From Corallococcus sp. NCRR (GTDB taxonomy: Bacteria; Myxococcota; Myxococcia; Myxococcales; Myxococcaceae): DNA of 64,000 nt. Of the stretch, positions 1 to 64,000 are shown one piece after another. Position numbers and translations under genes: made by a program. Location of the stretch: contig NZ_CP114039.1 of the NCBI RefSeq assembly GCF_026965535.1, positions 5,022,001 to 5,086,000 of the forward strand, in the 5' to 3' direction. Each line of letters opens with the position of its first letter. Within the stretch, counting starts at the first letter, position 1. The notes below the pieces were generated by a model. It saw nothing but the letters and a program-made list of their open reading frames with translations, did no database searches and had not been told where the DNA came from.

Positions 1-470
1 CCCAGCCGCTGTTCGGCGCGCGCTTCATCCTGGAGGTCGCGGACCGCTTCCCTGGCGCGAAGGAGGACAGCCCGGTGTGCCTCACCGACCTGGTCCTCTA
101 CTCGGGCGGAAAGCCCCTCAACGGCCCCGCGCTCGCCACCCGGTACAAGTACGACGCGCGCGTGGCCCCGCTCGTGGGCACCTGGTTCGGCGGCCATGAG
201 GGCGCGCCGGAGCGCTTCCTGTCCTTCTTCGTGGACGGCACCTGGCGCTTCTCGCTGGAGCCCCTGGAGACGCCCGAGCCCACCACCGTCGTCAGCGGCA
301 CCTACACGGTGTCCGGCAACAAGGTGACGTTGGACATCCCGAAGAAGGGCAAGGTGACGGCCCGCTTCGAGCGGACCCCCGCCGGCGAGGGGCCGAAGTC
401 GGCCGCGGCGCTGTCGCTGGACGGGTCGCTCCCCGAGGAGTGGGGGAGCACCTTCCGCGGCCAGCCGTGA
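1..470 (+). CDS. 3' end of a glycan-binding plus lipocalin-like protein (partial)
   Basis: The frame is open from the first bases (first full codon at 3) to a TGA at 468-470, so the gene starts upstream of the window; about 155 residues are visible. The first 45 residues (VCLTDLVLYSGGKPLNG) resemble the discoidin-like NADase-type glycan-binding domain common in myxobacterial proteins. The remainder (PLVGTWFGG, then FLSFFVDGTWRFS and TYTVSGNKVTLDI) looks like a lipocalin-type beta barrel. A role in binding polysaccharide or a small ligand at the surface is inferred from these folds only. A GTG at 75 is internal and not the true start. Confidence 0.7.
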   Translation, partial: QPLFGARFILEVADRFPGAKEDSPVCLTDLVLYSGGKPLNGPALATRYKYDARVAPLVGTWFGGHEGAPERFLSFFVDGTWRFSLEPLETPEPTTVVSGTYTVSGNKVTLDIPKKGKVTARFERTPAGEGPKSAAALSLDGSLPEEWGSTFRGQP

Positions 471-476
471 GGACCT

Positions 477-506
477 CCGGGCGCCTGGGAGACCCGGGCG
501 CCTGGG
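477..506. repeat. Short direct repeat after the first gene
   Basis: The 13-mer CCGGGCGCCTGGG occurs at 477-489 and 494-506, a 17-base period, in the gap between two convergent genes. Each copy contains the palindrome GGGCGCC. It may be a decayed terminator region; no U-run follows. Confidence 0.4.
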
Positions 507-528
507 GAGCTTGAGGGCTGGGGCCCGC

Positions 529-930
529 CTAGATGGCGGCCTTGGCCTTCCGCTTCGCGTCGAAGTTGCGGAAGAAGGAGATGATCTCCTGCTCGGCGGC
601 CTTCGCGTCCGTGGCGTCCGCGAACTCAGACTCCAGGAAGATGCCGCCGCACGACTCACAGGTGTCGTAGTGCAGGGGGTGATTCCGGTCCCCGCCGTCG
701 ATGCGCACGAAGTCCACCTGGCAGTCGGGGCACTGCCCTGTCAGGGCCTCCCCGTCGACCTTTCCCCCCAACTGCTCCAGACCGGGAAGGTTGTTGTGGA
801 GGAGGATGCGGCGCAGGTCCGAGACGTCGATCCACAGACCTCCGCACTCTCCACACTTCCGCAACGTCTCGTCGTGATCTCCTTCGAGATCAGTCATTTC
901 GACGTCGGCGTTGCAACCGGGGCAATTCAT
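529..930 (-). CDS. zf-TFIIB-type zinc-ribbon protein
   Basis: A 133-residue protein with two copies of the zf-TFIIB-like zinc ribbon. The first is CPGC at residues 3-6 with CGECGGLW about 20 residues later; the second is CPDC with CESCGGIF. Each motif is typically followed by an acidic or hydrophobic stretch, as here (IDVS, LESE). The ATG at 930 was chosen because the first zinc knuckle begins at residue 3 and AGGAGA lies about 11 bases upstream; the longer open frame upstream has no domain. The C-terminus is basic (FRNFDAKRKAKAA). The function is unknown; proteins of this family are presumed metal-binding and cytoplasmic. It is transcribed alone, downstream of and in the same direction as murA. 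Confidence 0.85.
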   Translation of the reverse strand: MNCPGCNADVEMTDLEGDHDETLRKCGECGGLWIDVSDLRRILLHNNLPGLEQLGGKVDGEALTGQCPDCQVDFVRIDGGDRNHPLHYDTCESCGGIFLESEFADATDAKAAEQEIISFFRNFDAKRKAKAAI

Positions 931-1066
931 GGGGCGGCTCGTTCTCCTGAAAGGGGGAACCCGCGGGGCTCCCCGGTGAATGGAGAATGATAGGTCGGGC
1001 AAAAATTGGGATGCAACCCGTGCCGCCGCTTCTGTTGGCAAGGTGCCGTCGACCGGCCCCTGGGGC

Positions 1067-2338
<1,272 letters not shown>

Positions 2339-2389
2339 GTCTTTTACGTGCCTTTGCGTGCGGCTGCCGGGCCGCGCGTTCCGTGGCCG

Positions 2390-3253
2390 TCAGGCCGCGG
2401 GCTGTGTCCCGAACGCCATGCGTTCACGCCGCTCCAGGTCCTTCTCCACGCGCGCGTCCGAGTACCCCGCGGCCCGCAGGAGCTCCAGGACGGCGCTGCC
2501 CTGGGTCTCACCCATCTCCAATGCAAGCAATCCGCCAGGCTCCAGCACCCGGCGGGCGCCCTGAATCACCCGCCGCAGCGCCACCAGCCCATCCGGTCCG
2601 CCGTCCAGCGCCAGCCGGGGCTCGCGCCGCACCTCGGGGGACAGCCCGGCGATGTCGCCGGAGTCGATGTACGGCGGGTTGGACACCACCACCCGGAACG
2701 TCGCGTCCGGGGGCAGGGGAGCGAACAGGTCTCCCTCCAGCACGCTCACGCGCTCGGCGACGTTCAGGGCCTGCGCGTTCTCCCGCGCCAGCGCGCACGC
2801 GTCCTTCGACAGGTCCGTGGCCAGCACCGTCGCCTGGGGCCGCTCCGCCGCCACGCTGATGGCGATGCAGCCGGAGCCCGTGCACACGTCCAGCACGCGG
2901 CTGGGCGCGTCCCTGGGCACCGCGTGCAGCACCGCCTCCACCAGCAGCTCCGTCTCCGGCCGGGGGATGAGCACGCGCGCGTCCACCTTGAACGGGCGGT
3001 TGTAGAACTCCTTCGTGCCCGTCAGGTAGTTCGTGGGCTCGCCCGCGAGCCTGCGCTCGATGAGCGCCTTGAAGGCCGCGAGCTCGTCCTTCGACAGGGG
3101 CCGGTCCAGGTCCACGTACAGGCGCACCCGGCCCGTCTTGAGCACGTACGCCAGGAGGATTTCCGCCGTGAGCCGGGGCGCGTCCACTCCGCGCTTCTCG
3201 AAGTGGCCCGTCGTCCAGGTGAGGATCCGGCGGATGGTCCAGACGTCGCTCAT
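2390..3253 (-). CDS. prmC: Release factor glutamine N5-methyltransferase
   Basis: PrmC methylates the glutamine of the GGQ motif in peptide-chain release factors, using S-adenosylmethionine. The protein has 287 residues: an N-terminal helical domain (about 1-90) that binds the release factor, a Rossmann SAM-binding motif ([13 protein letters not shown], about 121-133) and the catalytic NPPY at 192-195. The ATG at 3253 overlaps the TGA of prfA as ATGA, so it is translationally coupled to its substrate gene. The reading frame extends far upstream of this ATG only as an antisense-like shadow inside prfA. Confidence 0.96.
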
Positions 3254-4341
3254 GACTCGCTGGGGGGCCGCCCGCCGCCCGTCTGCGCCTTGAGGGCCTC
3301 CGCCTGGTAGTGCGTGCGGCAGGCGGTGATCACTTCGTCCACGTTGCCCACCATGATGGCCGGCAGGTTGTGCACGGTGAGGCCGATGCGGTGGTCGGTG
3401 AGCCGGTCCTGCGGGAAGTTGTACGTGCGGATCTTCTCGCTGCGGTCGCCGGTGCCCACCTGGCCGCGGCGCATGGAGTCGCGCTCGTTGCGGATGCGCT
3501 CCTGCTCGATCTCGTAGAGCTTCGCGCGCAGCATGCGCATGGCCATGGCGCGGTTCTTCCCCTGGCTCTTCTCCTGCTGGCACTTCACCACGATGCCGGA
3601 CGGCTTGTGGATGAGGCGCACCGCGGAGTCCGTGGTGTTGACGCTCTGGCCGCCGGAGCCCGTGGAGCGCATCACCTGCATCTCGATGTCCGCCGGGTTC
3701 ACCTGCACGTCCACGTCCTCCGCCTCCGGCATCACCGACACGGTGATGGTGGAGGTGTGGATGCGCCCTTGGGTCTCCGTGGCCGGCACGCGCTGGACCC
3801 GGTGGACGCCGGACTCGTACTTCAGGTTGCTGAACACCGCGTCGCCGGACAGCGTCACCGTGGCGTCCTTCACGCCGCCGGCGTTGCCCGCGCTCATGTC
3901 CAGGATGTCCGCCTTCCAGCCCCGGCGGTCCGCGTAGCGCAGGTACATCTGCATGACCTCTTCGGCGAAGAGAGCCGCCTCGTCGCCGCCCGCGCCCGCG
4001 CGGATCTCCAGGATGACGTTCTTCTCGTCATTGGGGTCCTTGGGCAGCAGGAGGATCTTCAGCGAGGCCTCCAGCTCGTCGCGCTGCGCCTTCAGGCCGG
4101 GCAGGGCCTCCTTGGCGTAGGCCTTCTCGTCGGGATCGGCGCTGGAAAGCCAGGCCTCCACCTCGTCCAGGTCCGCCAGCACCTTGCGGTAGGCGCGGAA
4201 GGTCTCGACGAGCTTCTCCAGCCCGGCGCGCTCCTTGGACACCTTCTGGAGCTTCGCCGTATCGGCGAGGATATCGGGGTTCGACAGGTCGGCCGTGAGC
4301 CGCTCGAAACGGCGCTCGACCTCTTCCAGTTTGTCAATCAT
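3250..4341 (-). CDS. prfA: Peptide chain release factor 1
   Basis: RF1 recognises UAA and UAG and triggers hydrolysis of peptidyl-tRNA. The 363 residues include the RF1-type tripeptide anticodon PAT at 186-188 (within [11 protein letters not shown]) and the catalytic GGQ at 230-232 ([15 protein letters not shown]). The PxT tripeptide separates RF1 from RF2, which carries SPF. The start was set at the ATG at 4341 ([12 protein letters not shown]), which matches family N-termini; 15 upstream in-frame codons are unlike the family. It heads the prfA-prmC-murA operon and is divergent from the 39-residue gene at 4497. Confidence 0.97.
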
Positions 4342-4351
4342 GCGTGGTTCC

Positions 4352-4380
4352 CGGGGCGTCTTGCCCCGTTGGGCGCCCCG
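4352..4380 (-). promoter_or_regulatory. Mutually exclusive hairpins in the prfA leader
   Basis: Just upstream of the prfA start, CGGGGCG (4352-4358) can pair with CGCCCCG (4374-4380). The GGGGC inside the first arm (4353-4357) can instead pair with GCCCC at 4363-4367. The two structures cannot form together. A leader-control role is inference; the stems could also be chance in GC-rich DNA. Confidence 0.3.
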
Positions 4381-4496
4381 TGGCAAGGGCCGAGGGCGTC
4401 AAGGAAAACCTTGGCCGTATGGGCAGCGGCATGTAAGAACGGCCCCCGTCGCCGCCCGGTGCGGCTTGAATCACGCTCAACACGGAGTCCTTCCAC

Positions 4497-4616
4497 ATGG
4501 CCGCACAGAAGGGGAATCGTTCCAAGAAGAAGCTGAAGAACCGCGCCAAGACCCGGAAGGCGCAGCTGAAGCGCCGCCGCACGCGCTTCAAGCGCGGCCA
4601 GCGCAACAACAAGTAG
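4497..4616 (+). CDS. 39-residue Lys/Arg-rich protein
   Basis: A short frame from ATG 4497 to TAG 4616 encodes a protein that starts MAAQKGNRSKKKLKNRAKT and ends GQRNNK. About half of its residues are Lys or Arg, and there is almost no hydrophobic core. GGAG lies 8 bases before the ATG. It does not match ribosomal proteins bL34, bL36 or bTHX as I know them. The composition suggests RNA or DNA binding, perhaps at the ribosome; the next gene on the opposite side is prfA, which fits a translation context but proves nothing. A weak promoter-like pair, TTGGCC-N17-TAAGAA, lies upstream. Confidence 0.6.
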   Translation: MAAQKGNRSKKKLKNRAKTRKAQLKRRRTRFKRGQRNNK

Positions 4617-4625
4617 TCCTGGCAG

Positions 4626-5873
4626 CTACTGCCCCCCTCTCACACTGGAGGAGGGGGGCGGCTGGCTCCCTGCTCCCTCTGCCTCCAACGCCGGGAGCAT
4701 CCGCTCCAGCCCCAGCGACCCCTGCGACGCGGTGCGCAGCAGCGTCATCACCCCATCGGCCTCGGCACCCGTGACGGGCACCGGCTGGACGGGGAACTCG
4801 GGGTAGCGGTCGGTCCTGAGGGGCAGCACGTCACTGGACACATAACCCGTGGAGTCGAAGCGCGCCCGCCACAGGACGCTGCGCTTGTCCCGGGGGTTCC
4901 AGTTCCCGCCGAACACGAAGTTGCCCAGCGAGTAGAGCACCGGCCTGCCCTGGTACAGCTCCATGGACTGGAGCACGTGCGGGTGGCTGCCCAGCACCCC
5001 CGCCGCCCCCGCGTCGATGGCCGCGTGCGCCAGGCGCACCTGGTACGGCTCCGGCGTGGTGTTGCCCTCGATGCCCCAGTGGAAGAAGGGGAGCACCAGG
5101 TCCGCCTGGGCCTTCGCCTGGGCGATGTCCTCGCGCAGCATCCGCTCCATCTCCTCCACGTCGGAGAAGTGCCCGGCCACGCCCGGCGTGGTGTCCGTGG
5201 CGTAGACCTCCCGGGGCTCGATGTTGCGCGTGCCCAGGAAGAAGTAGCCCAGGAACGCGACCTTCAGGCCTCCCACGGTGAGGATGGCGGGACGGCGCGC
5301 CTCCGCCAGGGTGCGGCCGGCGCCGAAGTAAGGGATGCGCGCGGCCTCCAGGGCGGTGAGGGTGTCCAGCAGCCCCTGCGCGCCGTAGTCCATCATGTGG
5401 TTGTTGGCCAGGCTCACCACGCCCACGCGGCCCGCGGTGAGCACGTTCACCAGCTCCGGCCGCGCGCGGAAGTTGAAGTTCTTGGGCAGCTTCACCGTGC
5501 TGTCCGTGTACGGGCACTCCAGGTTCACGACGAACAAGTCGCCGGAGTCCACGATGGGCATCACCTCGCGGAAGCCGTACGCGAACATCTCCTCGCGCGT
5601 CCTCCCCTTGGCCACCTGATCATCGAAGTACTCCTCGTAGTGGTAGCCCACCGTCACGTCGCCGCCCACCACCAGCGTCACCGGGCGGGCGGGGGCTGGA
5701 GGGGCCGGCTGCCGAGCGGGATGTCCGGTTTCGGACCCGGCCGGCGCGGCCTCTGGAGGCGGGGCTTCCGTGGCGGCGACAGGCTCCAGCCCCGGGGGAG
5801 GGGAGGCGGGCGTCACGGGGCGGGGATGGCAGGCGGAAAGCGACAGCAGGAGCAGCAGGGCGGCGTGGCGCAT
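4626..5873 (-). CDS. CapA-family metallophosphatase-like lipoprotein
   Basis: The 415-residue protein begins with a lipoprotein signal (MRHAALLLLLSLSACHP, lipobox LSAC), then a Pro/Ala-rich linker to about residue 65, then a PGA_cap/CapA domain. Family motifs visible are LVVGGDVTVGYHYE, ANNHMMDYGAQGLLDTL, PFFHWGIEGN and GSHPHVLQSMELY; the His and Asn residues are expected metal ligands of the calcineurin-like fold. CapA is named from poly-gamma-glutamate capsule synthesis, but lone CapA proteins have unclear substrates. ATG 5873 is preferred to a TTG two codons upstream. The gene is divergent from the TPR gene at 5935, with 61 bases between the starts. Confidence 0.85.
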   Translation of the reverse strand: MRHAALLLLLSLSACHPRPVTPASPPPGLEPVAATEAPPPEAAPAGSETGHPARQPAPPAPARPVTLVVGGDVTVGYHYEEYFDDQVAKGRTREEMFAYGFREVMPIVDSGDLFVVNLECPYTDSTVKLPKNFNFRARPELVNVLTAGRVGVVSLANNHMMDYGAQGLLDTLTALEAARIPYFGAGRTLAEARRPAILTVGGLKVAFLGYFFLGTRNIEPREVYATDTTPGVAGHFSDVEEMERMLREDIAQAKAQADLVLPFFHWGIEGNTTPEPYQVRLAHAAIDAGAAGVLGSHPHVLQSMELYQGRPVLYSLGNFVFGGNWNPRDKRSVLWRARFDSTGYVSSDVLPLRTDRYPEFPVQPVPVTGAEADGVMTLLRTASQGSLGLERMLPALEAEGAGSQPPPSSSVRGGQ

Positions 5874-5934
5874 GGGCAAGGGGAAACTCTACCTTGCACG
5901 GGGAAACGCGCGACGCGTAGATTGCCGCGCGCCC

Positions 5935-6750
5935 ATGGCCCGGGAAAAGGACAACATCGCTCTGTCCGATGAGCACAACACCCGCGGCATCGAGCTGGCG
6001 GACCGGGGCTGGCTGGACGAGGCCATCAAGGAGTTCAAGAAGGCCATCGACCTGGACCCCACGTCGGCGCACGCGCACGACAACCTGGCCACGGTCTACG
6101 CGGAGAAGAAGCAGTTCCGCGAGGCGCTGGGCGAGTACCTCACCGCGCTCAAGCTGGAGCCGGAGAGCGCCACCGCGCACTACAACCTGGCCTGCTTCCT
6201 CTCCACCCACGCCAGCGAGATGGCCGTGGAGGAGTACAAGGAAGCCATCGAGCTGGACCCGGAGTACCCGGACGCCCACCTGAACCTGGGGCTCACCTAC
6301 GCGGACCAGGGCCGGGTGGAAGAGGCGATGCGGGAGCTCCAGTCCGCCATCGAACTGGACCCGCAGGACGCCTTCCCCCGGCACGAGCTGGCGGCGCTGA
6401 TGATGGATGAAGGGGACTACCGCTCCTCCATCACCCAGCTGAAGGAAGTGGTGCGGCTGGAGCCGGACAACTTCGAGGCGCAGCTGGACCTGGGCATCTG
6501 CTACGCCCAGAAGGGCTTCTACGCGGAAGCGGAGCGCGCCTACGAGCGCGCCCGGGCGCTCAACGCGGAAGACCTCCTGCTCAACTACAACCTGGCGGCG
6601 CTGTACGCGCTGTGGGGCCGTCCGAAGGACGCCGTCCAGTACCTGCAGAAGGCGCTGGCGGCGGACCGGCAGAAGGTCCTGGGGTGGCTGTCCGCGGACC
6701 CCATGTTCGACGTGCTCAAGGGCGATCCGGACTTCGAAGCCCTCTTCTGA
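5935..6750 (+). CDS. Cytoplasmic TPR-repeat protein
   Basis: The 271 residues are almost entirely tetratricopeptide repeats, for example NTRGIELADRGWLDEAIKEF, then HDNLATVYAEKKQFREALGEY and NLGLTYADQGRVEEAMREL, giving about seven units. No signal peptide is visible, so it is probably a cytoplasmic scaffold. ATG 5935 precedes the first repeat; the frame is open further upstream but reads antisense to the CapA gene. The last residues (KGDPDFEALF) are the usual short tail seen after terminal TPRs. The gene at 6763 starts 12 bases after its stop and is probably cotranscribed. Its partner is unknown. Confidence 0.9.
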   Translation: MAREKDNIALSDEHNTRGIELADRGWLDEAIKEFKKAIDLDPTSAHAHDNLATVYAEKKQFREALGEYLTALKLEPESATAHYNLACFLSTHASEMAVEEYKEAIELDPEYPDAHLNLGLTYADQGRVEEAMRELQSAIELDPQDAFPRHELAALMMDEGDYRSSITQLKEVVRLEPDNFEAQLDLGICYAQKGFYAEAERAYERARALNAEDLLLNYNLAALYALWGRPKDAVQYLQKALAADRQKVLGWLSADPMFDVLKGDPDFEALF

Positions 6751-6762
6751 GGGAATCACACA

Positions 6763-8139
6763 ATGGAATGGGTTTTCCTGGGGCTGGCGCTGCTGCTGGT
6801 CGTCGCGAACGGCTTCTTCGTGGCGACGGAGTTCGCCATCGTGAAGATCCGCGCCACGCGCCTTCAGTCCCTGGTGGACGAGGGCACGCCCGGCGCGGCC
6901 ACGGCCCTGAAGATGGTGAGCGAGCTGGACGCGTACCTGTCCGCCACGCAGTTCGGCATCACGCTCGCGTCGCTGGGCCTGGGCTGGCTGGGTGAGCCCG
7001 CGTTCGAACACCTCCTGCACCCGGTGGTGGACAAGGTGCTGCCGGAGGCGCTGGCGGCGAAGTACGGCTCCACGGCGGCGGGCATCATCGGCTTCAGCAT
7101 CATCACGTTCCTGCACATCGTGATGGGGGAGCTGGCGCCCAAGAGCGTCGCCATCCAGCGCGCGGAGCAGACGACGCTCGCGGTGGCGCTGCCCATGCGC
7201 GCGTTCTACTTCCTCTTCTACCCGGCCATCCGGCTGCTCAACTGGCTGGCGGGGCTGGTGCTCAAGGCCTTCGGCCTGCACTCCGCCAGCGAGTCGCACG
7301 AGGCCACCAACGAGGACGAGCTGCGCGTCATCCTGCACAGCTCCGCGCAGGCCGGCGCCATCACCACGGCGCGGGCGGAGCTGTTGGAGCGCGCGCTGGA
7401 GATGGCGCAGAAGACGGCGCGCCAGGTGATGGTCCCGCGCAACCAGATGCGCTACCTGGACGTGGAGGAGGCGCTGGACAGGAACGTCATCGACGCGCGC
7501 GCGTCCGGGCACACGTGGCTGCCGGTGTGCCGGGGCAACCTCGACGAGGTCGAGGGCGTGGTGAACGTGAAGGACCTGTTCTTCCTCCTGTCGCGCGGCG
7601 AATTGCGCAGCCTGTCGCAGGTGCAGCGCCCGGTGCTCTTCATCCCGGAGAACGCGACGCTGGAGCAGCTCCTGACGGAGTTCCGCCGCCGGCGCCGGCA
7701 GATCGCCATGGTGGTGGACGAGCACGGCGGCACGTCCGGGCTGGTCACCATCGCGGACGTGGTGGCGGAGGTGGTGGGCGATGTGGCGGAGCTGGGCCGG
7801 CGCGTGGAGGAGGTGCGGGCGCTGCCCGGAGGCCGCTTCGAGCTGCCCGGCACCGCGCAGCTGGACGACCTGGAGGCCCAGCTGGACGTCACCTTCGATT
7901 TGAGCGACGACGAGAAGGGCGAGGTGACCACCATCGCCGGCTACCTGATGACGAAGCTGGGCCGGGTGCCGGAGAAGGGCGACAGCCTCAAGCTCGACAT
8001 GTGGCGCATCCTCGTGGAGGAGGTGGACGGCCCCCGCGTGGTGCGCGTCACGGTGGAGCCGCAGTCGCGCCCCACGGCGCTGCCCAAGGACGGCAGCCGC
8101 GCCACGGAGCCGCCCGCGTCCTCTGGCGAGACGGGGTGA
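6763..8139 (+). CDS. CNNM/CorC-HlyC family integral membrane transporter
   Basis: A 458-residue hemolysin-family protein with the usual three domains. An N-terminal DUF21/CNNM membrane domain (about 1-195) starts with a hydrophobic segment and contains ATEFAIVKIRATRL and FLHIVMGELAPKS. A CBS pair follows (about 205-335; QVMVPRNQMRYLD, MVVDEHGGTSGLVTIADVVAEVVGD), then a C-terminal CorC/HlyC transporter-associated domain (about 350-430; GRFELPGTAQLDDL, TIAGYLMTKLGRVPEKGD). Relatives are linked to Mg2+/Co2+ efflux or regulation; haemolysis is mostly a historical label. It follows the TPR gene closely and ends 4 bases before a convergent gene. Confidence 0.92.
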   Translation: MEWVFLGLALLLVVANGFFVATEFAIVKIRATRLQSLVDEGTPGAATALKMVSELDAYLSATQFGITLASLGLGWLGEPAFEHLLHPVVDKVLPEALAAKYGSTAAGIIGFSIITFLHIVMGELAPKSVAIQRAEQTTLAVALPMRAFYFLFYPAIRLLNWLAGLVLKAFGLHSASESHEATNEDELRVILHSSAQAGAITTARAELLERALEMAQKTARQVMVPRNQMRYLDVEEALDRNVIDARASGHTWLPVCRGNLDEVEGVVNVKDLFFLLSRGELRSLSQVQRPVLFIPENATLEQLLTEFRRRRRQIAMVVDEHGGTSGLVTIADVVAEVVGDVAELGRRVEEVRALPGGRFELPGTAQLDDLEAQLDVTFDLSDDEKGEVTTIAGYLMTKLGRVPEKGDSLKLDMWRILVEEVDGPRVVRVTVEPQSRPTALPKDGSRATEPPASSGETG

Positions 8140-8143
8140 AGCC

Positions 8144-8911
8144 CTAGCTCTTGGTGGGCTTCACAGCCTTCTTCTTCGCGCCGCCCTGGATGGCCGCCGG
8201 CTTCACCTTGCCGTTGGGCCGGTCCACCTTGAGCAGCTCCAGGTTCGTCTCCCCGTCCGTGGTCAGCTTCAGGATGCCCACGTCCGGGGCGAACCACATG
8301 AAGCTCTCCATGGAGCGGCCCTCCGCGCCGGGGCGGCTGGCGCGGGCCGTGGTGATGTTCTTGATCTTCAGCGCCTTGAAGGTGCCCGCCGCGACGGTGA
8401 TCTCCTCCTCGCCCACCACCGTGGCCTCCTTGTCGAAGGTCGTGGCGATGGTGGGGCGCAGGCCGCCCTTCCTGGCCGGCGGCTGGAGCTTCACGGACAG
8501 GCTGTTCTTCCAGGTGCCCCCGAGGACCATCACGGACGGCGCCGGCACGGCCGCGCCCTCCGCGTTGACCACCTGCACGTCCATGCCGGACGCGGACAAG
8601 AGCGTGCCCTCCAGGCCGCCCAGGCCCGTGCGCACGCCGTTGGCGTCACAGGTGAGGTCCGTCTGGCCGCTGCGCCCCTTGAGGCTCACCGCCAGCGTGG
8701 CCTTCACCGTCCCGTCCGCGTTGGGCGCGACGTCCTTCGTCGCCAGCACCAGCTCCGACGAGCGGCCCGCCCGGTAGGTCAGCGACAGGCCTTCCTCCAT
8801 GGGGAACCAGGGGTTCGGACAGGGGGCCGGCGCCGCCGCCACCACCATGTCAGACCGGGGTGCTACCTGGGACGTCGGGGCCGCACCGACGAGGAGCGAC
8901 ATGGCAACCAA
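8144..8911 (-). CDS. Secreted protein resembling TapB/DUF3108 domains
   Basis: The mature part has repeated beta-strand patterns and the segment MWFAPDVGILKLTTDGE, characteristic of TapB/DUF3108-like periplasmic proteins; PMEEGLSLTYRAG near the N-terminus fits the same family. The tail is Lys-rich. The start is uncertain. TTG at 8911 gives a signal peptide without a positive charge (MVAMSLLVGAAPTS). A GGAGG at 8932-8936 lies 20 bases upstream of that TTG but only 6 bases before an in-frame ACG (8921-8923), which would give a better leader (xFQPLVAMSLLVGAA). It is convergent with the CorC-type gene. The function is unknown. Confidence 0.7.
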   Translation of the reverse strand: MVAMSLLVGAAPTSQVAPRSDMVVAAAPAPCPNPWFPMEEGLSLTYRAGRSSELVLATKDVAPNADGTVKATLAVSLKGRSGQTDLTCDANGVRTGLGGLEGTLLSASGMDVQVVNAEGAAVPAPSVMVLGGTWKNSLSVKLQPPARKGGLRPTIATTFDKEATVVGEEEITVAAGTFKALKIKNITTARASRPGAEGRSMESFMWFAPDVGILKLTTDGETNLELLKVDRPNGKVKPAAIQGGAKKKAVKPTKS

Positions 8912-9160
8912 GGGCTGAAACGTAGGACGCCTCCAGAAAGATCAACAGGAAGGTAGGGTGGGCCGGCTGCTTTGCAAGGGTGCCGCAAGCTCGCTCACCT
9001 ACCGGCCTGTAGCACTGGACATAGGGTCATGCGTGGCATGGTCACGCTTGATCCGCGGTGGGGTGCGTTGGTACTCCTGCCGAACGCTGCGGAGCCGATT
9101 TTCCGGCCTCGCGCGCGTTTTCACCCCGTCTTGCGACGGCCTGTAGGGAGAACCGCTGGC

Positions 9161-12100
9161 ATGCGAATCAAGCGCCTGGACATCACCGGCTTCAAGTCGT
9201 TCATGGAGCGGAGCGTCTTCTCCTTCGACGAAGGCGTCACGGGCGTCGTCGGCCCCAACGGGTGTGGCAAATCCAACGTCGTGGACGCCATCCGCTGGGT
9301 GATGGGCGAGCAGAGCGCGAAGAACCTGCGCGGCCGCGGCATGGAAGACGTCATCTTCAACGGCTCGGAGAACAAGCCGCCCCTGTCCATGGCGGAGGTG
9401 TCGCTCACCTTCCTCGTGGACGACACGGACACGCTGGCGCCCCAGTACCAGGGCTTCAGTGAGATCACCGTGACGCGCCGCCTGTTCCGCAACGGCGACT
9501 CCGAGTACCTCATCAACAAGACCGTCTGCCGCCTGCTGGACATCACCGAGCTGTTCCTCGGCACGGGCGTGGGCACCAAGGCCTACTCCATCATCGAGCA
9601 GGGCCGCGTGGGCCTCATCGTCTCCAGCAAGCCGGAGGACCGCCGGCACCTCCTGGAGGAGGCCGCGGGCGTCACCAAGTACAAGGCCCGCCGCAAGGCC
9701 GCCGAGCGCAAGATGGAGGCCACCGAGGCCAACCTCCTGCGTGTCAACGACATCACCAACGAGCTGGAGAAGCGGCTCGACACGCTGTCGCGCCAGGCGA
9801 AGAAGGCGGAGAAGTACCGCAAGCTCAAGGCGCGCATGCGGGAGATTGATCTGCACTCCACCAGCCACCGCTCGCTGGAGCTGATGGCGGAGAAGCGCGT
9901 GCTCCAGTCGCGCCTGGAGAACCTGGGCGGCGAGGAGCGCGAGGGCCTGGACAAGGTGAAGGAGCTGGAGGAGGCCATCACCCGGCGCCGCGCGGAGTTG
10001 GACGCGGAAGGGGCGGCCCTCCAGCAGTACGCCGGCGAGGTGCACGCGCTGGAGAGCGCCCTGCAGCGCGAGGCGCAGGAGCTGTCCTACGGCCGCCGCG
10101 ACTTCGAGGAGACCGGCACGCGCGTGGAGTCCGCGCAGGCGGAGCTGGACGCGCTGCTCGCGCGGCAGGCGGAGGTCGTGCGGACCATGACGGCCCGCGA
10201 GGCGGAGCTGTCGGGCATCGCCGGCTCGTACAAGGAAGACGAAGTGGCCATGGCGGTGGCCCTGGAGGAGCAGCGCCGCGTCTCCGTGCTGCAGACGGAA
10301 ATCTCCCTGCGCCTGGAGCAGGAGCGGGCGGGGCTGGTCGCCGTGGCCACGCGCCTGGCGAACCACGAGAGCAACCTGGTCAACCTCGCGCGCCAGCGCG
10401 CGGACCTGGAGGCCCGCCGCGCGAAGCTGGGCGGTGAGCTGGAGGCCCTGCGCGCCCAGGAGCAGGAGCTGGACGCCGTGCGCACCCAGGCGGCCCGGCA
10501 CGTGGAGGACACGCGCCACCTGGCCTCCGAGCTGGCCGAGCGCCGCGGCCAGGAGGAGGAGGCCCTCACCCGCACGCGCGAGGCCTTCACGGAGAACGAG
10601 GTCCAGGTCATCGCGCTGCGCGAGGAGCTGAGCGACAAGCGCAGCCGCCTGTCCTCCCTGGAGGACATCCAGAAGAACTACGACGGCTTCGACCGGGGCG
10701 TGCGCGCCGTCATGGTGCGCGCGGCGGAGGCGGCCCGCGAGCAGGGCATCTTCGGCCTGGTGGCGGACGTCCTCACGGTCACCAACGCCCGCTACGAGCG
10801 CGCGGTGGAGGCCGCCCTGGGCGAGCGGCTCCAGCACGTCATCGTGGACAGCCGCGAGAAGGGCGTGGAGCTGGTGGAGTACCTGAAGGGCCACGCCGAA
10901 GGGCGCGGCACCTTCCTGCCGGTGCCCTCCGGCGAGCAGGCCCGCGCCTACGTGGAGCCGGACCTCTCTCTTCCGGGTGTGCTGGCGCACGCGCTCAAGG
11001 AAGTGTCCTGCGAGCCCGCGCTGGAGCCGGTGCTCAAGCTGCTCCTGGGCGACGTGGTCATCGTCCAGGACCTGGCCGCCGCGCGCGAGTACGCGGAGAG
11101 CACCCCCGTGCCCGTCACGCTCGTCACGCTGGACGGCGAGGTGTTCCGCGCGGACGGCTCCATCACCGGCGGCGAGCGAGAGGGCGCGGCCGTGGGCGCG
11201 CTCCAGAAGAAGCGCGAGATCGCGGAGCTGGCGGCCGAGGTGGCCCGCGTGGAGGAGCGCTACAACGAAATCCTGACCCGCCACTACACGCTCCAGAAGC
11301 AGATGGGACAGGCGGAGGCCGTCCTCAAGGGCCTGGGCAAGGAGCAGCACGCGGAGGAGGTCAACCTGGCCAGCCAGGAGAAGGACCTCCACAAGGCGAG
11401 CGAGGACCTGGCCCGGGTGCGCGAGCGGCTGCGCTCGCTGGAGGGCGAGGAGGGGCAGCTCGCGCAGAGCCACACCGCGCTCGCCAACGAGGAGGAGTCC
11501 AGCCGCGGCGAGGTGGCCCACGGCCAGGCGGACCGCGAGGCGCGCGAGGAGCGCGTGCGCCAGTACGCGGGCGAGCTGGAGGGGCTGCGCCAGCGCGCGG
11601 ACACGGCGTCCTCGGACCTGATGGGCCTGCGCGTGAAGGTGGCCGCCGGCAGCGAGCGCGGCGAGTCCGCGCGCAAGGAGCTGGAGAGCCTGGTGGCGCA
11701 GCGCCGCGACATGGAGGCGCGCGTCAGCCGCCTGCAGGCCACGGTGACGGAGGGCCGCGCCAAGGTGGAAGCGCTGCAGGGCCGGCTCGCGGAGCTGGAG
11801 TCCACCAAGGACCAGCGGGCGGAGGAGCACCGCGTGGCCGCGGAGGCCCTGGAGGCCCGCCGCACCGCGCACACCACCGCCACCACCGAGGTGCGCGAGC
11901 AGGACACCGCCTTCCGCGAGCTGCGCGGCCGGCTGGACGAACTCATGCAGGGCCTGTCGCAGATCACCCTGCGCGAGAAGGAGATTGGCCTGGAGCTGGA
12001 GCACCTGGCCGCCGGCATCCGCGAGCGCTACCAGCTGGAGCTGTCCGCGGAGCTGCACAACTACCACCTGCTGGCGCCGCTCTCGCCGGAAGTGGAGAGC

Positions 12101-12769
12101 GAGCTCAAGGACCTGCGCGCGCAGGTGGAGAAGATGGGGGAGATCAACCTCACCGCCATCGACGAGCACGCGGAGCTGTCCAAGCGCTTCGAGTTCCTCT
12201 CCAGCCAGCGTCAGGACCTCCAGGCGTCCATCAGCCAGCTGAAGGAAGCCATCGTCCGCATCGACGCGACGAGCCGCGAGCGCTTCAAGCAGACCTTCGA
12301 CGTGGTGAACGACAAGTTCCAGGCCATCTTCCCGCGCCTGTTCGGCGGTGGCCGCGCCAGCCTCATCCTCACGCAGGAGGGCCCCAACGGTGAGCCGGGC
12401 GTCGAAATCGTGGCCCAGCCGCCAGGCAAGAAGCTCCAGAGCGTCAACCTGCTCTCCGGTGGCGAGAAGGCCCTCACCGCCGTGGCGCTCATCTTCGGCA
12501 TCTTCCTGATCAAACCCACCCCCTTCTGCCTCCTGGACGAGGTCGACGCGCCGCTGGATGAGGGCAACGTGGGCCGCTACAACGACATGGTGAAGGAGAT
12601 GAGCCGCCAGTCGCAGTTCATCCTCATCACCCACAACAAGCGCACCATGGAGATCGCCGACACGCTCTACGGCGTCACCATGGAGGAGCCCGGCATCTCC
12701 AAGCTCGTCAGCGTGAAGATGCGCGAGGCCTCCGCGCACAACGACGACAAGGTCCCCGCCGCGTCGTAG
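9161..12769 (+). CDS. smc: Chromosome segregation ATPase SMC
   Basis: SMC with ScpA/ScpB forms the bacterial condensin that organises and segregates chromosomes. The 1,202 residues show the full architecture: Walker A GPNGCGKSN at 31-39, two long coiled coils rich in Glu, Ala, Arg and Leu, a hinge around 530-660 (FGLVADVLTVTNARYERAVEAALG), the C-terminal signature LLSGGEKALTAVALIF near 1097, and Walker B CLLDEVDAPLDEGN near 1125. ATG 9161 starts the canonical MRIKRLDITGFKSF and follows a GGGAG; the open frame upstream has no SMC sequence. scpA and scpB are not in this window. Confidence 0.98.
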   Translation: MRIKRLDITGFKSFMERSVFSFDEGVTGVVGPNGCGKSNVVDAIRWVMGEQSAKNLRGRGMEDVIFNGSENKPPLSMAEVSLTFLVDDTDTLAPQYQGFSEITVTRRLFRNGDSEYLINKTVCRLLDITELFLGTGVGTKAYSIIEQGRVGLIVSSKPEDRRHLLEEAAGVTKYKARRKAAERKMEATEANLLRVNDITNELEKRLDTLSRQAKKAEKYRKLKARMREIDLHSTSHRSLELMAEKRVLQSRLENLGGEEREGLDKVKELEEAITRRRAELDAEGAALQQYAGEVHALESALQREAQELSYGRRDFEETGTRVESAQAELDALLARQAEVVRTMTAREAELSGIAGSYKEDEVAMAVALEEQRRVSVLQTEISLRLEQERAGLVAVATRLANHESNLVNLARQRADLEARRAKLGGELEALRAQEQELDAVRTQAARHVEDTRHLASELAERRGQEEEALTRTREAFTENEVQVIALREELSDKRSRLSSLEDIQKNYDGFDRGVRAVMVRAAEAAREQGIFGLVADVLTVTNARYERAVEAALGERLQHVIVDSREKGVELVEYLKGHAEGRGTFLPVPSGEQARAYVEPDLSLPGVLAHALKEVSCEPALEPVLKLLLGDVVIVQDLAAAREYAESTPVPVTLVTLDGEVFRADGSITGGEREGAAVGALQKKREIAELAAEVARVEERYNEILTRHYTLQKQMGQAEAVLKGLGKEQHAEEVNLASQEKDLHKASEDLARVRERLRSLEGEEGQLAQSHTALANEEESSRGEVAHGQADREAREERVRQYAGELEGLRQRADTASSDLMGLRVKVAAGSERGESARKELESLVAQRRDMEARVSRLQATVTEGRAKVEALQGRLAELESTKDQRAEEHRVAAEALEARRTAHTTATTEVREQDTAFRELRGRLDELMQGLSQITLREKEIGLELEHLAAGIRERYQLELSAELHNYHLLAPLSPEVESELKDLRAQVEKMGEINLTAIDEHAELSKRFEFLSSQRQDLQASISQLKEAIVRIDATSRERFKQTFDVVNDKFQAIFPRLFGGGRASLILTQEGPNGEPGVEIVAQPPGKKLQSVNLLSGGEKALTAVALIFGIFLIKPTPFCLLDEVDAPLDEGNVGRYNDMVKEMSRQSQFILITHNKRTMEIADTLYGVTMEEPGISKLVSVKMREASAHNDDKVPAAS

Positions 12770-12802
12770 GCGCGGGACAGGGCCGGTCGCTGGAAAAGAA
12801 GA

Positions 12803-12836
12803 CGGGCGCCCCGGAGAGGTTCCTCCGGAGCGCCCG
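12803..12836. terminator. Bidirectional hairpin terminator between smc and a convergent gene
   Basis: CGGGCG-cc-CCGGAG (12803-12816) pairs with CTCCGG-ag-CGCCCG (12823-12836) around a 6-base loop. On the plus strand TTGTCATTT follows; on the minus strand the hairpin is followed by CTTCTTTTCC. This suits termination from both sides. Confidence 0.65.
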
Positions 12837-12864
12837 TTGTCATTTCAGCGGCTTGAGCGAAGGA

Positions 12865-14073
12865 CTACTTCTTCTTCGTCGGCGAGTAGCTCTTCTTCGG
12901 GCAGGCGCCCTGGTCCGCGGCCAGACGCTGCTGGGCGGCGGTGAGGTCCTTCTGGGTGTTGGCCAGGGCCTCCTGGCTGGCGGTCTCCACCGGGGCCCAG
13001 TCTTCCTTCTGGGTCTTGAGCTGCTGCACCAGCGTCAGGGTCGTCTGGTCCACCGTCTCCTGCGCCTTGAGCGCGTCCACCCACTTGGTGGCCGAGTCCA
13101 CCAGCGCCTGGCACTTGGAGGACAGCTCGTCGAAGAGCTTGTAGTCCTTCGTCTTGGTGTACTTCTGCACGACGGCGTCATACGTGTCCGCCGCGTTGGT
13201 GCGCGCGCCGAAGGCGATGGCGGACGCGGCGGCCGTCTGGGTGCGCGCCAGCTCCAGCTGGAAGAAGCGCAGCTCCGGCGGCATGCTCGCGGAGGCCTCC
13301 ACCGGGGCCTGCGAGTTGAAGAACACGAAGCGGAACGGGAACTTCAGCTCGCCGGACGTCGTCGCCGGCATGGCGGCGACCTTCGCCTGGAGGCAGGACG
13401 CCAGCTGATCGCCTTCCGTGCTGCCGGAGGGCTTGAAGACGACCTCCGTCGGGTTGGGCTGGCCCTTCACGATGTGGATGTCGGACGTCAGCACCGGCGG
13501 CGTGGACTCCTTGAAGCCGGCGAAGCAGTCGCACCAGCTCTTCTCCGCCAGGCGCACCGTGCCGGAGAAGTCCGAGCCCTCGTTGATGCCCATGGTGACG
13601 GAGGGGTTGTTCGCGCTGGCGTGGTCGTACTCGTACGAGGCCTCCACCGGCTTCGCGTCCGCCGCCAGCGCCGCGGGCTTCACGTGCGTGTCCAGCACCT
13701 GCTGGATGCAGGCGGTGCCGGCCGGGGTGAGGTTCTCACCGGAGACGGCGTGCGTGGCGCCCTGCGCGTTGACGGTGGACTTCACCATCACCTTGGTGCT
13801 GGCGGCCGGGCCGCGGTGGGCCGGATCCACCAGGCACTCCAGCACGTCCGGGCGGACGCTCAGGAGCGCGCCCACGAGGACGCCCTCGTTGGCGGGGGAG
13901 GGCAGGGTCTGCTCGCGCGGGAAGCAGGTCGCCAGGTCGAACGGGGGCTGGTTGGTGATGCGCAGCCGCTCTTCCTTGGTCATCTGCTTCTGACCTTCGG
14001 TGGCTTCGGTCTTCTGCTGGCCCGCACAGGCGGCGGTGAGGATGACGGAGGCGACGGCGAGACGCTTCAGCAT
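12865..14073 (-). CDS. Lipoprotein of unknown function
   Basis: A 402-residue protein with a clear lipoprotein signal (MLKRLAVASVILTAACAGQQ, lipobox TAAC) followed by a Lys/Glu/Thr linker. The middle is mixed alpha/beta with paired Cys residues (WCDCFAGF, SCLQAKV); the last 150 residues are predicted helical (KWVDALKAQETVDQTTLTLVQQLKTQ, ANTQKDLTAAQQRLAADQG) and end in a Lys-rich tail. I recognise no family. ATG 14073 was chosen for the signal peptide and has GGGAGAAAG upstream; 17 upstream codons are in frame but unlikely. The regulator gene at 14121 ends only 47 bases upstream, so the two may be cotranscribed. Confidence 0.75.
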   Translation of the reverse strand: MLKRLAVASVILTAACAGQQKTEATEGQKQMTKEERLRITNQPPFDLATCFPREQTLPSPANEGVLVGALLSVRPDVLECLVDPAHRGPAASTKVMVKSTVNAQGATHAVSGENLTPAGTACIQQVLDTHVKPAALAADAKPVEASYEYDHASANNPSVTMGINEGSDFSGTVRLAEKSWCDCFAGFKESTPPVLTSDIHIVKGQPNPTEVVFKPSGSTEGDQLASCLQAKVAAMPATTSGELKFPFRFVFFNSQAPVEASASMPPELRFFQLELARTQTAAASAIAFGARTNAADTYDAVVQKYTKTKDYKLFDELSSKCQALVDSATKWVDALKAQETVDQTTLTLVQQLKTQKEDWAPVETASQEALANTQKDLTAAQQRLAADQGACPKKSYSPTKKK

Positions 14074-14120
14074 GGTGAGGCTTTCTCCCGGTTGGGGTGA
14101 GGGGGACTGCGCTCGGGCGC

Positions 14121-15503
14121 TCACTTCTCCAGGCCCTCGGCGTTCTTGAGGTCCTTGAGGCGGAGCCCGTTCTTCTTCAACAGGCGGTAGAGGCTCTGCA
14201 TGGACAGGCCGGTGCGCTGCTCCGCGGCCTTCATGTCGAAGGCCACCTCGCGCATCACCTCGGCGAAGTACAGCCGCTCGAAGTCCGCGAGCACGCGGTC
14301 CTTCGCTTCGTGGTACGGCATGCCGGTGACGATGGCGGCCACGTTGGTGGCGGGCTCCGTGCCTTCCGTGCGCTTGGGCGCGTGCGCCAGGAAGTCCAGC
14401 CAGCTGGTGTTGCCCGTCTCCTGCATCAGCGCGCCGCGCTCCAGCACGTTGCGCAACTCGCGCACGTTGCCCGGCCAGTCGTAGCCCTCGAAGAGGGCCA
14501 GCGTCTGCGGCGTCAATTCCAGCGCGGCCTTCATGCCGCGCGACAGGGCCTGCGACAGCGTGGGGATGTCGTCGCGGCGGGTGCGCAGGGGCGGCAGCTT
14601 CACGCGCGCCACCGCGAGCCGGAAGTAGAGGTCCGCGCGGAAGCGGCCCTGGCGCACGTCCTCCTCCAGGTTGCGGTGCGTGGAGGCGATGACGCGCACG
14701 TCCACCGCCACCGGCTGCCCGTCCAGCGACGGCACCTCGCGCGTCTCCAGCACGCGCAAGAGCTTGCCCTGCACGGACAGGGGCAATTCGCCCACCTCGT
14801 CCAGGAAGAGCGTGCCGCCGCGCGCCGCCTCGAAGATGCCGCGCGCGCCCTTGTCCTCGTTCTCCCCGGCGCGCAGGCCGCCGAACAGCTCGCGCTCCGC
14901 CTTCTCCTCGGAGATGAGGTTGCAGTCCACGACCTTGAAGGCGCCGTGGCGGCGCAGCGAGTGCTGGTGCACCGCTCGCGCGGCCAGTTCCTTGCCCGTG
15001 CCCGTCTCACCCTCGACGAGCAGGTTCATGTCCTCCCGCGCGATGCGGCGCAGCTCCGTGAAGACCCAGCGCATCTTCTCCGAGCTGCCCACGAGCTGCC
15101 CGAAGGACTCCGCGCCGGCGACCTCCACCTCCGTCGCGCGCGCGGCCACCTTCACGGCCAGCTTCGTCTTGCCCAGCTCCACCTTGTCGCCGCTGGAGAC
15201 GAAGGCCTGCAGGATGCGCCGCCCGTCGAGGAACGTGCCGTTGCGGCTGCCGGTGTCGCGCAGCAGCAGGCCCTGCGGCAGCCGCTCCACCTCCAGGTGA
15301 CGGCGGCTCACCGTCGGGTCGCTCAGCACCAGGTCGCCCGCGGCGTCGGAGCCCACGCGCACCAGCGAGTCCTGGGTGGTGACCTTCTTGCCCTTGTCCG
15401 GACCGCCCACCACCTCCACCGTCCACTCGTGAAGGGGGACGCGGGTGGCCTGGGCCTCGCGCTCCGCGTGGACGGTTTCGGTGACATCCGGTCTGTCAAT
15501 CAT
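14121..15503 (-). CDS. FHA-domain AAA+ response regulator (sigma-54 activator-like) with Fis HTH
   Basis: The 460 residues comprise an FHA domain (about 25-115; RVGSDAAGDLVLSDPTVSRRH, then GSRNGTFLDG) that should bind phosphothreonine, an AAA+ domain of the enhancer-binding-protein type (about 135-365; Walker A GETGTGKE 165-172, Walker B TLFLDEVGE 231-239), and a C-terminal Fis-type HTH (about 415-455). The segment after ELFG (205-208) reads GLRAGENEDKGARG instead of the sigma-54-contacting GAFTGA loop. It may therefore regulate without sigma-54 or act in mixed oligomers. FHA-containing activators are typical of myxobacteria and are usually controlled by Ser/Thr kinases. ATG 15503 is favoured over an upstream in-frame codon. 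Confidence 0.9.
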   Translation of the reverse strand: MIDRPDVTETVHAEREAQATRVPLHEWTVEVVGGPDKGKKVTTQDSLVRVGSDAAGDLVLSDPTVSRRHLEVERLPQGLLLRDTGSRNGTFLDGRRILQAFVSSGDKVELGKTKLAVKVAARATEVEVAGAESFGQLVGSSEKMRWVFTELRRIAREDMNLLVEGETGTGKELAARAVHQHSLRRHGAFKVVDCNLISEEKAERELFGGLRAGENEDKGARGIFEAARGGTLFLDEVGELPLSVQGKLLRVLETREVPSLDGQPVAVDVRVIASTHRNLEEDVRQGRFRADLYFRLAVARVKLPPLRTRRDDIPTLSQALSRGMKAALELTPQTLALFEGYDWPGNVRELRNVLERGALMQETGNTSWLDFLAHAPKRTEGTEPATNVAAIVTGMPYHEAKDRVLADFERLYFAEVMREVAFDMKAAEQRTGLSMQSLYRLLKKNGLRLKDLKNAEGLEK

Positions 15504-15703
15504 GGTCACGGACCCCTGGTCGCAACGGGGCGTGGGGGGCAAAAACACCCCTCGTCGCCCTCAATCCCGCCTCTTTAGGGGGGACTGCACACACGGGGCA
15601 AGCGGAACAAGTAGACGCGGAAACGTCCGTTGAAGATGAAGACAGAAGGGGCCCGGCCGCCCCAACCGGGGACGTCGGGCCTGCCTTCCGGACTTCCCCC
15701 GCC

Positions 15704-16123
15704 TCAGTACTTCGCGGGTGCGTCGCTCGCGGGGAACGACTCCTTGGACTGCTCGTCCACCTCGTCGTCGCCGGGGCTGCCGCCGGAGCGCACGCTCGCG
15801 TTGGTGGGGCCCTTCACCTCGCGCGTGGGGACCTCCGCGTTCGCCTTGCCGCGCTTCGTGCCCCTGGACTCCGGGGCCGCACGGCCCGTGCCGGCCTGCG
15901 CGTTCATCATGCGCGCGCCCAGCAGGTTCTTGGCGCGCTCGGCCAGGTTGCGCTGCTCGTCCTGCCAGTCGCGGAAGAGCTGCGCCAGCTCCTGGTCGCC
16001 CGCGGCCTCCGCGTCGCGCAGGTACTGCGCGCTCACCGACGCGCCCTTGAGCAGGTGGTACAGCGTGCTGATGAGGTCGTGGTGTTCATCCCGGGTCCCC
16101 GTGACTTCCTGTCCGCCCGCCAT
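15704..16123 (-). CDS. Small acidic helical protein, function unknown
   Basis: The 139-residue protein starts MAGGQEVTGTRDEHHDLI after a strong GGGAGG. Residues 15-70 look helical (LISTLYHLLKGASVSAQYLRDA, then LAQLFRDWQDEQRNLAERAKNLL) and resemble a four-helix-bundle half, as in ferritin-like or DUF892-type stress proteins; this is a weak resemblance. The C-terminal half is low complexity, charged and probably disordered, ending SKESFPASDAPAKY. No signal peptide or membrane segment is seen. The glutaredoxin gene lies 98 bases upstream on the same strand. Confidence 0.75.
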   Translation of the reverse strand: MAGGQEVTGTRDEHHDLISTLYHLLKGASVSAQYLRDAEAAGDQELAQLFRDWQDEQRNLAERAKNLLGARMMNAQAGTGRAAPESRGTKRGKANAEVPTREVKGPTNASVRSGGSPGDDEVDEQSKESFPASDAPAKY

Positions 16124-16221
16124 GGTGTTCCTCCCGTGAAAGGGGGTGAATGCCTTGAGGAAGAAGGTAGGCACGGGCAACGCGGGTGGCGTCCGGGCAC
16201 GGGGCCCGGCCGCCTGGCTGC

Positions 16222-16479
16222 TCAAGCCTGGAGCATGGGGTCCAGCTTGCCCTCGCGGTCCAGCGCCGCCATGTCGGAGTAGCCGCCCACGTGCGTATCG
16301 CCGATGAAGATCTGCGGCACGGTGCGCTGACCGTTGCTCATCTCCACCAGCTTCGCGCGGGCGTCGTCGTCCCCGGTGACGTCCACCTCTTCGTAGGCCA
16401 CGCCCTTGCGCTTGAGCAGGTCCTTCGCGCGCACGCAAAAGCCACAGTAGGTCGTCGTGTAGATCTTCACGGGCTTCAT
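16222..16479 (-). CDS. grxC: Glutaredoxin (GrxC type)
   Basis: An 85-residue thioredoxin-fold oxidoreductase that reduces disulfides or mixed glutathione disulfides in the cytoplasm. It begins MKPVKIYTTTYCGFCVRAKD with active-site CGFC at 12-15, then has the cis-proline TVPQIFIG and the glycine-rich GGYSDM that contacts glutathione. The length and motif order match GrxC. The active site has CGFC rather than the usual CPYC, which is likely to change its redox potential. GGAGGAATTCC precedes the ATG. It lies downstream of groEL on the same strand, behind a hairpin. Confidence 0.92.
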   Translation of the reverse strand: MKPVKIYTTTYCGFCVRAKDLLKRKGVAYEEVDVTGDDDARAKLVEMSNGQRTVPQIFIGDTHVGGYSDMAALDREGKLDPMLQA

Positions 16480-16570
16480 GGAATTCCTCCTGGCTCTCTT
16501 GATGCCAAACCTAAGGGGCCGTTGCGCGGGTGGCCACGGCCTTCGCGCGTGCCTGGCCCCTTGAAACACG

Positions 16571-16606
16571 ACGGCCCCCGGAACCCAGGTGGGCGCCGGA
16601 GGCCGT
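16571..16606 (-). terminator. Probable terminator after groEL
   Basis: ACGGCCcCCGG (16571-16581) pairs with CCGGaGGCCGT (16596-16606), an 11-base imperfect stem with a 14-base loop, located 41 bases after the groEL stop. The following U-run is poor (CGTGTTTC), so efficiency is uncertain. Confidence 0.5.
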
Positions 16607-16646
16607 CAGGTCCATCCCCGGGACTGCTGGGGGACGGGTGGGGCGA

Positions 16647-18311
<1,665 letters not shown>

Positions 18312-18346
18312 CTAGAAGTTGGGAGTGGAAAGACGAACGGCGGGCT

Positions 18347-18637
18347 TCACTTCTCGATGATGCCCAGCACGTCCTCTTCGCGGAGGATCAGGTGATCCTC
18401 GCCGTCCAGCTTGATCTCCGTGCCCGCGTACTTGCTGAAGAGGATGGTGTCGCCGGCCTTGATGTCCATGGCGCGCACCTTGCCGTCCTCCAGCACCTTG
18501 CCGTTACCGACGGCGATCACCTTGCCCTCGAGCGGCTTCTCCTTCGCCGTGTCGGGGATGAAGAGGCCGCCCTTGGTCTTGTTCTCCTCGGCGACGCGCT
18601 TGATGATGAGCCGATCCTGCAGGGGACGAATCTTCAT
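18347..18637 (-). CDS. groES: Co-chaperonin GroES (10 kDa subunit)
   Basis: 96 residues with the typical [15 protein letters not shown] start, a mobile loop ([19 protein letters not shown]) that docks on GroEL, and the end [11 protein letters not shown] 18637 follows AGGAGC; upstream in-frame codons belong to the leader that carries CIRCE. First gene of the groESL operon, read from the promoter at 18776-18803. Confidence 0.98.
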
Positions 18638-18732
18638 GGCTTGCTCCTGTGAATCGCGGCGGCCGGAGGCGGACGGAAGGTCCGGACCGGGATGCCGCAG
18701 GGGTGATTGAAAAGGTCCTGTGGGCCCCGGCG

Positions 18733-18759
18733 TTGGCACTCGCACCCACTGAGTGCTAA
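18733..18759. promoter_or_regulatory. CIRCE operator of groESL (HrcA-binding)
   Basis: TTGGCACTC-N9-GAGTGCTAA differs by one base from the consensus TTAGCACTC-N9-GAGTGCTAA. It lies in the groES leader, just downstream of a sigma-70-type promoter, where bound HrcA would block transcription until heat shock. Confidence 0.93.
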
Positions 18760-18775
18760 CGCCCAGGCGCGGCGG

Positions 18776-18803
18776 ATAATAACCAGGGACTTCACCTCGT
18801 CAA
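18776..18803 (-). promoter_or_regulatory. Sigma-70-type promoter of groESL
   Basis: On the minus strand TTGACG (18803-18798) and TATTAT (18781-18776) are separated by 16 bases. Transcription would start near 18769, placing the CIRCE repeat in the first 40 bases of the transcript. Confidence 0.75.
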
Positions 18804-18917
18804 GCGACGTCGGGACATCTGTCTGGATGCCGCTAAAGCCCCGTCCTGATTGGGCTTTTCCGAAAAACATTCCCACCTGTCGCACCTGCCCGCCAGGCCG
18901 TGCGGGGTGTCCGGACG

Positions 18918-18944
18918 TTGGCACTCGCCCCGGGCGAGTGCCAG
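18918..18944. promoter_or_regulatory. Second CIRCE-like inverted repeat
   Basis: TTGGCACTC-N9-GAGTGCCAG keeps the exact CIRCE geometry, with nine matched positions in the left arm of the groES copy and seven of nine in the right. It is 185 bases farther from groES and 134 bases before the ATG of the divergent gene at 19078. It could be an auxiliary groES operator or an operator for the divergent unit. The rest of the 440-base region 18638-19077 shows no gene; a small GTCGG/CCGAC hairpin sits at 18968-18982. Confidence 0.7.
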
Positions 18945-19077
18945 CGTAAGTGCTTGATAAGACTTGGGTCGGTTTTGCCGACGCCGTGCGACATGGCTAC
19001 TCTTCCGGGAAGCGTGTCCTGGAAGCTTCGGGCGCTGGCCCGGGGGCCTTCCAGGCTTCATCCGGGAGGTGTGCTCG

Positions 19078-19677
19078 ATGAGCGGACTGGTGACGTCCTC
19101 TTCCTCGCTGAAGGAGTTCTTCCGGGAGCTCCTCTTGGAGGTCTCGGCCCGGCAGCGGGTGGCGCTGGGCGAGTCCACCGAGTTCTACCTGGTGAACCTG
19201 CTGGCGGAGTTCGCGGCCACGGACAAGCTGTTCAGCCGTGACGCGGAGGGCCGGCGGGACCACGAGCCGCTGGCGGAGCTGTACCACCGCTCGCTGCAGC
19301 AGGAGCGTGAGGAGCGCATCCGCACGCTGCGGCGGCTGGGCGACGTGTCGCTCTACAAGGTCGGCTTCTTCTCCGGCGCGCTGCAGCAGGGGATGGTGGG
19401 CCCGGACTACTACATCCAGATGGGCGGAGCCGCGTACGGCCAGGTGGCGGAGCTGGTGCCCGCGGGCGGCTTCACCGGCGTGTACCGCGAGCTGTGCGAC
19501 AAGTTCCGTTCGCTCGTGGAGGTGCTGGAGGAGATCAGCGCGCGCGGCCTGGTGAGCGCGGGGCCCGCGGGCGCGCTGCGCGTCTACGAGTCCTGGGTGC
19601 GCACGGGCAACGACAAGCTGGAGCGGGTGCTGGTGGACGCGGGTTGGATTCCGCGCAAGGGGCCGCTTGCCAACTGA
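19078..19677 (+). CDS. Unrecognised 199-residue protein
   Basis: It begins MSGLVTSSSSLKEFFRELLL after a good GGGAGG and is predicted mostly helical, soluble and without signal peptide. Segments such as GESTEFYLVNLLAEFAATDK and VSLYKVGFFSGALQQGMVG look conserved-domain-like, but I cannot assign a family. It is divergent from groESL with a CIRCE-like repeat upstream, and the next gene overlaps its end by 11 bases, so the two are probably cotranscribed and translationally coupled. Confidence 0.8.
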   Translation: MSGLVTSSSSLKEFFRELLLEVSARQRVALGESTEFYLVNLLAEFAATDKLFSRDAEGRRDHEPLAELYHRSLQQEREERIRTLRRLGDVSLYKVGFFSGALQQGMVGPDYYIQMGGAAYGQVAELVPAGGFTGVYRELCDKFRSLVEVLEEISARGLVSAGPAGALRVYESWVRTGNDKLERVLVDAGWIPRKGPLAN

Positions 19678-20338
19678 CGCCGGGGACTTCCCGCTCGTGG
19701 GGCGCCTCCAGGCCCACCTGGAGGCCATCTACGGCTTCCAGTGCGAGGCCCGCGCGGAGGCCTTCGTGGTGGTGGACGCACAGGTCGCCGCGCTGCTGGG
19801 CGGCACCGGGCGCGCGCAGGAGGAGCTGCTCGTCCTGGAGGCCCGGGGCGGCCTGGAGGTGGCGCTCTACCTGGACCCCGGCTTGCGTGAGCGGATGGAG
19901 CGCTACGCGGGCAGCCCGCTGGCTTCCGTGCTGGAGGGCGACCTGGACGGCTACTGCCAGGTGACCGAAGGCGTCAGCCACTTCCTCTACGTCGCGCACA
20001 CGGCGCACTACGAGCGCACGGTGTCGCTCTTGGAGCTGGAGGCCCAGGCGGAGGTGGACAAGTTCGTCGTGTGCCTCATGCACCGCTGGGGCGAGGGCGT
20101 GGCCGGGTGGGCGCGGGAGCTTTTGGGGCGCCTCTTCGACCGCGTGGCGTACCAGCCGCTGCTGTCCGTGGAGGAGCGCTGGCGCTACGAGGAGGCGAAC
20201 CGGCTGTCCCGGCGCTTCTGCGCGCGGCTCATGGGGCACGTCCTGAGCCGGCGGTTGGACCGGCTCCTCGGCGACCTGCGTTATGCCTACCGGTTGGGGG
20301 CGGAGGCCAAGCTGCGCCACTTCGCGCACGGCGGTTGA
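19667..20338 (+). CDS. Unrecognised 223-residue protein
   Basis: A TTG start at 19667 overlaps the stop of the preceding gene by 11 bases and has GGGG about 4 bases upstream; a GTG at 19697 is an alternative. The protein is soluble and mixed alpha/beta, with FVVVDAQVAALLGG and VTEGVSHFLYVAHTAHYERT in the first half and a helical, Arg-rich C-terminus (RWRYEEANRLSRRFCARLM). It has no recognised family. Tight linkage to the 199-residue gene suggests a shared task. The NUDIX gene follows after 39 bases. Confidence 0.75.
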   Translation: MPTDAGDFPLVGRLQAHLEAIYGFQCEARAEAFVVVDAQVAALLGGTGRAQEELLVLEARGGLEVALYLDPGLRERMERYAGSPLASVLEGDLDGYCQVTEGVSHFLYVAHTAHYERTVSLLELEAQAEVDKFVVCLMHRWGEGVAGWARELLGRLFDRVAYQPLLSVEERWRYEEANRLSRRFCARLMGHVLSRRLDRLLGDLRYAYRLGAEAKLRHFAHGG

Positions 20339-20377
20339 GGGGTCCCGGCCGCCGCCTGCATCGGGTAGGGTGGGGGC

Positions 20378-20854
20378 ATGCCGCGCGAGGCGTCCTCAGG
20401 AGGCATCGTCATCCGCTTCCAGGACGGGGCCTGGGAGGTCGCCGTCATCCGTCCGCACGGGCGCCACCTGTGGGCGCTGCCCAAGGGCCACGTGGACCCT
20501 GGCGAGACGCCGGAGCAGACCGCGCGGCGCGAGGTGAAGGAGGAGACGGGGCTCTCCGGCGTGGCGCTGCTCGCGCCCCTGGGGGAGATCCGCTACGTCT
20601 ACCAGTTCCGGGGGCAGCGCATCTTCAAGCGCGTCCACTTCTTCCTCTTCCGCTACGAGGCGGGGGAGCTGGGGCCGCTGCCGGGGCCGCGCGTGGAGGT
20701 GGACGAGGTGCGCTGGATGCCGCTCGAGGGGCTGATTCCGGCGCTGGGCTACAAGGGTGAGAAGGCCGTCGCCGGCCGGGCGCTGCGGTGGATGCGCGCC
20801 CAGGGCCTGGCGCCCGGAGCTCCTCCCCCCGCGGAGGGGAAGGAGCCGGGGTAG
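20378..20854 (+). CDS. NUDIX hydrolase
   Basis: A 158-residue pyrophosphohydrolase. The Nudix box GX5EX7REUXEEXGU is complete: G37, E43, then REVKEETGL at 51-59, which binds the catalytic Mg2+. GRHLWALPKGHVDPGE before it is typical of the MutT/Ap4A-type subgroup. The C-terminal 25 residues are Pro/Gly-rich and probably disordered. The substrate cannot be read from sequence; nucleoside diphosphate derivatives or dinucleoside polyphosphates are the usual ones. It is convergent with rpoZ, ten bases apart. Confidence 0.9.
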   Translation: MPREASSGGIVIRFQDGAWEVAVIRPHGRHLWALPKGHVDPGETPEQTARREVKEETGLSGVALLAPLGEIRYVYQFRGQRIFKRVHFFLFRYEAGELGPLPGPRVEVDEVRWMPLEGLIPALGYKGEKAVAGRALRWMRAQGLAPGAPPPAEGKEPG

Positions 20855-20864
20855 CGCGGGAAGG

Positions 20865-21104
20865 CTACTTCTTGGCTTCCTCGCCCACGTACTTGCCGGA
20901 CAGCGCCTCGCGCACATCGCGGTCGAACTTCACGCGCTGGGTGGCGACCTCGCGCAGGGCGAGCACGGGCGGCTTGTTCTTCGAGGTCTCGATGATGGGC
21001 CGGGCGCCGGCCATCAGCTGGCGCGCGCGCTTGGCGCCCAGGAGCACCAGCGCGAACCGGTTGTCCACGTAGGGAAGGCAGTCTTCAACGGTAACGCGGG
21101 CCAT
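20865..21104 (-). CDS. rpoZ: RNA polymerase omega subunit
   Basis: 79 residues matching omega: [21 protein letters not shown], then GAKRARQL and [13 protein letters not shown]. Omega helps assemble beta-prime into core RNA polymerase and forms part of a ppGpp site in proteobacteria. ATG 21104 was chosen over a longer frame because family proteins start MARVTVEDC. No spoT or gmk follows; the gene appears monocistronic with its own promoter. Confidence 0.96.
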
Positions 21105-21147
21105 GGAACATCCTTCTTGGCTCTGACCGAGCCGGTGGAAGCCTCTC

Positions 21148-21176
21148 AACCTAAAGAGCGGGTCTGGATCAGTCAA
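21148..21176 (-). promoter_or_regulatory. Sigma-70-type promoter of rpoZ
   Basis: On the minus strand TTGACT (21176-21171) and TAGGTT (21153-21148) are spaced by 17 bases, 44 bases before the rpoZ ATG. Confidence 0.6.
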
Positions 21177-21461
21177 GGAAGGATGGCGGGCCGGAAGAGT
21201 GCTCGGCAGCCGACCCGCCCACACGCGAGGTGTTGGCTGACGTACGCTCCATTCTCAACTTCCGGAATTCGAGACCAAAGGCCTCAACGGATCAGAAGGG
21301 GTGCGTTTTTCGAGTAGGGAATGGAACGCCAGGGTGGGTCCAAATCGCCCCGTCGCCGGCCGGTTTCCGGGGTGGCGGGTTCGCGGGAGGAGGTTGCTCA
21401 TGAGCGCAGGAGCGTCGTCTGGCGCCGGCCGTGTCCGGCGGGTGGCGGAGGGGTGGCCGTG
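21177..21461. other. Intergenic stretch between divergent rpoZ and the NmrA-like gene
   Basis: Beyond the rpoZ promoter I see no gene. A frame is open from 21321 into the NmrA-like gene but reads like random high-GC sequence until 21459. The patch CTCAACTTCCGGAATTCGAG around 21253-21272 is less GC-rich than its surroundings and could hold the promoter of the plus-strand gene. Confidence 0.4.
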
Positions 21462-22328
21462 GTGAGTGGGCCGGTGCTCGTCACGGGGCCCACGGGCAAC
21501 GTGGGGCGCGCGGTGGTGCGCGCGCTCTTATCCGAAGGGGTGGCGGTGCGCGCGGCGGTGAAGTCGCCGGAGCACACGGTGTCGCTGCTCAAGGAGATGG
21601 ACGGGGACGTGATGCCCATGCCGCTGGACTTCCTGCGGCCGGAGACGTTCCTCCCCGCGCTGGAGGGCGTGCGGGGCGTGTTCCTGATGCATCCGCCGGC
21701 CATCGCCCACGCGGAAGGGACGCTCAACGCGTTCATCGACGCCGCCGCCACGCAGGGCGTGAAGCAGGTGGTGTTCCTGTCCATGGCGGGGGCACAGACG
21801 CGCGCGTGGGCGCCGCACCACGCGGTGGAGGCGCACCTGATGCGCTCCAACGTCGGGTGGACGCTGCTGCGCCCGGCGTTCTTCGCGCAGAACCTGGGGG
21901 ACGCGTACCGCGAGGACATCCGCCAGGACGGCCGGCTCTACATGCCCGCGGGCCACGGCAAGGTGGCCTTCGTGGACGTGCGCGACGTGGGGGAGGTGGC
22001 GGCGCGGGCGCTCTTGGACACGTCGCTGCGCAACCGCGCCTTCACGCTCACCGGCCTGGAGGCGGTGACGTTCGAGGAGGTCGCGTCCGTGCTGTCGGAG
22101 GTGCTGGGCCGGCCCATCCGCTACGTGCCCGCGTCGGTGCCCGGCTACGTGCGCCACCTGCACCAGCGCCGGCTGTCCTGGGGCCAGTTGGGCATGCAGA
22201 CGCTGATGCACGTGGGGCTTCGCTTCGGGAAGGCGGAGCAGGTGGACCCTACGCTCACCAATCTCTTGGGCCGTCCCACGCGCACGGTGCGCCAGTACAT
22301 CGAGGACCACGCGCCGCTCTGGCGCTGA
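21462..22328 (+). CDS. NmrA-like NAD(P)-binding oxidoreductase
   Basis: A 288-residue atypical short-chain dehydrogenase. The nucleotide-binding motif GPVLVTGPTGNVGRA is at the extreme N-terminus, as expected for NmrA/SDRa proteins. VFLSMAGAQTR and TLLRPAFFAQNLGD are characteristic of the azoreductase/quinone oxidoreductase-2 branch. GTG 21462 follows GGAGGGG by 8 bases; GTG 21459 is an equal alternative. The frame runs 47 codons farther upstream without family sequence. It is convergent with the DoxX-like gene. The substrate is unknown. Confidence 0.85.
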   Translation: MSGPVLVTGPTGNVGRAVVRALLSEGVAVRAAVKSPEHTVSLLKEMDGDVMPMPLDFLRPETFLPALEGVRGVFLMHPPAIAHAEGTLNAFIDAAATQGVKQVVFLSMAGAQTRAWAPHHAVEAHLMRSNVGWTLLRPAFFAQNLGDAYREDIRQDGRLYMPAGHGKVAFVDVRDVGEVAARALLDTSLRNRAFTLTGLEAVTFEEVASVLSEVLGRPIRYVPASVPGYVRHLHQRRLSWGQLGMQTLMHVGLRFGKAEQVDPTLTNLLGRPTRTVRQYIEDHAPLWR

Positions 22329-22334
22329 AGCGCC

Positions 22335-22691
22335 TCAGGCGTACCAGAGCGCCCAGGCGATGAGCACGACCTGGAGCGGCAGCCGCGCCCAGAGCAGGGC
22401 CCGGGGAATCTTCCGGAACTGCTCCGGGTGGCGGGCCATGTGGAGGTTCGCGGGGAACACCGCGACGAAGAGCGCGACCAGGCCCCAGGCCGCGAGCCGC
22501 GTGGTGGCGGGCACCAGCAGGAAGATGCCCAGCAGCACCTCCGCCACGCCGCTCAAGAGCACCAGCTCCCGGGGCCACGGCAGGTACGGCGGCATGATGC
22601 GCATGTACATGCGGGGCTTGAGGAAGTGGTTCACTCCCGCGGCGACCATGAACAGCGCGAGCACGTACTGCAGGATGGTTTTGACGTCCAT
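22335..22691 (-). CDS. DoxX-like membrane protein
   Basis: 118 residues with four predicted transmembrane helices: about 5-20, 45-62, 67-85 and 98-116. FMVAAGVNHFLKPRMYMRIMPPYLPWPRE is typical of the DoxX-like family. The function of this branch is unknown; some relatives serve quinone oxidoreductases. The gene is convergent with the NmrA-like gene (6 bases apart) and lies 57 bases downstream of pgm. Confidence 0.85.
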   Translation of the reverse strand: MDVKTILQYVLALFMVAAGVNHFLKPRMYMRIMPPYLPWPRELVLLSGVAEVLLGIFLLVPATTRLAAWGLVALFVAVFPANLHMARHPEQFRKIPRALLWARLPLQVVLIAWALWYA

Positions 22692-22748
22692 GGACGGTGG
22701 GGCTCCTCGCGCGGCATCGAAGCCCGCGCGAGGCTCCCGAGTCCACGC

Positions 22749-24386
22749 CTACTTTCCGGCGAACGCCTCTCCGACGATGGCGCGGGCCTCCTGGACGATG
22801 GCGTCCAGGTGCGCCTGGTCGCGGAAGCTCTCCGCGTAGATTTTGTACACGTCCTCCGTGCCGGACGGACGCGCGGCGAACCAGCCGTTCTCCGTCGTCA
22901 CCTTGAGGCCGCCCAGGTCCGCGTTGTTGCCCGGCGCGCGCGTGAGGCGCTGGAGGATGGGCTCGCCGGCCAGCGACGTGGCCTTCACCGCCTCCGGCGA
23001 CAGCTTCTTCAGCGCGGCCTTCTGGGCGGACGTGGCCGGCTGGTCGATGCGCGTGTACAGCGGCGCGCCGAACTTCTTCGTCAGTTCTTGATAGTGCTCG
23101 CCGGGGTCCTTGCCGGTGCGCGCCAGGACTTCCGCCGCGAGCAGGTCCAGGATGATGCCGTCCTTGTCCGTGGTCCACACGGTGCCGTCCTTGCGCAGGA
23201 AGGACGCGCCCGCGCTCTCCTCGCCGCCGAAGCCCAGGGAGCCGTCCAGCAGCCCGTCCACGAACCACTTGAAGCCCACCGGCACCTCCACCACGCGGCG
23301 GCCCAGGTCCTTGCCCACGCGGTCGATGAGGCTGCTGCTCACCAGCGTCTTGCCCACCGCCGCGTCCGCCTTCCAGCCCGGGCGGTTGCGGAAGAGGTAG
23401 TGGATGGCGACCGCGAGGTAGTGGTTCGGGTTCATCAGCCCCATGCTGCGGGTGACGATGCCGTGGCGGTCGGAGTCCGTGTCGTTGCCGAACGCGAGCG
23501 CGTACTGGTCCTTGAGCTTCACCAGGTTCGCCATCGCGTACGGCGACGAGCAGTCCATGCGGATCTTCCCGTCATGGTCCGCGGGCATGAAGCCGAAGGT
23601 GGGGTCCACGGTGGGGTTCACCACCGTGAGGTCCAGCCCGTACTTCCGGGCAATCGGCGCCCAGTAGTCCAGGTTGGAGCCGCCCAGCGGATCCGCGCCC
23701 AGCTTCAGCTTCGCGCCCCGGATGACGTCCAGGTCCACCACGTTCGCCAGGTCCGCCACGTACGGGGTGATGAAGTCATAGACCTTCACCGTGGCGCTCG
23801 CGCGCGCCTTCTCGTAGGGGACGCGCTGCACGCCCGTGTTGCCCGCGGCCATCAGCTCGTTGGCGCGCTTCTCCACCAGCGACGTGACGTTCGTGTCGGC
23901 GGGGCCGCCGTTGGGCGGGTTGTACTTGATGCCGCCGTCCTCCGGCGGGTTGTGGGACGGGGTGATGACGATGCCGTCCGCGAGCCCGCGCGTGCGGCCC
24001 CGGTTGTACGTGAGGATGGCGTGGGAGATGACCGGCGTGGGCGTGGCGCCGTCCGTGTAGCGGACCTCCACGCCGTGCGCGGCCAGCACCTCCAGCGTGG
24101 TGCGCTGGGCGGGCTCGGAGAGGGCGTGCGTGTCCATGCCCAGGAAGAGCGGGCCGTCATAGCCCTGCTGCTTGCGGTACTCGCACAGGGCCTGCGCCAC
24201 CGCGAGGATGTGCGCCTCGTTGAAGCCGCGGCGCGCGGCGCTCCCCCGGTGACCGGAGGTGCCGAAGGCCACGCGCTGCTCGGCCACGGACGCGTCGGGC
24301 GTGTCGTCGTAGTACTGCGCGCGCAGCTTGTCGGGGTTGATCAGCAGGTCGCGCGAGAGGGGCTTGCCAGCGGAAGGGTGTGCCAT
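22749..24386 (-). CDS. pgm: Phosphoglucomutase (alpha-D-glucose phosphate-specific)
   Basis: The 545 residues match the Pgm family. It interconverts glucose 1-phosphate and glucose 6-phosphate in the cytoplasm, feeding UDP-glucose and polysaccharide synthesis. Motifs: [10 protein letters not shown] near 41-50, the phosphoserine loop [14 protein letters not shown] with catalytic Ser144, the Mg2+ loop [10 protein letters not shown], the sugar-binding GGEESAG, and the phosphate-binding [18 protein letters not shown] 24386 gives the canonical [11 protein letters not shown] start. Confidence 0.97.
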
Positions 24387-24531
24387 GTCGGGGCCAACCC
24401 TAGCCGCGCGCGCTCTCAAGAGGGGAGCCGAAGTCACAGTCCCTGTCGCGCGCCTCACCCGTCCTGACGCGCTCCGTCCAGTAGCGGGCGGGGCGCGGGC
24501 TGCCGGGACGGGAGCGCGTGTCCGGAAGCCG

Positions 24532-25857
24532 TCAGCGCGCCACGGCGACGGAGGCCGAGGAGGACGACGCGGGCGGGACGGATTCGGGCGCGGGGGGCTC
24601 GTCCTGCTTCGGCTGGGCGGCGTTCTCCGGCAGGAACGTCAGCAGCACCAGCGCGGGGATGGCCGCCGCGGCGGTGAAGGCGAAGAAGGTGGGCCAGCCC
24701 ATCCACGTGGCCAGGTATCCGGACACGGAGCCGATGAGCCGGTTGGCGATGGTGCCCAGCGCGGACAGCAGCGCGTACTGCGTGGCGCTGAAGCTCTTGT
24801 GGCACAGCGACATGATGAAGGCCGCGAACGCCGTGACGCCCAGGCCCGTGCACACGTTGTCCACGGCGATGGTGCCCGCGAGCATCAGGTCGTTCTTGCC
24901 CACCAGCGCCAGGGCCATGAAGGCCAGGTTGGTGAGGCCCTGCGCGGCGCCGAAGATGAAGAGCGCGCGGCGCATGCTGAGCTTCACCATCAGCACGCCG
25001 CCCAGCAGGCCGCCGCCGATGGTGGCCACCATGCCCAGCGTCTTGCTGAGCGCGCCAATCTCCGTGTTGGAGAAGCCCAGCTCGATGTAGAAGGGCGTCA
25101 CCATGCTGGCGGCGATGGCGTCCCCCAGCTTGTAGAGCACCAGGAACGCGAGCACTCCCAGCGCGTACTCGCGGCGGAAGTAGTCCACGAAGGGCCGCAC
25201 CACCGCATCCGCCAGGTTGCGCGGAGGCCTTACGCTCTGGGGCTCCGGGGCCAGCAGGGTCGCCACCACGCCCACGCCCATGAGCACGCCCATGACGTAG
25301 TACGTCCGCGACCAGCCCAGGTGGTCCGACAGGATGAACGCGAGCCCGCCCGCCACGAGCATGCCCAGCCGGTAGCCGGTGACGTACAGCGAGTTGCCCA
25401 GCCCGCGCTCCTCCAGGGTGAGGATGTCCGTTCGCCACGCGTCCGCGACGATGTCCTGGCTGGCGGACAGGAACGTCACCACCACCGCCATGCACGCCAT
25501 GGCCAGCGGGGTGTCCTTCGGGTTCACCAGGCCCATGGCGGCGATGGCGCCCATGAGCAGCACCTGCGTGAGCAGCATCCAGCCGCGCCGCCGGCCCAGG
25601 AAGGGCAGAGTGTAGCGGTCCATCAGCGGCGCCCACAGCACCTTGAAGGTGTAGGGCAGCGCCACCAGGCTGAAGATGCCAATCGTCTTGAGATTGACCC
25701 CCTCGTTCTTCATCCACGCGGACAGCGTGACGCCGGTCAGCCACAGGGGGAGGCCGGACGCGAAGCCGACGGCCATCAGGAGCCAGACGCGCCGGCTCTT
25801 CAAGACGGTGAGAAGCGAGGAGTTGGGCATGGGGGCGCGGGAAACAGCCGCCAGCAT
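24532..25857 (-). CDS. AmpG-like major facilitator permease
   Basis: A 441-residue protein with twelve predicted membrane helices. [26 protein letters not shown] near the N-terminus and [26 protein letters not shown] are signatures of the AmpG branch, which imports anhydro-muropeptides for cell-wall recycling. The C-terminal 30 residues are Pro/Ser-rich. Start ATG 25857 has GGTGGA upstream; ATG 25830 is possible. It follows the caspase-module lipoprotein after 95 bases on the same strand and may be read through from that operon. The substrate is inferred from family membership. Confidence 0.88.
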
Positions 25858-25952
25858 AGAGAATCCACCCCGCGCGTCACCTTCCAATGGCCAGGGACTG
25901 TCCGCCCGGCTGCTGTCCGGCCCCAAGCTCAGGCGGAGCCCGGGCGGCCTCT

Positions 25953-26918
25953 TCAGGGCTTCGGGTCCAGCGCGGACACGTCCGGACAGGTGGCGCGGTT
26001 GCCCTCGGTGGGGGTGATGAAGTCCCAGTTGCGCTGCATGAAGGTGATGCGCGTCCGGGCGTCCCAGCACTCCGTGTACTGCGCGCCCTTCGCGTCTCCG
26101 TCCAGGATGTTGAGCACCAGCACGCCCCGGCCATCCGGCGTCCAGCGCGCCACGATGTCCAGCGTCTCCAAAAGCCCGCCGGGAATCAGGTCCGTGCCCG
26201 GCAGCCGGAACGCCATCTCCCCCAGGCCCTCGGGCGTCTGACGCGACGCATAGCGGGTGTTGGGCGTCGTGGCGCCCGCACCGGTGAAGAGCAGCTCCAC
26301 GCGCGTGGGCAGCGCCTTCGTCTGGTAGTCGATGTCCAGCCGGTCCAGGTTGCGCGCGTCCCCCGTGTCGAAGCCGTGCGCGCGGGCCGCCTCGAGGTCC
26401 AGCGCGAGCGTGCCGGTGCCCTTGCGGATGCCGCCGTCCGCCTGGAAGGCGCCGGGCAAATAGGTCCACCACGCGGCCTCGCCGCCGCCCCGGGGACGGA
26501 ACTGGAGGAGGTAGGTGAAGGAGTCCTCCTGGCGCTCCATCACGAAGCGCAGCTCGTGGCCCGGGTGGTCGTCCGAGGGGAAGGGGCCCCAGATGCGCCG
26601 GTCGGTTTCTCGCGTGGTGGGCGGGGCGTCGCGGAACAGCTCCAGCAGGGCGAGCAGGCCATCCACGCTGGTGTTGAACTGCGTGCCCGCTCGGTAGGCC
26701 TGGAGGGCGAGCTCCGACGTGCCGCCCAGCACCAGCGACGCGCCCAGCCGCTGGGTGCGCGGGCCCAGGCCCTGGCCGGAGCGGGCGGTGTCCGGCAGCT
26801 TCGCGGCCAGGTCCTCGCGCTGGGGCAGGGCGTTCTGGAACTCCAGGTCGTCGTTGGAGAAGTCGCCGCCGCACGCGACCGCGAGGAGACAGCAGAGGGC
26901 AAGGGCAAAGGTTCGCAT
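25953..26918 (-). CDS. Lipoprotein B of the ECF/caspase module
   Basis: A 321-residue lipoprotein (MRTFALALCCLLAVACGGDF, lipobox AVAC). The mature part is rich in beta strands. It aligns by eye over its length with the lipoprotein at 29926-30924: NDDLEFQNALPQRE versus NDADTFREGLPSKE, then GQGL, then PPTTRETDRRIWGP versus PPTTLEENKAVWGP, and TECWDARTR versus NECWDTNFL. GGGAG precedes ATG 26918; the ATG at 26933, overlapping the caspase stop as ATGA, is an alternative. It is the last gene of the operon. The family is not known to me. Confidence 0.8.
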   Translation of the reverse strand: MRTFALALCCLLAVACGGDFSNDDLEFQNALPQREDLAAKLPDTARSGQGLGPRTQRLGASLVLGGTSELALQAYRAGTQFNTSVDGLLALLELFRDAPPTTRETDRRIWGPFPSDDHPGHELRFVMERQEDSFTYLLQFRPRGGGEAAWWTYLPGAFQADGGIRKGTGTLALDLEAARAHGFDTGDARNLDRLDIDYQTKALPTRVELLFTGAGATTPNTRYASRQTPEGLGEMAFRLPGTDLIPGGLLETLDIVARWTPDGRGVLVLNILDGDAKGAQYTECWDARTRITFMQRNWDFITPTEGNRATCPDVSALDPKP

Positions 26919-26929
26919 CACGTGCTCCC

Positions 26930-28573
26930 TCATGGCTCGTACGTGAGGAGCGCGGCCAGCTCCCAGAATCCCAGGGAGCGCTGCGCGTCGACGGTGTACT
27001 GGAGGTACTGCAGGCGGCTGCGCGCGGTGAGGTTCAACCTGCGCGTGAGCTGGACGCGCGCGCCCGTCGCCAGGCCCGGTGACACCATGGCGAAGCGTTG
27101 ATCCGGGAATGCCGCGTCGTCGAACTTGCGGCCCATGATGAGGTACGCGACGCGCACGCCCACGAACGGAGCGAAGCGGCCCACGGGCCATTCCGCGGTG
27201 AGGCTGGTGCCCACGTTCACCACGGAGTAGCGGTACGTGGGGCCCGCCAGCGTGGGCAGGGCCAGCACGCCGTTCGTGCCGCCCACCGCCGCGTCGAAGC
27301 CCCAGACCCAGTCGCGGCGGAAGTAGTCGTGCAGCTCGGCCTCCGCGCCGAAGAGGGGCACGGAGAGGAAGAGGGACTGGCGCGTCTGGGCGTCGAAGAA
27401 GGACTGGAAGCCGCCGGTGAGTCCGAAGGTCCACCACGTGCCCTTGTCCAGCATGGCGCCCTTCACGGGGTCGTCGGAGAAGGGCGCGTCCTTGAAGCGC
27501 GGCTCCTGCAGGATGGTCGTGCGCCCGCGAGCGACCTCCACTTCGCCGATGCGCAGCCGGTCGCTGAGCCGGCGCTTCACGCGGTAGGTGCCGGGGGCCA
27601 GGGCGACGCGGCGCTCGGTGTCCGCGGCCTTGTCCAGCTCCGCGACCACGAGTCCGCCCGGGTCCACGAAGTAGTAGGAGCCCGCGGGGGCGTTGCCGGG
27701 GACGACCAGGCCCTCGGCGCTCGCGCGCAGGTCGGTGAGGACCAGGTCGCCGTTGCCCGCCAGGTCGTAGCTGAACGTCGGATGCTGCGGGCCCGCGCTG
27801 CTGTCCGCCGTGTCCGCGACGGTGCGGGCGTAGGCGTGCGAATACGCCTCGAAGAGCGTCACGCGGCCGTCGCCGCTGCGGTCCGCGTCCCCCAGCAGGC
27901 CGCTGGCCAGGTGATGGGAGAAGTAGCTGCCGCCCAGCGCGTCCGACTCCTGCGAGTCCTCGTCCGCGGCGCTGGAGGTGAGGATGACGACGCCCCGGGC
28001 ATCGCGTGCGGCGCCGGACTCCACGTCGAAGGCCGGGGCCTTGCGAGCGCCCTTGGTGCGGGTGAGCGCACCCGAGCGGCAGGAGTCGAGGATGGCGATG
28101 CGGATGTCCACGGGCGCGTCGGCCAGCCGGCGCTTGAGCGCGTCGAAGGCGAGCCGTGAATCCCCCAGCCGCAGCGCGCCGTCCTTCGCGTGGCCGGAGT
28201 AGTAGACGAACAGAGCGGTGCGCTCGCCGCGGGCCTGGGCCGCGCGGGCCTGTTGCTCCAGCTCCGACAACGCGACGAGGAAGCTCTTCGCGTCGTCGTC
28301 CAGGAGGAGCTTCGCGTCGGCCGGGGACACGCCGCCCAGCCGCGTGAGCAGGTCGTGCATCTTGCGCGCATCGTCACGCGCGTAGCTCAGGGGCCGCGTA
28401 TCCGCGCCGCCCGTGTCGTTGCCCGCGATGAGCGCGAAGCGGTGCAGCGTGTCCGCGTGCGCGGCGGTGGAGGCCAGCACCAGCGCGGAAATCGAGGCCC
28501 GCATCGCCGAAACCAGGCTCCGTGCCCAGACCGCCACAGGAGCGAGCACCTGTCTCACGGGGCCGTCGCTCAT
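26930..28573 (-). CDS. Secreted caspase-like (C14) protease with beta-barrel-like C-terminus
   Basis: 547 residues. A signal peptide or anchor covers about 1-40 (MRASISALVLASTAAHA). The caspase domain (about 43-290) has the catalytic dyad in YYSGHAKDG (His128) and ILDSCRSGAL (Cys165), plus TSSAADEDSQES and a calcium-loop-like DRSGDGRVTLFE. A beta-sandwich-like linker (about 305-375; LAPGTYRVKRRLSDRLRIGEV) follows. The last 160 residues have alternating amphipathic strands with aromatic ends (FGLTGGFQSFF, YSVVNVGTSLTAEWPVGRFAPF), as in outer-membrane barrels. ATG 28573 overlaps the TGA of the anti-sigma gene. The substrate is unknown; secretion places it in the periplasm or outer membrane. Confidence 0.85.
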   Translation of the reverse strand: MSDGPVRQVLAPVAVWARSLVSAMRASISALVLASTAAHADTLHRFALIAGNDTGGADTRPLSYARDDARKMHDLLTRLGGVSPADAKLLLDDDAKSFLVALSELEQQARAAQARGERTALFVYYSGHAKDGALRLGDSRLAFDALKRRLADAPVDIRIAILDSCRSGALTRTKGARKAPAFDVESGAARDARGVVILTSSAADEDSQESDALGGSYFSHHLASGLLGDADRSGDGRVTLFEAYSHAYARTVADTADSSAGPQHPTFSYDLAGNGDLVLTDLRASAEGLVVPGNAPAGSYYFVDPGGLVVAELDKAADTERRVALAPGTYRVKRRLSDRLRIGEVEVARGRTTILQEPRFKDAPFSDDPVKGAMLDKGTWWTFGLTGGFQSFFDAQTRQSLFLSVPLFGAEAELHDYFRRDWVWGFDAAVGGTNGVLALPTLAGPTYRYSVVNVGTSLTAEWPVGRFAPFVGVRVAYLIMGRKFDDAAFPDQRFAMVSPGLATGARVQLTRRLNLTARSRLQYLQYTVDAQRSLGFWELAALLTYEP

Positions 28574-29358
28574 GGCTTCAACAGCATCCACTGCGTCTGC
28601 GCGCCCGCCACGTCCAGCGGGGCCATGCGCGTGACGTCCCGGCCCGCCGCGTTGAAGGCCTTCCGGGCCGCGTCGCTCAGCGCGTCCATGGACACGGGCG
28701 CGTCCGTCAGCACCAGCACCACGCGCTCCGCACCCGCGCCGGTGAACTCCACGCTCTCCGGCAGCCAGTGCTGCCCCGCGCCCGGCTCCACCGCGAGGCT
28801 GTCCCCGGACTCCGGATACAGCGGCGTCACTTCTCCCTGCGCGTCCACCGACAGCGCCGCCACGTAGCGGTACGCGTCCGCCGTGTAGCCCAACCGCACG
28901 CGCTCACCGGGCTGTAGCGACTCCGGCGCCTCCGTGCTCGCCACCCGCTGCGGATCCACGCCTCCACCGATTCGCAGCTCCGCGACCGCGCCGCCCTTGA
29001 TGCGGTTGCCCGCGACGGGCGGCTGGACCGGATCCGTCCTCCCGCCGGTCTCCAGCAGCGGACGCGCCAGCACCAGCACCACCACGGACGCCGCCACCGC
29101 CATCAGCGGCCGGACCCATTGCGCGCGCGTCGCCGGCTCTCTCGCGGCTTGCCTCGCGCGCGCCCGCTCCACGCCGGCCTCGAAACCTTCGAACGGGACC
29201 TCCGCCTCGAACGCGGCCTGCGCGTCCGCGAAGGACCTCAGCGTCGCGCCACATGCGTCGCACGCCTCCGCATGCTCCCGGACGCGGTTCGCCTCCTGGG
29301 TGGGCAGCTCACCAGCGTGCAGGCGGCGCAATGTCCAGCTCGACTCGTGCGCGCTCAT
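28570..29358 (-). CDS. Zinc-finger anti-sigma factor with DUF4384-like domain
   Basis: 262 residues. The cytoplasmic N-terminus has the ZAS motif HxxxCxxC (His29, Cys33, Cys36), a single membrane helix follows at about 82-104 (LMAVAASVVVLVLARPLL), and the periplasmic part (about 140-240) resembles DUF4384: GERVRLGYTADAYRYVAALSVDAQGEVTPLYP. ATG 29358 overlaps the sigma-factor TGA as ATGA, the usual arrangement for sigma/anti-sigma pairs. It should hold the sigma factor at the membrane until the periplasmic domain senses a signal or is cleaved. DUF4384 is common beside caspase domains in bacteria; here the two are on adjacent genes. Confidence 0.88.
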   Translation of the reverse strand: MSAHESSWTLRRLHAGELPTQEANRVREHAEACDACGATLRSFADAQAAFEAEVPFEGFEAGVERARARQAAREPATRAQWVRPLMAVAASVVVLVLARPLLETGGRTDPVQPPVAGNRIKGGAVAELRIGGGVDPQRVASTEAPESLQPGERVRLGYTADAYRYVAALSVDAQGEVTPLYPESGDSLAVEPGAGQHWLPESVEFTGAGAERVVLVLTDAPVSMDALSDAARKAFNAAGRDVTRMAPLDVAGAQTQWMLLKP

Positions 29359-29897
29359 CGGACGCTCAGCTCCTCTCCACCCAGCTCCGCGAAATGCTCC
29401 AGCCGCTTGCGCACCGTGGGCACCGAACGCCCCAGCACCGCGGCCACCTCTTCCAGCGTCATCCCGTCCACGTGGTAGTGGATCGCCGCCGCCTGCGTCT
29501 CCGCGTCCACCCGGGCCAGCAGCTTGCGCACCAGGTCGCGCGTCTCCATCGCCTCCGCGCCGCCATGGCCCTCGGAACGGGCCGCCTCGTCCCTCGCGAA
29601 CCACTTCCTCCACGCCGCCCCTTCCGAGCGCAACTGGTTGAGGCAGTGGTGCGTGGCGATCTTCATCAGCCACGTCAGCGGAGACGCCTCCGCCCGGAAC
29701 GACTCCCCGTGCACGAGCGCGCGGGCGAAGACGTCATGCATCGCGTCCTCCGCCCGGCTCGCGTCCTTCAGCAGGTAGCGGCAGCGCTCACGCACGCTGC
29801 CGCCGTACTTCACATACAGCTCGCGCAGGACGGCCCGCCGGTCCTCGTTGGGACGGGGAGGCACTACCTTCAGGGCCAGCGGGGTCGGTCCGGTCAC
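29355..29897 (-). CDS. ECF-family RNA polymerase sigma factor
   Basis: A 180-residue group-4 sigma factor: region 2 (about 20-95; ELYVKYGGSVRERCRYLL, SRAEDAMHDVFARAL, SPLTWLMKIATHHCLNQLR) and region 4 (about 125-170; MTLEEVAAVLGRSVPTVRKRL). There is no region 1.1 or 3. The GTG start at 29897 lacks a strong ribosome-binding site, and translation may depend on the preceding lipoprotein gene, whose stop is 28 bases upstream. It is followed by its overlapping anti-sigma gene. I found no obvious ECF-type promoter to suggest self-regulation. Confidence 0.93.
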   Translation of the reverse strand: MTGPTPLALKVVPPRPNEDRRAVLRELYVKYGGSVRERCRYLLKDASRAEDAMHDVFARALVHGESFRAEASPLTWLMKIATHHCLNQLRSEGAAWRKWFARDEAARSEGHGGAEAMETRDLVRKLLARVDAETQAAAIHYHVDGMTLEEVAAVLGRSVPTVRKRLEHFAELGGEELSVR

Positions 29898-29925
29898 GCG
29901 CGGCGCAAGCCTACCGCGACCCGGC

Positions 29926-30924
29926 TCAGAGCGACGAGTACACCGCCGCCGTGAACCCGCCGCAGGCCGCCTCCGCCTCGCCGTAGCCCAGGCGCGGGTC
30001 CAGGCTGACGCGGAAGTAGGTGCTGAGGAAGTTCGTGTCCCAGCACTCGTTCAGCGTGGCCTCGCCCACCAGGTCGCCCCCCGTCACCTTGATGTCCGAG
30101 CGGCCCGCCCCCGTCGCCGTCCAGCGGCTCTTGATGGACAGCCGCTCCAGCTTCGCGCGCAGCGGGTCGCCGTTGTCGATGTCCTCGTTCGTCGCGAACT
30201 CGAACTCGCCGCCCGCCGTCGCGGACGCCTTGTAGTGGTACGTCCCGTCCACGCGCTTGTTGGGGTCCTTCTCGTCACGCACCTGGTGGAAGTCCGCGTC
30301 CACCGTGGCCTCCACGGAGGCGCTCGGGCGCGCGTAGCGGATCTCCACCGTGCCCACGTTGTCGTCCGCATCCGGCAGGGTGTGCGCCGCGTCCCAGTCG
30401 ATGAACAGCTCGCCGGAGCCGTAGCCCTTCACGCGCTCCCCGTCCGCGTCCACCGTCACCTGTTGCGTGCCGGACAGCACCGCGCGGAAGGCGCTGTCCT
30501 CCTCGGCCTTCGCCTTGCCCTCCAGCACCCAGGAGAACGACGCCTCCCCCGACTTCGTCACCGTCAGCCGCCACGTGGTGGGACTCAGCGCCTCCGTGCT
30601 CGGGCCCCACACCGCCTTGTTCTCCTCCAACGTCGTCGGCGGATACTTGGAGATCTGCTCGATGAGATTGAGCACCCACAGCGTGCCGCCGTTCACCGCC
30701 ACCGTGGCGTTCACCGTCGCCTGGTAATACTCCGCCTTCTGCCCCTGGCCGTACTGCGCGGAAGGGCCGGCCGCCGTCAGGCCCTGGCCGTTCGCCTTCG
30801 GCGCCTTCACCTGCGTCATCTCCTTGGAGGGCAGGCCCTCACGGAACGTGTCCGCGTCATTGGCCACGGTGTCGTTGCAGCCGACGAACAGCAGGGAGGC
30901 ACACAGCAAGCTCTTGCGCAGCAT
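29926..30924 (-). CDS. Lipoprotein A of the ECF/caspase module
   Basis: A 332-residue lipoprotein (MLRKSLLCASLLFVGCNDTV, lipobox FVGC), first gene of the operon and 28 bases upstream of the ECF sigma gene. The mature part is beta-rich with a single conserved-looking NECWD near the end and a second Cys (AACGG) at the C-terminus. It appears paralogous to the lipoprotein at 25953-26918. AAGGAC lies 9 bases before ATG 30924. The 210 bases upstream contain no other gene and should carry the operon promoter; I cannot identify it with confidence. Confidence 0.8.
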   Translation of the reverse strand: MLRKSLLCASLLFVGCNDTVANDADTFREGLPSKEMTQVKAPKANGQGLTAAGPSAQYGQGQKAEYYQATVNATVAVNGGTLWVLNLIEQISKYPPTTLEENKAVWGPSTEALSPTTWRLTVTKSGEASFSWVLEGKAKAEEDSAFRAVLSGTQQVTVDADGERVKGYGSGELFIDWDAAHTLPDADDNVGTVEIRYARPSASVEATVDADFHQVRDEKDPNKRVDGTYHYKASATAGGEFEFATNEDIDNGDPLRAKLERLSIKSRWTATGAGRSDIKVTGGDLVGEATLNECWDTNFLSTYFRVSLDPRLGYGEAEAACGGFTAAVYSSL

Positions 30925-31134
30925 GGTCGGGCGTCCTTTCAGGGCCCGTCTTGCGCGGGCCGTGCGGCAATGAATTCGCCCCTATGGACACAGGCCGACC
31001 AAAAAACAGAAAAAGCGCTCGCTAGAGGTGGAAAAGCACAGTGAAACCAAGCGTTTGGCGTCTGGCTGCCTGCTCTCCGGCCACCCGCGCCCGCCTGCCC
31101 GACGGTTGAAATGGGCCATCCCTACCTTTCGCCC

Positions 31135-31992
31135 ATGGAAAAACGACACCCGAACCATCCCGGGGAGATGAGTACGGACGCCACGCTGGCCGAGCGGGAT
31201 CGTGCGCCGGACGAGATCAACGCCCGCGCCAGAGCCGTCGGTCTGCTCCATGAGGCCGGGGTGCCGTTCGTGGTGGGGGGGGCGTATGCCTACGCCACCT
31301 ATACCGGCATCTACCGCGACACCAAGGACCTGGACCTGTTCCCGCGCAAGCAGGACGCCATCCGCGCCCTGGACGTGCTGGAGAAGGATGGCTGGCGCAC
31401 GGAGCGGCCCGACGAGGTCTGGCTCTACAAGGCGTACAAGGGCGATTACTTCGTCGACTTCATCTTCTCCTCCGGCAACGGCGTGGCGACGGTGGACGAC
31501 GAGTGGTTCACCAACGCCAGGAAGGCCACCATCTTCGGCTACGAGTGCCTCATCGCGCCCGCCGAGGAGATGATCTGGTCCAAGGCCTTCGTCACCGAGC
31601 GCGAGCGTTATGACGGCGCGGACATCAACCACCTCATCCTCAAGGCGGGGCGGGAGATGGACTGGGACCGCATCCTCCGGCGCTTCGACCGCTATTGGGA
31701 GGTGCTGCTCAGCCACCTGATGATGTTCCGCTTCGCGTATCCCAGCGAGCGCGACATCGTGCCCAACTACGTGATGACGGAGTTGATGAGCCGCACGCTC
31801 CAGACGGTGCGCGACGGCAGCTGGGACGAGAAGCTGTGCCGGGGCAACCTGGTGTCCAAGGTGAACTATCACGTGGACATCCACCACTGGGGCTTTGGGG
31901 ACGGCAGGGCGTGGGACGAACAGGACAGACCCGAGGGGGGAACCCGTGGCGCGAGATCCGAGCTCGAAGATTCGACTGGCAGCGGTCGGTGA
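31135..31992 (+). CDS. Nucleotidyltransferase-fold protein
   Basis: About 285 residues. The N-terminal half has a nucleotidyltransferase-like core: FVVGGAYAYATYTG followed by DTKDLDLF, where GG and the DxD pair match the catalytic pattern of Pol-beta-type enzymes such as the AbiEii-like group. The C-terminal half is helical (DWDRILRRFDRYWEVLLSHLMMF). The start is uncertain: ATG 31135 was chosen, but ATG 31111 and ATG 31168 are possible and none has a clear ribosome-binding site. The last 47 bases overlap the metallophosphoesterase gene in another frame. The substrate is unknown. Confidence 0.75.
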   Translation: MEKRHPNHPGEMSTDATLAERDRAPDEINARARAVGLLHEAGVPFVVGGAYAYATYTGIYRDTKDLDLFPRKQDAIRALDVLEKDGWRTERPDEVWLYKAYKGDYFVDFIFSSGNGVATVDDEWFTNARKATIFGYECLIAPAEEMIWSKAFVTERERYDGADINHLILKAGREMDWDRILRRFDRYWEVLLSHLMMFRFAYPSERDIVPNYVMTELMSRTLQTVRDGSWDEKLCRGNLVSKVNYHVDIHHWGFGDGRAWDEQDRPEGGTRGARSELEDSTGSGR

Positions 31993-32680
31993 CCTGCACT
32001 GCCGGGAGGACCAGCACGGGCGCTTCCGTCAGCTCGTCAAACAGGTGAACGCCTCGGCGGACCTGCTGCTCCTGTGCGGGGATCTGACGGACCGCGGGAT
32101 GATTGAAGAGGGCAAGGTGCTGGCCGAGGAGCTCTCGGCCTTGCGCGTCCCGTGCGCCGCGGTGCTGGGCAATCACGACTACGAGCACGGGCAGGTGAAG
32201 GACATCTGCTCGGAGCTCTCCAAGGTCGGCGTGCACATCCTCGACGGGGACCACTTCATCTTCGAGAAGGTGCTGGGCGTCGCGGGGGTGAAGGGCTTCG
32301 GGGGCGGCTTCGGCAACGCCACGTTGCAGGCGTTCGGCGAGGGGCAGACGAAGTCCTTCGTGCAGGAGGCCGTCACCGAGTCGCTCAAGCTGGAGGCCGC
32401 GCTCAGCCACCTGGACACGCCGAAGAAGGTCGTGATCATGCACTACGCCCCCATCCCGGAGACGCTGGAGGGGGAGAACATCGAGATCCGTCCCTTCCTG
32501 GGGACGAGCCGTCTGTCGATGCCCATCGACCACTACGGCGCGGCCTACGTCTTCCACGGCCACGCGCACCACGGCGCGCTCGAGGGCAAGACGAAGAGCG
32601 GAATCCCGGTGTTCAACGTGGCCATGCCGCTGCTCACCAAGTTCACGCCCGAGCAGCGCTTCGCCTTGATGGAGGTGTAG
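31946..32680 (+). CDS. Calcineurin-like metallophosphoesterase
   Basis: A 244-residue cytoplasmic phosphoesterase with all five metal-binding motifs: GDLHC (D-x-H), LLCGDLTDRG, VLGNHDYEHG, VIMHYAPI and VFHGHAHHG. The two-metal centre cleaves phosphomono- or diesters; the substrate is not evident. GTG 31946 has GAGGGGGG just upstream and lies inside the 3' end of the nucleotidyltransferase gene (47-base overlap), so the two are probably translationally coupled. It ends 7 bases before a convergent gene. Confidence 0.9.
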   Translation: MARDPSSKIRLAAVGDLHCREDQHGRFRQLVKQVNASADLLLLCGDLTDRGMIEEGKVLAEELSALRVPCAAVLGNHDYEHGQVKDICSELSKVGVHILDGDHFIFEKVLGVAGVKGFGGGFGNATLQAFGEGQTKSFVQEAVTESLKLEAALSHLDTPKKVVIMHYAPIPETLEGENIEIRPFLGTSRLSMPIDHYGAAYVFHGHAHHGALEGKTKSGIPVFNVAMPLLTKFTPEQRFALMEV

Positions 32681-32687
32681 CGCCGCC

Positions 32688-34136
32688 TCAGGGCGGGGGA
32701 GCTCCGGCGTCCGTCGCCTCCTGGAGGTCCGCGGCGCGAGTGGGCAGGTCCGCCACCGCGCCCATGGACACCTCCACCAGGTCCGGCCCGGAGCCCCGTG
32801 CGTAGAGCCGGTCCTCCGTGTCCGGTACGGCGTCGCCCAGCGACAGTCGCGCCAGCTCGCGTCCGTCCGCGTCGCGCAGCACGACGCCCCGGGACGCGTC
32901 GCTGATGCCGTAGCGCTCCCAATGCTTCACCTTCGCCTCGCCGAACGCGGTGGCCTTGAGCGCCTCCAGCCGGCCCAGGAGCTTCAGCACGCGGAAGTGC
33001 TGAGCGCGGCCACCGCTGGGCCCCTCCACCTGCCATGCGTCGCCGTTGCCCTCGCCGCGCGTCACCACCACGGGAGCGGCCTCGCCGCCGGGGCGGAACT
33101 CCAGGCGCCGCACGGCGTCGCGCGGGAACGACAGCACCCGGCGGTCCTTCAACTCCTGCACGCCCACGTCCAGCGTCGTCAGCGCGCGGGCCTCCACCTC
33201 CGCCAGCGTGGAGCGAGAGCCCTGTTCGCGAAGGGCATGGACGACGGTCGCGCCATCGCGAGTCACCTGCGCCAGCCTGACGCGGATGGGCTCACCGGAG
33301 GCAGGCATGAAGCGCGCGTCCACGACGGGTGTGTCGAAGCCCAGGGCCTTCCGGTGGGCGGCGGTGTCTTGGGGGAAGGACAGGGCCTGATGACCTTCGA
33401 AAGCCTTGAGCAGGTCCGTCAGCCGGCTGGTGTTCGCGCGGGTGGGCTCCGGCTTCTCCATCCGCCACGACTTGCCGTCCGCTTCGCGCATCAGCGTGTA
33501 CGCGTGGTCCTTCGCCTTGACTTCGATGGACTGGAGCGACGCGAGGTCCAGCGGCCCCAGGAACTCCTTGGCGCGCAGCTCGAACGGGCCCTTGTCCAGC
33601 GAGTACCTCACGGCGCCGTCGGCCGCGTATACGGTCGCGTCGCCTTCACGGCGCACGTAGACGGAGCCATCGAAGGGATTCTCATCTCCACCGGCCAGCG
33701 TCACGGTGCGCTGACGGGACGGATCCTCCGCGCCTTCGCCGTTCGCGTCCGGAAGGTAGGCCTTCGCCGTGACGGTGAACGCCGGGGACGTGAGCCCGTA
33801 CTTCTTCAGGTCCGCGTCCGTTGGCGAGGCATTCACGGTGGACTTGAACTTCGCCGAGGTGAGCTGCTGCACCAGGGCCTCCACCGCGTACGGATCCGCC
33901 TTCGCCTCCACGGGAGAGACAATCCGCCAGCCCTCCTGCGTCCGCTCCAGCTCCGTGGTGGCGCCGTGGGCCTTCACCGTCAGGTGCGTGAAGACGGGCG
34001 TCGGATCCGGAGTCGCGCCACGTGGCCGCTCGGTGGGCTCCGTCGCGAAGAGCTTCGGCGGGGGAGGGGGCTTCTCCGCATCGCGCGAACAGCCCACGGC
34101 CAGGAGCCCCAACATCATGATGGTGGAAATCCTCAC
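32688..34136 (-). CDS. DUF4340 lipoprotein of a Gld-type ABC system
   Basis: 482 residues with a lipoprotein signal (MRISTIMMLGLLAVGCSRDA, lipobox AVGC), a Pro-rich linker and repeated DUF4340-like units, for example LTVKAHGATTELERTQEGWRIVSPVEAKAD and VEAKADPYAVEALVQQLTSAKF. DUF4340 genes usually follow gldF/gldG-type genes, as here. The GTG start at 34136 overlaps the TGA of the upstream gene (GTGA). It ends with an Ala/Pro tail. It probably sits in the periplasm as part of the ABC complex; the exported substrate is unknown. Confidence 0.85.
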   Translation of the reverse strand: MRISTIMMLGLLAVGCSRDAEKPPPPPKLFATEPTERPRGATPDPTPVFTHLTVKAHGATTELERTQEGWRIVSPVEAKADPYAVEALVQQLTSAKFKSTVNASPTDADLKKYGLTSPAFTVTAKAYLPDANGEGAEDPSRQRTVTLAGGDENPFDGSVYVRREGDATVYAADGAVRYSLDKGPFELRAKEFLGPLDLASLQSIEVKAKDHAYTLMREADGKSWRMEKPEPTRANTSRLTDLLKAFEGHQALSFPQDTAAHRKALGFDTPVVDARFMPASGEPIRVRLAQVTRDGATVVHALREQGSRSTLAEVEARALTTLDVGVQELKDRRVLSFPRDAVRRLEFRPGGEAAPVVVTRGEGNGDAWQVEGPSGGRAQHFRVLKLLGRLEALKATAFGEAKVKHWERYGISDASRGVVLRDADGRELARLSLGDAVPDTEDRLYARGSGPDLVEVSMGAVADLPTRAADLQEATDAGAPPP

Positions 34137-35692
34137 CGGTTCCTCCGCGACAACCAGACCGCGAGTCCCACGCCCAGCAGTGACAGTGGCAGGAGGTCAG
34201 TGGACACGAAGCGCAGCGTCCGCAACTGGTCCTCCCCGAGCTCCAGGGTGGAGGTCTCACGGTCGGGAGGGCGCAGGGTGATCTTCTCCGCCTGATGGGA
34301 CGCCCAGCCCAGGGCGTTCATCACCAGGTTGCGGTTGGCCTCGTAGCCCCAGTTCGGATCCAACAGCAGCTCCGAATCCCCCACGGCCACCAACCGCGCC
34401 TCGTCGTAGCGCTTGTGCTCCGCCGCGCGCGTGTCCCGGGACGCGGCGGCCACCAGCGTGAGCTGCCCCATCTTCTCGCCACTGGACGGAGTGGTGTCCT
34501 CCAGGGGCCGCGACTCCACCCACGCATAGGGGGAACTCAGCAGCACGGGCTCCACCTTCACGCCGGGCAGCAGGAAGCCCTCGCGGACGAGCGTGAAGCT
34601 GCGCGGCGTGGGCAGCTGGATGTTGAAGCCGCGCTCCTGCAACGGACGCGTGATGGGGTGCTTGCCGTAGAAGTTCGACACGAGGACGAACGGGTTGCCC
34701 GAGTTGAACTGCGGATCCGCCGCGACGCCCTCGTCCACCTGCACGCCGTAGTCCGCGAGGAACAGGCCCAGCCCGTCGTCCGTGTTCGCGTCGGTGAAGT
34801 AGAGCAGCCGCCCGCCTTCGCCCAGGTAGGTGCGCAGCGCCGCCACCTCCGGCGCCGTATACGCCTGCTTCGCGCCCGCGATGATCACCAGGCCCGCGTC
34901 GCGAGGCACCTCCTTGCGGCCCAGGAGGTTGAGCGGTTCGGGGCGGTAGCCCTCGCGCAGCAGCTGGCGCCGCAGCTCCGTCAGCCCCTCGCCGGCCGTC
35001 TCCAGCGACCACTCGCCGTGTCCTTCGAGGACGTACACCTTCTGCGCGCCCGTCGCGCTCAGTTGCAGCAGGGCGTTGGTCAGCTCCTGCTCGGCGGGGA
35101 CGGGCAGGGTGGTGTGGGGCGCGGCAGCTCCTTCGCCACGGGAGACGACGACCAGCGTCTGCCCGTCCTTGAGCTGGTACTTCGCGGCCAGGGCCGGCTC
35201 GCGGCGCGGATCCACGAAGGCGTAGTCGAAGGCCTCCGGCGCCGCCTCGTGGTAGCGGCGGAACAGCTCCTCCAGCTCTCCATAGGACGAATGCGTGGGC
35301 GGGATGAGCGCCAGCGCGTGCGCCTTCTCCTTCAAGCCCGCCAGCGTCCGCACCGTCTGCGGCGCGAGCGAGAAGATGCGCTCCTGCGTCAGGTCCCAAC
35401 GCTTGTTCTTCCGGAACGCGAGCACGTTGAGCGCCACCAGTACGCCCAGCACCGCCAGCAGGGTGAGCACGGAGGACGCGAAGAACCGCCCCGTGCGGCG
35501 GGTGCCCGCGCGCCCCAACTCCTGCCGGTGCGTGACGACGTAGGCCGCGAGCATCGCCGCGCCCAGCACCGCCTTGCCCGCGGCGAGCGTCACGCTGCCG
35601 GAGGTGAGGAACAGCGTGAAGGGGCTGGACGCGAGCAGCAGCAGGCCGAAGGCCCCCAGCACCCGGGTGACGTGGGTCGCTCTCATGGTCAT
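34133..35692 (-). CDS. GldG-like ABC-associated membrane protein
   Basis: 519 residues: two or three N-terminal membrane helices (about 8-115), a large extracytoplasmic domain of the ABC_transp_aux/GldG type (about 120-480; DLTQERIFSLAPQTVRTLAGL, VYVLEGHGEWSLE, LVIIAGAKQAYTAPE, ARLVAVGDSELLLD) and a C-terminal helix followed by RRNR. In Bacteroidetes GldA-GldF-GldG is needed for gliding; homologues in other phyla have unassigned roles. ATG 35692 overlaps the permease stop as ATGA. Third gene of the four-gene operon. Confidence 0.85.
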   Translation of the reverse strand: MTMRATHVTRVLGAFGLLLLASSPFTLFLTSGSVTLAAGKAVLGAAMLAAYVVTHRQELGRAGTRRTGRFFASSVLTLLAVLGVLVALNVLAFRKNKRWDLTQERIFSLAPQTVRTLAGLKEKAHALALIPPTHSSYGELEELFRRYHEAAPEAFDYAFVDPRREPALAAKYQLKDGQTLVVVSRGEGAAAPHTTLPVPAEQELTNALLQLSATGAQKVYVLEGHGEWSLETAGEGLTELRRQLLREGYRPEPLNLLGRKEVPRDAGLVIIAGAKQAYTAPEVAALRTYLGEGGRLLYFTDANTDDGLGLFLADYGVQVDEGVAADPQFNSGNPFVLVSNFYGKHPITRPLQERGFNIQLPTPRSFTLVREGFLLPGVKVEPVLLSSPYAWVESRPLEDTTPSSGEKMGQLTLVAAASRDTRAAEHKRYDEARLVAVGDSELLLDPNWGYEANRNLVMNALGWASHQAEKITLRPPDRETSTLELGEDQLRTLRFVSTDLLPLSLLGVGLAVWLSRRNR

Positions 35693-36492
35693 GCGTAGCG
35701 CTGCGCCTCCACCGCGCGGTGGGTGAGCAGCAGCGAGAACAGGATGACGGACGCGAAGAACACCAGCGCCTGCACCTCCAGGACGCCCTGGATCATCCCC
35801 TGCAACTGCGTGTCGAAGGACAGATAGGACAGGACCGAGCGCAGCGGCTCCGCGGTGGACTGGGCCACGCCGCGCAGGAGCATCCACGGCAGCAGAACGG
35901 TGAAGGTGAGGAACGCCGCCAGCATCTGGCTCTCCGTCAGCGCGGAGATGAACAGCCCCACCGCCATGCACGTCGCGCCCCACAGCAGCACGGCGCCGTA
36001 GCCCAGCAGCACCGTGGGCCACTCCAGCGCGGAGCCGGACGGGCCCGTGCCCACCACGGACAGCATCACCGGGAACACCAGCGTCAGCCCCAGCGTGACG
36101 AAGATGAGGCCCAGGCCGCCCAGGTACTTGCCCAGCACGATGTCCACCGGCCGCACCGGCGTCGTGAGCAGCAGCGCGAACGTCTTCTGGCGCTTCTCCT
36201 CCGCGAACAGCCGCATGGACAGGAAGGGCGCGACGAAGAGCGTGAGGATCAACACCACGCCCCACAGCTGCACCACCACGCCGTCCGTGAGGTTGCGGTA
36301 GACGATGGAGTCCGGCGGCAGCTTGCTCCAGCCGTGCTCGCGCGCCAGGGCCTGCACCTGCTGGAACTGCTCCAGCAGGCTGACGAAGAAGAACGACGAG
36401 AGCGCCGCCATCGCCGTGAACACGGCGTAGGCCCACGGGGTGGTGAAGGCGACGGCCAGCTCCTTGCGGGCAATGGCCAGGGCAGTGCGCAT
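35689..36492 (-). CDS. ABC-2-type permease (GldF-like)
   Basis: 267 residues with six predicted membrane helices, beginning [22 protein letters not shown], the usual start of ABC-2 permeases that follow a GldA-type ATPase. [24 protein letters not shown] is the conserved cytoplasmic coupling segment. It starts 17 bases after the ATPase gene and overlaps the GldG-like gene by 4 bases. Confidence 0.88.
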
Positions 36493-36509
36493 GCGCTGGA
36501 GGTTCCTGT

Positions 36510-37253
36510 TCAGGCGGCGGTCAGCTTGATGAAGACTTCTTCCAACGACGCGTGCTCGGCCTGGCCATGGGCCTTCGCCAACTGGTCGATGGCGTCATGG
36601 GCCACCACGCGGCCCTGGTGGAGGATGAGCACCTTCTCGCACGTCACCGTGACCTCCGGGAGGATGTGCGTGGACAGCAGCACCGTGTGCTTCCCCGCGA
36701 GGCCGCGGATCAACGCGCGCAGGTCCGCGCGCTGCGTGGGGTCCAGGCCTTCGGTGGGCTCGTCCAGGATGAGCACCGGCGGCGAACCGATGAGCGCCTG
36801 CGCGATGCCCACGCGCTGCTGGTAGCCCTTGGACAGGTTCTGGAGCACGCGGCCCATCACGTCGTCCACGCCGGTGAGCCCCGCCACCCGCGCCACCTCC
36901 GCCTTCACCGCGCGGCCGGGCACCTGCTTGAGCGCCGCGACGAACGCCAGGTAGCCGTGCACCGTCAGCTCCGGATAGAGCGGCGGCGTCTCCGGCAGGT
37001 AGCCGATGCGCCGTTTGACCTCCATCGGGTGCGTGGACACGTCGAAGCCCGCCACCTTCGCGCTGCCCCCGGAGGGGGGCAGGAAGCCGGTGAGGATCTT
37101 CATCGTGGTGGACTTGCCGGCTCCATTCGGGCCCAGGAAGCCCAGCAGCTCGCCCTCACCGACCGTGAAGGACAGGTCGTCGATGGCCACGCGATCGCGG
37201 TAGCGCCGGGTGAGGTTGCGCACCTCGATGATGGGCTTCTCGGTGATTGGCAT
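36510..37253 (-). CDS. ABC transporter ATPase (GldA-like)
   Basis: 247 residues with Walker A (GPNGAGKST), the Q-loop region [14 protein letters not shown], signature [15 protein letters not shown] (LSKGY rather than LSGGQ, usual for this subfamily), Walker B ([13 protein letters not shown]) and the H-loop STHILPE. First gene of the operon with permease, GldG-like protein and DUF4340 lipoprotein. Its ATG at 37253 is only 42 bases from the divergent lysC start, so the two promoters must overlap or lie within coding sequence. Confidence 0.93.
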
Positions 37254-37295
37254 GCGCGGGGGCGAACTCTACACTGCCCCGGAAGCGAGGCGTGG

Positions 37296-38489
37296 ATGCC
37301 AATCGTGGTGCAGAAGTACGGCGGCTCATCGGTCGCTGACGCGGAGAAGCTCGGCAAGGTCGCGCGGCGCGTGAAGCAGAAGCGGGACGCGGGCTATCAG
37401 GTGGTCGTCGTCGTGAGCGCCATGGGCGACACCACGGATGACCTGCTGTCGCTGGCCAAGAGCGTGTCCCAGGACCCGCCCCGGCGTGAGCTGGACATGC
37501 TCCTCACCTGCGGCGAGCGCATCTCCATGGCGCTGTTGTCCATGGCGCTCCAGGAGCAGGGCGTTCCGGCCATCAGCTTCACCGGCAGCCAGAGCGGCAT
37601 CATCACCAACGACGCGCACGCCCAGGCGCGCATCGTGGAGGTGCGGCCCTACCGCATCCAGGACGAGCTGGCGCACGGCAAGGTCGTCATCGTCGCGGGT
37701 TACCAGGGCGTCTCCTACAAGAAGGAGGTCACGACGCTGGGGCGCGGCGGTTCCGACACCACCGCGGTCGCGCTGGCGGCGGCGCTGGATGCGGAAGCGT
37801 GTGAAATCTATTCGGACGTGGACGGCGTCTTCAGCGCGGATCCGCGCGTGGTGCCGGACGCGCGCAAGCTGGAGTCGCTGAGCTACGACGAGATGCAGGA
37901 GCTGGCGAGCGCGGGCGCCAAGGTGCTCAACGCGCAGGCCGTGGAGTGGGCCAAGGCGCGCGGCATCACCATCCTCGCGCGCACCGCGCACGGCCAGGGC
38001 ACCGGCACCAGCGTGCAGGAGCTCGCCGTGCCCACCGACAGCCGCGTCAAGGGCGTGACGGCGGACGCGGAGATGGCCGTGCTCGTCGCCCACGCCAGCG
38101 TGCCCCTCCAGGAGCTGCTCGAGTTCCTGGACGCGCGCGCCGTAAGGGGCCGCACGCTGGCCCATGACGGACTGCCGGGCGCGCCGGGGCGCACGTACCT
38201 GGCGGTGCCGCTCGCGGACATCCACGGCCCGGAGGCGCTCCAGCGCGAGCTGGCCACGCGCTTTGGCGCGGGCGTGGACTGGCAGGACGGCTGGGGCACG
38301 GTCACCTGTGTGGGCGTGGGCCTCAACGCGGACTGGGTGCCGCTGCGCAAGGCCCTCTCCGCCGCGGAAGCCCTGAACGCCCGGGTCCATGCGGTGAGCA
38401 CCTCGCCACTCCAGGTGACCCTGCTGGTGGACAAGGCGCATCTGAAGACCCTCACGGCCCGGTTGCACCGCGAACTGCTCGGTAGCTGA
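37296..38489 (+). CDS. lysC: Aspartate kinase
   Basis: 397 residues. Aspartokinase phosphorylates aspartate as the first step to lysine, threonine, methionine and diaminopimelate. Motifs: VQKYGGSSV at the N-terminus, [29 protein letters not shown] and [15 protein letters not shown]. The C-terminal 140 residues correspond to the ACT regulatory region but are divergent; feedback properties cannot be read. ATG 37296 gives the canonical [12 protein letters not shown] start, though no strong ribosome-binding site is seen; a GAGG lies 5 bases upstream. Confidence 0.95.
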
Positions 38490-38552
38490 CACGCTCCGCG
38501 CCCTCGCAACCTGCGTTGATCCGAGGATTTACGTGCTGTCCCTGGGGACGAC

Positions 38553-38569
38553 TCGACATCCGATGTCGA
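38553..38569. promoter_or_regulatory. Perfect 7-base inverted repeat upstream of a lipoprotein gene
   Basis: TCGACAT-CCG-ATGTCGA lies about 86 bases before the ATG at 38655 in the 165-base gap after lysC. It is AT-richer than the surroundings and looks like an operator half-site pair, but I do not recognise the regulator. Confidence 0.45.
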
Positions 38570-38654
38570 ACTTCCTTTCCCAATGGGGGCAGGGTGCTTC
38601 CCTCTGAGACGCCGATGCCTACCCTCTCCCCCTGGATACCTTGGAGGGTCGGGC

Positions 38655-41240
38655 ATGGCACACGGGCGGCGCTGGATGGGACTGGGGGTGGTGCTGGCGC
38701 TCCTGGTGACGGGGGCGTCGGGGTGCAAGGACTCCGGTCCGGCACCGGGCACGCCTCCTCCGGGTGACCGCCATGATGATCCGCCGCTGAGCAACGACGA
38801 CGCAGGCGTCATCGGTCCGGACGGCGGCATCGTCGTTCCCGAATATGACGCGGGCATTCCGGACGACGAGCCGGACGCGGGCACGCTGCCCGACGGTGGC
38901 AGCGCGCTGCCCGAGCGCGACCCGGACGCCGTCCACAAGGAGAACCAGAGGAAGGGCACCACGGGGTGGCGCATCGACAAGAACGCCAACAGCCGTGAAA
39001 TCGAAGGCTACCCCCTCAAGGCCACCCTGACGCAGGGCGAGTCGCTGCGCGTGGCGGTGTCCCTCTCCGAGGAGCGCAAGTTCAGCTGGTTCGTCTACCG
39101 CCTGGGCTACTACGGCGGCGTGGGCGCCCGCGAGGTCGCGCGCGGCGGCCCGGTGCAGGGCACGCGGCAGGCGGACTGTCCGGCGGATCCGGCGACGGGC
39201 GTCATCGCCTGTTCCTGGTCGCCCACGCTGGAGATCCCCATCGGCGAGAACTGGGTGCGCGGCGTGTACGTGGTGAAGCTCGTGCGCGACGACCGGCCCT
39301 CACGCTACGTGCCCTTCTTCGTGCGGGACGCCAATCCGCGCGCGGAGGTCGCGGTGCTCATGCCCACCGCCAACTGGGCGGCGTACAACACCTGGGGCGG
39401 CACCAGCCTCTACGATGATCAGAAGGGCGTGATGAAGGCGCACGGCGTCTCGCGCGCCTTCCAGTCCTCGTACGACCGGCCCTACTACCGGGGCCAGGGC
39501 TCCGGGCACCTGATGCTGGACGACCTGAGCCTGGTGACGTGGCTGGAGTCGCAGGACCTGGACGTGGGCTACTTCACCGACGAGGACATGGACGAAAGCT
39601 ACGACTTCCTGCGTGGCGCGAAGGTGCTCTTCATGTCCGGCCACGACGAGTACTGGTCCTCCAGGCAGCGCGACCACGCGGACCGCGCGCTGTCGGAAGG
39701 GCGCTCCATCATCAACCTGGGCGCGAACAACGCGTACTGGCAGGTGCGGATGGAGCCCTCCGCGGACGGCCGGCCGCGCCGCGTCGTCACCTGCTACAAG
39801 GGCGCGCCCGAGGATCCGTACAAGGACCAGCGCAGGACGGTGAAGTTCCGCGACCTGCCCGCGCCCCGTCCGGAGAACGCGCTGCTGGGCGTGCAGTTCG
39901 CCGCGCGCTGGCACCAGTGGCCCTTCCCGACCGTCATCACCAACCCGGACCACTGGGCCTTCACCGGCACGGGCCTGAAGGCCGGTGACACGCTGTGGAT
40001 GGCGAACGGCTACGAGGTAGATCAACTGGTGTCCAACGGCCGCCAGCCCTCCAACGTGGAGGTGCTCGCGGAGTCGCCCTCCCTGTCGCTCCAGGGTGGC
40101 TTCGGCTTCGCGCACATGGTGGTGCGCAAGCAGGGGGACGCGTACGTCTTCTCCGCGGGCGGCATCGACTTCGTGCAGAAGCTGGCCGGGGTGGCGGACC
40201 GCGTGGCGGATCCGCGCGCGGGCCGCATCGTGGCCAACGTGCTCTACAAGGCGCTGGGCCGGAAGCTGCCGGGCGACCTGGTGAAGTTCCAGCCTCCGGC
40301 CGCGGCCACGCCCACGGGGCCGTTCGCCGCGTCCGTGACGACGGTGGCGGGGCAGCCCGGCAAGCGCTGCCAGTCGGGCGCGAAGGTGGCGCCGGATGAG
40401 CTGGGCGCGCCGCTCGCGGTCGCCGTGCTGCCGGATGGCGGCTGGGCGGTGGCGGACGCGCTGGGCAACACGGTGAAGCGCGTGTCGCCGGACGGGAAGA
40501 TCCACACGGTGCTCACCGGCCTCTACGGCCCCATGGGCATCGCCGCGGACGCGCTGGGCAACATCTACGTGTCCGACACCGAGAACGCGCTCATCCGCCG
40601 CATCTCCCCGGAGGGCAAGGCGGAGGTCTTCGCGGGCACCACGTGGGGCTATCAGGATGGCCCGGCGCTGTCGGCGGCCTTCAACCAGCCGGCGGGCCTG
40701 TCCTTCACGCCGGACGGCACGGCGCTGCTGGTGGCGGACCTGAACAACAGCGTCATCCGCCGCATCGACATGGTGACGCCCGGCAACCCGGTGACGACGC
40801 TCCAGGGCGACTGGCTCTATCGTCCCTCCGCGGTGGTCCAGACGGCGGACGGCACCACCTACGTCGTGGAGAGCGGCATGGCGCGCGTGGTGCGGGTGCG
40901 CGACGGCGTCACCACCGTGGTGGCGGGCTCCACGCCCGGCTTCCGCGACGGTGATCCGAAGGAGGGCCAGATGCTGCCGTACCTGGGCCTGGCGCTGCTG
41001 CAGGACGGCTCGCTCGCCATCTCCGACCCCGGCAACTACCGCGTGCGCCGGCTGACCTTCAACGCGTCCGGCGAGCCGGAGAAGCTGACCACGCTGGCGG
41101 GCAGTGGCCGCTATGGCGCGGATGACGGCACGGGCAGGGAGGCCCAACTGGTGCTGCCCGCCGGGCTCGCGGTGGGGCTGGATGGCACCCTCTACGTGGC
41201 GGACGCGGGCAACTCGCTGGTGCGCGCCATCAAGCGCTGA
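38655..41240 (+). CDS. Lipoprotein with dimethylformamidase-like domain and NHL repeats
   Basis: 861 residues. A lipoprotein signal (LLVTGASGC, Cys24) leads into an Asp/Gly/Pro-rich linker (25-95). A domain of the N,N-dimethylformamidase large-subunit C-terminal type follows (about 100-545; GYYGGVGAREVARGG, PTANWAAYNTWGGTSLYDD, MSGHDEYWSSRQRDH, NLGANNAYWQVR). The C-terminal 300 residues carry NHL-type beta-propeller repeats (PMGIAADALGNIYVSDTENA, LAVGLDGTLYVADAGNS). GGAGG precedes ATG 38655. An extracellular or periplasmic location is expected. Whether it is an amidase is unknown; many family members are untested. Confidence 0.85.
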   Translation: MAHGRRWMGLGVVLALLVTGASGCKDSGPAPGTPPPGDRHDDPPLSNDDAGVIGPDGGIVVPEYDAGIPDDEPDAGTLPDGGSALPERDPDAVHKENQRKGTTGWRIDKNANSREIEGYPLKATLTQGESLRVAVSLSEERKFSWFVYRLGYYGGVGAREVARGGPVQGTRQADCPADPATGVIACSWSPTLEIPIGENWVRGVYVVKLVRDDRPSRYVPFFVRDANPRAEVAVLMPTANWAAYNTWGGTSLYDDQKGVMKAHGVSRAFQSSYDRPYYRGQGSGHLMLDDLSLVTWLESQDLDVGYFTDEDMDESYDFLRGAKVLFMSGHDEYWSSRQRDHADRALSEGRSIINLGANNAYWQVRMEPSADGRPRRVVTCYKGAPEDPYKDQRRTVKFRDLPAPRPENALLGVQFAARWHQWPFPTVITNPDHWAFTGTGLKAGDTLWMANGYEVDQLVSNGRQPSNVEVLAESPSLSLQGGFGFAHMVVRKQGDAYVFSAGGIDFVQKLAGVADRVADPRAGRIVANVLYKALGRKLPGDLVKFQPPAAATPTGPFAASVTTVAGQPGKRCQSGAKVAPDELGAPLAVAVLPDGGWAVADALGNTVKRVSPDGKIHTVLTGLYGPMGIAADALGNIYVSDTENALIRRISPEGKAEVFAGTTWGYQDGPALSAAFNQPAGLSFTPDGTALLVADLNNSVIRRIDMVTPGNPVTTLQGDWLYRPSAVVQTADGTTYVVESGMARVVRVRDGVTTVVAGSTPGFRDGDPKEGQMLPYLGLALLQDGSLAISDPGNYRVRRLTFNASGEPEKLTTLAGSGRYGADDGTGREAQLVLPAGLAVGLDGTLYVADAGNSLVRAIKR

Positions 41241-42182
41241 CTACCGGCCCGGGTTGCGCATGCCACCCATGGGCGGCGGCGCGTCCATCTCCTGCCGCGT
41301 GCGCCGCCGGTCCGGGGTGTCGCGCGGCAGCTCCACGAAGGTGCACATTTCGCAGAGGCGGCTGTAGATGCGCTCGCCCACGCGCTCGCGCAGCAGCTCC
41401 GCGTCCTTCATGGCGGAGCGGGCGTCGTCGGTGGTGCGGTAGCCCGAAGGCGCGCTGCTCCGCGCGCCCTTGCGCTCCGGCTCCAGCGAGTAGTTCGTGG
41501 CGAAGAGCGTCGTGCGCCCCGCGTTGTAGCGCCGGGCGATGAGCTCATCGAGCGTCTCCATCTCGAAGGGACTTCCGCGCCCCTTGCCCAGCTCGTCGAT
41601 GGCGAGGACCTCCACCTCCGACAGCGGCCCGATGATCTCCCCGCCGCTCTTGCCGTCCTGGAAGCCGCGCCGGATGGTCGCGTAGAGGAGGGAGATTTCG
41701 ACGTAGCGGGACTTCACGCCCATCTCCAGCACCAGGTGCCCGAGCGTCGCGGCCATGAGGTGCGTCTTGCCCGTGCCGACAGGCCCGCTCAGCACGAAGC
41801 CCTTGTTCGTCGCGCCCTTCACGTACTGATTGGCGAAGTGCATGGCCACGCCGCGGCCGCGGTCCTGCGCCTCGTTGAAGGGCCGGTAGTTGTCGAAAGA
41901 CGCGTGCGCCATGACGCCCGGCATCTGCACGTCGTTGTAGAGCGCCACCCGCGTGCGCCGGAGCGTGCACACGCACGGCTCCAGGACCTCATACGTCCGG
42001 GGGCCCACCTTCGCGCTGAAGGTGCCTTCCTTCTCCACCAGCCTGTGCCCGCGTCCACCGCACATCGGGCAGTCCACGGAGCACGTACACACCCGCGCGG
42101 TCGCGAGCTCGCCGCGCCGCTCGATGAGGTACGTCCGCCCGCCGCACAGCCCACACGCCTCGCCGTTCGCCTTGGCAGCCAT
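41241..42182 (-). CDS. DnaC-like helicase-loader ATPase with Cys-rich N-terminus
   Basis: 313 residues. The C-terminal part is a DnaC/IstB-type AAA+ ATPase: Walker A GPVGTGKT at 133-140, Walker B VEVLAIDELG near 195, and sensor-like TTLFATNYS. Such proteins load the DnaB helicase. The N-terminus has eight cysteines in CGLC (10-13), CTC (32-34), CPMC (38-41) and CVC (70-72), suggesting two zinc sites, an unusual addition. ATG 42182 gives MAAKANGEACG. A LexA-box-like palindrome lies 42 bases upstream. The unknown gene at 42263-42916 is immediately upstream on the same strand. Confidence 0.85.
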   Translation of the reverse strand: MAAKANGEACGLCGGRTYLIERRGELATARVCTCSVDCPMCGGRGHRLVEKEGTFSAKVGPRTYEVLEPCVCTLRRTRVALYNDVQMPGVMAHASFDNYRPFNEAQDRGRGVAMHFANQYVKGATNKGFVLSGPVGTGKTHLMAATLGHLVLEMGVKSRYVEISLLYATIRRGFQDGKSGGEIIGPLSEVEVLAIDELGKGRGSPFEMETLDELIARRYNAGRTTLFATNYSLEPERKGARSSAPSGYRTTDDARSAMKDAELLRERVGERIYSRLCEMCTFVELPRDTPDRRRTRQEMDAPPPMGGMRNPGR

Positions 42183-42223
42183 CGCGCCCAGCCATAACAC
42201 CGTCCCCCCCGGGCGTCAGCCTG

Positions 42224-42240
42224 CTGAACTTTCGTTCAGG
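42224..42240. promoter_or_regulatory. Candidate LexA (SOS) box
   Basis: CTGAACTTTCGTTCAGG contains the perfect palindrome CTGAAC-TTTC-GTTCAG. From memory, the SOS motif reported for Myxococcus xanthus lexA is CTRHAMRYBYGTTCAGS; this site matches 16 of 17 positions. It lies between the two minus-strand genes, 42 bases before the DnaC-like ATG. A small GGGG-TTGT-CCCC-TTTT hairpin (minus strand, 42262-42247) precedes it and could separate the two genes. Confidence 0.55.
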
Positions 42241-42262
42241 CGCGCTAAAAGGGGACAACCCC

Positions 42263-42916
42263 TCAGGTTTCCTTCATGGCCAGCCGCCGTCTGACGGCCG
42301 CCTGGAGCCGGAAGCGCCGGGCCACCCGCCGCGCGCGGACCGTCATCAGCTGTTGTTCACCGGTGCGCGCATCCCGCCACACCGTGCGTCGCTCCGCGAA
42401 GGGCAGGGCGCGCAGGAGCGCCAGCAGCGCCCAGGCCTCCTGCTGATCCATGGCCGCGGGCTCGCGCGGCACGCACGCGAGCACCGTGTCCAGCAGCCGG
42501 TGCACCCGCGGCGCCAGCGTGGCCTCACGCTCCGTCAGCGCCCGCAGCGCCGCGCACAGCCGCGCGTGCCGCACCTCCTCCCACGAACGGGCAGGGCGCT
42601 TCTTCGAGGAGGCCACGGGCGCCTCTTCTCCCTGGCCCGCGGTCAGGTCCCGGTACTTGCGGATCTCCGTCTCCACCTGGCGCCGGCACGCCCTGAGCGA
42701 ACGCAGCACCGGCTCTCCGGGCCGCGCGTCCCACAGCGCCTTCTCCGCCGAACGCGAGATGCCACGCGCCACGACCTCGAAGGGCACGCCCTCCCGCGCC
42801 CACGCGGTGACGAGCTCCGTGTCCAGCGCGGACAACATCAGGCCCGCGCCGCGCACCGCGAGGAAGTAGTCCTGCACCAACTCCTCGAAGCTGGCGCTCT
42901 CCGGCAGAAGACTCAT
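42263..42916 (-). CDS. Unrecognised helical protein next to the DnaC-like gene
   Basis: 217 residues, almost all predicted helical. It begins MSLLPESASFEELVQDYFLAV and includes GLMLSALDTELVTAWAREGVPFEVVARGISRSAE, which reads like a winged-helix or DnaD-like segment, then a Lys/Arg-rich half (VRARRVARRFRLQAAVRRRL) suited to nucleic-acid binding. I cannot name the family. Its position directly before a DnaC-like loader suggests a replication-related partner. ATG 42916 was chosen; the open frame upstream has no matching sequence. Confidence 0.75.
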   Translation of the reverse strand: MSLLPESASFEELVQDYFLAVRGAGLMLSALDTELVTAWAREGVPFEVVARGISRSAEKALWDARPGEPVLRSLRACRRQVETEIRKYRDLTAGQGEEAPVASSKKRPARSWEEVRHARLCAALRALTEREATLAPRVHRLLDTVLACVPREPAAMDQQEAWALLALLRALPFAERRTVWRDARTGEQQLMTVRARRVARRFRLQAAVRRRLAMKET

Positions 42917-43087
42917 GATCCGACAACCACTCCAGGCAGGGCGGCCAGACGAACAGCCGCCAGCCTCCCATACCTGTTGGGGCCTGCCGTGCAACCTTCC
43001 TGTCGCTGTCTGGAAGGGTGTTGGCGCACAACGAAATTGAAGTTTTCCCGCCTGCTATCCGACGGACCGGACGTCCCGTCGTCTGAG

Positions 43088-43117
43088 TTGACCCGCCTTG
43101 CGCAAACCGCGCATAGT
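43088..43117 (+). promoter_or_regulatory. Probable promoter of the glt cluster
   Basis: TTGACC (43088-43093), an 18-base spacer, then CATAGT (43112-43117), in the 294-base gap before gltD. Transcription would start near 43124, leaving a leader of about 87 bases. The rest of the gap shows no gene. Confidence 0.5.
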
Positions 43118-43210
43118 ACGGGTCCCCTCATGGAAATTCCCGAAGATTCCCGGACACTTGCCAAGCAAGCAGGCATCCAGGGACGCCGGTTCCCCGCTCC
43201 TAGGAAGACC

Positions 43211-46200
43211 ATGCGCCGCTCGCTACTCGTTTGCCTCGTTCTCCTGACTTCCATGGCTTCGGCCCAGGAGAAGAAAGCACTGCGCGACGCTGACCTGGGC
43301 AAGAAGTCCACCACCACCGTGGACAAGTCCCTCGCCGGCGACATCACGCGCCCGAAGGAAGCCCAGCAGGCCGCTCCCGCGCTTCAATATGATCAGTTCC
43401 GCCTGGGCGTGGAAGTGCAGGTCGCTTCCAAGCGCCGCGAACAGATCGAATCGCTGAGGAAGATCATCTCGCTGTCTCCTGATCAGAAGGAGGCCCCCAG
43501 CCTGCTGTTCCGCCTGGGTGAGCTCTACTGGGAGGAGTCGAAGTTCTTCTTCTTCGAAGCCAACCGGAAGGACGACGAGCTCATCGTCGCCATGAACCGC
43601 AACGACGCCGCGGGCCAGCAGAAGGCCAAGGCGGAGAAGGCGGAGTTGATGGCGAAGGTGAAGGAGAACGGCAAGTACGCCGTCGAGCAGTACACGAAGA
43701 TCGTCCAGGAGTACCCGAAGTTCGAGCGCACGGACGAGGTGCTCTTCTTCCTCGGCCAGTACCTGATGGAGGACGGGCAGGACAAGAAGGCGCTCGTCGC
43801 GTTCAAGCGCCTGATTGAGAAGTACCCGCAGTCCAAGTACATCCCGGACGCGTACTTCGCCTTCGGCGAGTACTACTTCAACAACTCCAAGGGCAAGCGC
43901 CCGGAGCTGGAGAAGGCGCTCGCCGCGTACAAGAAGGCCGCCGAGTACCCGGAGAACCAGGTCTACGCCTTCGCCCTCTACAAGCAGGGCTGGTGCTACT
44001 TCAACATGGGCGAGTACGAGTCCGCGAAGGACAAGTACAAGACCGTGGTCCTCTACGGTGAGCTGGCCGGCGCCGGCGCCGTGGAGAAGGACGGCAAGGC
44101 CAAGGCGAAGGGCTCGCTGGTGCGTGAAGCGCGCAACGACTACGTGCGCGCCTACGCCCGCGAGGGTGACGTCACGCAGGCCCGCGCGGACTTCGGCAAG
44201 GTCGCCACCAATCCGGAAGACCGCTTCGCGATGATGAAGCAGCTCGCGAACCTGTACTACGGCGACGGCAAGGACCGCGAAGCGGCCATCACCTTCAACG
44301 CGCTGATCAAGGAGAAGCCGCTGTCTCCGGAGGCCCCTGGCTTCCAGGGCAAGATCGTCGACTGCATCCTGCGCATGGGCAACAAGGAGCGCACCGTGGC
44401 CCAGGTGCGCCGGCTCGTGAAGATCATGAAGGACGTGGAGTCCTCCGGCGTCATCAAGGACGACAAGGACAAGAAGGCGCTCGCGGAGGCGAAGGAGCTG
44501 TCCGAGCGCACGCTCTCCAACCTCGCCGTCACCTGGCACAACGAGGGCAAGAAGACGCGCAGCGAGGAGACCTTCAAGTACGCGGACGCCGTGTACAGCG
44601 ACTACCTCACGCTCTTCCCGGAGAACCCCAAGGCGTACGACCTGCGCTTCTTCTGGGCGGAGCTCCTCAACGACAACCTCCAGAACTTCGAGAAGGCCGC
44701 CGCCAACTACACGCTCGTCGTCCTCCAGGACGCGAAGGTGCTGGAGGCCAAGGACGACAAGGGCAAGCCCAAGCCGGGCAAGCCGGGCAAGTGGCTGACC
44801 AACGCCTCCTACAACGCCGTGCTCGCCTATGACGAAGTCGTCAAGGCGGCCGAGGCGCGCGGCGAGGCCAAGTCCGAGTCCGCCGGCACGGACATCCAGA
44901 AGAAGATCGCCATCCCCACGCTGAAGAAGTCGCTGCTGGACGCGTGCGAGCGCTACCTCAAGTACGTCCCCAAGGGCGACAAGCGCGTGGAGATCGCCTT
45001 CAAGGCGGCGAACATCTACTACCGCCACAACCACTTCGACGAAGCCGTGCTGCGCTTCTCTGAGATCGCGCTCGGCTACCCCGAGTACAAGTTCGAGGAC
45101 GGGCAGCGCGCGGCCGAGATCGCCGCCAACCTCATCCTCGACTCGTACAACCTGCTGGGCGACTTCGCGAAGGTCAACGAGTGGGCCCGCCGCTTCTACG
45201 CCAACGACAAGCTGGCCACCGGCAAGTTCCGCGACGACCTGGCGAAGCTGATTGAACAGTCGTCGTTCAAGCTGGTCAGCCAGCTGGAGGAGAAGAAGGA
45301 GTTCTCCAAGGCGGCCGAGGCGTACCTGAACTTCGTCCACGACTTCCCGCAGACGGAGATCGCGGACCTGGCGCTCTACAACGCGTCCGTCGACTACTAC
45401 AAGGCGAAGAGCCTGGATAAGGCCATCGAGGTCCGCAAGCGCCTGTTCGCGGAGTACCCCCGGTCCAAGTACGTGCCGGACTCCATCTACGCGAACGCGG
45501 AGGCGCTGGAGGCCATCGGCGACTTCGAGGAGGCCGCGGGCACCTACGAACTCTACGTGCGCGGCTACGAGCGCAACCTGAACGAGAAGGGCGGCGCTCC
45601 GGCGGCGAAGGCCAGGGCGAAGAGCAAGGCCCGGGGCAAGTCGAGGCAGGCCTCCAACGACGACGCGCCCGCGAAGCCCGCGGTGGTGCAGAAGTGGGAC
45701 GAGTCCAAGGCGCAGATCGCCCTGTTCAACGCGGCCACCTACCGCGAGGGCCTGGGCCAGCTGAAGGCCGCGCTCAAGAACCGCGAGCACTACATCGAGC
45801 TGTGGCCCAAGTCGAAGGACGCGGAGGCCGCGTTCCTGTCCGTCGTGGACCTGTACGTGAAGCAGGGCGCGTACATGAAGGCCATCAAGCTGCTGGAGGA
45901 GTACGAGCGCGACAACATGCGCTCCCAGAGCAAGTTCCTCATGGCCGAGGGCCGCATCGTCGACATCTACACGAAGATGCGGAAGGCGAACGACGTGCGC
46001 CGCATGAACAAGCGCATCTTCGAGTACTTCGACCAGTTGCCCCGCCGTCAGCAGACCGCGCTGGAGAAGCCGGCGCTCGCCGCCGCCGCGCAGGCGAACC
46101 TGCTGGCCATCGAGCCGGACTGGAACGAGTTCAAGCGCCTGAAGCTGTACTGGGGCGTGCCGCCGTCGCCGGAGCGCTTCAAGGGCTCGCTGGCCGACAA

Positions 46201-46804
46201 GGGCCGCGCGCTGGAGGTGGTGCAGAAGAAGTACGTGCAGACCGTGGCCCTGGGCGCCCCGGAGCCCGCCATCTGCGCGCTGCAGCGCATTGGCCTCGCG
46301 TATGACCACATGGCGGAGCTCGTCGTGAACGCGCCCATGCCGCGCGGCCTGGACGAGGAGTCGCAGCAGGCCCTGCGCGACGAGTTCGCCAACCAGGCCC
46401 AGCCGCTCAAGGACAAGGCCACGGAGGCCTTCTCCGGCGCGGTGGCCAAGAGCCGTGAGCTGGGCGTGTTCAACGACTGCGCCGCGGCGAGCCTGAAGAT
46501 CCTCCGCACCACCTACGCCCCGGACCGCTACCCGGAGGTGCTGGAGGAGAAGCTCGCGCTGAAGAACAAGGAGCTGGTGCTGGGCGGCGACCTGTTGGCC
46601 GCCGTGCAGGACATCCCGCCTCCGGTCACCAAGGTGGAACCGGAGAAGCAGGCCAAGAGCGAGGCGCTCAACGAGGACCTGTCCGCGCTGACGAACGCGC
46701 TCCGCCAGCAGACCGAGTCCGAGGTCGCCAAGCCCGCCGCCGCGTCCAAGGACGGCGCCCCCAAGAAGACCGTTGATGATCAGGAGCCGGAGGACTTCCT
46801 CTAA
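43211..46804 (+). CDS. gltD: Gliding motility TPR protein GltD/AgmU
   Basis: 1,197 residues with a signal peptide (MRRSLLVCLVLLTSMASAQEK) and TPR or Tol-Pal-YbgF-like repeats through most of the length (YAVEQYTKIVQEYPKFERTDEVLFFL, ALVAFKRLIEKYPQSKYIPDAY, and more). A Lys/Ala/Arg linker sits near 800-820. Size, repeats, export signal and position before an AglT-type lipoprotein gene match GltD (AgmU) of Myxococcus xanthus, a periplasmic part of the Agl-Glt focal-adhesion machine. AGGAAG precedes ATG 43211. Its TAA overlaps the ATG of gltE by one base. Confidence 0.88.
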   Translation: MRRSLLVCLVLLTSMASAQEKKALRDADLGKKSTTTVDKSLAGDITRPKEAQQAAPALQYDQFRLGVEVQVASKRREQIESLRKIISLSPDQKEAPSLLFRLGELYWEESKFFFFEANRKDDELIVAMNRNDAAGQQKAKAEKAELMAKVKENGKYAVEQYTKIVQEYPKFERTDEVLFFLGQYLMEDGQDKKALVAFKRLIEKYPQSKYIPDAYFAFGEYYFNNSKGKRPELEKALAAYKKAAEYPENQVYAFALYKQGWCYFNMGEYESAKDKYKTVVLYGELAGAGAVEKDGKAKAKGSLVREARNDYVRAYAREGDVTQARADFGKVATNPEDRFAMMKQLANLYYGDGKDREAAITFNALIKEKPLSPEAPGFQGKIVDCILRMGNKERTVAQVRRLVKIMKDVESSGVIKDDKDKKALAEAKELSERTLSNLAVTWHNEGKKTRSEETFKYADAVYSDYLTLFPENPKAYDLRFFWAELLNDNLQNFEKAAANYTLVVLQDAKVLEAKDDKGKPKPGKPGKWLTNASYNAVLAYDEVVKAAEARGEAKSESAGTDIQKKIAIPTLKKSLLDACERYLKYVPKGDKRVEIAFKAANIYYRHNHFDEAVLRFSEIALGYPEYKFEDGQRAAEIAANLILDSYNLLGDFAKVNEWARRFYANDKLATGKFRDDLAKLIEQSSFKLVSQLEEKKEFSKAAEAYLNFVHDFPQTEIADLALYNASVDYYKAKSLDKAIEVRKRLFAEYPRSKYVPDSIYANAEALEAIGDFEEAAGTYELYVRGYERNLNEKGGAPAAKARAKSKARGKSRQASNDDAPAKPAVVQKWDESKAQIALFNAATYREGLGQLKAALKNREHYIELWPKSKDAEAAFLSVVDLYVKQGAYMKAIKLLEEYERDNMRSQSKFLMAEGRIVDIYTKMRKANDVRRMNKRIFEYFDQLPRRQQTALEKPALAAAAQANLLAIEPDWNEFKRLKLYWGVPPSPERFKGSLADKGRALEVVQKKYVQTVALGAPEPAICALQRIGLAYDHMAELVVNAPMPRGLDEESQQALRDEFANQAQPLKDKATEAFSGAVAKSRELGVFNDCAAASLKILRTTYAPDRYPEVLEEKLALKNKELVLGGDLLAAVQDIPPPVTKVEPEKQAKSEALNEDLSALTNALRQQTESEVAKPAAASKDGAPKKTVDDQEPEDFL

Positions 46805-48243
46805 TGAATCGCCGCATGCACCCGTTCCGCCCCCTCCTGCTGGCCACGCTGGCGCTGACCGCTGTCGGCTGCTCCACCACGCAGACCAACACCCCGGCCG
46901 CCGTCGCCAAGCCCGTGGCCGCCCCCACGGGCCCGGTTTCCATCTCCAACCGCGCCATGCTGCTGTTCGATGACGCGGTGAAGTCCTTCGACGCGCAGAA
47001 GAAGGCCAAGGCGTTCGACTACCCGTCGCTGGAGCGCAAGTTCAAGGCCGCCCTGGAGGCGGACCAGAACCTGGCCGAGGCCGAGTACAACCTGGGCGTC
47101 ATCGCCGAGCGCATGGGCAAGGCCGACGAGGCCAAGGCCCGCTACGCGGCCGCGCTCACCAAGAAGCCGTCCCTGCGCCAGGCGTCCGACAACCTGGCCA
47201 TCATGAAGCAGAACGGCGGCGACGTGGCCGGCGCCGTGGCGCTCTACCAGGACGTGCTCACGCGCTACCCGGATGACGCGGGCTCGCGCGCGCGGCTCGC
47301 GGAGATCTACCGGCAGAACAACGACCACGACAAGGCGATGGAGCTGTCTCGCGCCGCGCTCATGCGCGACCCGATGAACACCAACGCCCTCAAGGTGATG
47401 ATCCGCAGCTACCTGGACCGCAAGCAGCTGGCCATGGCGAAGCTCGTCGCGCTGCGCGCGGTGAAGCTGGACGGCACGGATCCGGAGCTGCACCAGGCCG
47501 TGGGCCTCATCCTCCTCAAGGAGGGCGACAACGAGGGCGCGCGCCTGCAGTTCAAGAGCGCCCTTGAAGCGAAGGCGGACTACGTGCCCGCGCACGTGGA
47601 GCTGGCCCAGCTGGCGCTCAACGCGGAGGACTTCCCCGGAGCGGAGGAGCACCTGCGCCGCATCCTGCAGTCGGACGGCAAGAACGCCGCCGCGCACGTG
47701 GACCTGGGCATCGCGCTCAAGGGCCAGGGCCAGTACGACAAGGCCATGCAGGAGTACGACGAGGCGGAGAAGCTCAACCCCGACCTGGGCGCCACGTACC
47801 TCAACCGCGGCATCATCCTGCACAAGGTGAAGGACGCCCCCGAGCGCGCGGTGGAGCTCTACAAGAAGTACGTCGCGCTCGCCGGCGGCGAGGTCGCGCT
47901 CAACGCTGAGTCGCCCGTCTTCGGGCTCATGCGCGAGGCGGAGAGCATCGTGCAGGCCAAGCGCGAGGCGCAGGCCGCGGAGGCCCAGGCCAAGCAGATG
48001 GAGGCGCTCCAGGCCCAGCAGCAGGCCGCGATGAAGGCTGAAGAGGCGAAGCAGAAGGGCCAGACGCCCCCGGGTGGCGCGACGCCCGCGTCCGGCACCG
48101 GCACCGCCCCGCAGGCCACGCCGGCCTCGGGCACGGGCGCGCAGCAGCCGGCCGCCACTCCGGCGGGTGGCACGCAGACGGCCCCTGCCCAGAAGAATGC
48201 AGCACCGGCGGACTCCGACGAGCCCACGGACGACCTGCTGTGA
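46804..48243 (+). CDS. gltE: Gliding motility TPR lipoprotein GltE/AglT
   Basis: 479 residues: lipoprotein signal (LATLALTAVGCSTT, lipobox AVGC), about eight TPRs between residues 45 and 370 (AEYNLGVIAERMGKADEAKARY, HVDLGIALKGQGQYDKAMQEY), then a Gln/Ala/Thr/Gly-rich disordered tail ending in an acidic DSDEPTDDLL. It matches AglT/GltE in architecture and position. In Myxococcus xanthus this protein is part of the periplasmic/outer-membrane module of the gliding machine. The ATG overlaps the gltD stop (TAATG). Confidence 0.88.
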   Translation: MNRRMHPFRPLLLATLALTAVGCSTTQTNTPAAVAKPVAAPTGPVSISNRAMLLFDDAVKSFDAQKKAKAFDYPSLERKFKAALEADQNLAEAEYNLGVIAERMGKADEAKARYAAALTKKPSLRQASDNLAIMKQNGGDVAGAVALYQDVLTRYPDDAGSRARLAEIYRQNNDHDKAMELSRAALMRDPMNTNALKVMIRSYLDRKQLAMAKLVALRAVKLDGTDPELHQAVGLILLKEGDNEGARLQFKSALEAKADYVPAHVELAQLALNAEDFPGAEEHLRRILQSDGKNAAAHVDLGIALKGQGQYDKAMQEYDEAEKLNPDLGATYLNRGIILHKVKDAPERAVELYKKYVALAGGEVALNAESPVFGLMREAESIVQAKREAQAAEAQAKQMEALQAQQQAAMKAEEAKQKGQTPPGGATPASGTGTAPQATPASGTGAQQPAATPAGGTQTAPAQKNAAPADSDEPTDDLL

Positions 48244-48255
48244 TGTGGGAGACGC

Positions 48256-48279
48256 CCGCCAGTGGCTTCACGCTGGCGG
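48256..48279. promoter_or_regulatory. Hairpin between gltE and gltF
   Basis: CCGCCAG (48256-48262) pairs with CTGGCGG (48273-48279), loop of 10, at the start of the 143-base gap after gltE. A second imperfect hairpin (CCCCTC with GAGGcGGGG around 48310-48331) follows. Without clear U-runs they could terminate partly or stabilise mRNA ends inside the operon. Confidence 0.4.
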
Positions 48280-48386
48280 CGCGGCTCGGGAAGATGCGAA
48301 CCTTGTGAGCCCCTCGCTTTTCTGAGGCGGGGGCCCACCATGCGGAAACACCAGTGGGCCTTGGGAAGGCCCCACGTGGAGGCAGG

Positions 48387-48656
48387 ATGCGGAAGTGGCT
48401 GATGCTGTGCATGACGTTGTCGGTGGCCCCGGCCTTCGCCCAGGACGAGGGCGGCGGCGCGCGGGGTGGTGAGGGCGGCGGCGCGAAGATGCAGAAGACG
48501 ACCAGCGTCGACTTCGAGGACGACACCATCGAGGGTGACCTCACGAAGCCGGATGGCGAGTACGTCGAGGCGCGCAAGACCGTGAAGCACTCCAACCTCA
48601 TCCGCATCCGCGAAGACTTCGAGGACAAGGTGATGCAGTCCGTGGGCGAGCTGTAA
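48387..48656 (+). CDS. gltF: Gliding motility protein GltF/CglF
   Basis: 89 residues with a signal peptide (MRKWLMLCMTLSVAPAFAQDE), a Gly-rich segment, and a conserved-looking end (TTSVDFEDDTIEGDLTKPDG, SNLIRIREDFEDKVM). The similar TTVDKSLAGDITRP segment near the start of gltD is notable. Small secreted protein, position and neighbours fit CglF/GltF, a periplasmic component of the Glt complex. GGAGG precedes ATG 48387. Confidence 0.8.
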   Translation: MRKWLMLCMTLSVAPAFAQDEGGGARGGEGGGAKMQKTTSVDFEDDTIEGDLTKPDGEYVEARKTVKHSNLIRIREDFEDKVMQSVGEL

Positions 48657-48741
48657 TCCCCCCACCACGGATTGAATCAACGGCGGGAACCTTCCGCCGG
48701 CACCGTTGTCCAAGAGCGCCAAAGCCTACCGGGAGCCCTCC

Positions 48742-50703
48742 ATGGCCGTACCCCTGACACTCAAGGTCTTCAAGGGCGACACGCTGGTCGCCTCCAAGGA
48801 CTACGAGCGCGACATCATCAAGATTGGTCGTCTTTCCTCCGCGCACCTGTGCCTGGAGGACGACAAGGTCAGCCGCATCCACTCCGTCATCGAGGTCGCC
48901 GCCGACGGCTCCATGTCCATCATCGACATGGGCAGCGTCGAGGGCACCTACGTCAACGGCAAGCGCGTCAACAAGGGGCAGGTCTCCTTCGGTGACGAGG
49001 TCCGCGTGGGTGGCACCACCATCCGCCTGGAGAACCCGGCCGCCGTCGCCGCGGTGAACCTGGCCGCCGCCGTCGCGCAGGCGGACGCGCCCACGGACAA
49101 GAACCCCACGGTCGCGCCGGTGGCCCCCGCCGCCGCCATCGCGCAGGCCGTCGCCGCGCCCGCTCCCGTGGCCGCCGCGACCGCGCCCGCCGCGACGCCG
49201 GCTCCCGCCGCGCTGGATGCGTCCGTCGCGCCCACGCAGAAGAACGCCGTGGCGCCCGCGCGGGCTCCCAAGGCCCCCGTGCGGGAAGAAGAGCACGAGG
49301 AGCAGGAAGCCGCGCCGCGCGTGCGCACCGTGCGCAAGACCAAGTCCAACGGCCCGCAGGGCGTGTCGCTGCGCCTGCTCTGGGGTGACCAGCGCGTGGG
49401 CGAGTTCTTCGTGCCCCCCGGCGCGAAGAAGGGCTTCACGGTGGGCAGCGCCAAGGGCGTGGACTTCGTGATGGGCGACTCCAAGCTGGGCGCCCCCTCG
49501 TTCGAAGTGCTGCGCACCGACGGCCAGTCCTTCACCGTGCGCTTCGCGCGCAAGATGAAGGGCGAGCTCACCCGCAAGGGCGAGACGCTGGACCTGGAAG
49601 CGGTGATGGAGTCCGGCAAGGCCTCCCAGGACGGCGACGCCTACGGCCTCACGCTGGAAGCGGACGACTTCGTCTGGGTGGACCTGGGCGGCCTCACGCT
49701 GGAGGCGCAGTTCCAGCCGGTGCCCAAGCGCGTCGTCGTGCCCTTCGGTGAGAACATCGACTACACGGCGCTCAATATCTTCCTGGTGATGTTCTTCATC
49801 GCCACCGGGTTCGTCATCCACTCCATGAACCAGAGTGGGGAAGGGGACGAGTACGCGGATGAGCTCGCGGGCAACGACGCGCGCATCGCGAAGCTGATCA
49901 TCAAGCCTCCGGAGACCCAGAAGAACAAGTTCCTGGAGAAGCTGAACCAGCAGAAGGAGAAGAAGTCGGGCGAGATGGCCCAGAAGCAGCGCGGCGACGA
50001 AGGTCAGATGGGCAAGAAGGACGCGCCCAAGGCCAACAACCGCACCGCGCCCAAGGGCGACCCGAACAAGAAGGACGAGGCGCGCGCCCTCACCGCGAAG
50101 ATCTTCGGCGGCGGCAAGGGCGGCATCTCCACCATCTTCGGCAAGGCGGGCCTGGGCGGCGAGCTCAAGAGCGCCATGGGCAACATGTTCGGCGCCAAGG
50201 CGGGCGACGCGGGCGGCTTCGGCGGCATGGGGCTTCGCGGCAGCGGCGGCGGTGGTGGCGGCACCGGTGACAGCATCGGCATCGGCGGCATCGGCACCAA
50301 GGGCCGTGGCGGCGGCAGCGGCAGCTACGGCACCGGCGTGGGCACGCTCGGCGGCAAGCAGAGCGTGGACGTGGGCATCACCTCGTCGGATCCGGAGGTC
50401 ATGGGCTCGCTGGACAAGGAGCTCATCCGCCAGGTCATCCAGCGCAACCGCGGGCAGATCCGCTACTGCTACGAGAGCCTGCTCAACCGCTTCCCCAAGC
50501 TGGGCGGCAAGGTCTCCGTGAAGTTCATCATCAGCGCCAACGGCTCGGTGGCCACGTCCAACGTCGCGCAGTCCACGGCGGGCAACTCGGACCTGGAGAC
50601 CTGCGTGGCCGGCCGCGTGCGCACCTGGAAGTTCCCGGAGCCCAAGGGTGGAGGCTCCGTGATCGTCACCTACCCGTTCATCTTCAAGCAGGCCGGTGAC
50701 TGA
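48742..50703 (+). CDS. gltG: Gliding motility protein GltG (FHA, TM, TonB-like C-terminus)
   Basis: 653 residues. A cytoplasmic FHA domain (about 10-97; IKIGRLSSAHLCLEDDKVSRIHS, GTYVNGKRV) is followed by an Ala/Pro linker, a second beta-rich domain (about 205-330), a membrane helix at about 338-358 (LNIFLVMFFIATGFVIHSM), a Lys/Gln-rich periplasmic linker, a Gly-rich stretch and a C-terminal AgmX/PglI-type TonB-like domain (about 560-653; VIQRNRGQIRYCYESLL, WKFPEPKGGGSVIVTYPF). This is the GltG layout: an inner-membrane protein proposed to transmit force to the outer membrane. The FHA domain implies control by Ser/Thr phosphorylation. GGGAG precedes ATG 48742. Confidence 0.9.
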   Translation: MAVPLTLKVFKGDTLVASKDYERDIIKIGRLSSAHLCLEDDKVSRIHSVIEVAADGSMSIIDMGSVEGTYVNGKRVNKGQVSFGDEVRVGGTTIRLENPAAVAAVNLAAAVAQADAPTDKNPTVAPVAPAAAIAQAVAAPAPVAAATAPAATPAPAALDASVAPTQKNAVAPARAPKAPVREEEHEEQEAAPRVRTVRKTKSNGPQGVSLRLLWGDQRVGEFFVPPGAKKGFTVGSAKGVDFVMGDSKLGAPSFEVLRTDGQSFTVRFARKMKGELTRKGETLDLEAVMESGKASQDGDAYGLTLEADDFVWVDLGGLTLEAQFQPVPKRVVVPFGENIDYTALNIFLVMFFIATGFVIHSMNQSGEGDEYADELAGNDARIAKLIIKPPETQKNKFLEKLNQQKEKKSGEMAQKQRGDEGQMGKKDAPKANNRTAPKGDPNKKDEARALTAKIFGGGKGGISTIFGKAGLGGELKSAMGNMFGAKAGDAGGFGGMGLRGSGGGGGGTGDSIGIGGIGTKGRGGGSGSYGTGVGTLGGKQSVDVGITSSDPEVMGSLDKELIRQVIQRNRGQIRYCYESLLNRFPKLGGKVSVKFIISANGSVATSNVAQSTAGNSDLETCVAGRVRTWKFPEPKGGGSVIVTYPFIFKQAGD

Positions 50704-50773
50704 CGTAGAATCAACACATCCGTGACTCGCGCGGGCGGTTCTGGACACAGGGCTGCCCGCTTCTTCACTTCAA

Positions 50774-50793
50774 CCTCCCGCCCCCGCGGGAGG
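50774..50793 (+). promoter_or_regulatory. Perfect 8-base hairpin in the gltG-gltH gap
   Basis: CCTCCCGC (50774-50781) and GCGGGAGG (50786-50793) flank a CCCC loop, 25 bases before the gltH ATG. The right arm contains GGGAGG, a ribosome-binding-site-like sequence that would be hidden in the stem, although it is too far from the ATG at 50818 for normal use. Confidence 0.45.
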
Positions 50794-50817
50794 CATGCCC
50801 CCCACCAGGCCGCCTCC

Positions 50818-51456
50818 ATGCAGAAAGTCCTTGCTCCTCTTGCCCTGAGCGCCGCGCTCCTCCTTCCCGCGATGGCGGGCGCCCAGGACACCCCCAGCGC
50901 CGGTTCCGCGATGCAGGACCGTCCCGCGGTGACCTTCAACGAGGTCGAGCGCGGGGTGTACTTCGGCGTGTACGGCGGTCCCTCGTGGATCACCAACCCG
51001 CCCGCGGACTCCGGCCCGCGCCCCTTCTCCTCCGGCCAGATGGCCCAGGTGGAGCTGGGTGTGGACCTGGGCGAGCGCCTGTCCCTGGGCGTCTTCTTCA
51101 TGGGCTCCGCCAACCGCGCGGGCTCGGAATACGTCGGCTACTCGCAGGGCGCCGCGTCCGGTGACTTCACCATGCTGGTGCCCGGCGCCGTGCTGCGCGC
51201 CCGCCTGGTGGGCTTCGCCGACAGCCAGGAGGTCAAGCGCACCTGGATCTACGCCCGCGCCGGCGTGGGCTACGCGATGTTTTCTCCCAAGAAGCTCCTC
51301 CCCGATTCCGACATTCTTGTGTTTGCCGGGCCCGGAGTGGAGTACTACACGCGGCTGCGCCACTTCTCGGTGGGGCTGGAGGTCGTGGGGAACTACCTCG
51401 CCTCCAAGGGCGCCTTCGGGTTCGCGGTGGCGCCCAACATTCGCTACGCGTTCTAG
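50818..51456 (+). CDS. gltH: Gliding motility outer-membrane beta-barrel protein GltH
   Basis: 212 residues with a signal peptide (MQKVLAPLALSAALLLPAMAGAQD). The rest alternates amphipathic strands (VYFGVYGGPSWITN, QVELGVDLGERLSLGVFFMG, WIYARAGVGYAMF, FAVAPNIRYAF) and ends in the C-terminal Phe typical of outer-membrane barrels. Position after gltG and barrel architecture match GltH, an outer-membrane part of the gliding complex. ATG 50818 was chosen for the signal peptide; the ribosome-binding site is weak, and an upstream in-frame start would bury the signal. Confidence 0.82.
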   Translation: MQKVLAPLALSAALLLPAMAGAQDTPSAGSAMQDRPAVTFNEVERGVYFGVYGGPSWITNPPADSGPRPFSSGQMAQVELGVDLGERLSLGVFFMGSANRAGSEYVGYSQGAASGDFTMLVPGAVLRARLVGFADSQEVKRTWIYARAGVGYAMFSPKKLLPDSDILVFAGPGVEYYTRLRHFSVGLEVVGNYLASKGAFGFAVAPNIRYAF

Positions 51457-51468
51457 CGGGAGATTCAC

Positions 51469-52404
51469 GTGGCTCAGGAGAATGGAAGCGGTGGATCGCG
51501 TCCGGGTGGACGCGGTCCGAACGGGGGCGCGCCGGGCCAGGGGCCCCGTCGTGACGGACCGGGAGGCTTCGGCGGTCGTGGCGGTCCTGGCGGTGGCCGG
51601 GGTGAAGGGCGCGGCCGGGGTGAAGGCCGTGGCCGTGATCGCGACGCCGGCCCGGTGGGGCCTGGCCAGCGGGTCATCGCCGAGCTGAGCGTCCTGGAGA
51701 AGGCCCTCTCGAAGAACGACTTCCCGGCGGAGAAGGGTCCGCTGGAGGCCATCGTCCGCTCGCTGCGGACCATGAACCTCAAGTCGCTCGAGGACCTGGA
51801 TCTCAACACGCGCGGCCGCCTCATCACCACGCTCCTGCGCGTGCAGCGTCAGTCCAAGCCGCCCCAGCCGGAAGCGGGCGCGGAAGCCGCGGCGCCAGAG
51901 GCAGCGGCCTCCACGGAAGCCGCGCCCACGGAGGCTCCGGCCGCCGAGGGTGCTGCTCCGGCCGAGGAGGCCGCGCCGGCCGAAGGGAGCGCGCCCGCCG
52001 AGGCCGCCCCCGCGAAGCCGGCGGTGGACCCCGCGAAGGAGAAGTACGACGGCTGGGTGGACGTGATGTCGCTGGTGGGCCGCGTCTGGCGCGCCGCGGG
52101 CGACGCGGACCGTTCCCAGGCGGCCTTCGCGCTGAGCGGCCGTGAGCCGACGCCGGAGCCCGCGGCCCCGGCCCGTGAGGAGCGCGCGGAGCGTCCTGCT
52201 CGCGGTGACCGTCCGGAGCGCGGCGAGCGCCGGGACCGGGGTGAGCGCGCCCCGAGCGTGGCGACCGTCCTCCTCGCGGCGAGCGTCCGGAGCGCGGCGC
52301 GGCCGGTGAGCGGCGCGAGCGTCCTGCCCGGGGCGAGCGCCCCGAGCGTGGCGAGCGTCCTGCGCGCGGTGAGCGCCCCGAGCGCGCGCCGATGCCGGAG
52401 CTGA
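51469..52404 (+). CDS. Arg/Gly-rich protein in the glt cluster, 5' part (frameshifted)
   Basis: GTG 51469 follows GGGAG. The encoded N-terminus has no signal peptide and is an RGG-like low-complexity region (about 5-60), then a helical domain (about 65-130; VIAELSVLEKALSKNDFPAEKG), an Ala/Glu/Pro linker and a second helical piece (WVDVMSLVGRVWRAAGDADRSQAAF). From residue 260 the frame reads an unnatural Ser/Val/Ala tail because of a 2-base insertion at about 52246-52250; the original frame continues as the next feature. Without those bases the gene would encode 635 residues (51469-53378). It is probably cytoplasmic and is transcribed between gltH and gltI. Confidence 0.75.
   Translation: MAQENGSGGSRPGGRGPNGGAPGQGPRRDGPGGFGGRGGPGGGRGEGRGRGEGRGRDRDAGPVGPGQRVIAELSVLEKALSKNDFPAEKGPLEAIVRSLRTMNLKSLEDLDLNTRGRLITTLLRVQRQSKPPQPEAGAEAAAPEAAASTEAAPTEAPAAEGAAPAEEAAPAEGSAPAEAAPAKPAVDPAKEKYDGWVDVMSLVGRVWRAAGDADRSQAAFALSGREPTPEPAAPAREERAERPARGDRPERGERRDRGERAPSVATVLLAASVRSAARPVSGASVLPGASAPSVASVLRAVSAPSARRCRS
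52192..52391 (+). repeat. 36-base tandem repeat with a 2-base insertion
   Basis: Units start at 52192 (36 bases), 52228 (38), 52266 (36), 52302 (half unit, 18), 52320 (36) and 52356 (36). They encode 12-residue repeats such as RPARGERPERGE. The second unit reads GAGCGCGCCCCGAG where the fourth and fifth read GAGCGCCCCGAG, an extra GC that shifts the frame. Total 200 bases instead of a multiple of three. Confidence 0.85.
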
Positions 52405-53378
52405 CGGGCGACTGGAAGGAGCAGGCGACCCAGCTGGAAGCCATGGGCCGCACGCGCGACGCCGCGCGCCTGCACGAGCGCAACAACAGCTTCGCGGATG
52501 CCACCCGGCTGTTCGAGGCGGGCGGTGACCTGAAGAGCGCGCTGCGCACGGCGCTGTCCGGCCAGGACAACGACGCGGCCCGTCGCCTCGTGGGCACGCT
52601 GCCCGCGGAGCAGATCGGTCCCACGCTGGAGAAGGCCGGCGCGTACGAGCTGCTCATGGAGCACTACGTCGCCAAGGCCGACTTCGAGAACGTCGCCCGG
52701 CTCTACGAGCGCGCGCGGCAGTTCGACCAGGCGGCCCTCGCCTACGAGCGCGCGAACAAGCTGACCCTGGCGCGCAAGGCGTACGAGCGCGCCCGGGACC
52801 TGGCGAGCGCCAACCGCATCCGCGGCCTGGAGGTGAAGGCCCTGGTGGAGCGCGGCGACCGTCTGGGCGCGGCGACCCTGCTGGTGGCCGTGGGCCAGCG
52901 GCGCGAGGCGGTGGAGGTGCTGAGCCCCCTGCCTCCGCCGAAGGCGTTCCACTTCATGCAGCGGCTCACCCTGGAGGACGAGGCCAAGGAACTCGCGAAG
53001 CGCGAGCTGGCCCGCGCCGAACAGGAGCAGAAGCCCGCCGGCCGCGCCCGGTGGCTGGAGCTCCTGGGCGACATCACCGCCGCCGCGGAGACGTGGACGC
53101 AGGCGGGCCGCAAGGACAAGGCGCTGCCTCTCTACGAGAAGCTCGGTGGGGAGCACCTGCCCCGCGCCGCGCAGCTCGCGGAGGAGCTGCAGCAGCGTGA
53201 CAAGGCCATCGCCCTGTACACGCAGCTCAACGACAGCGCCGGCCTGGAGCGCGCGAAGGCCCTCCCCGAGGCCCCCGCGACGCCCCCCGCGGACAGCAAG
53301 GCGGACGCCGACGACGTCGAATCCGCGGCGGCACCGACGGAAAATGCTTCCTCGGCTGGTGAGCAAGAAAGCCAATAA
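52392..53378 (+). CDS. Arg/Gly-rich protein in the glt cluster, TPR-like 3' part
   Basis: This frame is open from 52245 and continues the gene that begins at 51469; the first ATG is at 52392 but has no ribosome-binding site, so independent translation is doubtful. The 328 residues are TPR-like helical repeats (EQATQLEAMGRTRDAARLHERNN, LMEHYVAKADFENVARLYERARQ, AAETWTQAGRKDKALPLYEKLGG) with an acidic Ala/Pro tail (ADADDVESAAAPTENASS). Repeat style resembles the giant protein that follows, suggesting a cytoplasmic scaffold linked to GltI. Whether the split is real, a phase-variable state or a sequencing error cannot be decided here. Confidence 0.75.
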   Translation: MPELTGDWKEQATQLEAMGRTRDAARLHERNNSFADATRLFEAGGDLKSALRTALSGQDNDAARRLVGTLPAEQIGPTLEKAGAYELLMEHYVAKADFENVARLYERARQFDQAALAYERANKLTLARKAYERARDLASANRIRGLEVKALVERGDRLGAATLLVAVGQRREAVEVLSPLPPPKAFHFMQRLTLEDEAKELAKRELARAEQEQKPAGRARWLELLGDITAAAETWTQAGRKDKALPLYEKLGGEHLPRAAQLAEELQQRDKAIALYTQLNDSAGLERAKALPEAPATPPADSKADADDVESAAAPTENASSAGEQESQ

Positions 53379-53484
53379 TTCCCGCCGGTTGACAGGTTTT
53401 GCATGATTGCCCGGGGGCGCCCGCGGCCGGTACACTCCGGCGGCTGGCGCCCTCGTTTCATTCCCCCTTTGGCCAACGAGCATC

Positions 53485-56400
53485 ATGGAACAGCCTTCCG
53501 CCCCTGCGCGTCCCACGCTGCGTGTGACCGACGACCGCTCCTTCGTTGAAACCGAAGCGGCCCTGGAGAAGACGGGCCGTGTCGAGGAGCTGATCCGCCT
53601 CTACGAGGGGCGCTCGCGGGACGTTCCCACCGAGGAGGCCGCGCGCCTGCTGTGCCGCGCGGCGGAGCTGGCCCACGAGCGTCAGCGCAACGCGCAGCGC
53701 GCGGAGGATCTGCTCAAGCGCGCGCTGCTGGTCGCCAGGGACCCGATGCCCGCGCTGCGCGGTCTCAAGCGACTGCATGAGATCCGCCAGGACTCGTCGT
53801 CGTTGGTGGACGTGCTGGAGCGGCTCGGCGCCGCGACGCAGGGCGAGGAGAGCGCGGGCCACTACCTGAAGGCCGCGGACCTCTACGAGCAGAAGCTCTT
53901 CCGGCGCGACCGCGCGGTGTTGTGCCTGCAGCGCGCGGCGCGGGTGAAGCCGGACCGCGCGACGTTCCGGCGCGTGCGCCAGCTGCTCCTGTCCGAGGAG
54001 CGCTTCCAGCCGGCGTTCGAGGCGCTGCAGCGCGAGCGCGCCGCGCTGGGTGACGCGGGCATGGCGGAGGAGTACGCCGCGCTCGCGGAGCGGCTGGTGG
54101 ACGACCCCACCGAGCACGCGCTGGCGCAGCAGGTGCTGGACGTGGCGCGGGAGCTGGATCCGCAGAACGCGCGCGCGGACAAGGCCATCCGCGCGATGCA
54201 GCGCTTCGAGCAGGTGTGGCGCGACAAGGTCCGCATGCTGCGCGGCATGTCGCTGGAGGAGCGCGACCGCAAGAGCGCCGCGCGCCTGTCTCTGCTCGTG
54301 GCGAAGCTGTTCGCCTGGTACGACCCGGGCTCCGCCGGCAAGGTGAAGGAGGCGCTGGACCGCTGCTTCCTCCTGTGGCCGGGCATGCCGGAGGCGCTCA
54401 CGCTCATCGAGCGGATGGCGGGGCGCGCGGGCGATTACGGACCGGCGCTCGCGCAGCTGGAGGCGATGGCGGGCGAGGCGCGCGACCGCACGGCGCAGGT
54501 GGACCTGTGGCTGCGCGTGGGCACGCTGAAGCTGGGCCGGATGAACGACGCGGCCGGAGCGCTGGCCGCCTTCGAGAAGGCCGTGGCGGCGGATGCGTCG
54601 CGCGCGGACGCGGCCAGCCTGGCGGCGGAGCTGATGCTGGGCCAGGAGCGCTACGCGGACGCGGTGGCCACGCTGGAGCGCTACCTGGGCACGGTGAAGG
54701 ACCGCGCGCAGCAGGCCAGCCTGCGTCTGCGCCTGGCGGACCTGTGCATGCAGCAGTTGCAGGACGCGGACGCGGCGCGCGCGCACCTGGAGTCTGCGCT
54801 CAAGCTGGAGCCCACCAACGCGCTCGCGGCCTTCCAGCTGTCGCGCCTGCTGGCCGAGGACGAGAAGCTGGACGAGGTGCTGCCGCTCCTGGAGCTGGCC
54901 ATGCTCGCCCCGCGTCCGCGCGCCGAGCGCGTGGCGTTCTGCGAAGCGCTGGCGCTGATGTTCGAGGAGCAGGAGAACGAGCGAGGCGCCTTCGAGGTGC
55001 TGGCGCGCGCGCTGGAGCTGGAGCCGGGGCGGCCGCTGCTGCTCAACACGGTGGTGGAGCACGCGGAGAAGGCCAACGCGCAGCCGGCGCTGGCGCACGC
55101 GCTCTTGCGCGCGGCGCAGGGGGCGACGCCTCCGGCCGTGGCGGTGGCGCTGTGGCGGCATCTGGCGCAGCTGCTCCAGGGCCCGCTGGCGGACCCCGTG
55201 CGGGCGGAGGCCGCGTGGCGCGAGGTGCTCGCGCGCGCGCCGGGTGACTCCGCGGCGAGCGAGGCGGTGAAGTCGCTGCAGGCGGCCGCGGCGCTGGCGG
55301 ATGATCCGAAGACGCGGCTGGAGACGGACATCGCCCGGCGCGAGGCGGCGGGTGCCTCGCCCGTGGAGCTGGAGCCGCTCGTGCGTCAGTGGGTGCAGCT
55401 GGCGCCCGAGGACACGCAGGCGGTGCAGCGGCTCCAGGCGCTGTGCGTGGCGCTGTCGAAGTTCGAGGAGGCGGCGGCGCTGGCGGGGAAGCTGGCGACG
55501 CTCTCCGAGTCGCAGCTGGAGCGCAACGAGTGGACCGCGCGGCAGGCGAAGCTGTACGCGGAGCGGCTGAACCGGCAGGAGGACGCGGCGGACCTGTTCC
55601 TCGCGCTGCTGGCGGAGAACGTGTCCACGGGCGTGGTGGTGGGCGGCCTGGAGCGGCTGGCGGCCGGGGGCGTGCGCACGGCCGCGCTGACCGAGGCCCT
55701 GGCGAACCACTACGGCCGCACGGGTGATCACCAGCGGCAGGTGGCGGCGCTCCAGCAGCAGCTGGACTCCACGACGGACGCGCCCGCGCGCAAGCGGCTG
55801 CTGACGGTGCTGGCCGGCATCCACGAGAAGCAGCTCGCGGACAGCCGCGCGGCGTTCGACACGCGGCTGCGCATGGTGCGCGAGGAGCCGAAGGACGAGT
55901 CGGGACGCTCGGAGACGGCGCGCCTGGCCCGCGACCTGTCCGCGCACGCGGAGCTGGGCCGGGTGCTGCGCACGCTCGCCACCGAGTCCGAGGATCCCGT
56001 CCTCGCCGTGCAGCTGCTCTCCGAGGCGTCGATGCTGGCGGAGGAGGGCGGGATGGCGGCGGAGGCCATCACGGCGCTGGAGGCCGCGCTGTCGCGCTCG
56101 CCCGAGTCGCCGCAGGTGCTCCAGCGCCTCGTGCGGCTGTACGGGCGCGCGGGCCGCTCCGCGGACGCGGAGACGCTGCTGCGCAAGCGCATCCACGCCA
56201 CGCGCGGGCCGGAGCGGTTGGACCTGCTCCTGCGGCTCGTGGACCTGAACGTGGAGCTGGGCCGTCCGCAGCAGGCCGCCGAAGCGCTCCAGTCCGCCAT
56301 CACGCATGGTGGCGAGGAGGGCCGGCACCTGTCGCGCCTCGCGGAGCTCTACGAGAAGGCCGGCATGCAGCGCGAGCTGGGGGACACCCTGGCGCGGATG

Positions 56401-59400
56401 ATCGGCCTGGCGGAGACGGCCGGTGACGCGGACCACGTGTCCCGGCTGAAGCTGCGCCGCGCGCAGTTGCTGCAGGGCTCGCAGGACGGCAGCGCGGAGG
56501 CGGTGCAGAGCTACGCGGACCTCCTGCGGCAGCGCCCGTCGGATCCGGACGCGCTCTCCGCGCTGGAGGCGATGCTGGCCTCGGGGCCCTCGCGCGAGGC
56601 GGCGGCGCGCGCGCTGATTCCGGCGTACGAGCGCACGAAGGAGCACCGCAAGCTGGTGGCCACGCTGGACGTCCTCGCGGAGGTCGCGCGCGACGACGCC
56701 GGCCGGGTGCAGGCGCTGCGTCACGCGGCCCAGGTGCACCTGGCGCACCTGCGGCAGCCGGAGCTGGCGTTCGCGTCGCTCGCGAGGGCGATGCGCCTGG
56801 CCCCATCGGACGCGGGCCTCAGGGCCGCCGCGCGTCAGGCCGCGGAGGACGCGGACGCGCTCGACAGCTTCGCGGAGATCCTCTCCGAGCTGACGGAGGA
56901 GGGCGACGTGGGCCCCGCGCGCGCGGCGCTGCTGCGCGAGCTGGCGGAGGTGCAGGAGAAGAAGCTCGACGACCGGCCGGGCGCGGTGAAGGCGCTGCGC
57001 GCGCTGCTGGAGCTGGAGCCGGGCAATCTCGACAGTCTTCGGGCGTTGCAGCGGCTGCACCGCGCGGGCGAGGAGTGGGCGGCGCTGGCGGAGGTGCTGG
57101 AGAAGCTGGCGGCGGCCATCCAGGAGCCCGCGGATCAGCTCGTGTGCCTGCGCGAGGCCGCGCTGCTGCATGAGGCGAAGCTCACCGACAAGGAGAGCGC
57201 GGCGTCCGCGTGGCGCGCCATCGCGGAGCGCGACCCGGCGCAGCGCGAGGCCGCCACGGCGTTGGATCGCCTCTACACGGACCTCAACCGTCCCAAGGAC
57301 CTGGCGTGGACGCTCACGCTGCGGCGCAACCAGGAGGGCCAGAGCCCGCAGGGGCGCGAGGTGTCCTTCCGCCTGGCGGAGCTGCTGCGCACGGTGCTGG
57401 ACGACGCCAACGCGGCGCTGGGCCTCTACAAGCGCATCCTCACCGAGGACCCCGGCCACCCGGGCGCGAGGGCCGCGCTGGAGGCCTGGGTGAAGGCGGC
57501 CGTGCCCATGAGCGGCGCGGCGCTGGAGGTGCTGGACAAGGTGCTCGCGCAGGTGGGCGACCATGCCCGCCGCGTGGCGCTGCGCGAGACGCGGATGGAG
57601 TCCGCGCTCACGGTGGAGAAGATCATCCTCGCCGGAGAGGTCCGCCGCATCTACGAGCGCGACATGCAGCAGCCGTCGCTCGCGTTCATGTCGGCGGTGA
57701 AGGCGTTCGCCAACGACCTGGACCGCGAGGGCGTGCGCCCGGATCTGGAGCGGCTGGCCCGCGAGACCGGCAGCCACGAGGTGCTGGCGGAGATCTACGA
57801 GAGCGCCGCGGTGGATCTCACCGCGGGAGACCCGGCCACGCTGGACCTGCTGCGCCGCGCGGCGGAGCTGCGTGAGAGCCTGGACCAACCCGAGGAGGCC
57901 ACGCGCCTCTGGAAGAACCTGCTGGCGGACGCGCCGCAGGACCGTCAGGCGCTGGAGGCGCTGTCCCGGCTCTACGAGAAGGGCCAGAACGCCAAGAGCC
58001 TGTCGGAGGTCTACGCCCGTCAGGCGCAGCTCTCCACCGACCCGGAGGCGCGGCTGGGCCTGCTGCTCAAGGCCGGCGAGGCCTACGCGAGCGCGGGCGA
58101 GGACGCGAAGGCCATCGAAGTGCTCCGCTCCGCGCTGGCCATCCGCAAGGTGCCCGAGGGGCTGCTGGCGCTCGACAAGCTGTACGCGAAGACGCGCCAC
58201 TTCGTGGAGCAGGCGGACGTGTTGGAGCAGCTCTCCGAGCTCGCGCCGGACGAGCCCGGGCGCCGCGCGTACCTGCTGCGCCGCGCGCAGTTGCTGGAGA
58301 AGGAGGTCGGTCCCACCGAAGCGCTGCCGGTGTACCGCCGGCTGCTGGAGCTGTCGCCGGGCGACGGCCAGGTGGTGGCGGGCCTGGAGCGCCTGCTCGC
58401 GCACGACGGTCCCCGCCTGGAGGCGGCGCGGTTGCTGGAGCCCGTCTACCGCGGCCTCAACGACACGCGGAAGCTGGTGGACGTGCTGGAGGTGCTGCTG
58501 CCGGGCGTTCCCCCGGAGAAGCGCCTGGAGCGGCTGCAGGAGATCGCCGTCCTGCGCGAGGGCCTGGGCCAGACGTCGCTGGCCTTCGTCGCGCGCCTGC
58601 GCGCGTTCAACGAGCTGCCCGCGGAAGCCGGCGTGCGCGACGAGCTGGAGCGGCTCGCGGCGGACTCGGGCTCCTTCGAGGAGGTGGCGGCGGCCTACGA
58701 GGACCAGCTGGAGCGCGACCCCGCGGAGCCCCTTGCGGGCGACCTGTGGCGGCGCCTGGCGTCCATCTACGACAACCGCCTGAAGCGCTACGACCTGGCG
58801 GTGCGCGCCCTGGAGCAGGTGAGCCGGCGCGACCCGATGAACAAGCCGGTGTTGGAGGCCATCGCCCGCGTGCACCGCCGCACGGGCGCGCACCGGGAGC
58901 TGGCGCTCGTCATGCGCCGGCAGGTGGCCGCGGAGACGAACGCGTCCTCGCAGATCAACCTGCTCTTCGAGCTGGCGCACCTGGCCGAGGAGACGCTGGC
59001 GGACAAGTCGCTGGCGGCGCAGGCGTACCGCGAGGTGCTGGAGCGCCGGCCGGAGAACGCCAACGCGCTGAAGCTGCTGGGCCGCGTGCTCGCGGACATG
59101 GAGCGCTGGGCGGAGCTCGCGCAGCACGTCGAGCGTGAAATCCAGATGGCGGACGCGCGCGACGCGCAGGAAGAGGCGTCCGACCTGCGCGTGCGCCTGG
59201 GCCGGCTGAAGGTGTCGCGCCTGGATGATCCGCGCGGCGCGCTGGAGCTGTACCAGGCGGTGCTCGCGCGGCGCGCGGGCCACCCGGGCGCGGTGGGCGC
59301 GCTGGAGGAGCTGGCGCGTTCGGAGAGCCCGCTGCGAGGCGCGGCGGCGAGCGCCCTGGAGCCCGTCTTCGCGTCGGTGGGCAACCACCTGAAGCAGGTG

Positions 59401-62400
59401 GAGATGCTGGAGTCGCGCGCCTCCGCGGAGCCCGTGCCGCAGGAGCGGGCCGCGCTCTTGCGCCGCATCGCGGAGATCTACGCCACCGCGCTGGAGAACG
59501 CGGAGATGGGGTTCCTCTCCGCCACGCGCGCGCTGCGCGAGCTGCCGGAGGATCCGCGCTCGCTGGAGCTGTGCATCCAGCTGGTGGACAAGGCGGAGGC
59601 GCCCGAGGAGCTGTGCGCGGTGCTGACCGAGGTGGCCCCGAAGGCCAGCGACGCGGCCCGCGCGGAGCTGTACCGCGCGCTCGCCCGGATGCAGGTGGAC
59701 CTGGGTGAGCCGGCGGAGGCGCTCCAGTCGTGGAAGCGCGTGCTGGAGCTCAAGCCCACGGACAACGAGGCGCTGGATGGCACCGCGCGGCTGGTGGCCT
59801 CGACGGGCCGTCCCTCGGAGCTGCTGGAGGTGCTGCGCCGCCAGCTCGCGCTGTCGGAGGAGCCGGCGCGGCGCGCGGCGGTGCTCCACCAGATTGGCGC
59901 GTTGCAGGAGGAGCAGCTCAAGGATCCGCTGGGCGCGCTGGCCACGTTCCGGCGGCTCCTGGAGCTCCAGCCGGACGACGCGGTCGCGCTCGCGCGCATG
60001 GACAGCCTCTGCCAGAAGCAGGAGCGCTGGCCGGAGCTCGCGGACGTCCTCGCGCGGCGCATCGCGCTGATGCCGCCGGAGGAGGGCCTGGAGCTGAAGT
60101 TCCGCCTGGCGACGGTGCGCGAGTCCAAGCTGCTCGACAAGGCGGGCGCGCTGTCGCTGTTCGGCGAGGTGCTGTCCATGCAGCCCAACCACCCGGGCGC
60201 GGTGGGCCGCATGGAAGCCATCGTGGCGCGCGAGCCGCAGAACCTGCTCGCGGTGGAGACGCTGCTGCGCGCCTTCCGCGCGAGCGGCGACGTCCAGCGG
60301 CTGGCGCAGTTGATTGAGACGCGCGTGGGCGTGTCGCCGGACGCCATCGAGCGCAAGCAGCTGCTCGGCGAGCTGGCCACGCTGCGCGAGACGCAGGGCG
60401 AGGGCGAGCTGGCCTTCCTCGCGCTCTACCGCGGCTTCAAGGAAGACCCGAACGACAGCGAGGTCCGCCGCCGCCTGGAGAACGCCACCGACGTCGCGGG
60501 CAGCTACGACGAGCTGGTGGTCCTCTACGAGGAGGCCCTGCCGCGCATCGCCGAGGCCGCCGACGCGGCCCAGGTGTGCCTCAAGCTGGGCCAGGTGCTG
60601 GAGACGCGCCTGCGCGACCCGGACCGCGCGGTGTCCTACTTCGAGCGTGCGCGCACGCTGCACGCGTCGGTGCAGCAGAGCTCGCTCGTCGCGTTGGACC
60701 GGCTCTACCTGCATCTGGAGGCGTGGCCGGAGCTGGCCGGCGTGCTGGAGGCGCTGGCCACCGGAGCGACGCAAGCCGCGGACAAGATCGGCTTCCTCTT
60801 CCGCCTGGGGCAGCTCTACCAGGAGCGGATGGACAGCCCGGACCGCGCCGCGGGGGCCTACGAGGCCATCCTCGCGCTGGATCCGTCGCACCTCGCCTCG
60901 GCGCGGCTCCTGGAGGGCATCTACGAGGGCGCGGGCGCGTCCGAGAAGCTCTACGCCATCCTGAAGCTCCAGGCGGACAAGGTCACCGGCAGCGAGCGGG
61001 ACCGCGTCCTGGGCAAGATGGCGCAGGTGTCGGCCGAGGGGCTGTCGGACCTGGGCCGCTCCATCGACCTGTACCGTGAGCTCCTGGCGAAGAACCCGCG
61101 CAACGAGCAGGTCTTCAACGCGCTGGAGTCGCTGTACGAGCGCGCGGGCCGTCCGCAGGACCTGCGCGAGATGCTCGAGGGCCGGCTGGCCATCACGCTG
61201 GATCCGCGTGAGGTGGTGCGCCTCAACGAGCGCCTGGGCCGCGTGGTGTACCGCCTGCTCAAGCAGCCGGAAGCGGCGGTGCCGTACTTCAAGGCGGCGC
61301 TGGACCGCGACGCGCGCCACCGCGGCGCGCTGGACACGCTGCGCGAGCTGTACGACGAGACGGGCCAGCGCGAGGAGCTGGTCGGCGTGCTGCGCCGCCT
61401 CATCCCGCTGCAGGACAGCAGCGACGGCGTGAAGGCGCTCCGCCTGCGGATGGCGGAGGTGCTCGCGGGCATGGGCCGGCGCGAGGAGTCGCTGGACGCG
61501 GCCCGCCGCGCGCTGGAGGTCGAGCCGCACTCCGTCTCCGACCTGGAGCGCGTGTACGCGCTGTCCGTGTCCCTGCGCGCGTGGAACGACGCCGTGCGCG
61601 CCCTGGAGCTCAAGGTCCAGGTGCACCTGGCGTCCGAGGAGCGCGACCCGGCCATCGCCGCGTACTTCACGGTCGCGGACCTGTGGGAAGGGCAGGGCGG
61701 CAAGCCGGAGCTGTCCGCCGGCGCGCTGGAGAAGGTGCTGGAGCTCGACCCCGCCAACCGCACCGCCTACGAGCGCGTGTGCGCGCTGTACCGCGCGAAC
61801 AACGACTGGCGCGCCTACGCCACGGTGATGGACCGCTACATGCCCCACCTCGTCACCGACGAGGAGAAGATGGCGGCGCTGCGGGAGATCGCCCGGGTGC
61901 AGGAGGAGCGGCTGGGCCAGAAGGACGTGGCCTTCCTGGCGCTCTGCCGCGCGCTGCAGCTGGACGCGGCCGAGGACGCGCTGCGCGAAGAGGTGGAGCG
62001 CCTCGCGGACGAGACGGGCAGCCACGAGGAGCTGGCGGCGGTCTACGAGGAGGTCGCGGACGAGCTGCCCCGCGGCCCGCTCGCGGAGCGCATCTACGCC
62101 ACGCTCGCGCGCATCCACGACTCGCGGCTGGATGATCCGCAGGCGGCGGAGGCCGCGTTCCGCAAGATCCTCGAGTTCGACCCCACCAACGCCACCGCGC
62201 TGGACGGGCTGGCGGCGGTGTTCCAGCGGCGCGGCCGCGACCGCGAGTACGTCGTCGCGCTGGAGCAGAAGCTGGAGGCGGCGGGCTCCATCGAGGCGCG
62301 CAAGGGCATCCTCAAGGAGATCGCCCGCGTCTGGGACGAGACGCTGGACGACCCCACGGAGGCCGCCAGCGCCCTGTTGCGCGCGCTGGAGCTGGAGCCG

Positions 62401-64000
62401 GACCTGGAGACGCTCGGCGTCCTCACGAACCTCTACCGTCGCGGCAACGCCTTCCGCGACGTGGCCACCACGCTGCTGCGGGCCCGCGACCTCGCGGCGT
62501 CCAACGAGGAGCGCGCGCGCATCCAGGTGGAGGTGGCGACCGTCTACGAGCGCGACCTCAAGGACGACGAGTCCGCGGTCTCCGCGTTCCGCATGGCGCT
62601 GGAGTTCGACCCCTACAACCGCGAGGCGCTGGAGTCGCTGGAGCGGCTGCACACGCGGTTGGACCAACCGGCGGACCTGCTCGCCATCTACGAGCGGATG
62701 CTGGAGCTGTCCCAGGACTACCGCGAGAAGGTCCGCGTCCTCTTCCGCAGCGCGACCATCTGGGAGGACACGTACCAGAACCCGGCCAACGCCGACGCGT
62801 GCGTGGAGGGCGTGCTCTCCATCGACCCGCAGAACGTGCCGGCCATCAAGTCCCTCATCCGGCTGCGCCGCGCGCAGTCCCGCTGGGAGGACCTCCTCCT
62901 CGCGTACGAGCGGCAGCTCGCGCTCGCCACCAGCCCGCAGGAGCAGGCGGAGCTGTACGTGGACATGGGCAACGTCCTGTACCAGAACCTCAAGGCGGTG
63001 GACCGCGCGGTGAACAGCTACCACGCGGCGCTCGCCACGGACCCCGAGTCCCGTCCCGCGCTGCACGCCCTGGGCAACCTCTACGAGCGCAGCGGCAACT
63101 GGCCCTTCGCGCTGGAGATGCTCCAGAAGGAAGCGCAGGTCGTGGGCAGCGACCCCAAGGCGGTGGAGTTGTGGCACCGCCTGGGGAAGATCAACGAGGA
63201 CATGCTCGCGGACATGGCGAGCGCGCGGAACGCGTACCAGCAGGCGCTCGCCATCGACCCGGGCCACCTGCCCACCATCCGCGCCCTCAAGGGCATCCAG
63301 GAGCAGGAGCAGGACTGGAGCGGCTACGAGCAGACGCTGCTGCAGGAGGCGCAGCAGACGGATGATCCGTCCGCCAAGGGCAAGGCCCTGCTGGACGTCG
63401 CGCGCTACCACGCGGAGACGCGCGAGGACCGCGACACGGCCACGCCCTACTGGGAGGAGACGCTCAAGCACATCCCGGACAGCCTGGAGGCGGCGCGCCC
63501 GCTGGCGGACGTCTACATCGCGCGCGAGGACTGGTCGTCCGCGGAGCGGATGCTGGACATCGTCACGCGCAAGATGGCGGAGAAGGCCATGGCGGAGAAG
63601 GACCCCGCCATCGCGCAGGACCTCTGCCGCCAGCTCTACCGGCTGGGCTACGTGACGGAGAAGCTGGGCCGCCGCGACAAGGCCCTGTCCTCGTACGAGA
63701 AGGCCTACGGCCTGGACGCCACGTACCTGCCCGCGCTCGAGGGCTACGGCAACCTGCTGGTGCAGGCGAAGCGGTACGAGGACGCGCTCAAGGTCTTCCA
63801 GACCATCCTCATCCACCACCGCGAGGAGCTGACGGACCTGGAGGTCGTGGAGGTCTACTGGCAGCTGGGTGACGTGCACGCCGCGCTCGGCCAGACGGAC
63901 CGCGCGCAGAACCACTTCGAGAAGGCGCTCGCTATCGACCCGCAGCACGAGCAGACGCTGCGCGCGCTGGTGGCGCTGATGGACAAGGCGGGCAACTACG
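53485..64000 (+). CDS. gltI: Giant TPR gliding motility protein GltI/AgmK (5' part)
   Basis: The frame is open from ATG 53485 ([20 protein letters not shown]) to the window end: at least 3,505 residues with no stop. No signal peptide is seen, so it should be cytoplasmic. Nearly the whole length is TPR-like helical pairs organised in longer units of roughly 100-110 residues that repeat phrases such as [31 protein letters not shown] and [15 protein letters not shown]. Giant size, repeats and position after gltH match AgmK/GltI, reported at about 3,800 residues in Myxococcus xanthus. It probably scaffolds the cytoplasmic side of the gliding machine. The antisense strand is also open for most of this length, but that is a codon-bias artefact. 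Confidence 0.88.

Follow-up and report, generated by a model that had tools for sequence, protein, structure and literature searches.

Operons that join sigma-70 genes to metacaspase genes were noted in Myxococcus in 2012: four of the five metacaspases of M. xanthus DK1622 lie in operons with sigma-70 genes, and the same operon structure occurs in Anaeromyxobacter, Haliangium, Sorangium, Ralstonia, and Fibrobacter (PMC3501461). In the Type III-E CRISPR system of Csx29, Csx30, and CASP-sigma, a caspase-like protease cuts the inhibitor of an ECF-like sigma factor, with experimental support, and the same source also describes the RseA/DegS/RseP regulated proteolysis of SigmaE (PMC10028731). For ECF54 with CHAT or other proteases, proteolytic control without an anti-sigma factor was proposed (PMC8999054), and the EACC2/caspase-ECF systems have TPR or TRADD-N partners (PMC8195603). 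As to the enzymes, metacaspases cleave after Lys or Arg, process themselves, and depend on calcium (PMC9622860), and for orthocaspases cleavage after basic residues is described (PMC6426788). The unit presented here is very probably a module of the same kind as the sigma-metacaspase operons of 2012, whose description, in the passages of PMC3501461 that deal with them, has no anti-sigma factor, barrel, lipoproteins, shared site, or mechanism. Our literature searches showed no account of a barrel, a stalk site, or a mechanism.

In a window of 64,000 nucleotides from Corallococcus sp. NCRR (the whole stretch of DNA analyzed), gene calls bear out a set of five minus-strand genes that an earlier note had read there: Lip1 (29926..30924), the first gene of the unit, a lipoprotein of 332 amino acids (aa) with a lipobox; an ECF sigma factor of 180 aa with a GTG start (29355..29897); an anti-sigma factor of 262 aa (28570..29358); a caspase with predicted export (26930..28573); and Lip2 (25953..26918), a lipoprotein of 321 aa recognized by its reading frame, its lipobox, and its paralogy to Lip1. 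The sigma and anti-sigma reading frames overlap by 4 bases, as claimed; the same overlap between the anti-sigma and caspase genes holds only with the caspase ATG at 28573, and a start at 28504 replaces it by a 65-base gap after the anti-sigma gene. Among window-type relatives the called gap at this junction runs from -4 to 329 bases. With an alternative ATG at 26933, Lip2 would overlap the stop codon of the caspase gene. The earlier note had made its proposal depend on conservation of the gene order in relatives, and this order is complete, across five families, in 33 of the 38 fetched loci that were selected by a relative of the whole caspase, a frequency that makes it more than chance. The five exceptions are two loci interrupted by contig ends (L093, L095), one with both lipoproteins absent and the anti-sigma gene shortened (L089), one in which the caspase has no adjoining sigma or anti-sigma gene (L100), and one without Lip1 (L105). 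Flanking genes are kept in 16/38 (below) and 21/38 (above) loci, some of the fetched stretches stopping near the unit, against 35-38/38 for the five genes themselves. Comparison of gene order thus supports the five genes as one conserved unit. No Rfam family scored over threshold between 25500 and 31500, and PADLOC returned weak caspase and mad1 matches, nothing more.

The sigma factor matches Pfam regions 2 (Sigma70_r2, PF04542; 47.2 bits, cut-off 24) and 4 (Sigma70_r4_2, PF08281) above cut-off and has these two regions only, as expected of an ECF sigma factor, and it also exceeds the cut-off of the NCBIfam sigma70-ECF profile (TIGR02937; 66.2 bits, cut-off 42.9). In the cytoplasmic part of the anti-sigma factor the sequence pattern HxxxCxxC of zinc anti-sigma (ZAS) factors is present as HAEACDAC (residues 29-36; 29251..29274, minus strand); the zf-HC2 profile of Pfam stays below its cut-off of 22.2, with 19.0 bits for the protein and 21.5 bits in the whole-genome search. 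A hydrophobicity maximum predicts one membrane helix (residues 82-98; 29065..29115, minus strand), which is followed by a stalk and a periplasmic domain resembling DUF4384 (20.9 bits, 23.1 bits on the genome; both below the cut-off of 27).

The caspase comprises 547 aa from the ATG at 28573 and 524 aa from that at 28504, the latter yielding an ordinary-looking signal peptide, MRASISALVLASTAAHA, as read by eye. Peptidase_C14 is the sole Pfam family listed for it (PF00656; 44.8 bits, cut-off 21.4), and the catalytic His (H105 in the 524-aa form, H128 in the 547-aa form; 28190..28192, minus strand) and Cys (C142 or C165; 28079..28081, minus strand) are present in 86/86 aligned caspases. Its AlphaFold2 model resembles procaspase-7 (Z 17.8, rmsd 3.0, 213 aligned), and by fold and His-Cys dyad the protease belongs to the caspase/metacaspase family C14. 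With 62.8 bits against a cut-off of 140 it falls outside the EACC1-associated caspase profile NF047832. A regular expression finds an EF-hand-like loop, DRSGDGRVTLFE (27848..27883, minus strand), a putative calcium site that is matched in 75/86 caspases. According to the secondary structure of the model, the caspase domain is followed by a small beta domain (about residues 265-331; 27512..27712, minus strand) and then by eight long strands that form a C-terminal barrel (residues 356-522; 26939..27439, minus strand). The barrel, modeled for the window protein, is matched by Foldseek to OmpA and NspA barrels at E 6e-9 to 9e-9 (OmpA 9fzc: E 6.8e-9, TMt 0.69; NspA 1p4t: E 8.5e-9, TMt 0.72); the mean pLDDT of the whole model is moderate at 73.8, the five models spanning 73.8 to 55.7. 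Both the signal peptide and the closed eight-strand barrel expected of such an outer-membrane protein are therefore predictions, on which we expect an OmpA-like outer-membrane barrel at the C-terminal end of the caspase. The secreted protease of the earlier note accordingly keeps its export, by prediction only, and loses its free secretion, the barrel being predicted to anchor it in the outer membrane.

The sigma-anti-sigma-caspase arrangement is found in six copies in the own genome, along with one divergent arrangement and two caspases that have no sigma gene alongside. For 70/86 of the caspases collected (36/39 of the window type versus 34/47 of the others), the second gene upstream is a sigma gene in the same orientation, the gene order of a sigma-metacaspase operon. 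Lipoprotein genes were found in window-type modules only, where Lip1 and Lip2 homologues bracket 33/38 orthologous modules. Since the three genes recur without them, the lipoproteins are probably accessories of one module type, and sigma, anti-sigma, and caspase the essential part. The two lipoproteins are paralogues, as had been proposed, a Lip1 search recovering Lip2 of the same genome at E 8e-16. The model of Lip1 is all-beta (mean pLDDT 78) with no Foldseek match at E 0.001 or better; a second search gave only middling matches to barrels and other beta proteins (Z up to 9.0, rmsd 6.0), and we derive no function from the fold. The window caspase had zero matches in a plasmid search, and a second caspase type had matches in 36 records, spanning part of the protein.

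A short basic-Gly site is shared by the caspase and the anti-sigma factor. In the latter it reads R119-I-K121-G122 (28993..29004, minus strand) and lies in the periplasmic stalk, with a proposed cleavage after K121; in the caspase it reads R149-T-K151-G152 (28049..28060, minus strand) and lies in the loop after the catalytic Cys, as a proposed self-processing site. This caspase motif is invariant in a 16-row alignment, and the column nine residues after the Cys holds Lys in 83/86 caspases (in L117 by alignment only, its actual Lys lying further along the linker); two exceptions are the own-genome caspases without a sigma gene alongside, and the third has Arg. The loop itself (residues 143-169) is modeled at pLDDT <50. 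In the stalks of caspase-linked anti-sigma factors (69 of 70 rows, the shortened L089 being left out) we counted R.KG in 60/69, KG in 68/69, and [KR]G in 69/69. The corresponding numbers for R.KG and KG are 1/69 and 9/69 in the rest of the periplasmic domain and 1/69 and 3/69 in the cytoplasmic part, and random 55-residue windows contain R.KG, KG, and [KR]G at 1.4%, 15%, and 38%, respectively. The own genome has 29 zf-HC2 places; at 14 of them an anti-sigma factor and its membrane helix could be read, and three of these 14 are caspase-linked. KG is absent (0/11) from the stalks of 11 own-genome anti-sigma factors that are not caspase-linked, and [KR]G occurs in 4/11; this set includes L241, with a stalk of only 2 residues, and excludes L251, which adjoins a divergent caspase and has QARS at the site, neither KG nor RG.

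In a second class, Arg replaces Lys in both partners (19/20); as evidence this class counts for less than the Lys class because [KR]G is frequent in random windows and unrelated stalks alike. Across 118 caspase/anti-sigma pairs from Myxococcota, the phylum that all shared-site comparisons cover, the basic residue is identical in 117 (98 Lys/Lys, 19 Arg/Arg; the mismatch, R/K, is L282) and P3 is concordantly R or not R in 111; these pairings are partly set by site picking, since the rule takes R.KG if present and else the first KG (the first [KR]G in two later classes) and the linker site of the L117 type (31/118 pairs) is loosely defined as any basic residue whose next residue is S, A, G, P, or D. 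From one set of 79 rows, 8 were dropped for an unread membrane helix and 15 for want of a same-strand upstream partner; L284, whose linker was not found, stayed unpaired, and repeats were merged in part. Within classes the co-variation is shared by descent. On the caspase tree three branches carry shared changes for P3 (P 0.0096) and one for P1 (P 0.026); with P3 split into R, G, and other, the co-change test gives P 0.096, and by parsimony P1 has a single change on the caspase side and two on the anti-sigma side. In one genus the caspase is absent or broken in five genomes, four of which have Lip1 and sigma truncated as well; two of these four decayed loci have an altered stalk site and the other two retain R.KG. 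In the orphan caspase L100, which has no neighboring anti-sigma gene, K-G is retained, and K-G could instead mark where the folded domain begins.

About 60 bases upstream of Lip1, alignment reveals a promoter-like bipartite motif, TTTCTGTTTT-N11-GTGTCCAT (30984..31012, minus strand). At <=3 mismatches it is present just upstream of the module in 28/38 loci, and the whole genome contains two such sites versus none for the reversed-pattern control. At this threshold it was not found in 10/38 loci, three of which run into contig ends (L093, L095, L097) and two of which have 4 mismatches (L096, L104), the others being L100, L101, L102, L103, and L105. Weaker sites with 2-3 mismatches occur inside a gene (L185) and as a pair before another gene in two genomes (L181, L182), and genome G035 has two sites (1 and 2 mismatches; L183, L184) away from its module. 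Lone sites with 2-3 mismatches mean little, given that some fall in a gene or away from the module. The conservation of the motif upstream of the unit suggests autoregulation.

From the conserved order, the dyad, the shared site with its matching variation, and the upstream motif, all established by computation, we infer that the unit is a trans-envelope switch, with a probability of roughly 60%. The ECF sigma factor would be held at the inner membrane by the zinc-type anti-sigma factor, with its periplasmic stalk and DUF4384-like head, and the exported caspase would be anchored in the outer membrane via its eight-stranded barrel, its caspase domain facing the periplasm. In response to an outer-membrane signal, possibly with help from calcium, the caspase would make two cuts, each directly after a Lys: one in its own linker, at R-T-K-G, and one in the anti-sigma stalk, at R-I-K-G. 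The stub left of the anti-sigma factor would then be cleared by general proteases, intramembrane and cytoplasmic, and the freed sigma factor would act through the upstream motif to activate the operon that encodes it, perhaps along with one other. In the window-type module, the lipoproteins may tune or inhibit the switch. The earlier note had taken the anti-sigma factor as a possible target of the protease, and it is indeed the likely one, with the cut likely in the stalk between the membrane and the DUF4384-like domain and not within that domain.

The caspase might instead be the output, the sigma factor answering another signal and raising production of an outer-membrane caspase whose targets are envelope or foreign proteins, in autolysis, predation, or fratricide, and the stalk K-G being a structural turn. 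We consider this rather unlikely: caspase and sigma are co-encoded behind a common upstream motif, an intact dyad suits any active protease, and surface or fratricidal roles were suggested for extracellular metacaspases (PMC3501461), but neither the same four-residue motif in linker and stalk nor its matched R/not-R variation would be predicted, and the absence of K-G from 11 unrelated stalks would go unexplained. It seems improbable that another protease, or the anti-sigma factor itself, makes the stalk cut at K-G, with the caspase directed at targets such as the lipoproteins, which in many near relatives have a similar basic-Gly loop (GERVKGYGSG or GIRKGTG in Lip1/Lip2). Self-cleaving anti-sigma factors exist in other systems and would suit such a scheme; against it, the lipoprotein loops were not seen in many distant modules that retain the stalk site, and lipoprotein-free modules retain both the linker and the stalk sites. 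That the barrel protein signals by contact in the fashion of FecA-FecR, catalysis being irrelevant, agrees with the general layout of outer-membrane barrel, periplasmic domain, anti-sigma factor, and ECF sigma factor, and is hardly credible with an intact catalytic dyad in 86/86 caspases and no signaling domain among the Pfam matches of the protein.

The trans-envelope switch goes beyond the earlier note in the predicted barrel, the repeated sigma-anti-sigma-caspase module, and the motif common to stalk and linker. The chances are about even that Myxobacteria have a family of outer-membrane-tethered caspases acting as dedicated site-1 proteases, in which the barrel is the sensor, each caspase reads its own linker/stalk basic-Gly code, and parallel switches operate in each cell. 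To our knowledge, it is not established what most bacterial caspase homologues do in nature, and they are usually discussed in terms of cell death; if such tethered caspases exist, outside-in signaling, not cell death, would be a main job of the caspase homologues of these bacteria. The switch, if true, would constitute a new class of envelope signaling in which the cut in the anti-sigma factor is made by an outer-membrane protein that is a protease in its own right, with several such switches in parallel within one genome, and it would parallel the CRISPR-linked caspase-like enzyme that frees an ECF sigma factor. For the window module we can name a specific substrate and bond, a candidate promoter, and a predicted place in the outer membrane, which brings the question within reach of a test with a single protease and a single peptide.

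The ECF54 and EACC2 systems resemble the window module in having caspase-like proteases near ECF sigma factors, and their descriptions, in the relevant passages of PMC8999054 and PMC8195603, mention no outer-membrane caspase. With Csx29 the likeness is that a caspase-like protease relieves inhibition by cutting a sigma inhibitor; in the account of PMC10028731, however, Csx29 is an RNA-activated TPR-CHAT protease within the Cas7-11 complex, with neither a membrane anti-sigma factor nor an outer-membrane anchor. The window caspase, with Peptidase_C14 as its sole listed Pfam family, falls outside the Csx29/CASP type. FecA-FecR-FecI links an outer-membrane barrel, an anti-sigma factor, and an ECF sigma factor across the envelope, a layout like that of the window module; FecA, however, is a large TonB-dependent transporter with a signaling domain that acts by contact and is not a caspase, whereas the window protein is modeled with an eight-strand barrel and has no TonB-dependent or signaling Pfam domain listed. 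In the SigmaE pathway DegS, a serine protease of the inner membrane, makes the site-1 cut; such a cut in the membrane anti-sigma factor leads to release of the ECF sigma factor, as we propose here. DegS is no outer-membrane caspase, and unlike that pathway the modules described here give every sigma factor a protease gene in its own operon.

Five genes occupy the minus strand of the window, as the earlier note had claimed, and all are of the kinds it described: a lipoprotein, Lip1 (29926-30924); an ECF sigma factor (29355-29897), with Pfam and NCBIfam matches above cut-off; an anti-sigma factor (28570-29358), in which the HxxxCxxC letters are present and the zinc and DUF4384 profiles match below cut-off; a caspase (26930-28573, with an alternative start at 28504), with a Pfam match above cut-off; and Lip2 (25953-26918), a lipoprotein paralogous to Lip1. 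The caspase search covered 59 genomes, including the 9.79-Mb, one-contig genome of the window, for which the closest relatives with a name are Corallococcus. Outside this genome 38 loci with long matches were fetched, leaving out G054:C848 and the partial G027:C231. Gene order in relatives, proposed in the earlier note as a check, is conserved: Lip1-sigma-anti-sigma-caspase-Lip2 is found in 33 of the 38, counting L085 and L097, where a contig edge truncates an end lipoprotein. Of the remaining five loci, two run off the end of a contig. L089 has neither lipoprotein, and its anti-sigma gene is shortened; L100 has no sigma or anti-sigma gene adjoining the caspase, and L105 lacks Lip1. (L089 is the second module in its genome, G022.) The nearest outside genes are present in 16 and 21 of the 38 loci, versus 35 to 38 for the five genes.

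The core of the unit is also found with other caspase types. A match to the window caspase occurs in 152 of 179 genomes of the phylum, homologues of any type counted. Pfam identifies seven caspases in the genome of the window: five stand in the order sigma-anti-sigma-caspase (the window, L066, L067, L117, and L118), and two (L115 and L116) lack an adjacent sigma gene. Two caspase types used as queries brought in L315, which has this order too, and L316 (3175-5960), where the caspase is divergent from the anti-sigma/sigma pair; the genome thus holds six modules and one divergent arrangement. The caspases gathered, either for their similarity to that of the window or through Pfam matches in its own genome, number 86. 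For 70 of them the second gene upstream encodes a sigma factor on the same strand; these are 36 of the 39 window-type caspases (relatives of the whole window caspase) and 34 of 47 others. The lipoprotein profile gave no match in the other-type loci L066, L067, L115-L118, L186-L225, and L255-L334. The L067 anti-sigma factor (6530-7234) has a sub-cut-off match to an alpha-2-macroglobulin bait-region domain (19.4 bits versus 22.7).

An AlphaFold2 model of the window caspase (16 sequences; mean pLDDT 73.8, pTM 0.57) consists of a caspase domain (about residues 20-245), a small beta domain (265-331), and eight long strands (356-522). With this model Foldseek retrieved barrels of OmpA and NspA at E 6e-9 to 9e-9 (target-normalised TM 0.69 for 9fzc and 0.72 for 1p4t) as well as caspase-6 (E 6.5e-6), and a second structure comparison retrieved procaspase-7 (Z 17.8, rmsd 3.0, 213 residues). 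The protein is therefore predicted to be a barrel protein. Of the secreted caspase-like protease that the earlier note had described, export is upheld as a prediction; secretion is not, since the model ends in an outer-membrane-type barrel. A barrel with an even number of strands has its N-terminal side towards the periplasm, which would place the caspase domain there. The barrel was modelled for the window protein only and is assumed from length in the other modules, and for the L117 type also from alignments extending to the C-terminal part. The L117 caspase (5612-7258) begins with a lipobox-like signal, LLCAC, and may be lipoprotein and barrel protein at once. In the 754-residue L066 caspase (3976-6240) a long repeat region (GMQLGLINVGGDVSGMQLGLINV) takes the place of the window protein's barrel.

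We propose that the outer-membrane caspase would be the dedicated site-1 protease of its own anti-sigma factor; on the main rival reading it would be an output, acting on some unrelated target. Evidence bearing on the choice comes from the anti-sigma stalk, the segment following the membrane helix, which in the window carries the site R-I-K121-G. With L089 set aside, 69 of the 70 caspase-linked anti-sigma factors were scored over the 55 residues that follow the helix: R.KG is present in 60, KG in 68, and [KR]G in all 69. Elsewhere in the periplasmic part of these proteins R.KG was seen in 1 and KG in 9, and in the cytoplasmic part R.KG was seen in 1 and KG in 3. The three patterns occur in 1.4%, 15%, and 38% of 55-residue windows drawn at random from 512 other called proteins. 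As a control within the genome, 14 of 29 zf-HC2 places were readable with a membrane helix. The stalks of the three that are caspase-linked read RIKG (window), VRG (L253), and QARS (L251); the other 11 have KG in none and [KR]G in four. At L316 the stalk reads QARS where its relatives have QARG.

A like site, R-T-K151-G, follows the catalytic Cys C142 in the caspase linker (numbered on the 524-residue form). All 86 aligned caspases have the His and the Cys; Lys occupies the K151 column in 83, and the Gly is found in 84. Lys is replaced in L115 and L116, which have no sigma neighbour, and in L118, which has Arg; the L117 caspase has a Lys-Ser site further along the linker. Residues 143-169 have pLDDT below 50 in the model, as expected of a flexible linker. 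PMC9622860 describes cleavage of the p20-p10 linker during maturation of a yeast metacaspase, a family preference for Lys or Arg at P1 with a requirement for calcium, and a plant metacaspase whose linker Lys enters the active site. A motif common to linker and stalk is left unpredicted if the caspase is an output. Basic-Gly loops also occur in Lip1 (GERVKGYGSG, window 30424-30435) and Lip2 (GIRKGTG, 26418-26429); they recur in near relatives' lipoproteins, were not seen in many distant ones, and might be a further caspase target.

The two sites vary together. L118-type caspases have x-R-G in the linker, and among 21 distinct pairs of this type the 20 with both sites read comprise 19 Arg/Arg and 1 Arg/Lys (L282); in the L117 type, where the linker pattern is loose, both partners have Lys in all 32 rows. 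Pairs with distinct caspase sequences number 118 (67 from the first set, together with 31 L117-type and 20 L118-type pairs). In these P1, the basic residue of the proposed cleavage site, is Lys/Lys in 98, Arg/Arg in 19, and Arg/Lys in 1, an agreement helped by the picking rule, since KG was sought in first-set stalks. At P3, two residues earlier, presence or absence of Arg is concordant in 111 of 118 pairs (Arg in both partners in 60, in neither in 51, in the stalk alone in 5, and in the caspase alone in 2), R.KG having been taken in the stalk ahead of other KG. To allow for letters shared by descent, changes were placed on a caspase tree. For P3 they fall on 7 branches in the caspases and 8 in the anti-sigma factors, 3 being common to both (null mean 0.58, P 0.0096); for P1 the counts are 1 and 2, with 1 in common (P 0.026). 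When P3 is split more finely, P is 0.096. For modules not of the window type, the P3 table reads 23/2/2/7 (Fisher P 0.0002, uncorrected for descent).

Five genomes of a single genus (G128, G138, G139, G140, and G141) have no caspase or a broken one. In all except G140, Lip1 and sigma are also fragments, with the anti-sigma frame still open (joint decay of this form was seen at L129, L352, L354, L355, and L357); G140 has Lip1, sigma, and anti-sigma over the stretch read, and its interrupted caspase gene (L348) lies in two parts about 2.4 kb apart. After caspase loss the stalk site has changed in two of four genomes (R to H in G128, G to S in G141) and is kept in two; it is kept in all five intact comparison genomes of the genus and in G140 with its split caspase. 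L129 (Myxococcus sp. CA023) shares both the decay and the stalk letters of G128, and the two may be one strain.

Upstream of Lip1 lies a conserved block, TTTCTGTTTT-N11-GTGTCCAT, found with at most three mismatches directly upstream of the module at 28 of 38 loci (18 perfect, 3 with a 12-base spacer). At L089, which has no lipoproteins, it stands directly before sigma, so the motif accompanies the sigma gene. At the same threshold the genome of the window has two sites versus none for the reversed pattern. Across the 59 genomes the counts are 70 and 22, so single weak sites mean little. The second site precedes a two-gene operon (L166 1852-3984, about 4.056-4.058 Mb; relatives L167-L180) encoding an exported protein, which contains CxxCH letters and matches PSCyt below cut-off, and a lipoprotein. 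It recurs at the corresponding place in 15 of 16 searched genomes of the genus, G013 being the exception. Judged from sequence, the operon is a candidate second target of the sigma factor, and both sites are putative promoters. Matches with 2 and 3 mismatches in two genomes (L181 420-448 and L182 348-376), about 122 bases before a membrane-protein gene, are possibly a third target, or chance.

The conserved partner, the one motif in linker and stalk, and their matched variation are computed facts; export and the barrel are predicted, and the cutting of the stalk, a signal that would start it, later steps, and promoter activity are inferred. In 2012 PMC3501461 reported operons that join sigma and metacaspase genes, in M. 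xanthus and in further genera. Type III-E CRISPR offers a known case in which a caspase-like protease cuts the inhibitor of an ECF-like sigma factor and so relieves inhibition (PMC10028731). The open-licence PMC matches listed gave no sign of an outer-membrane caspase, the stalk site, or the mechanism, and we therefore take the unit as a new form of protease-controlled anti-sigma signalling.
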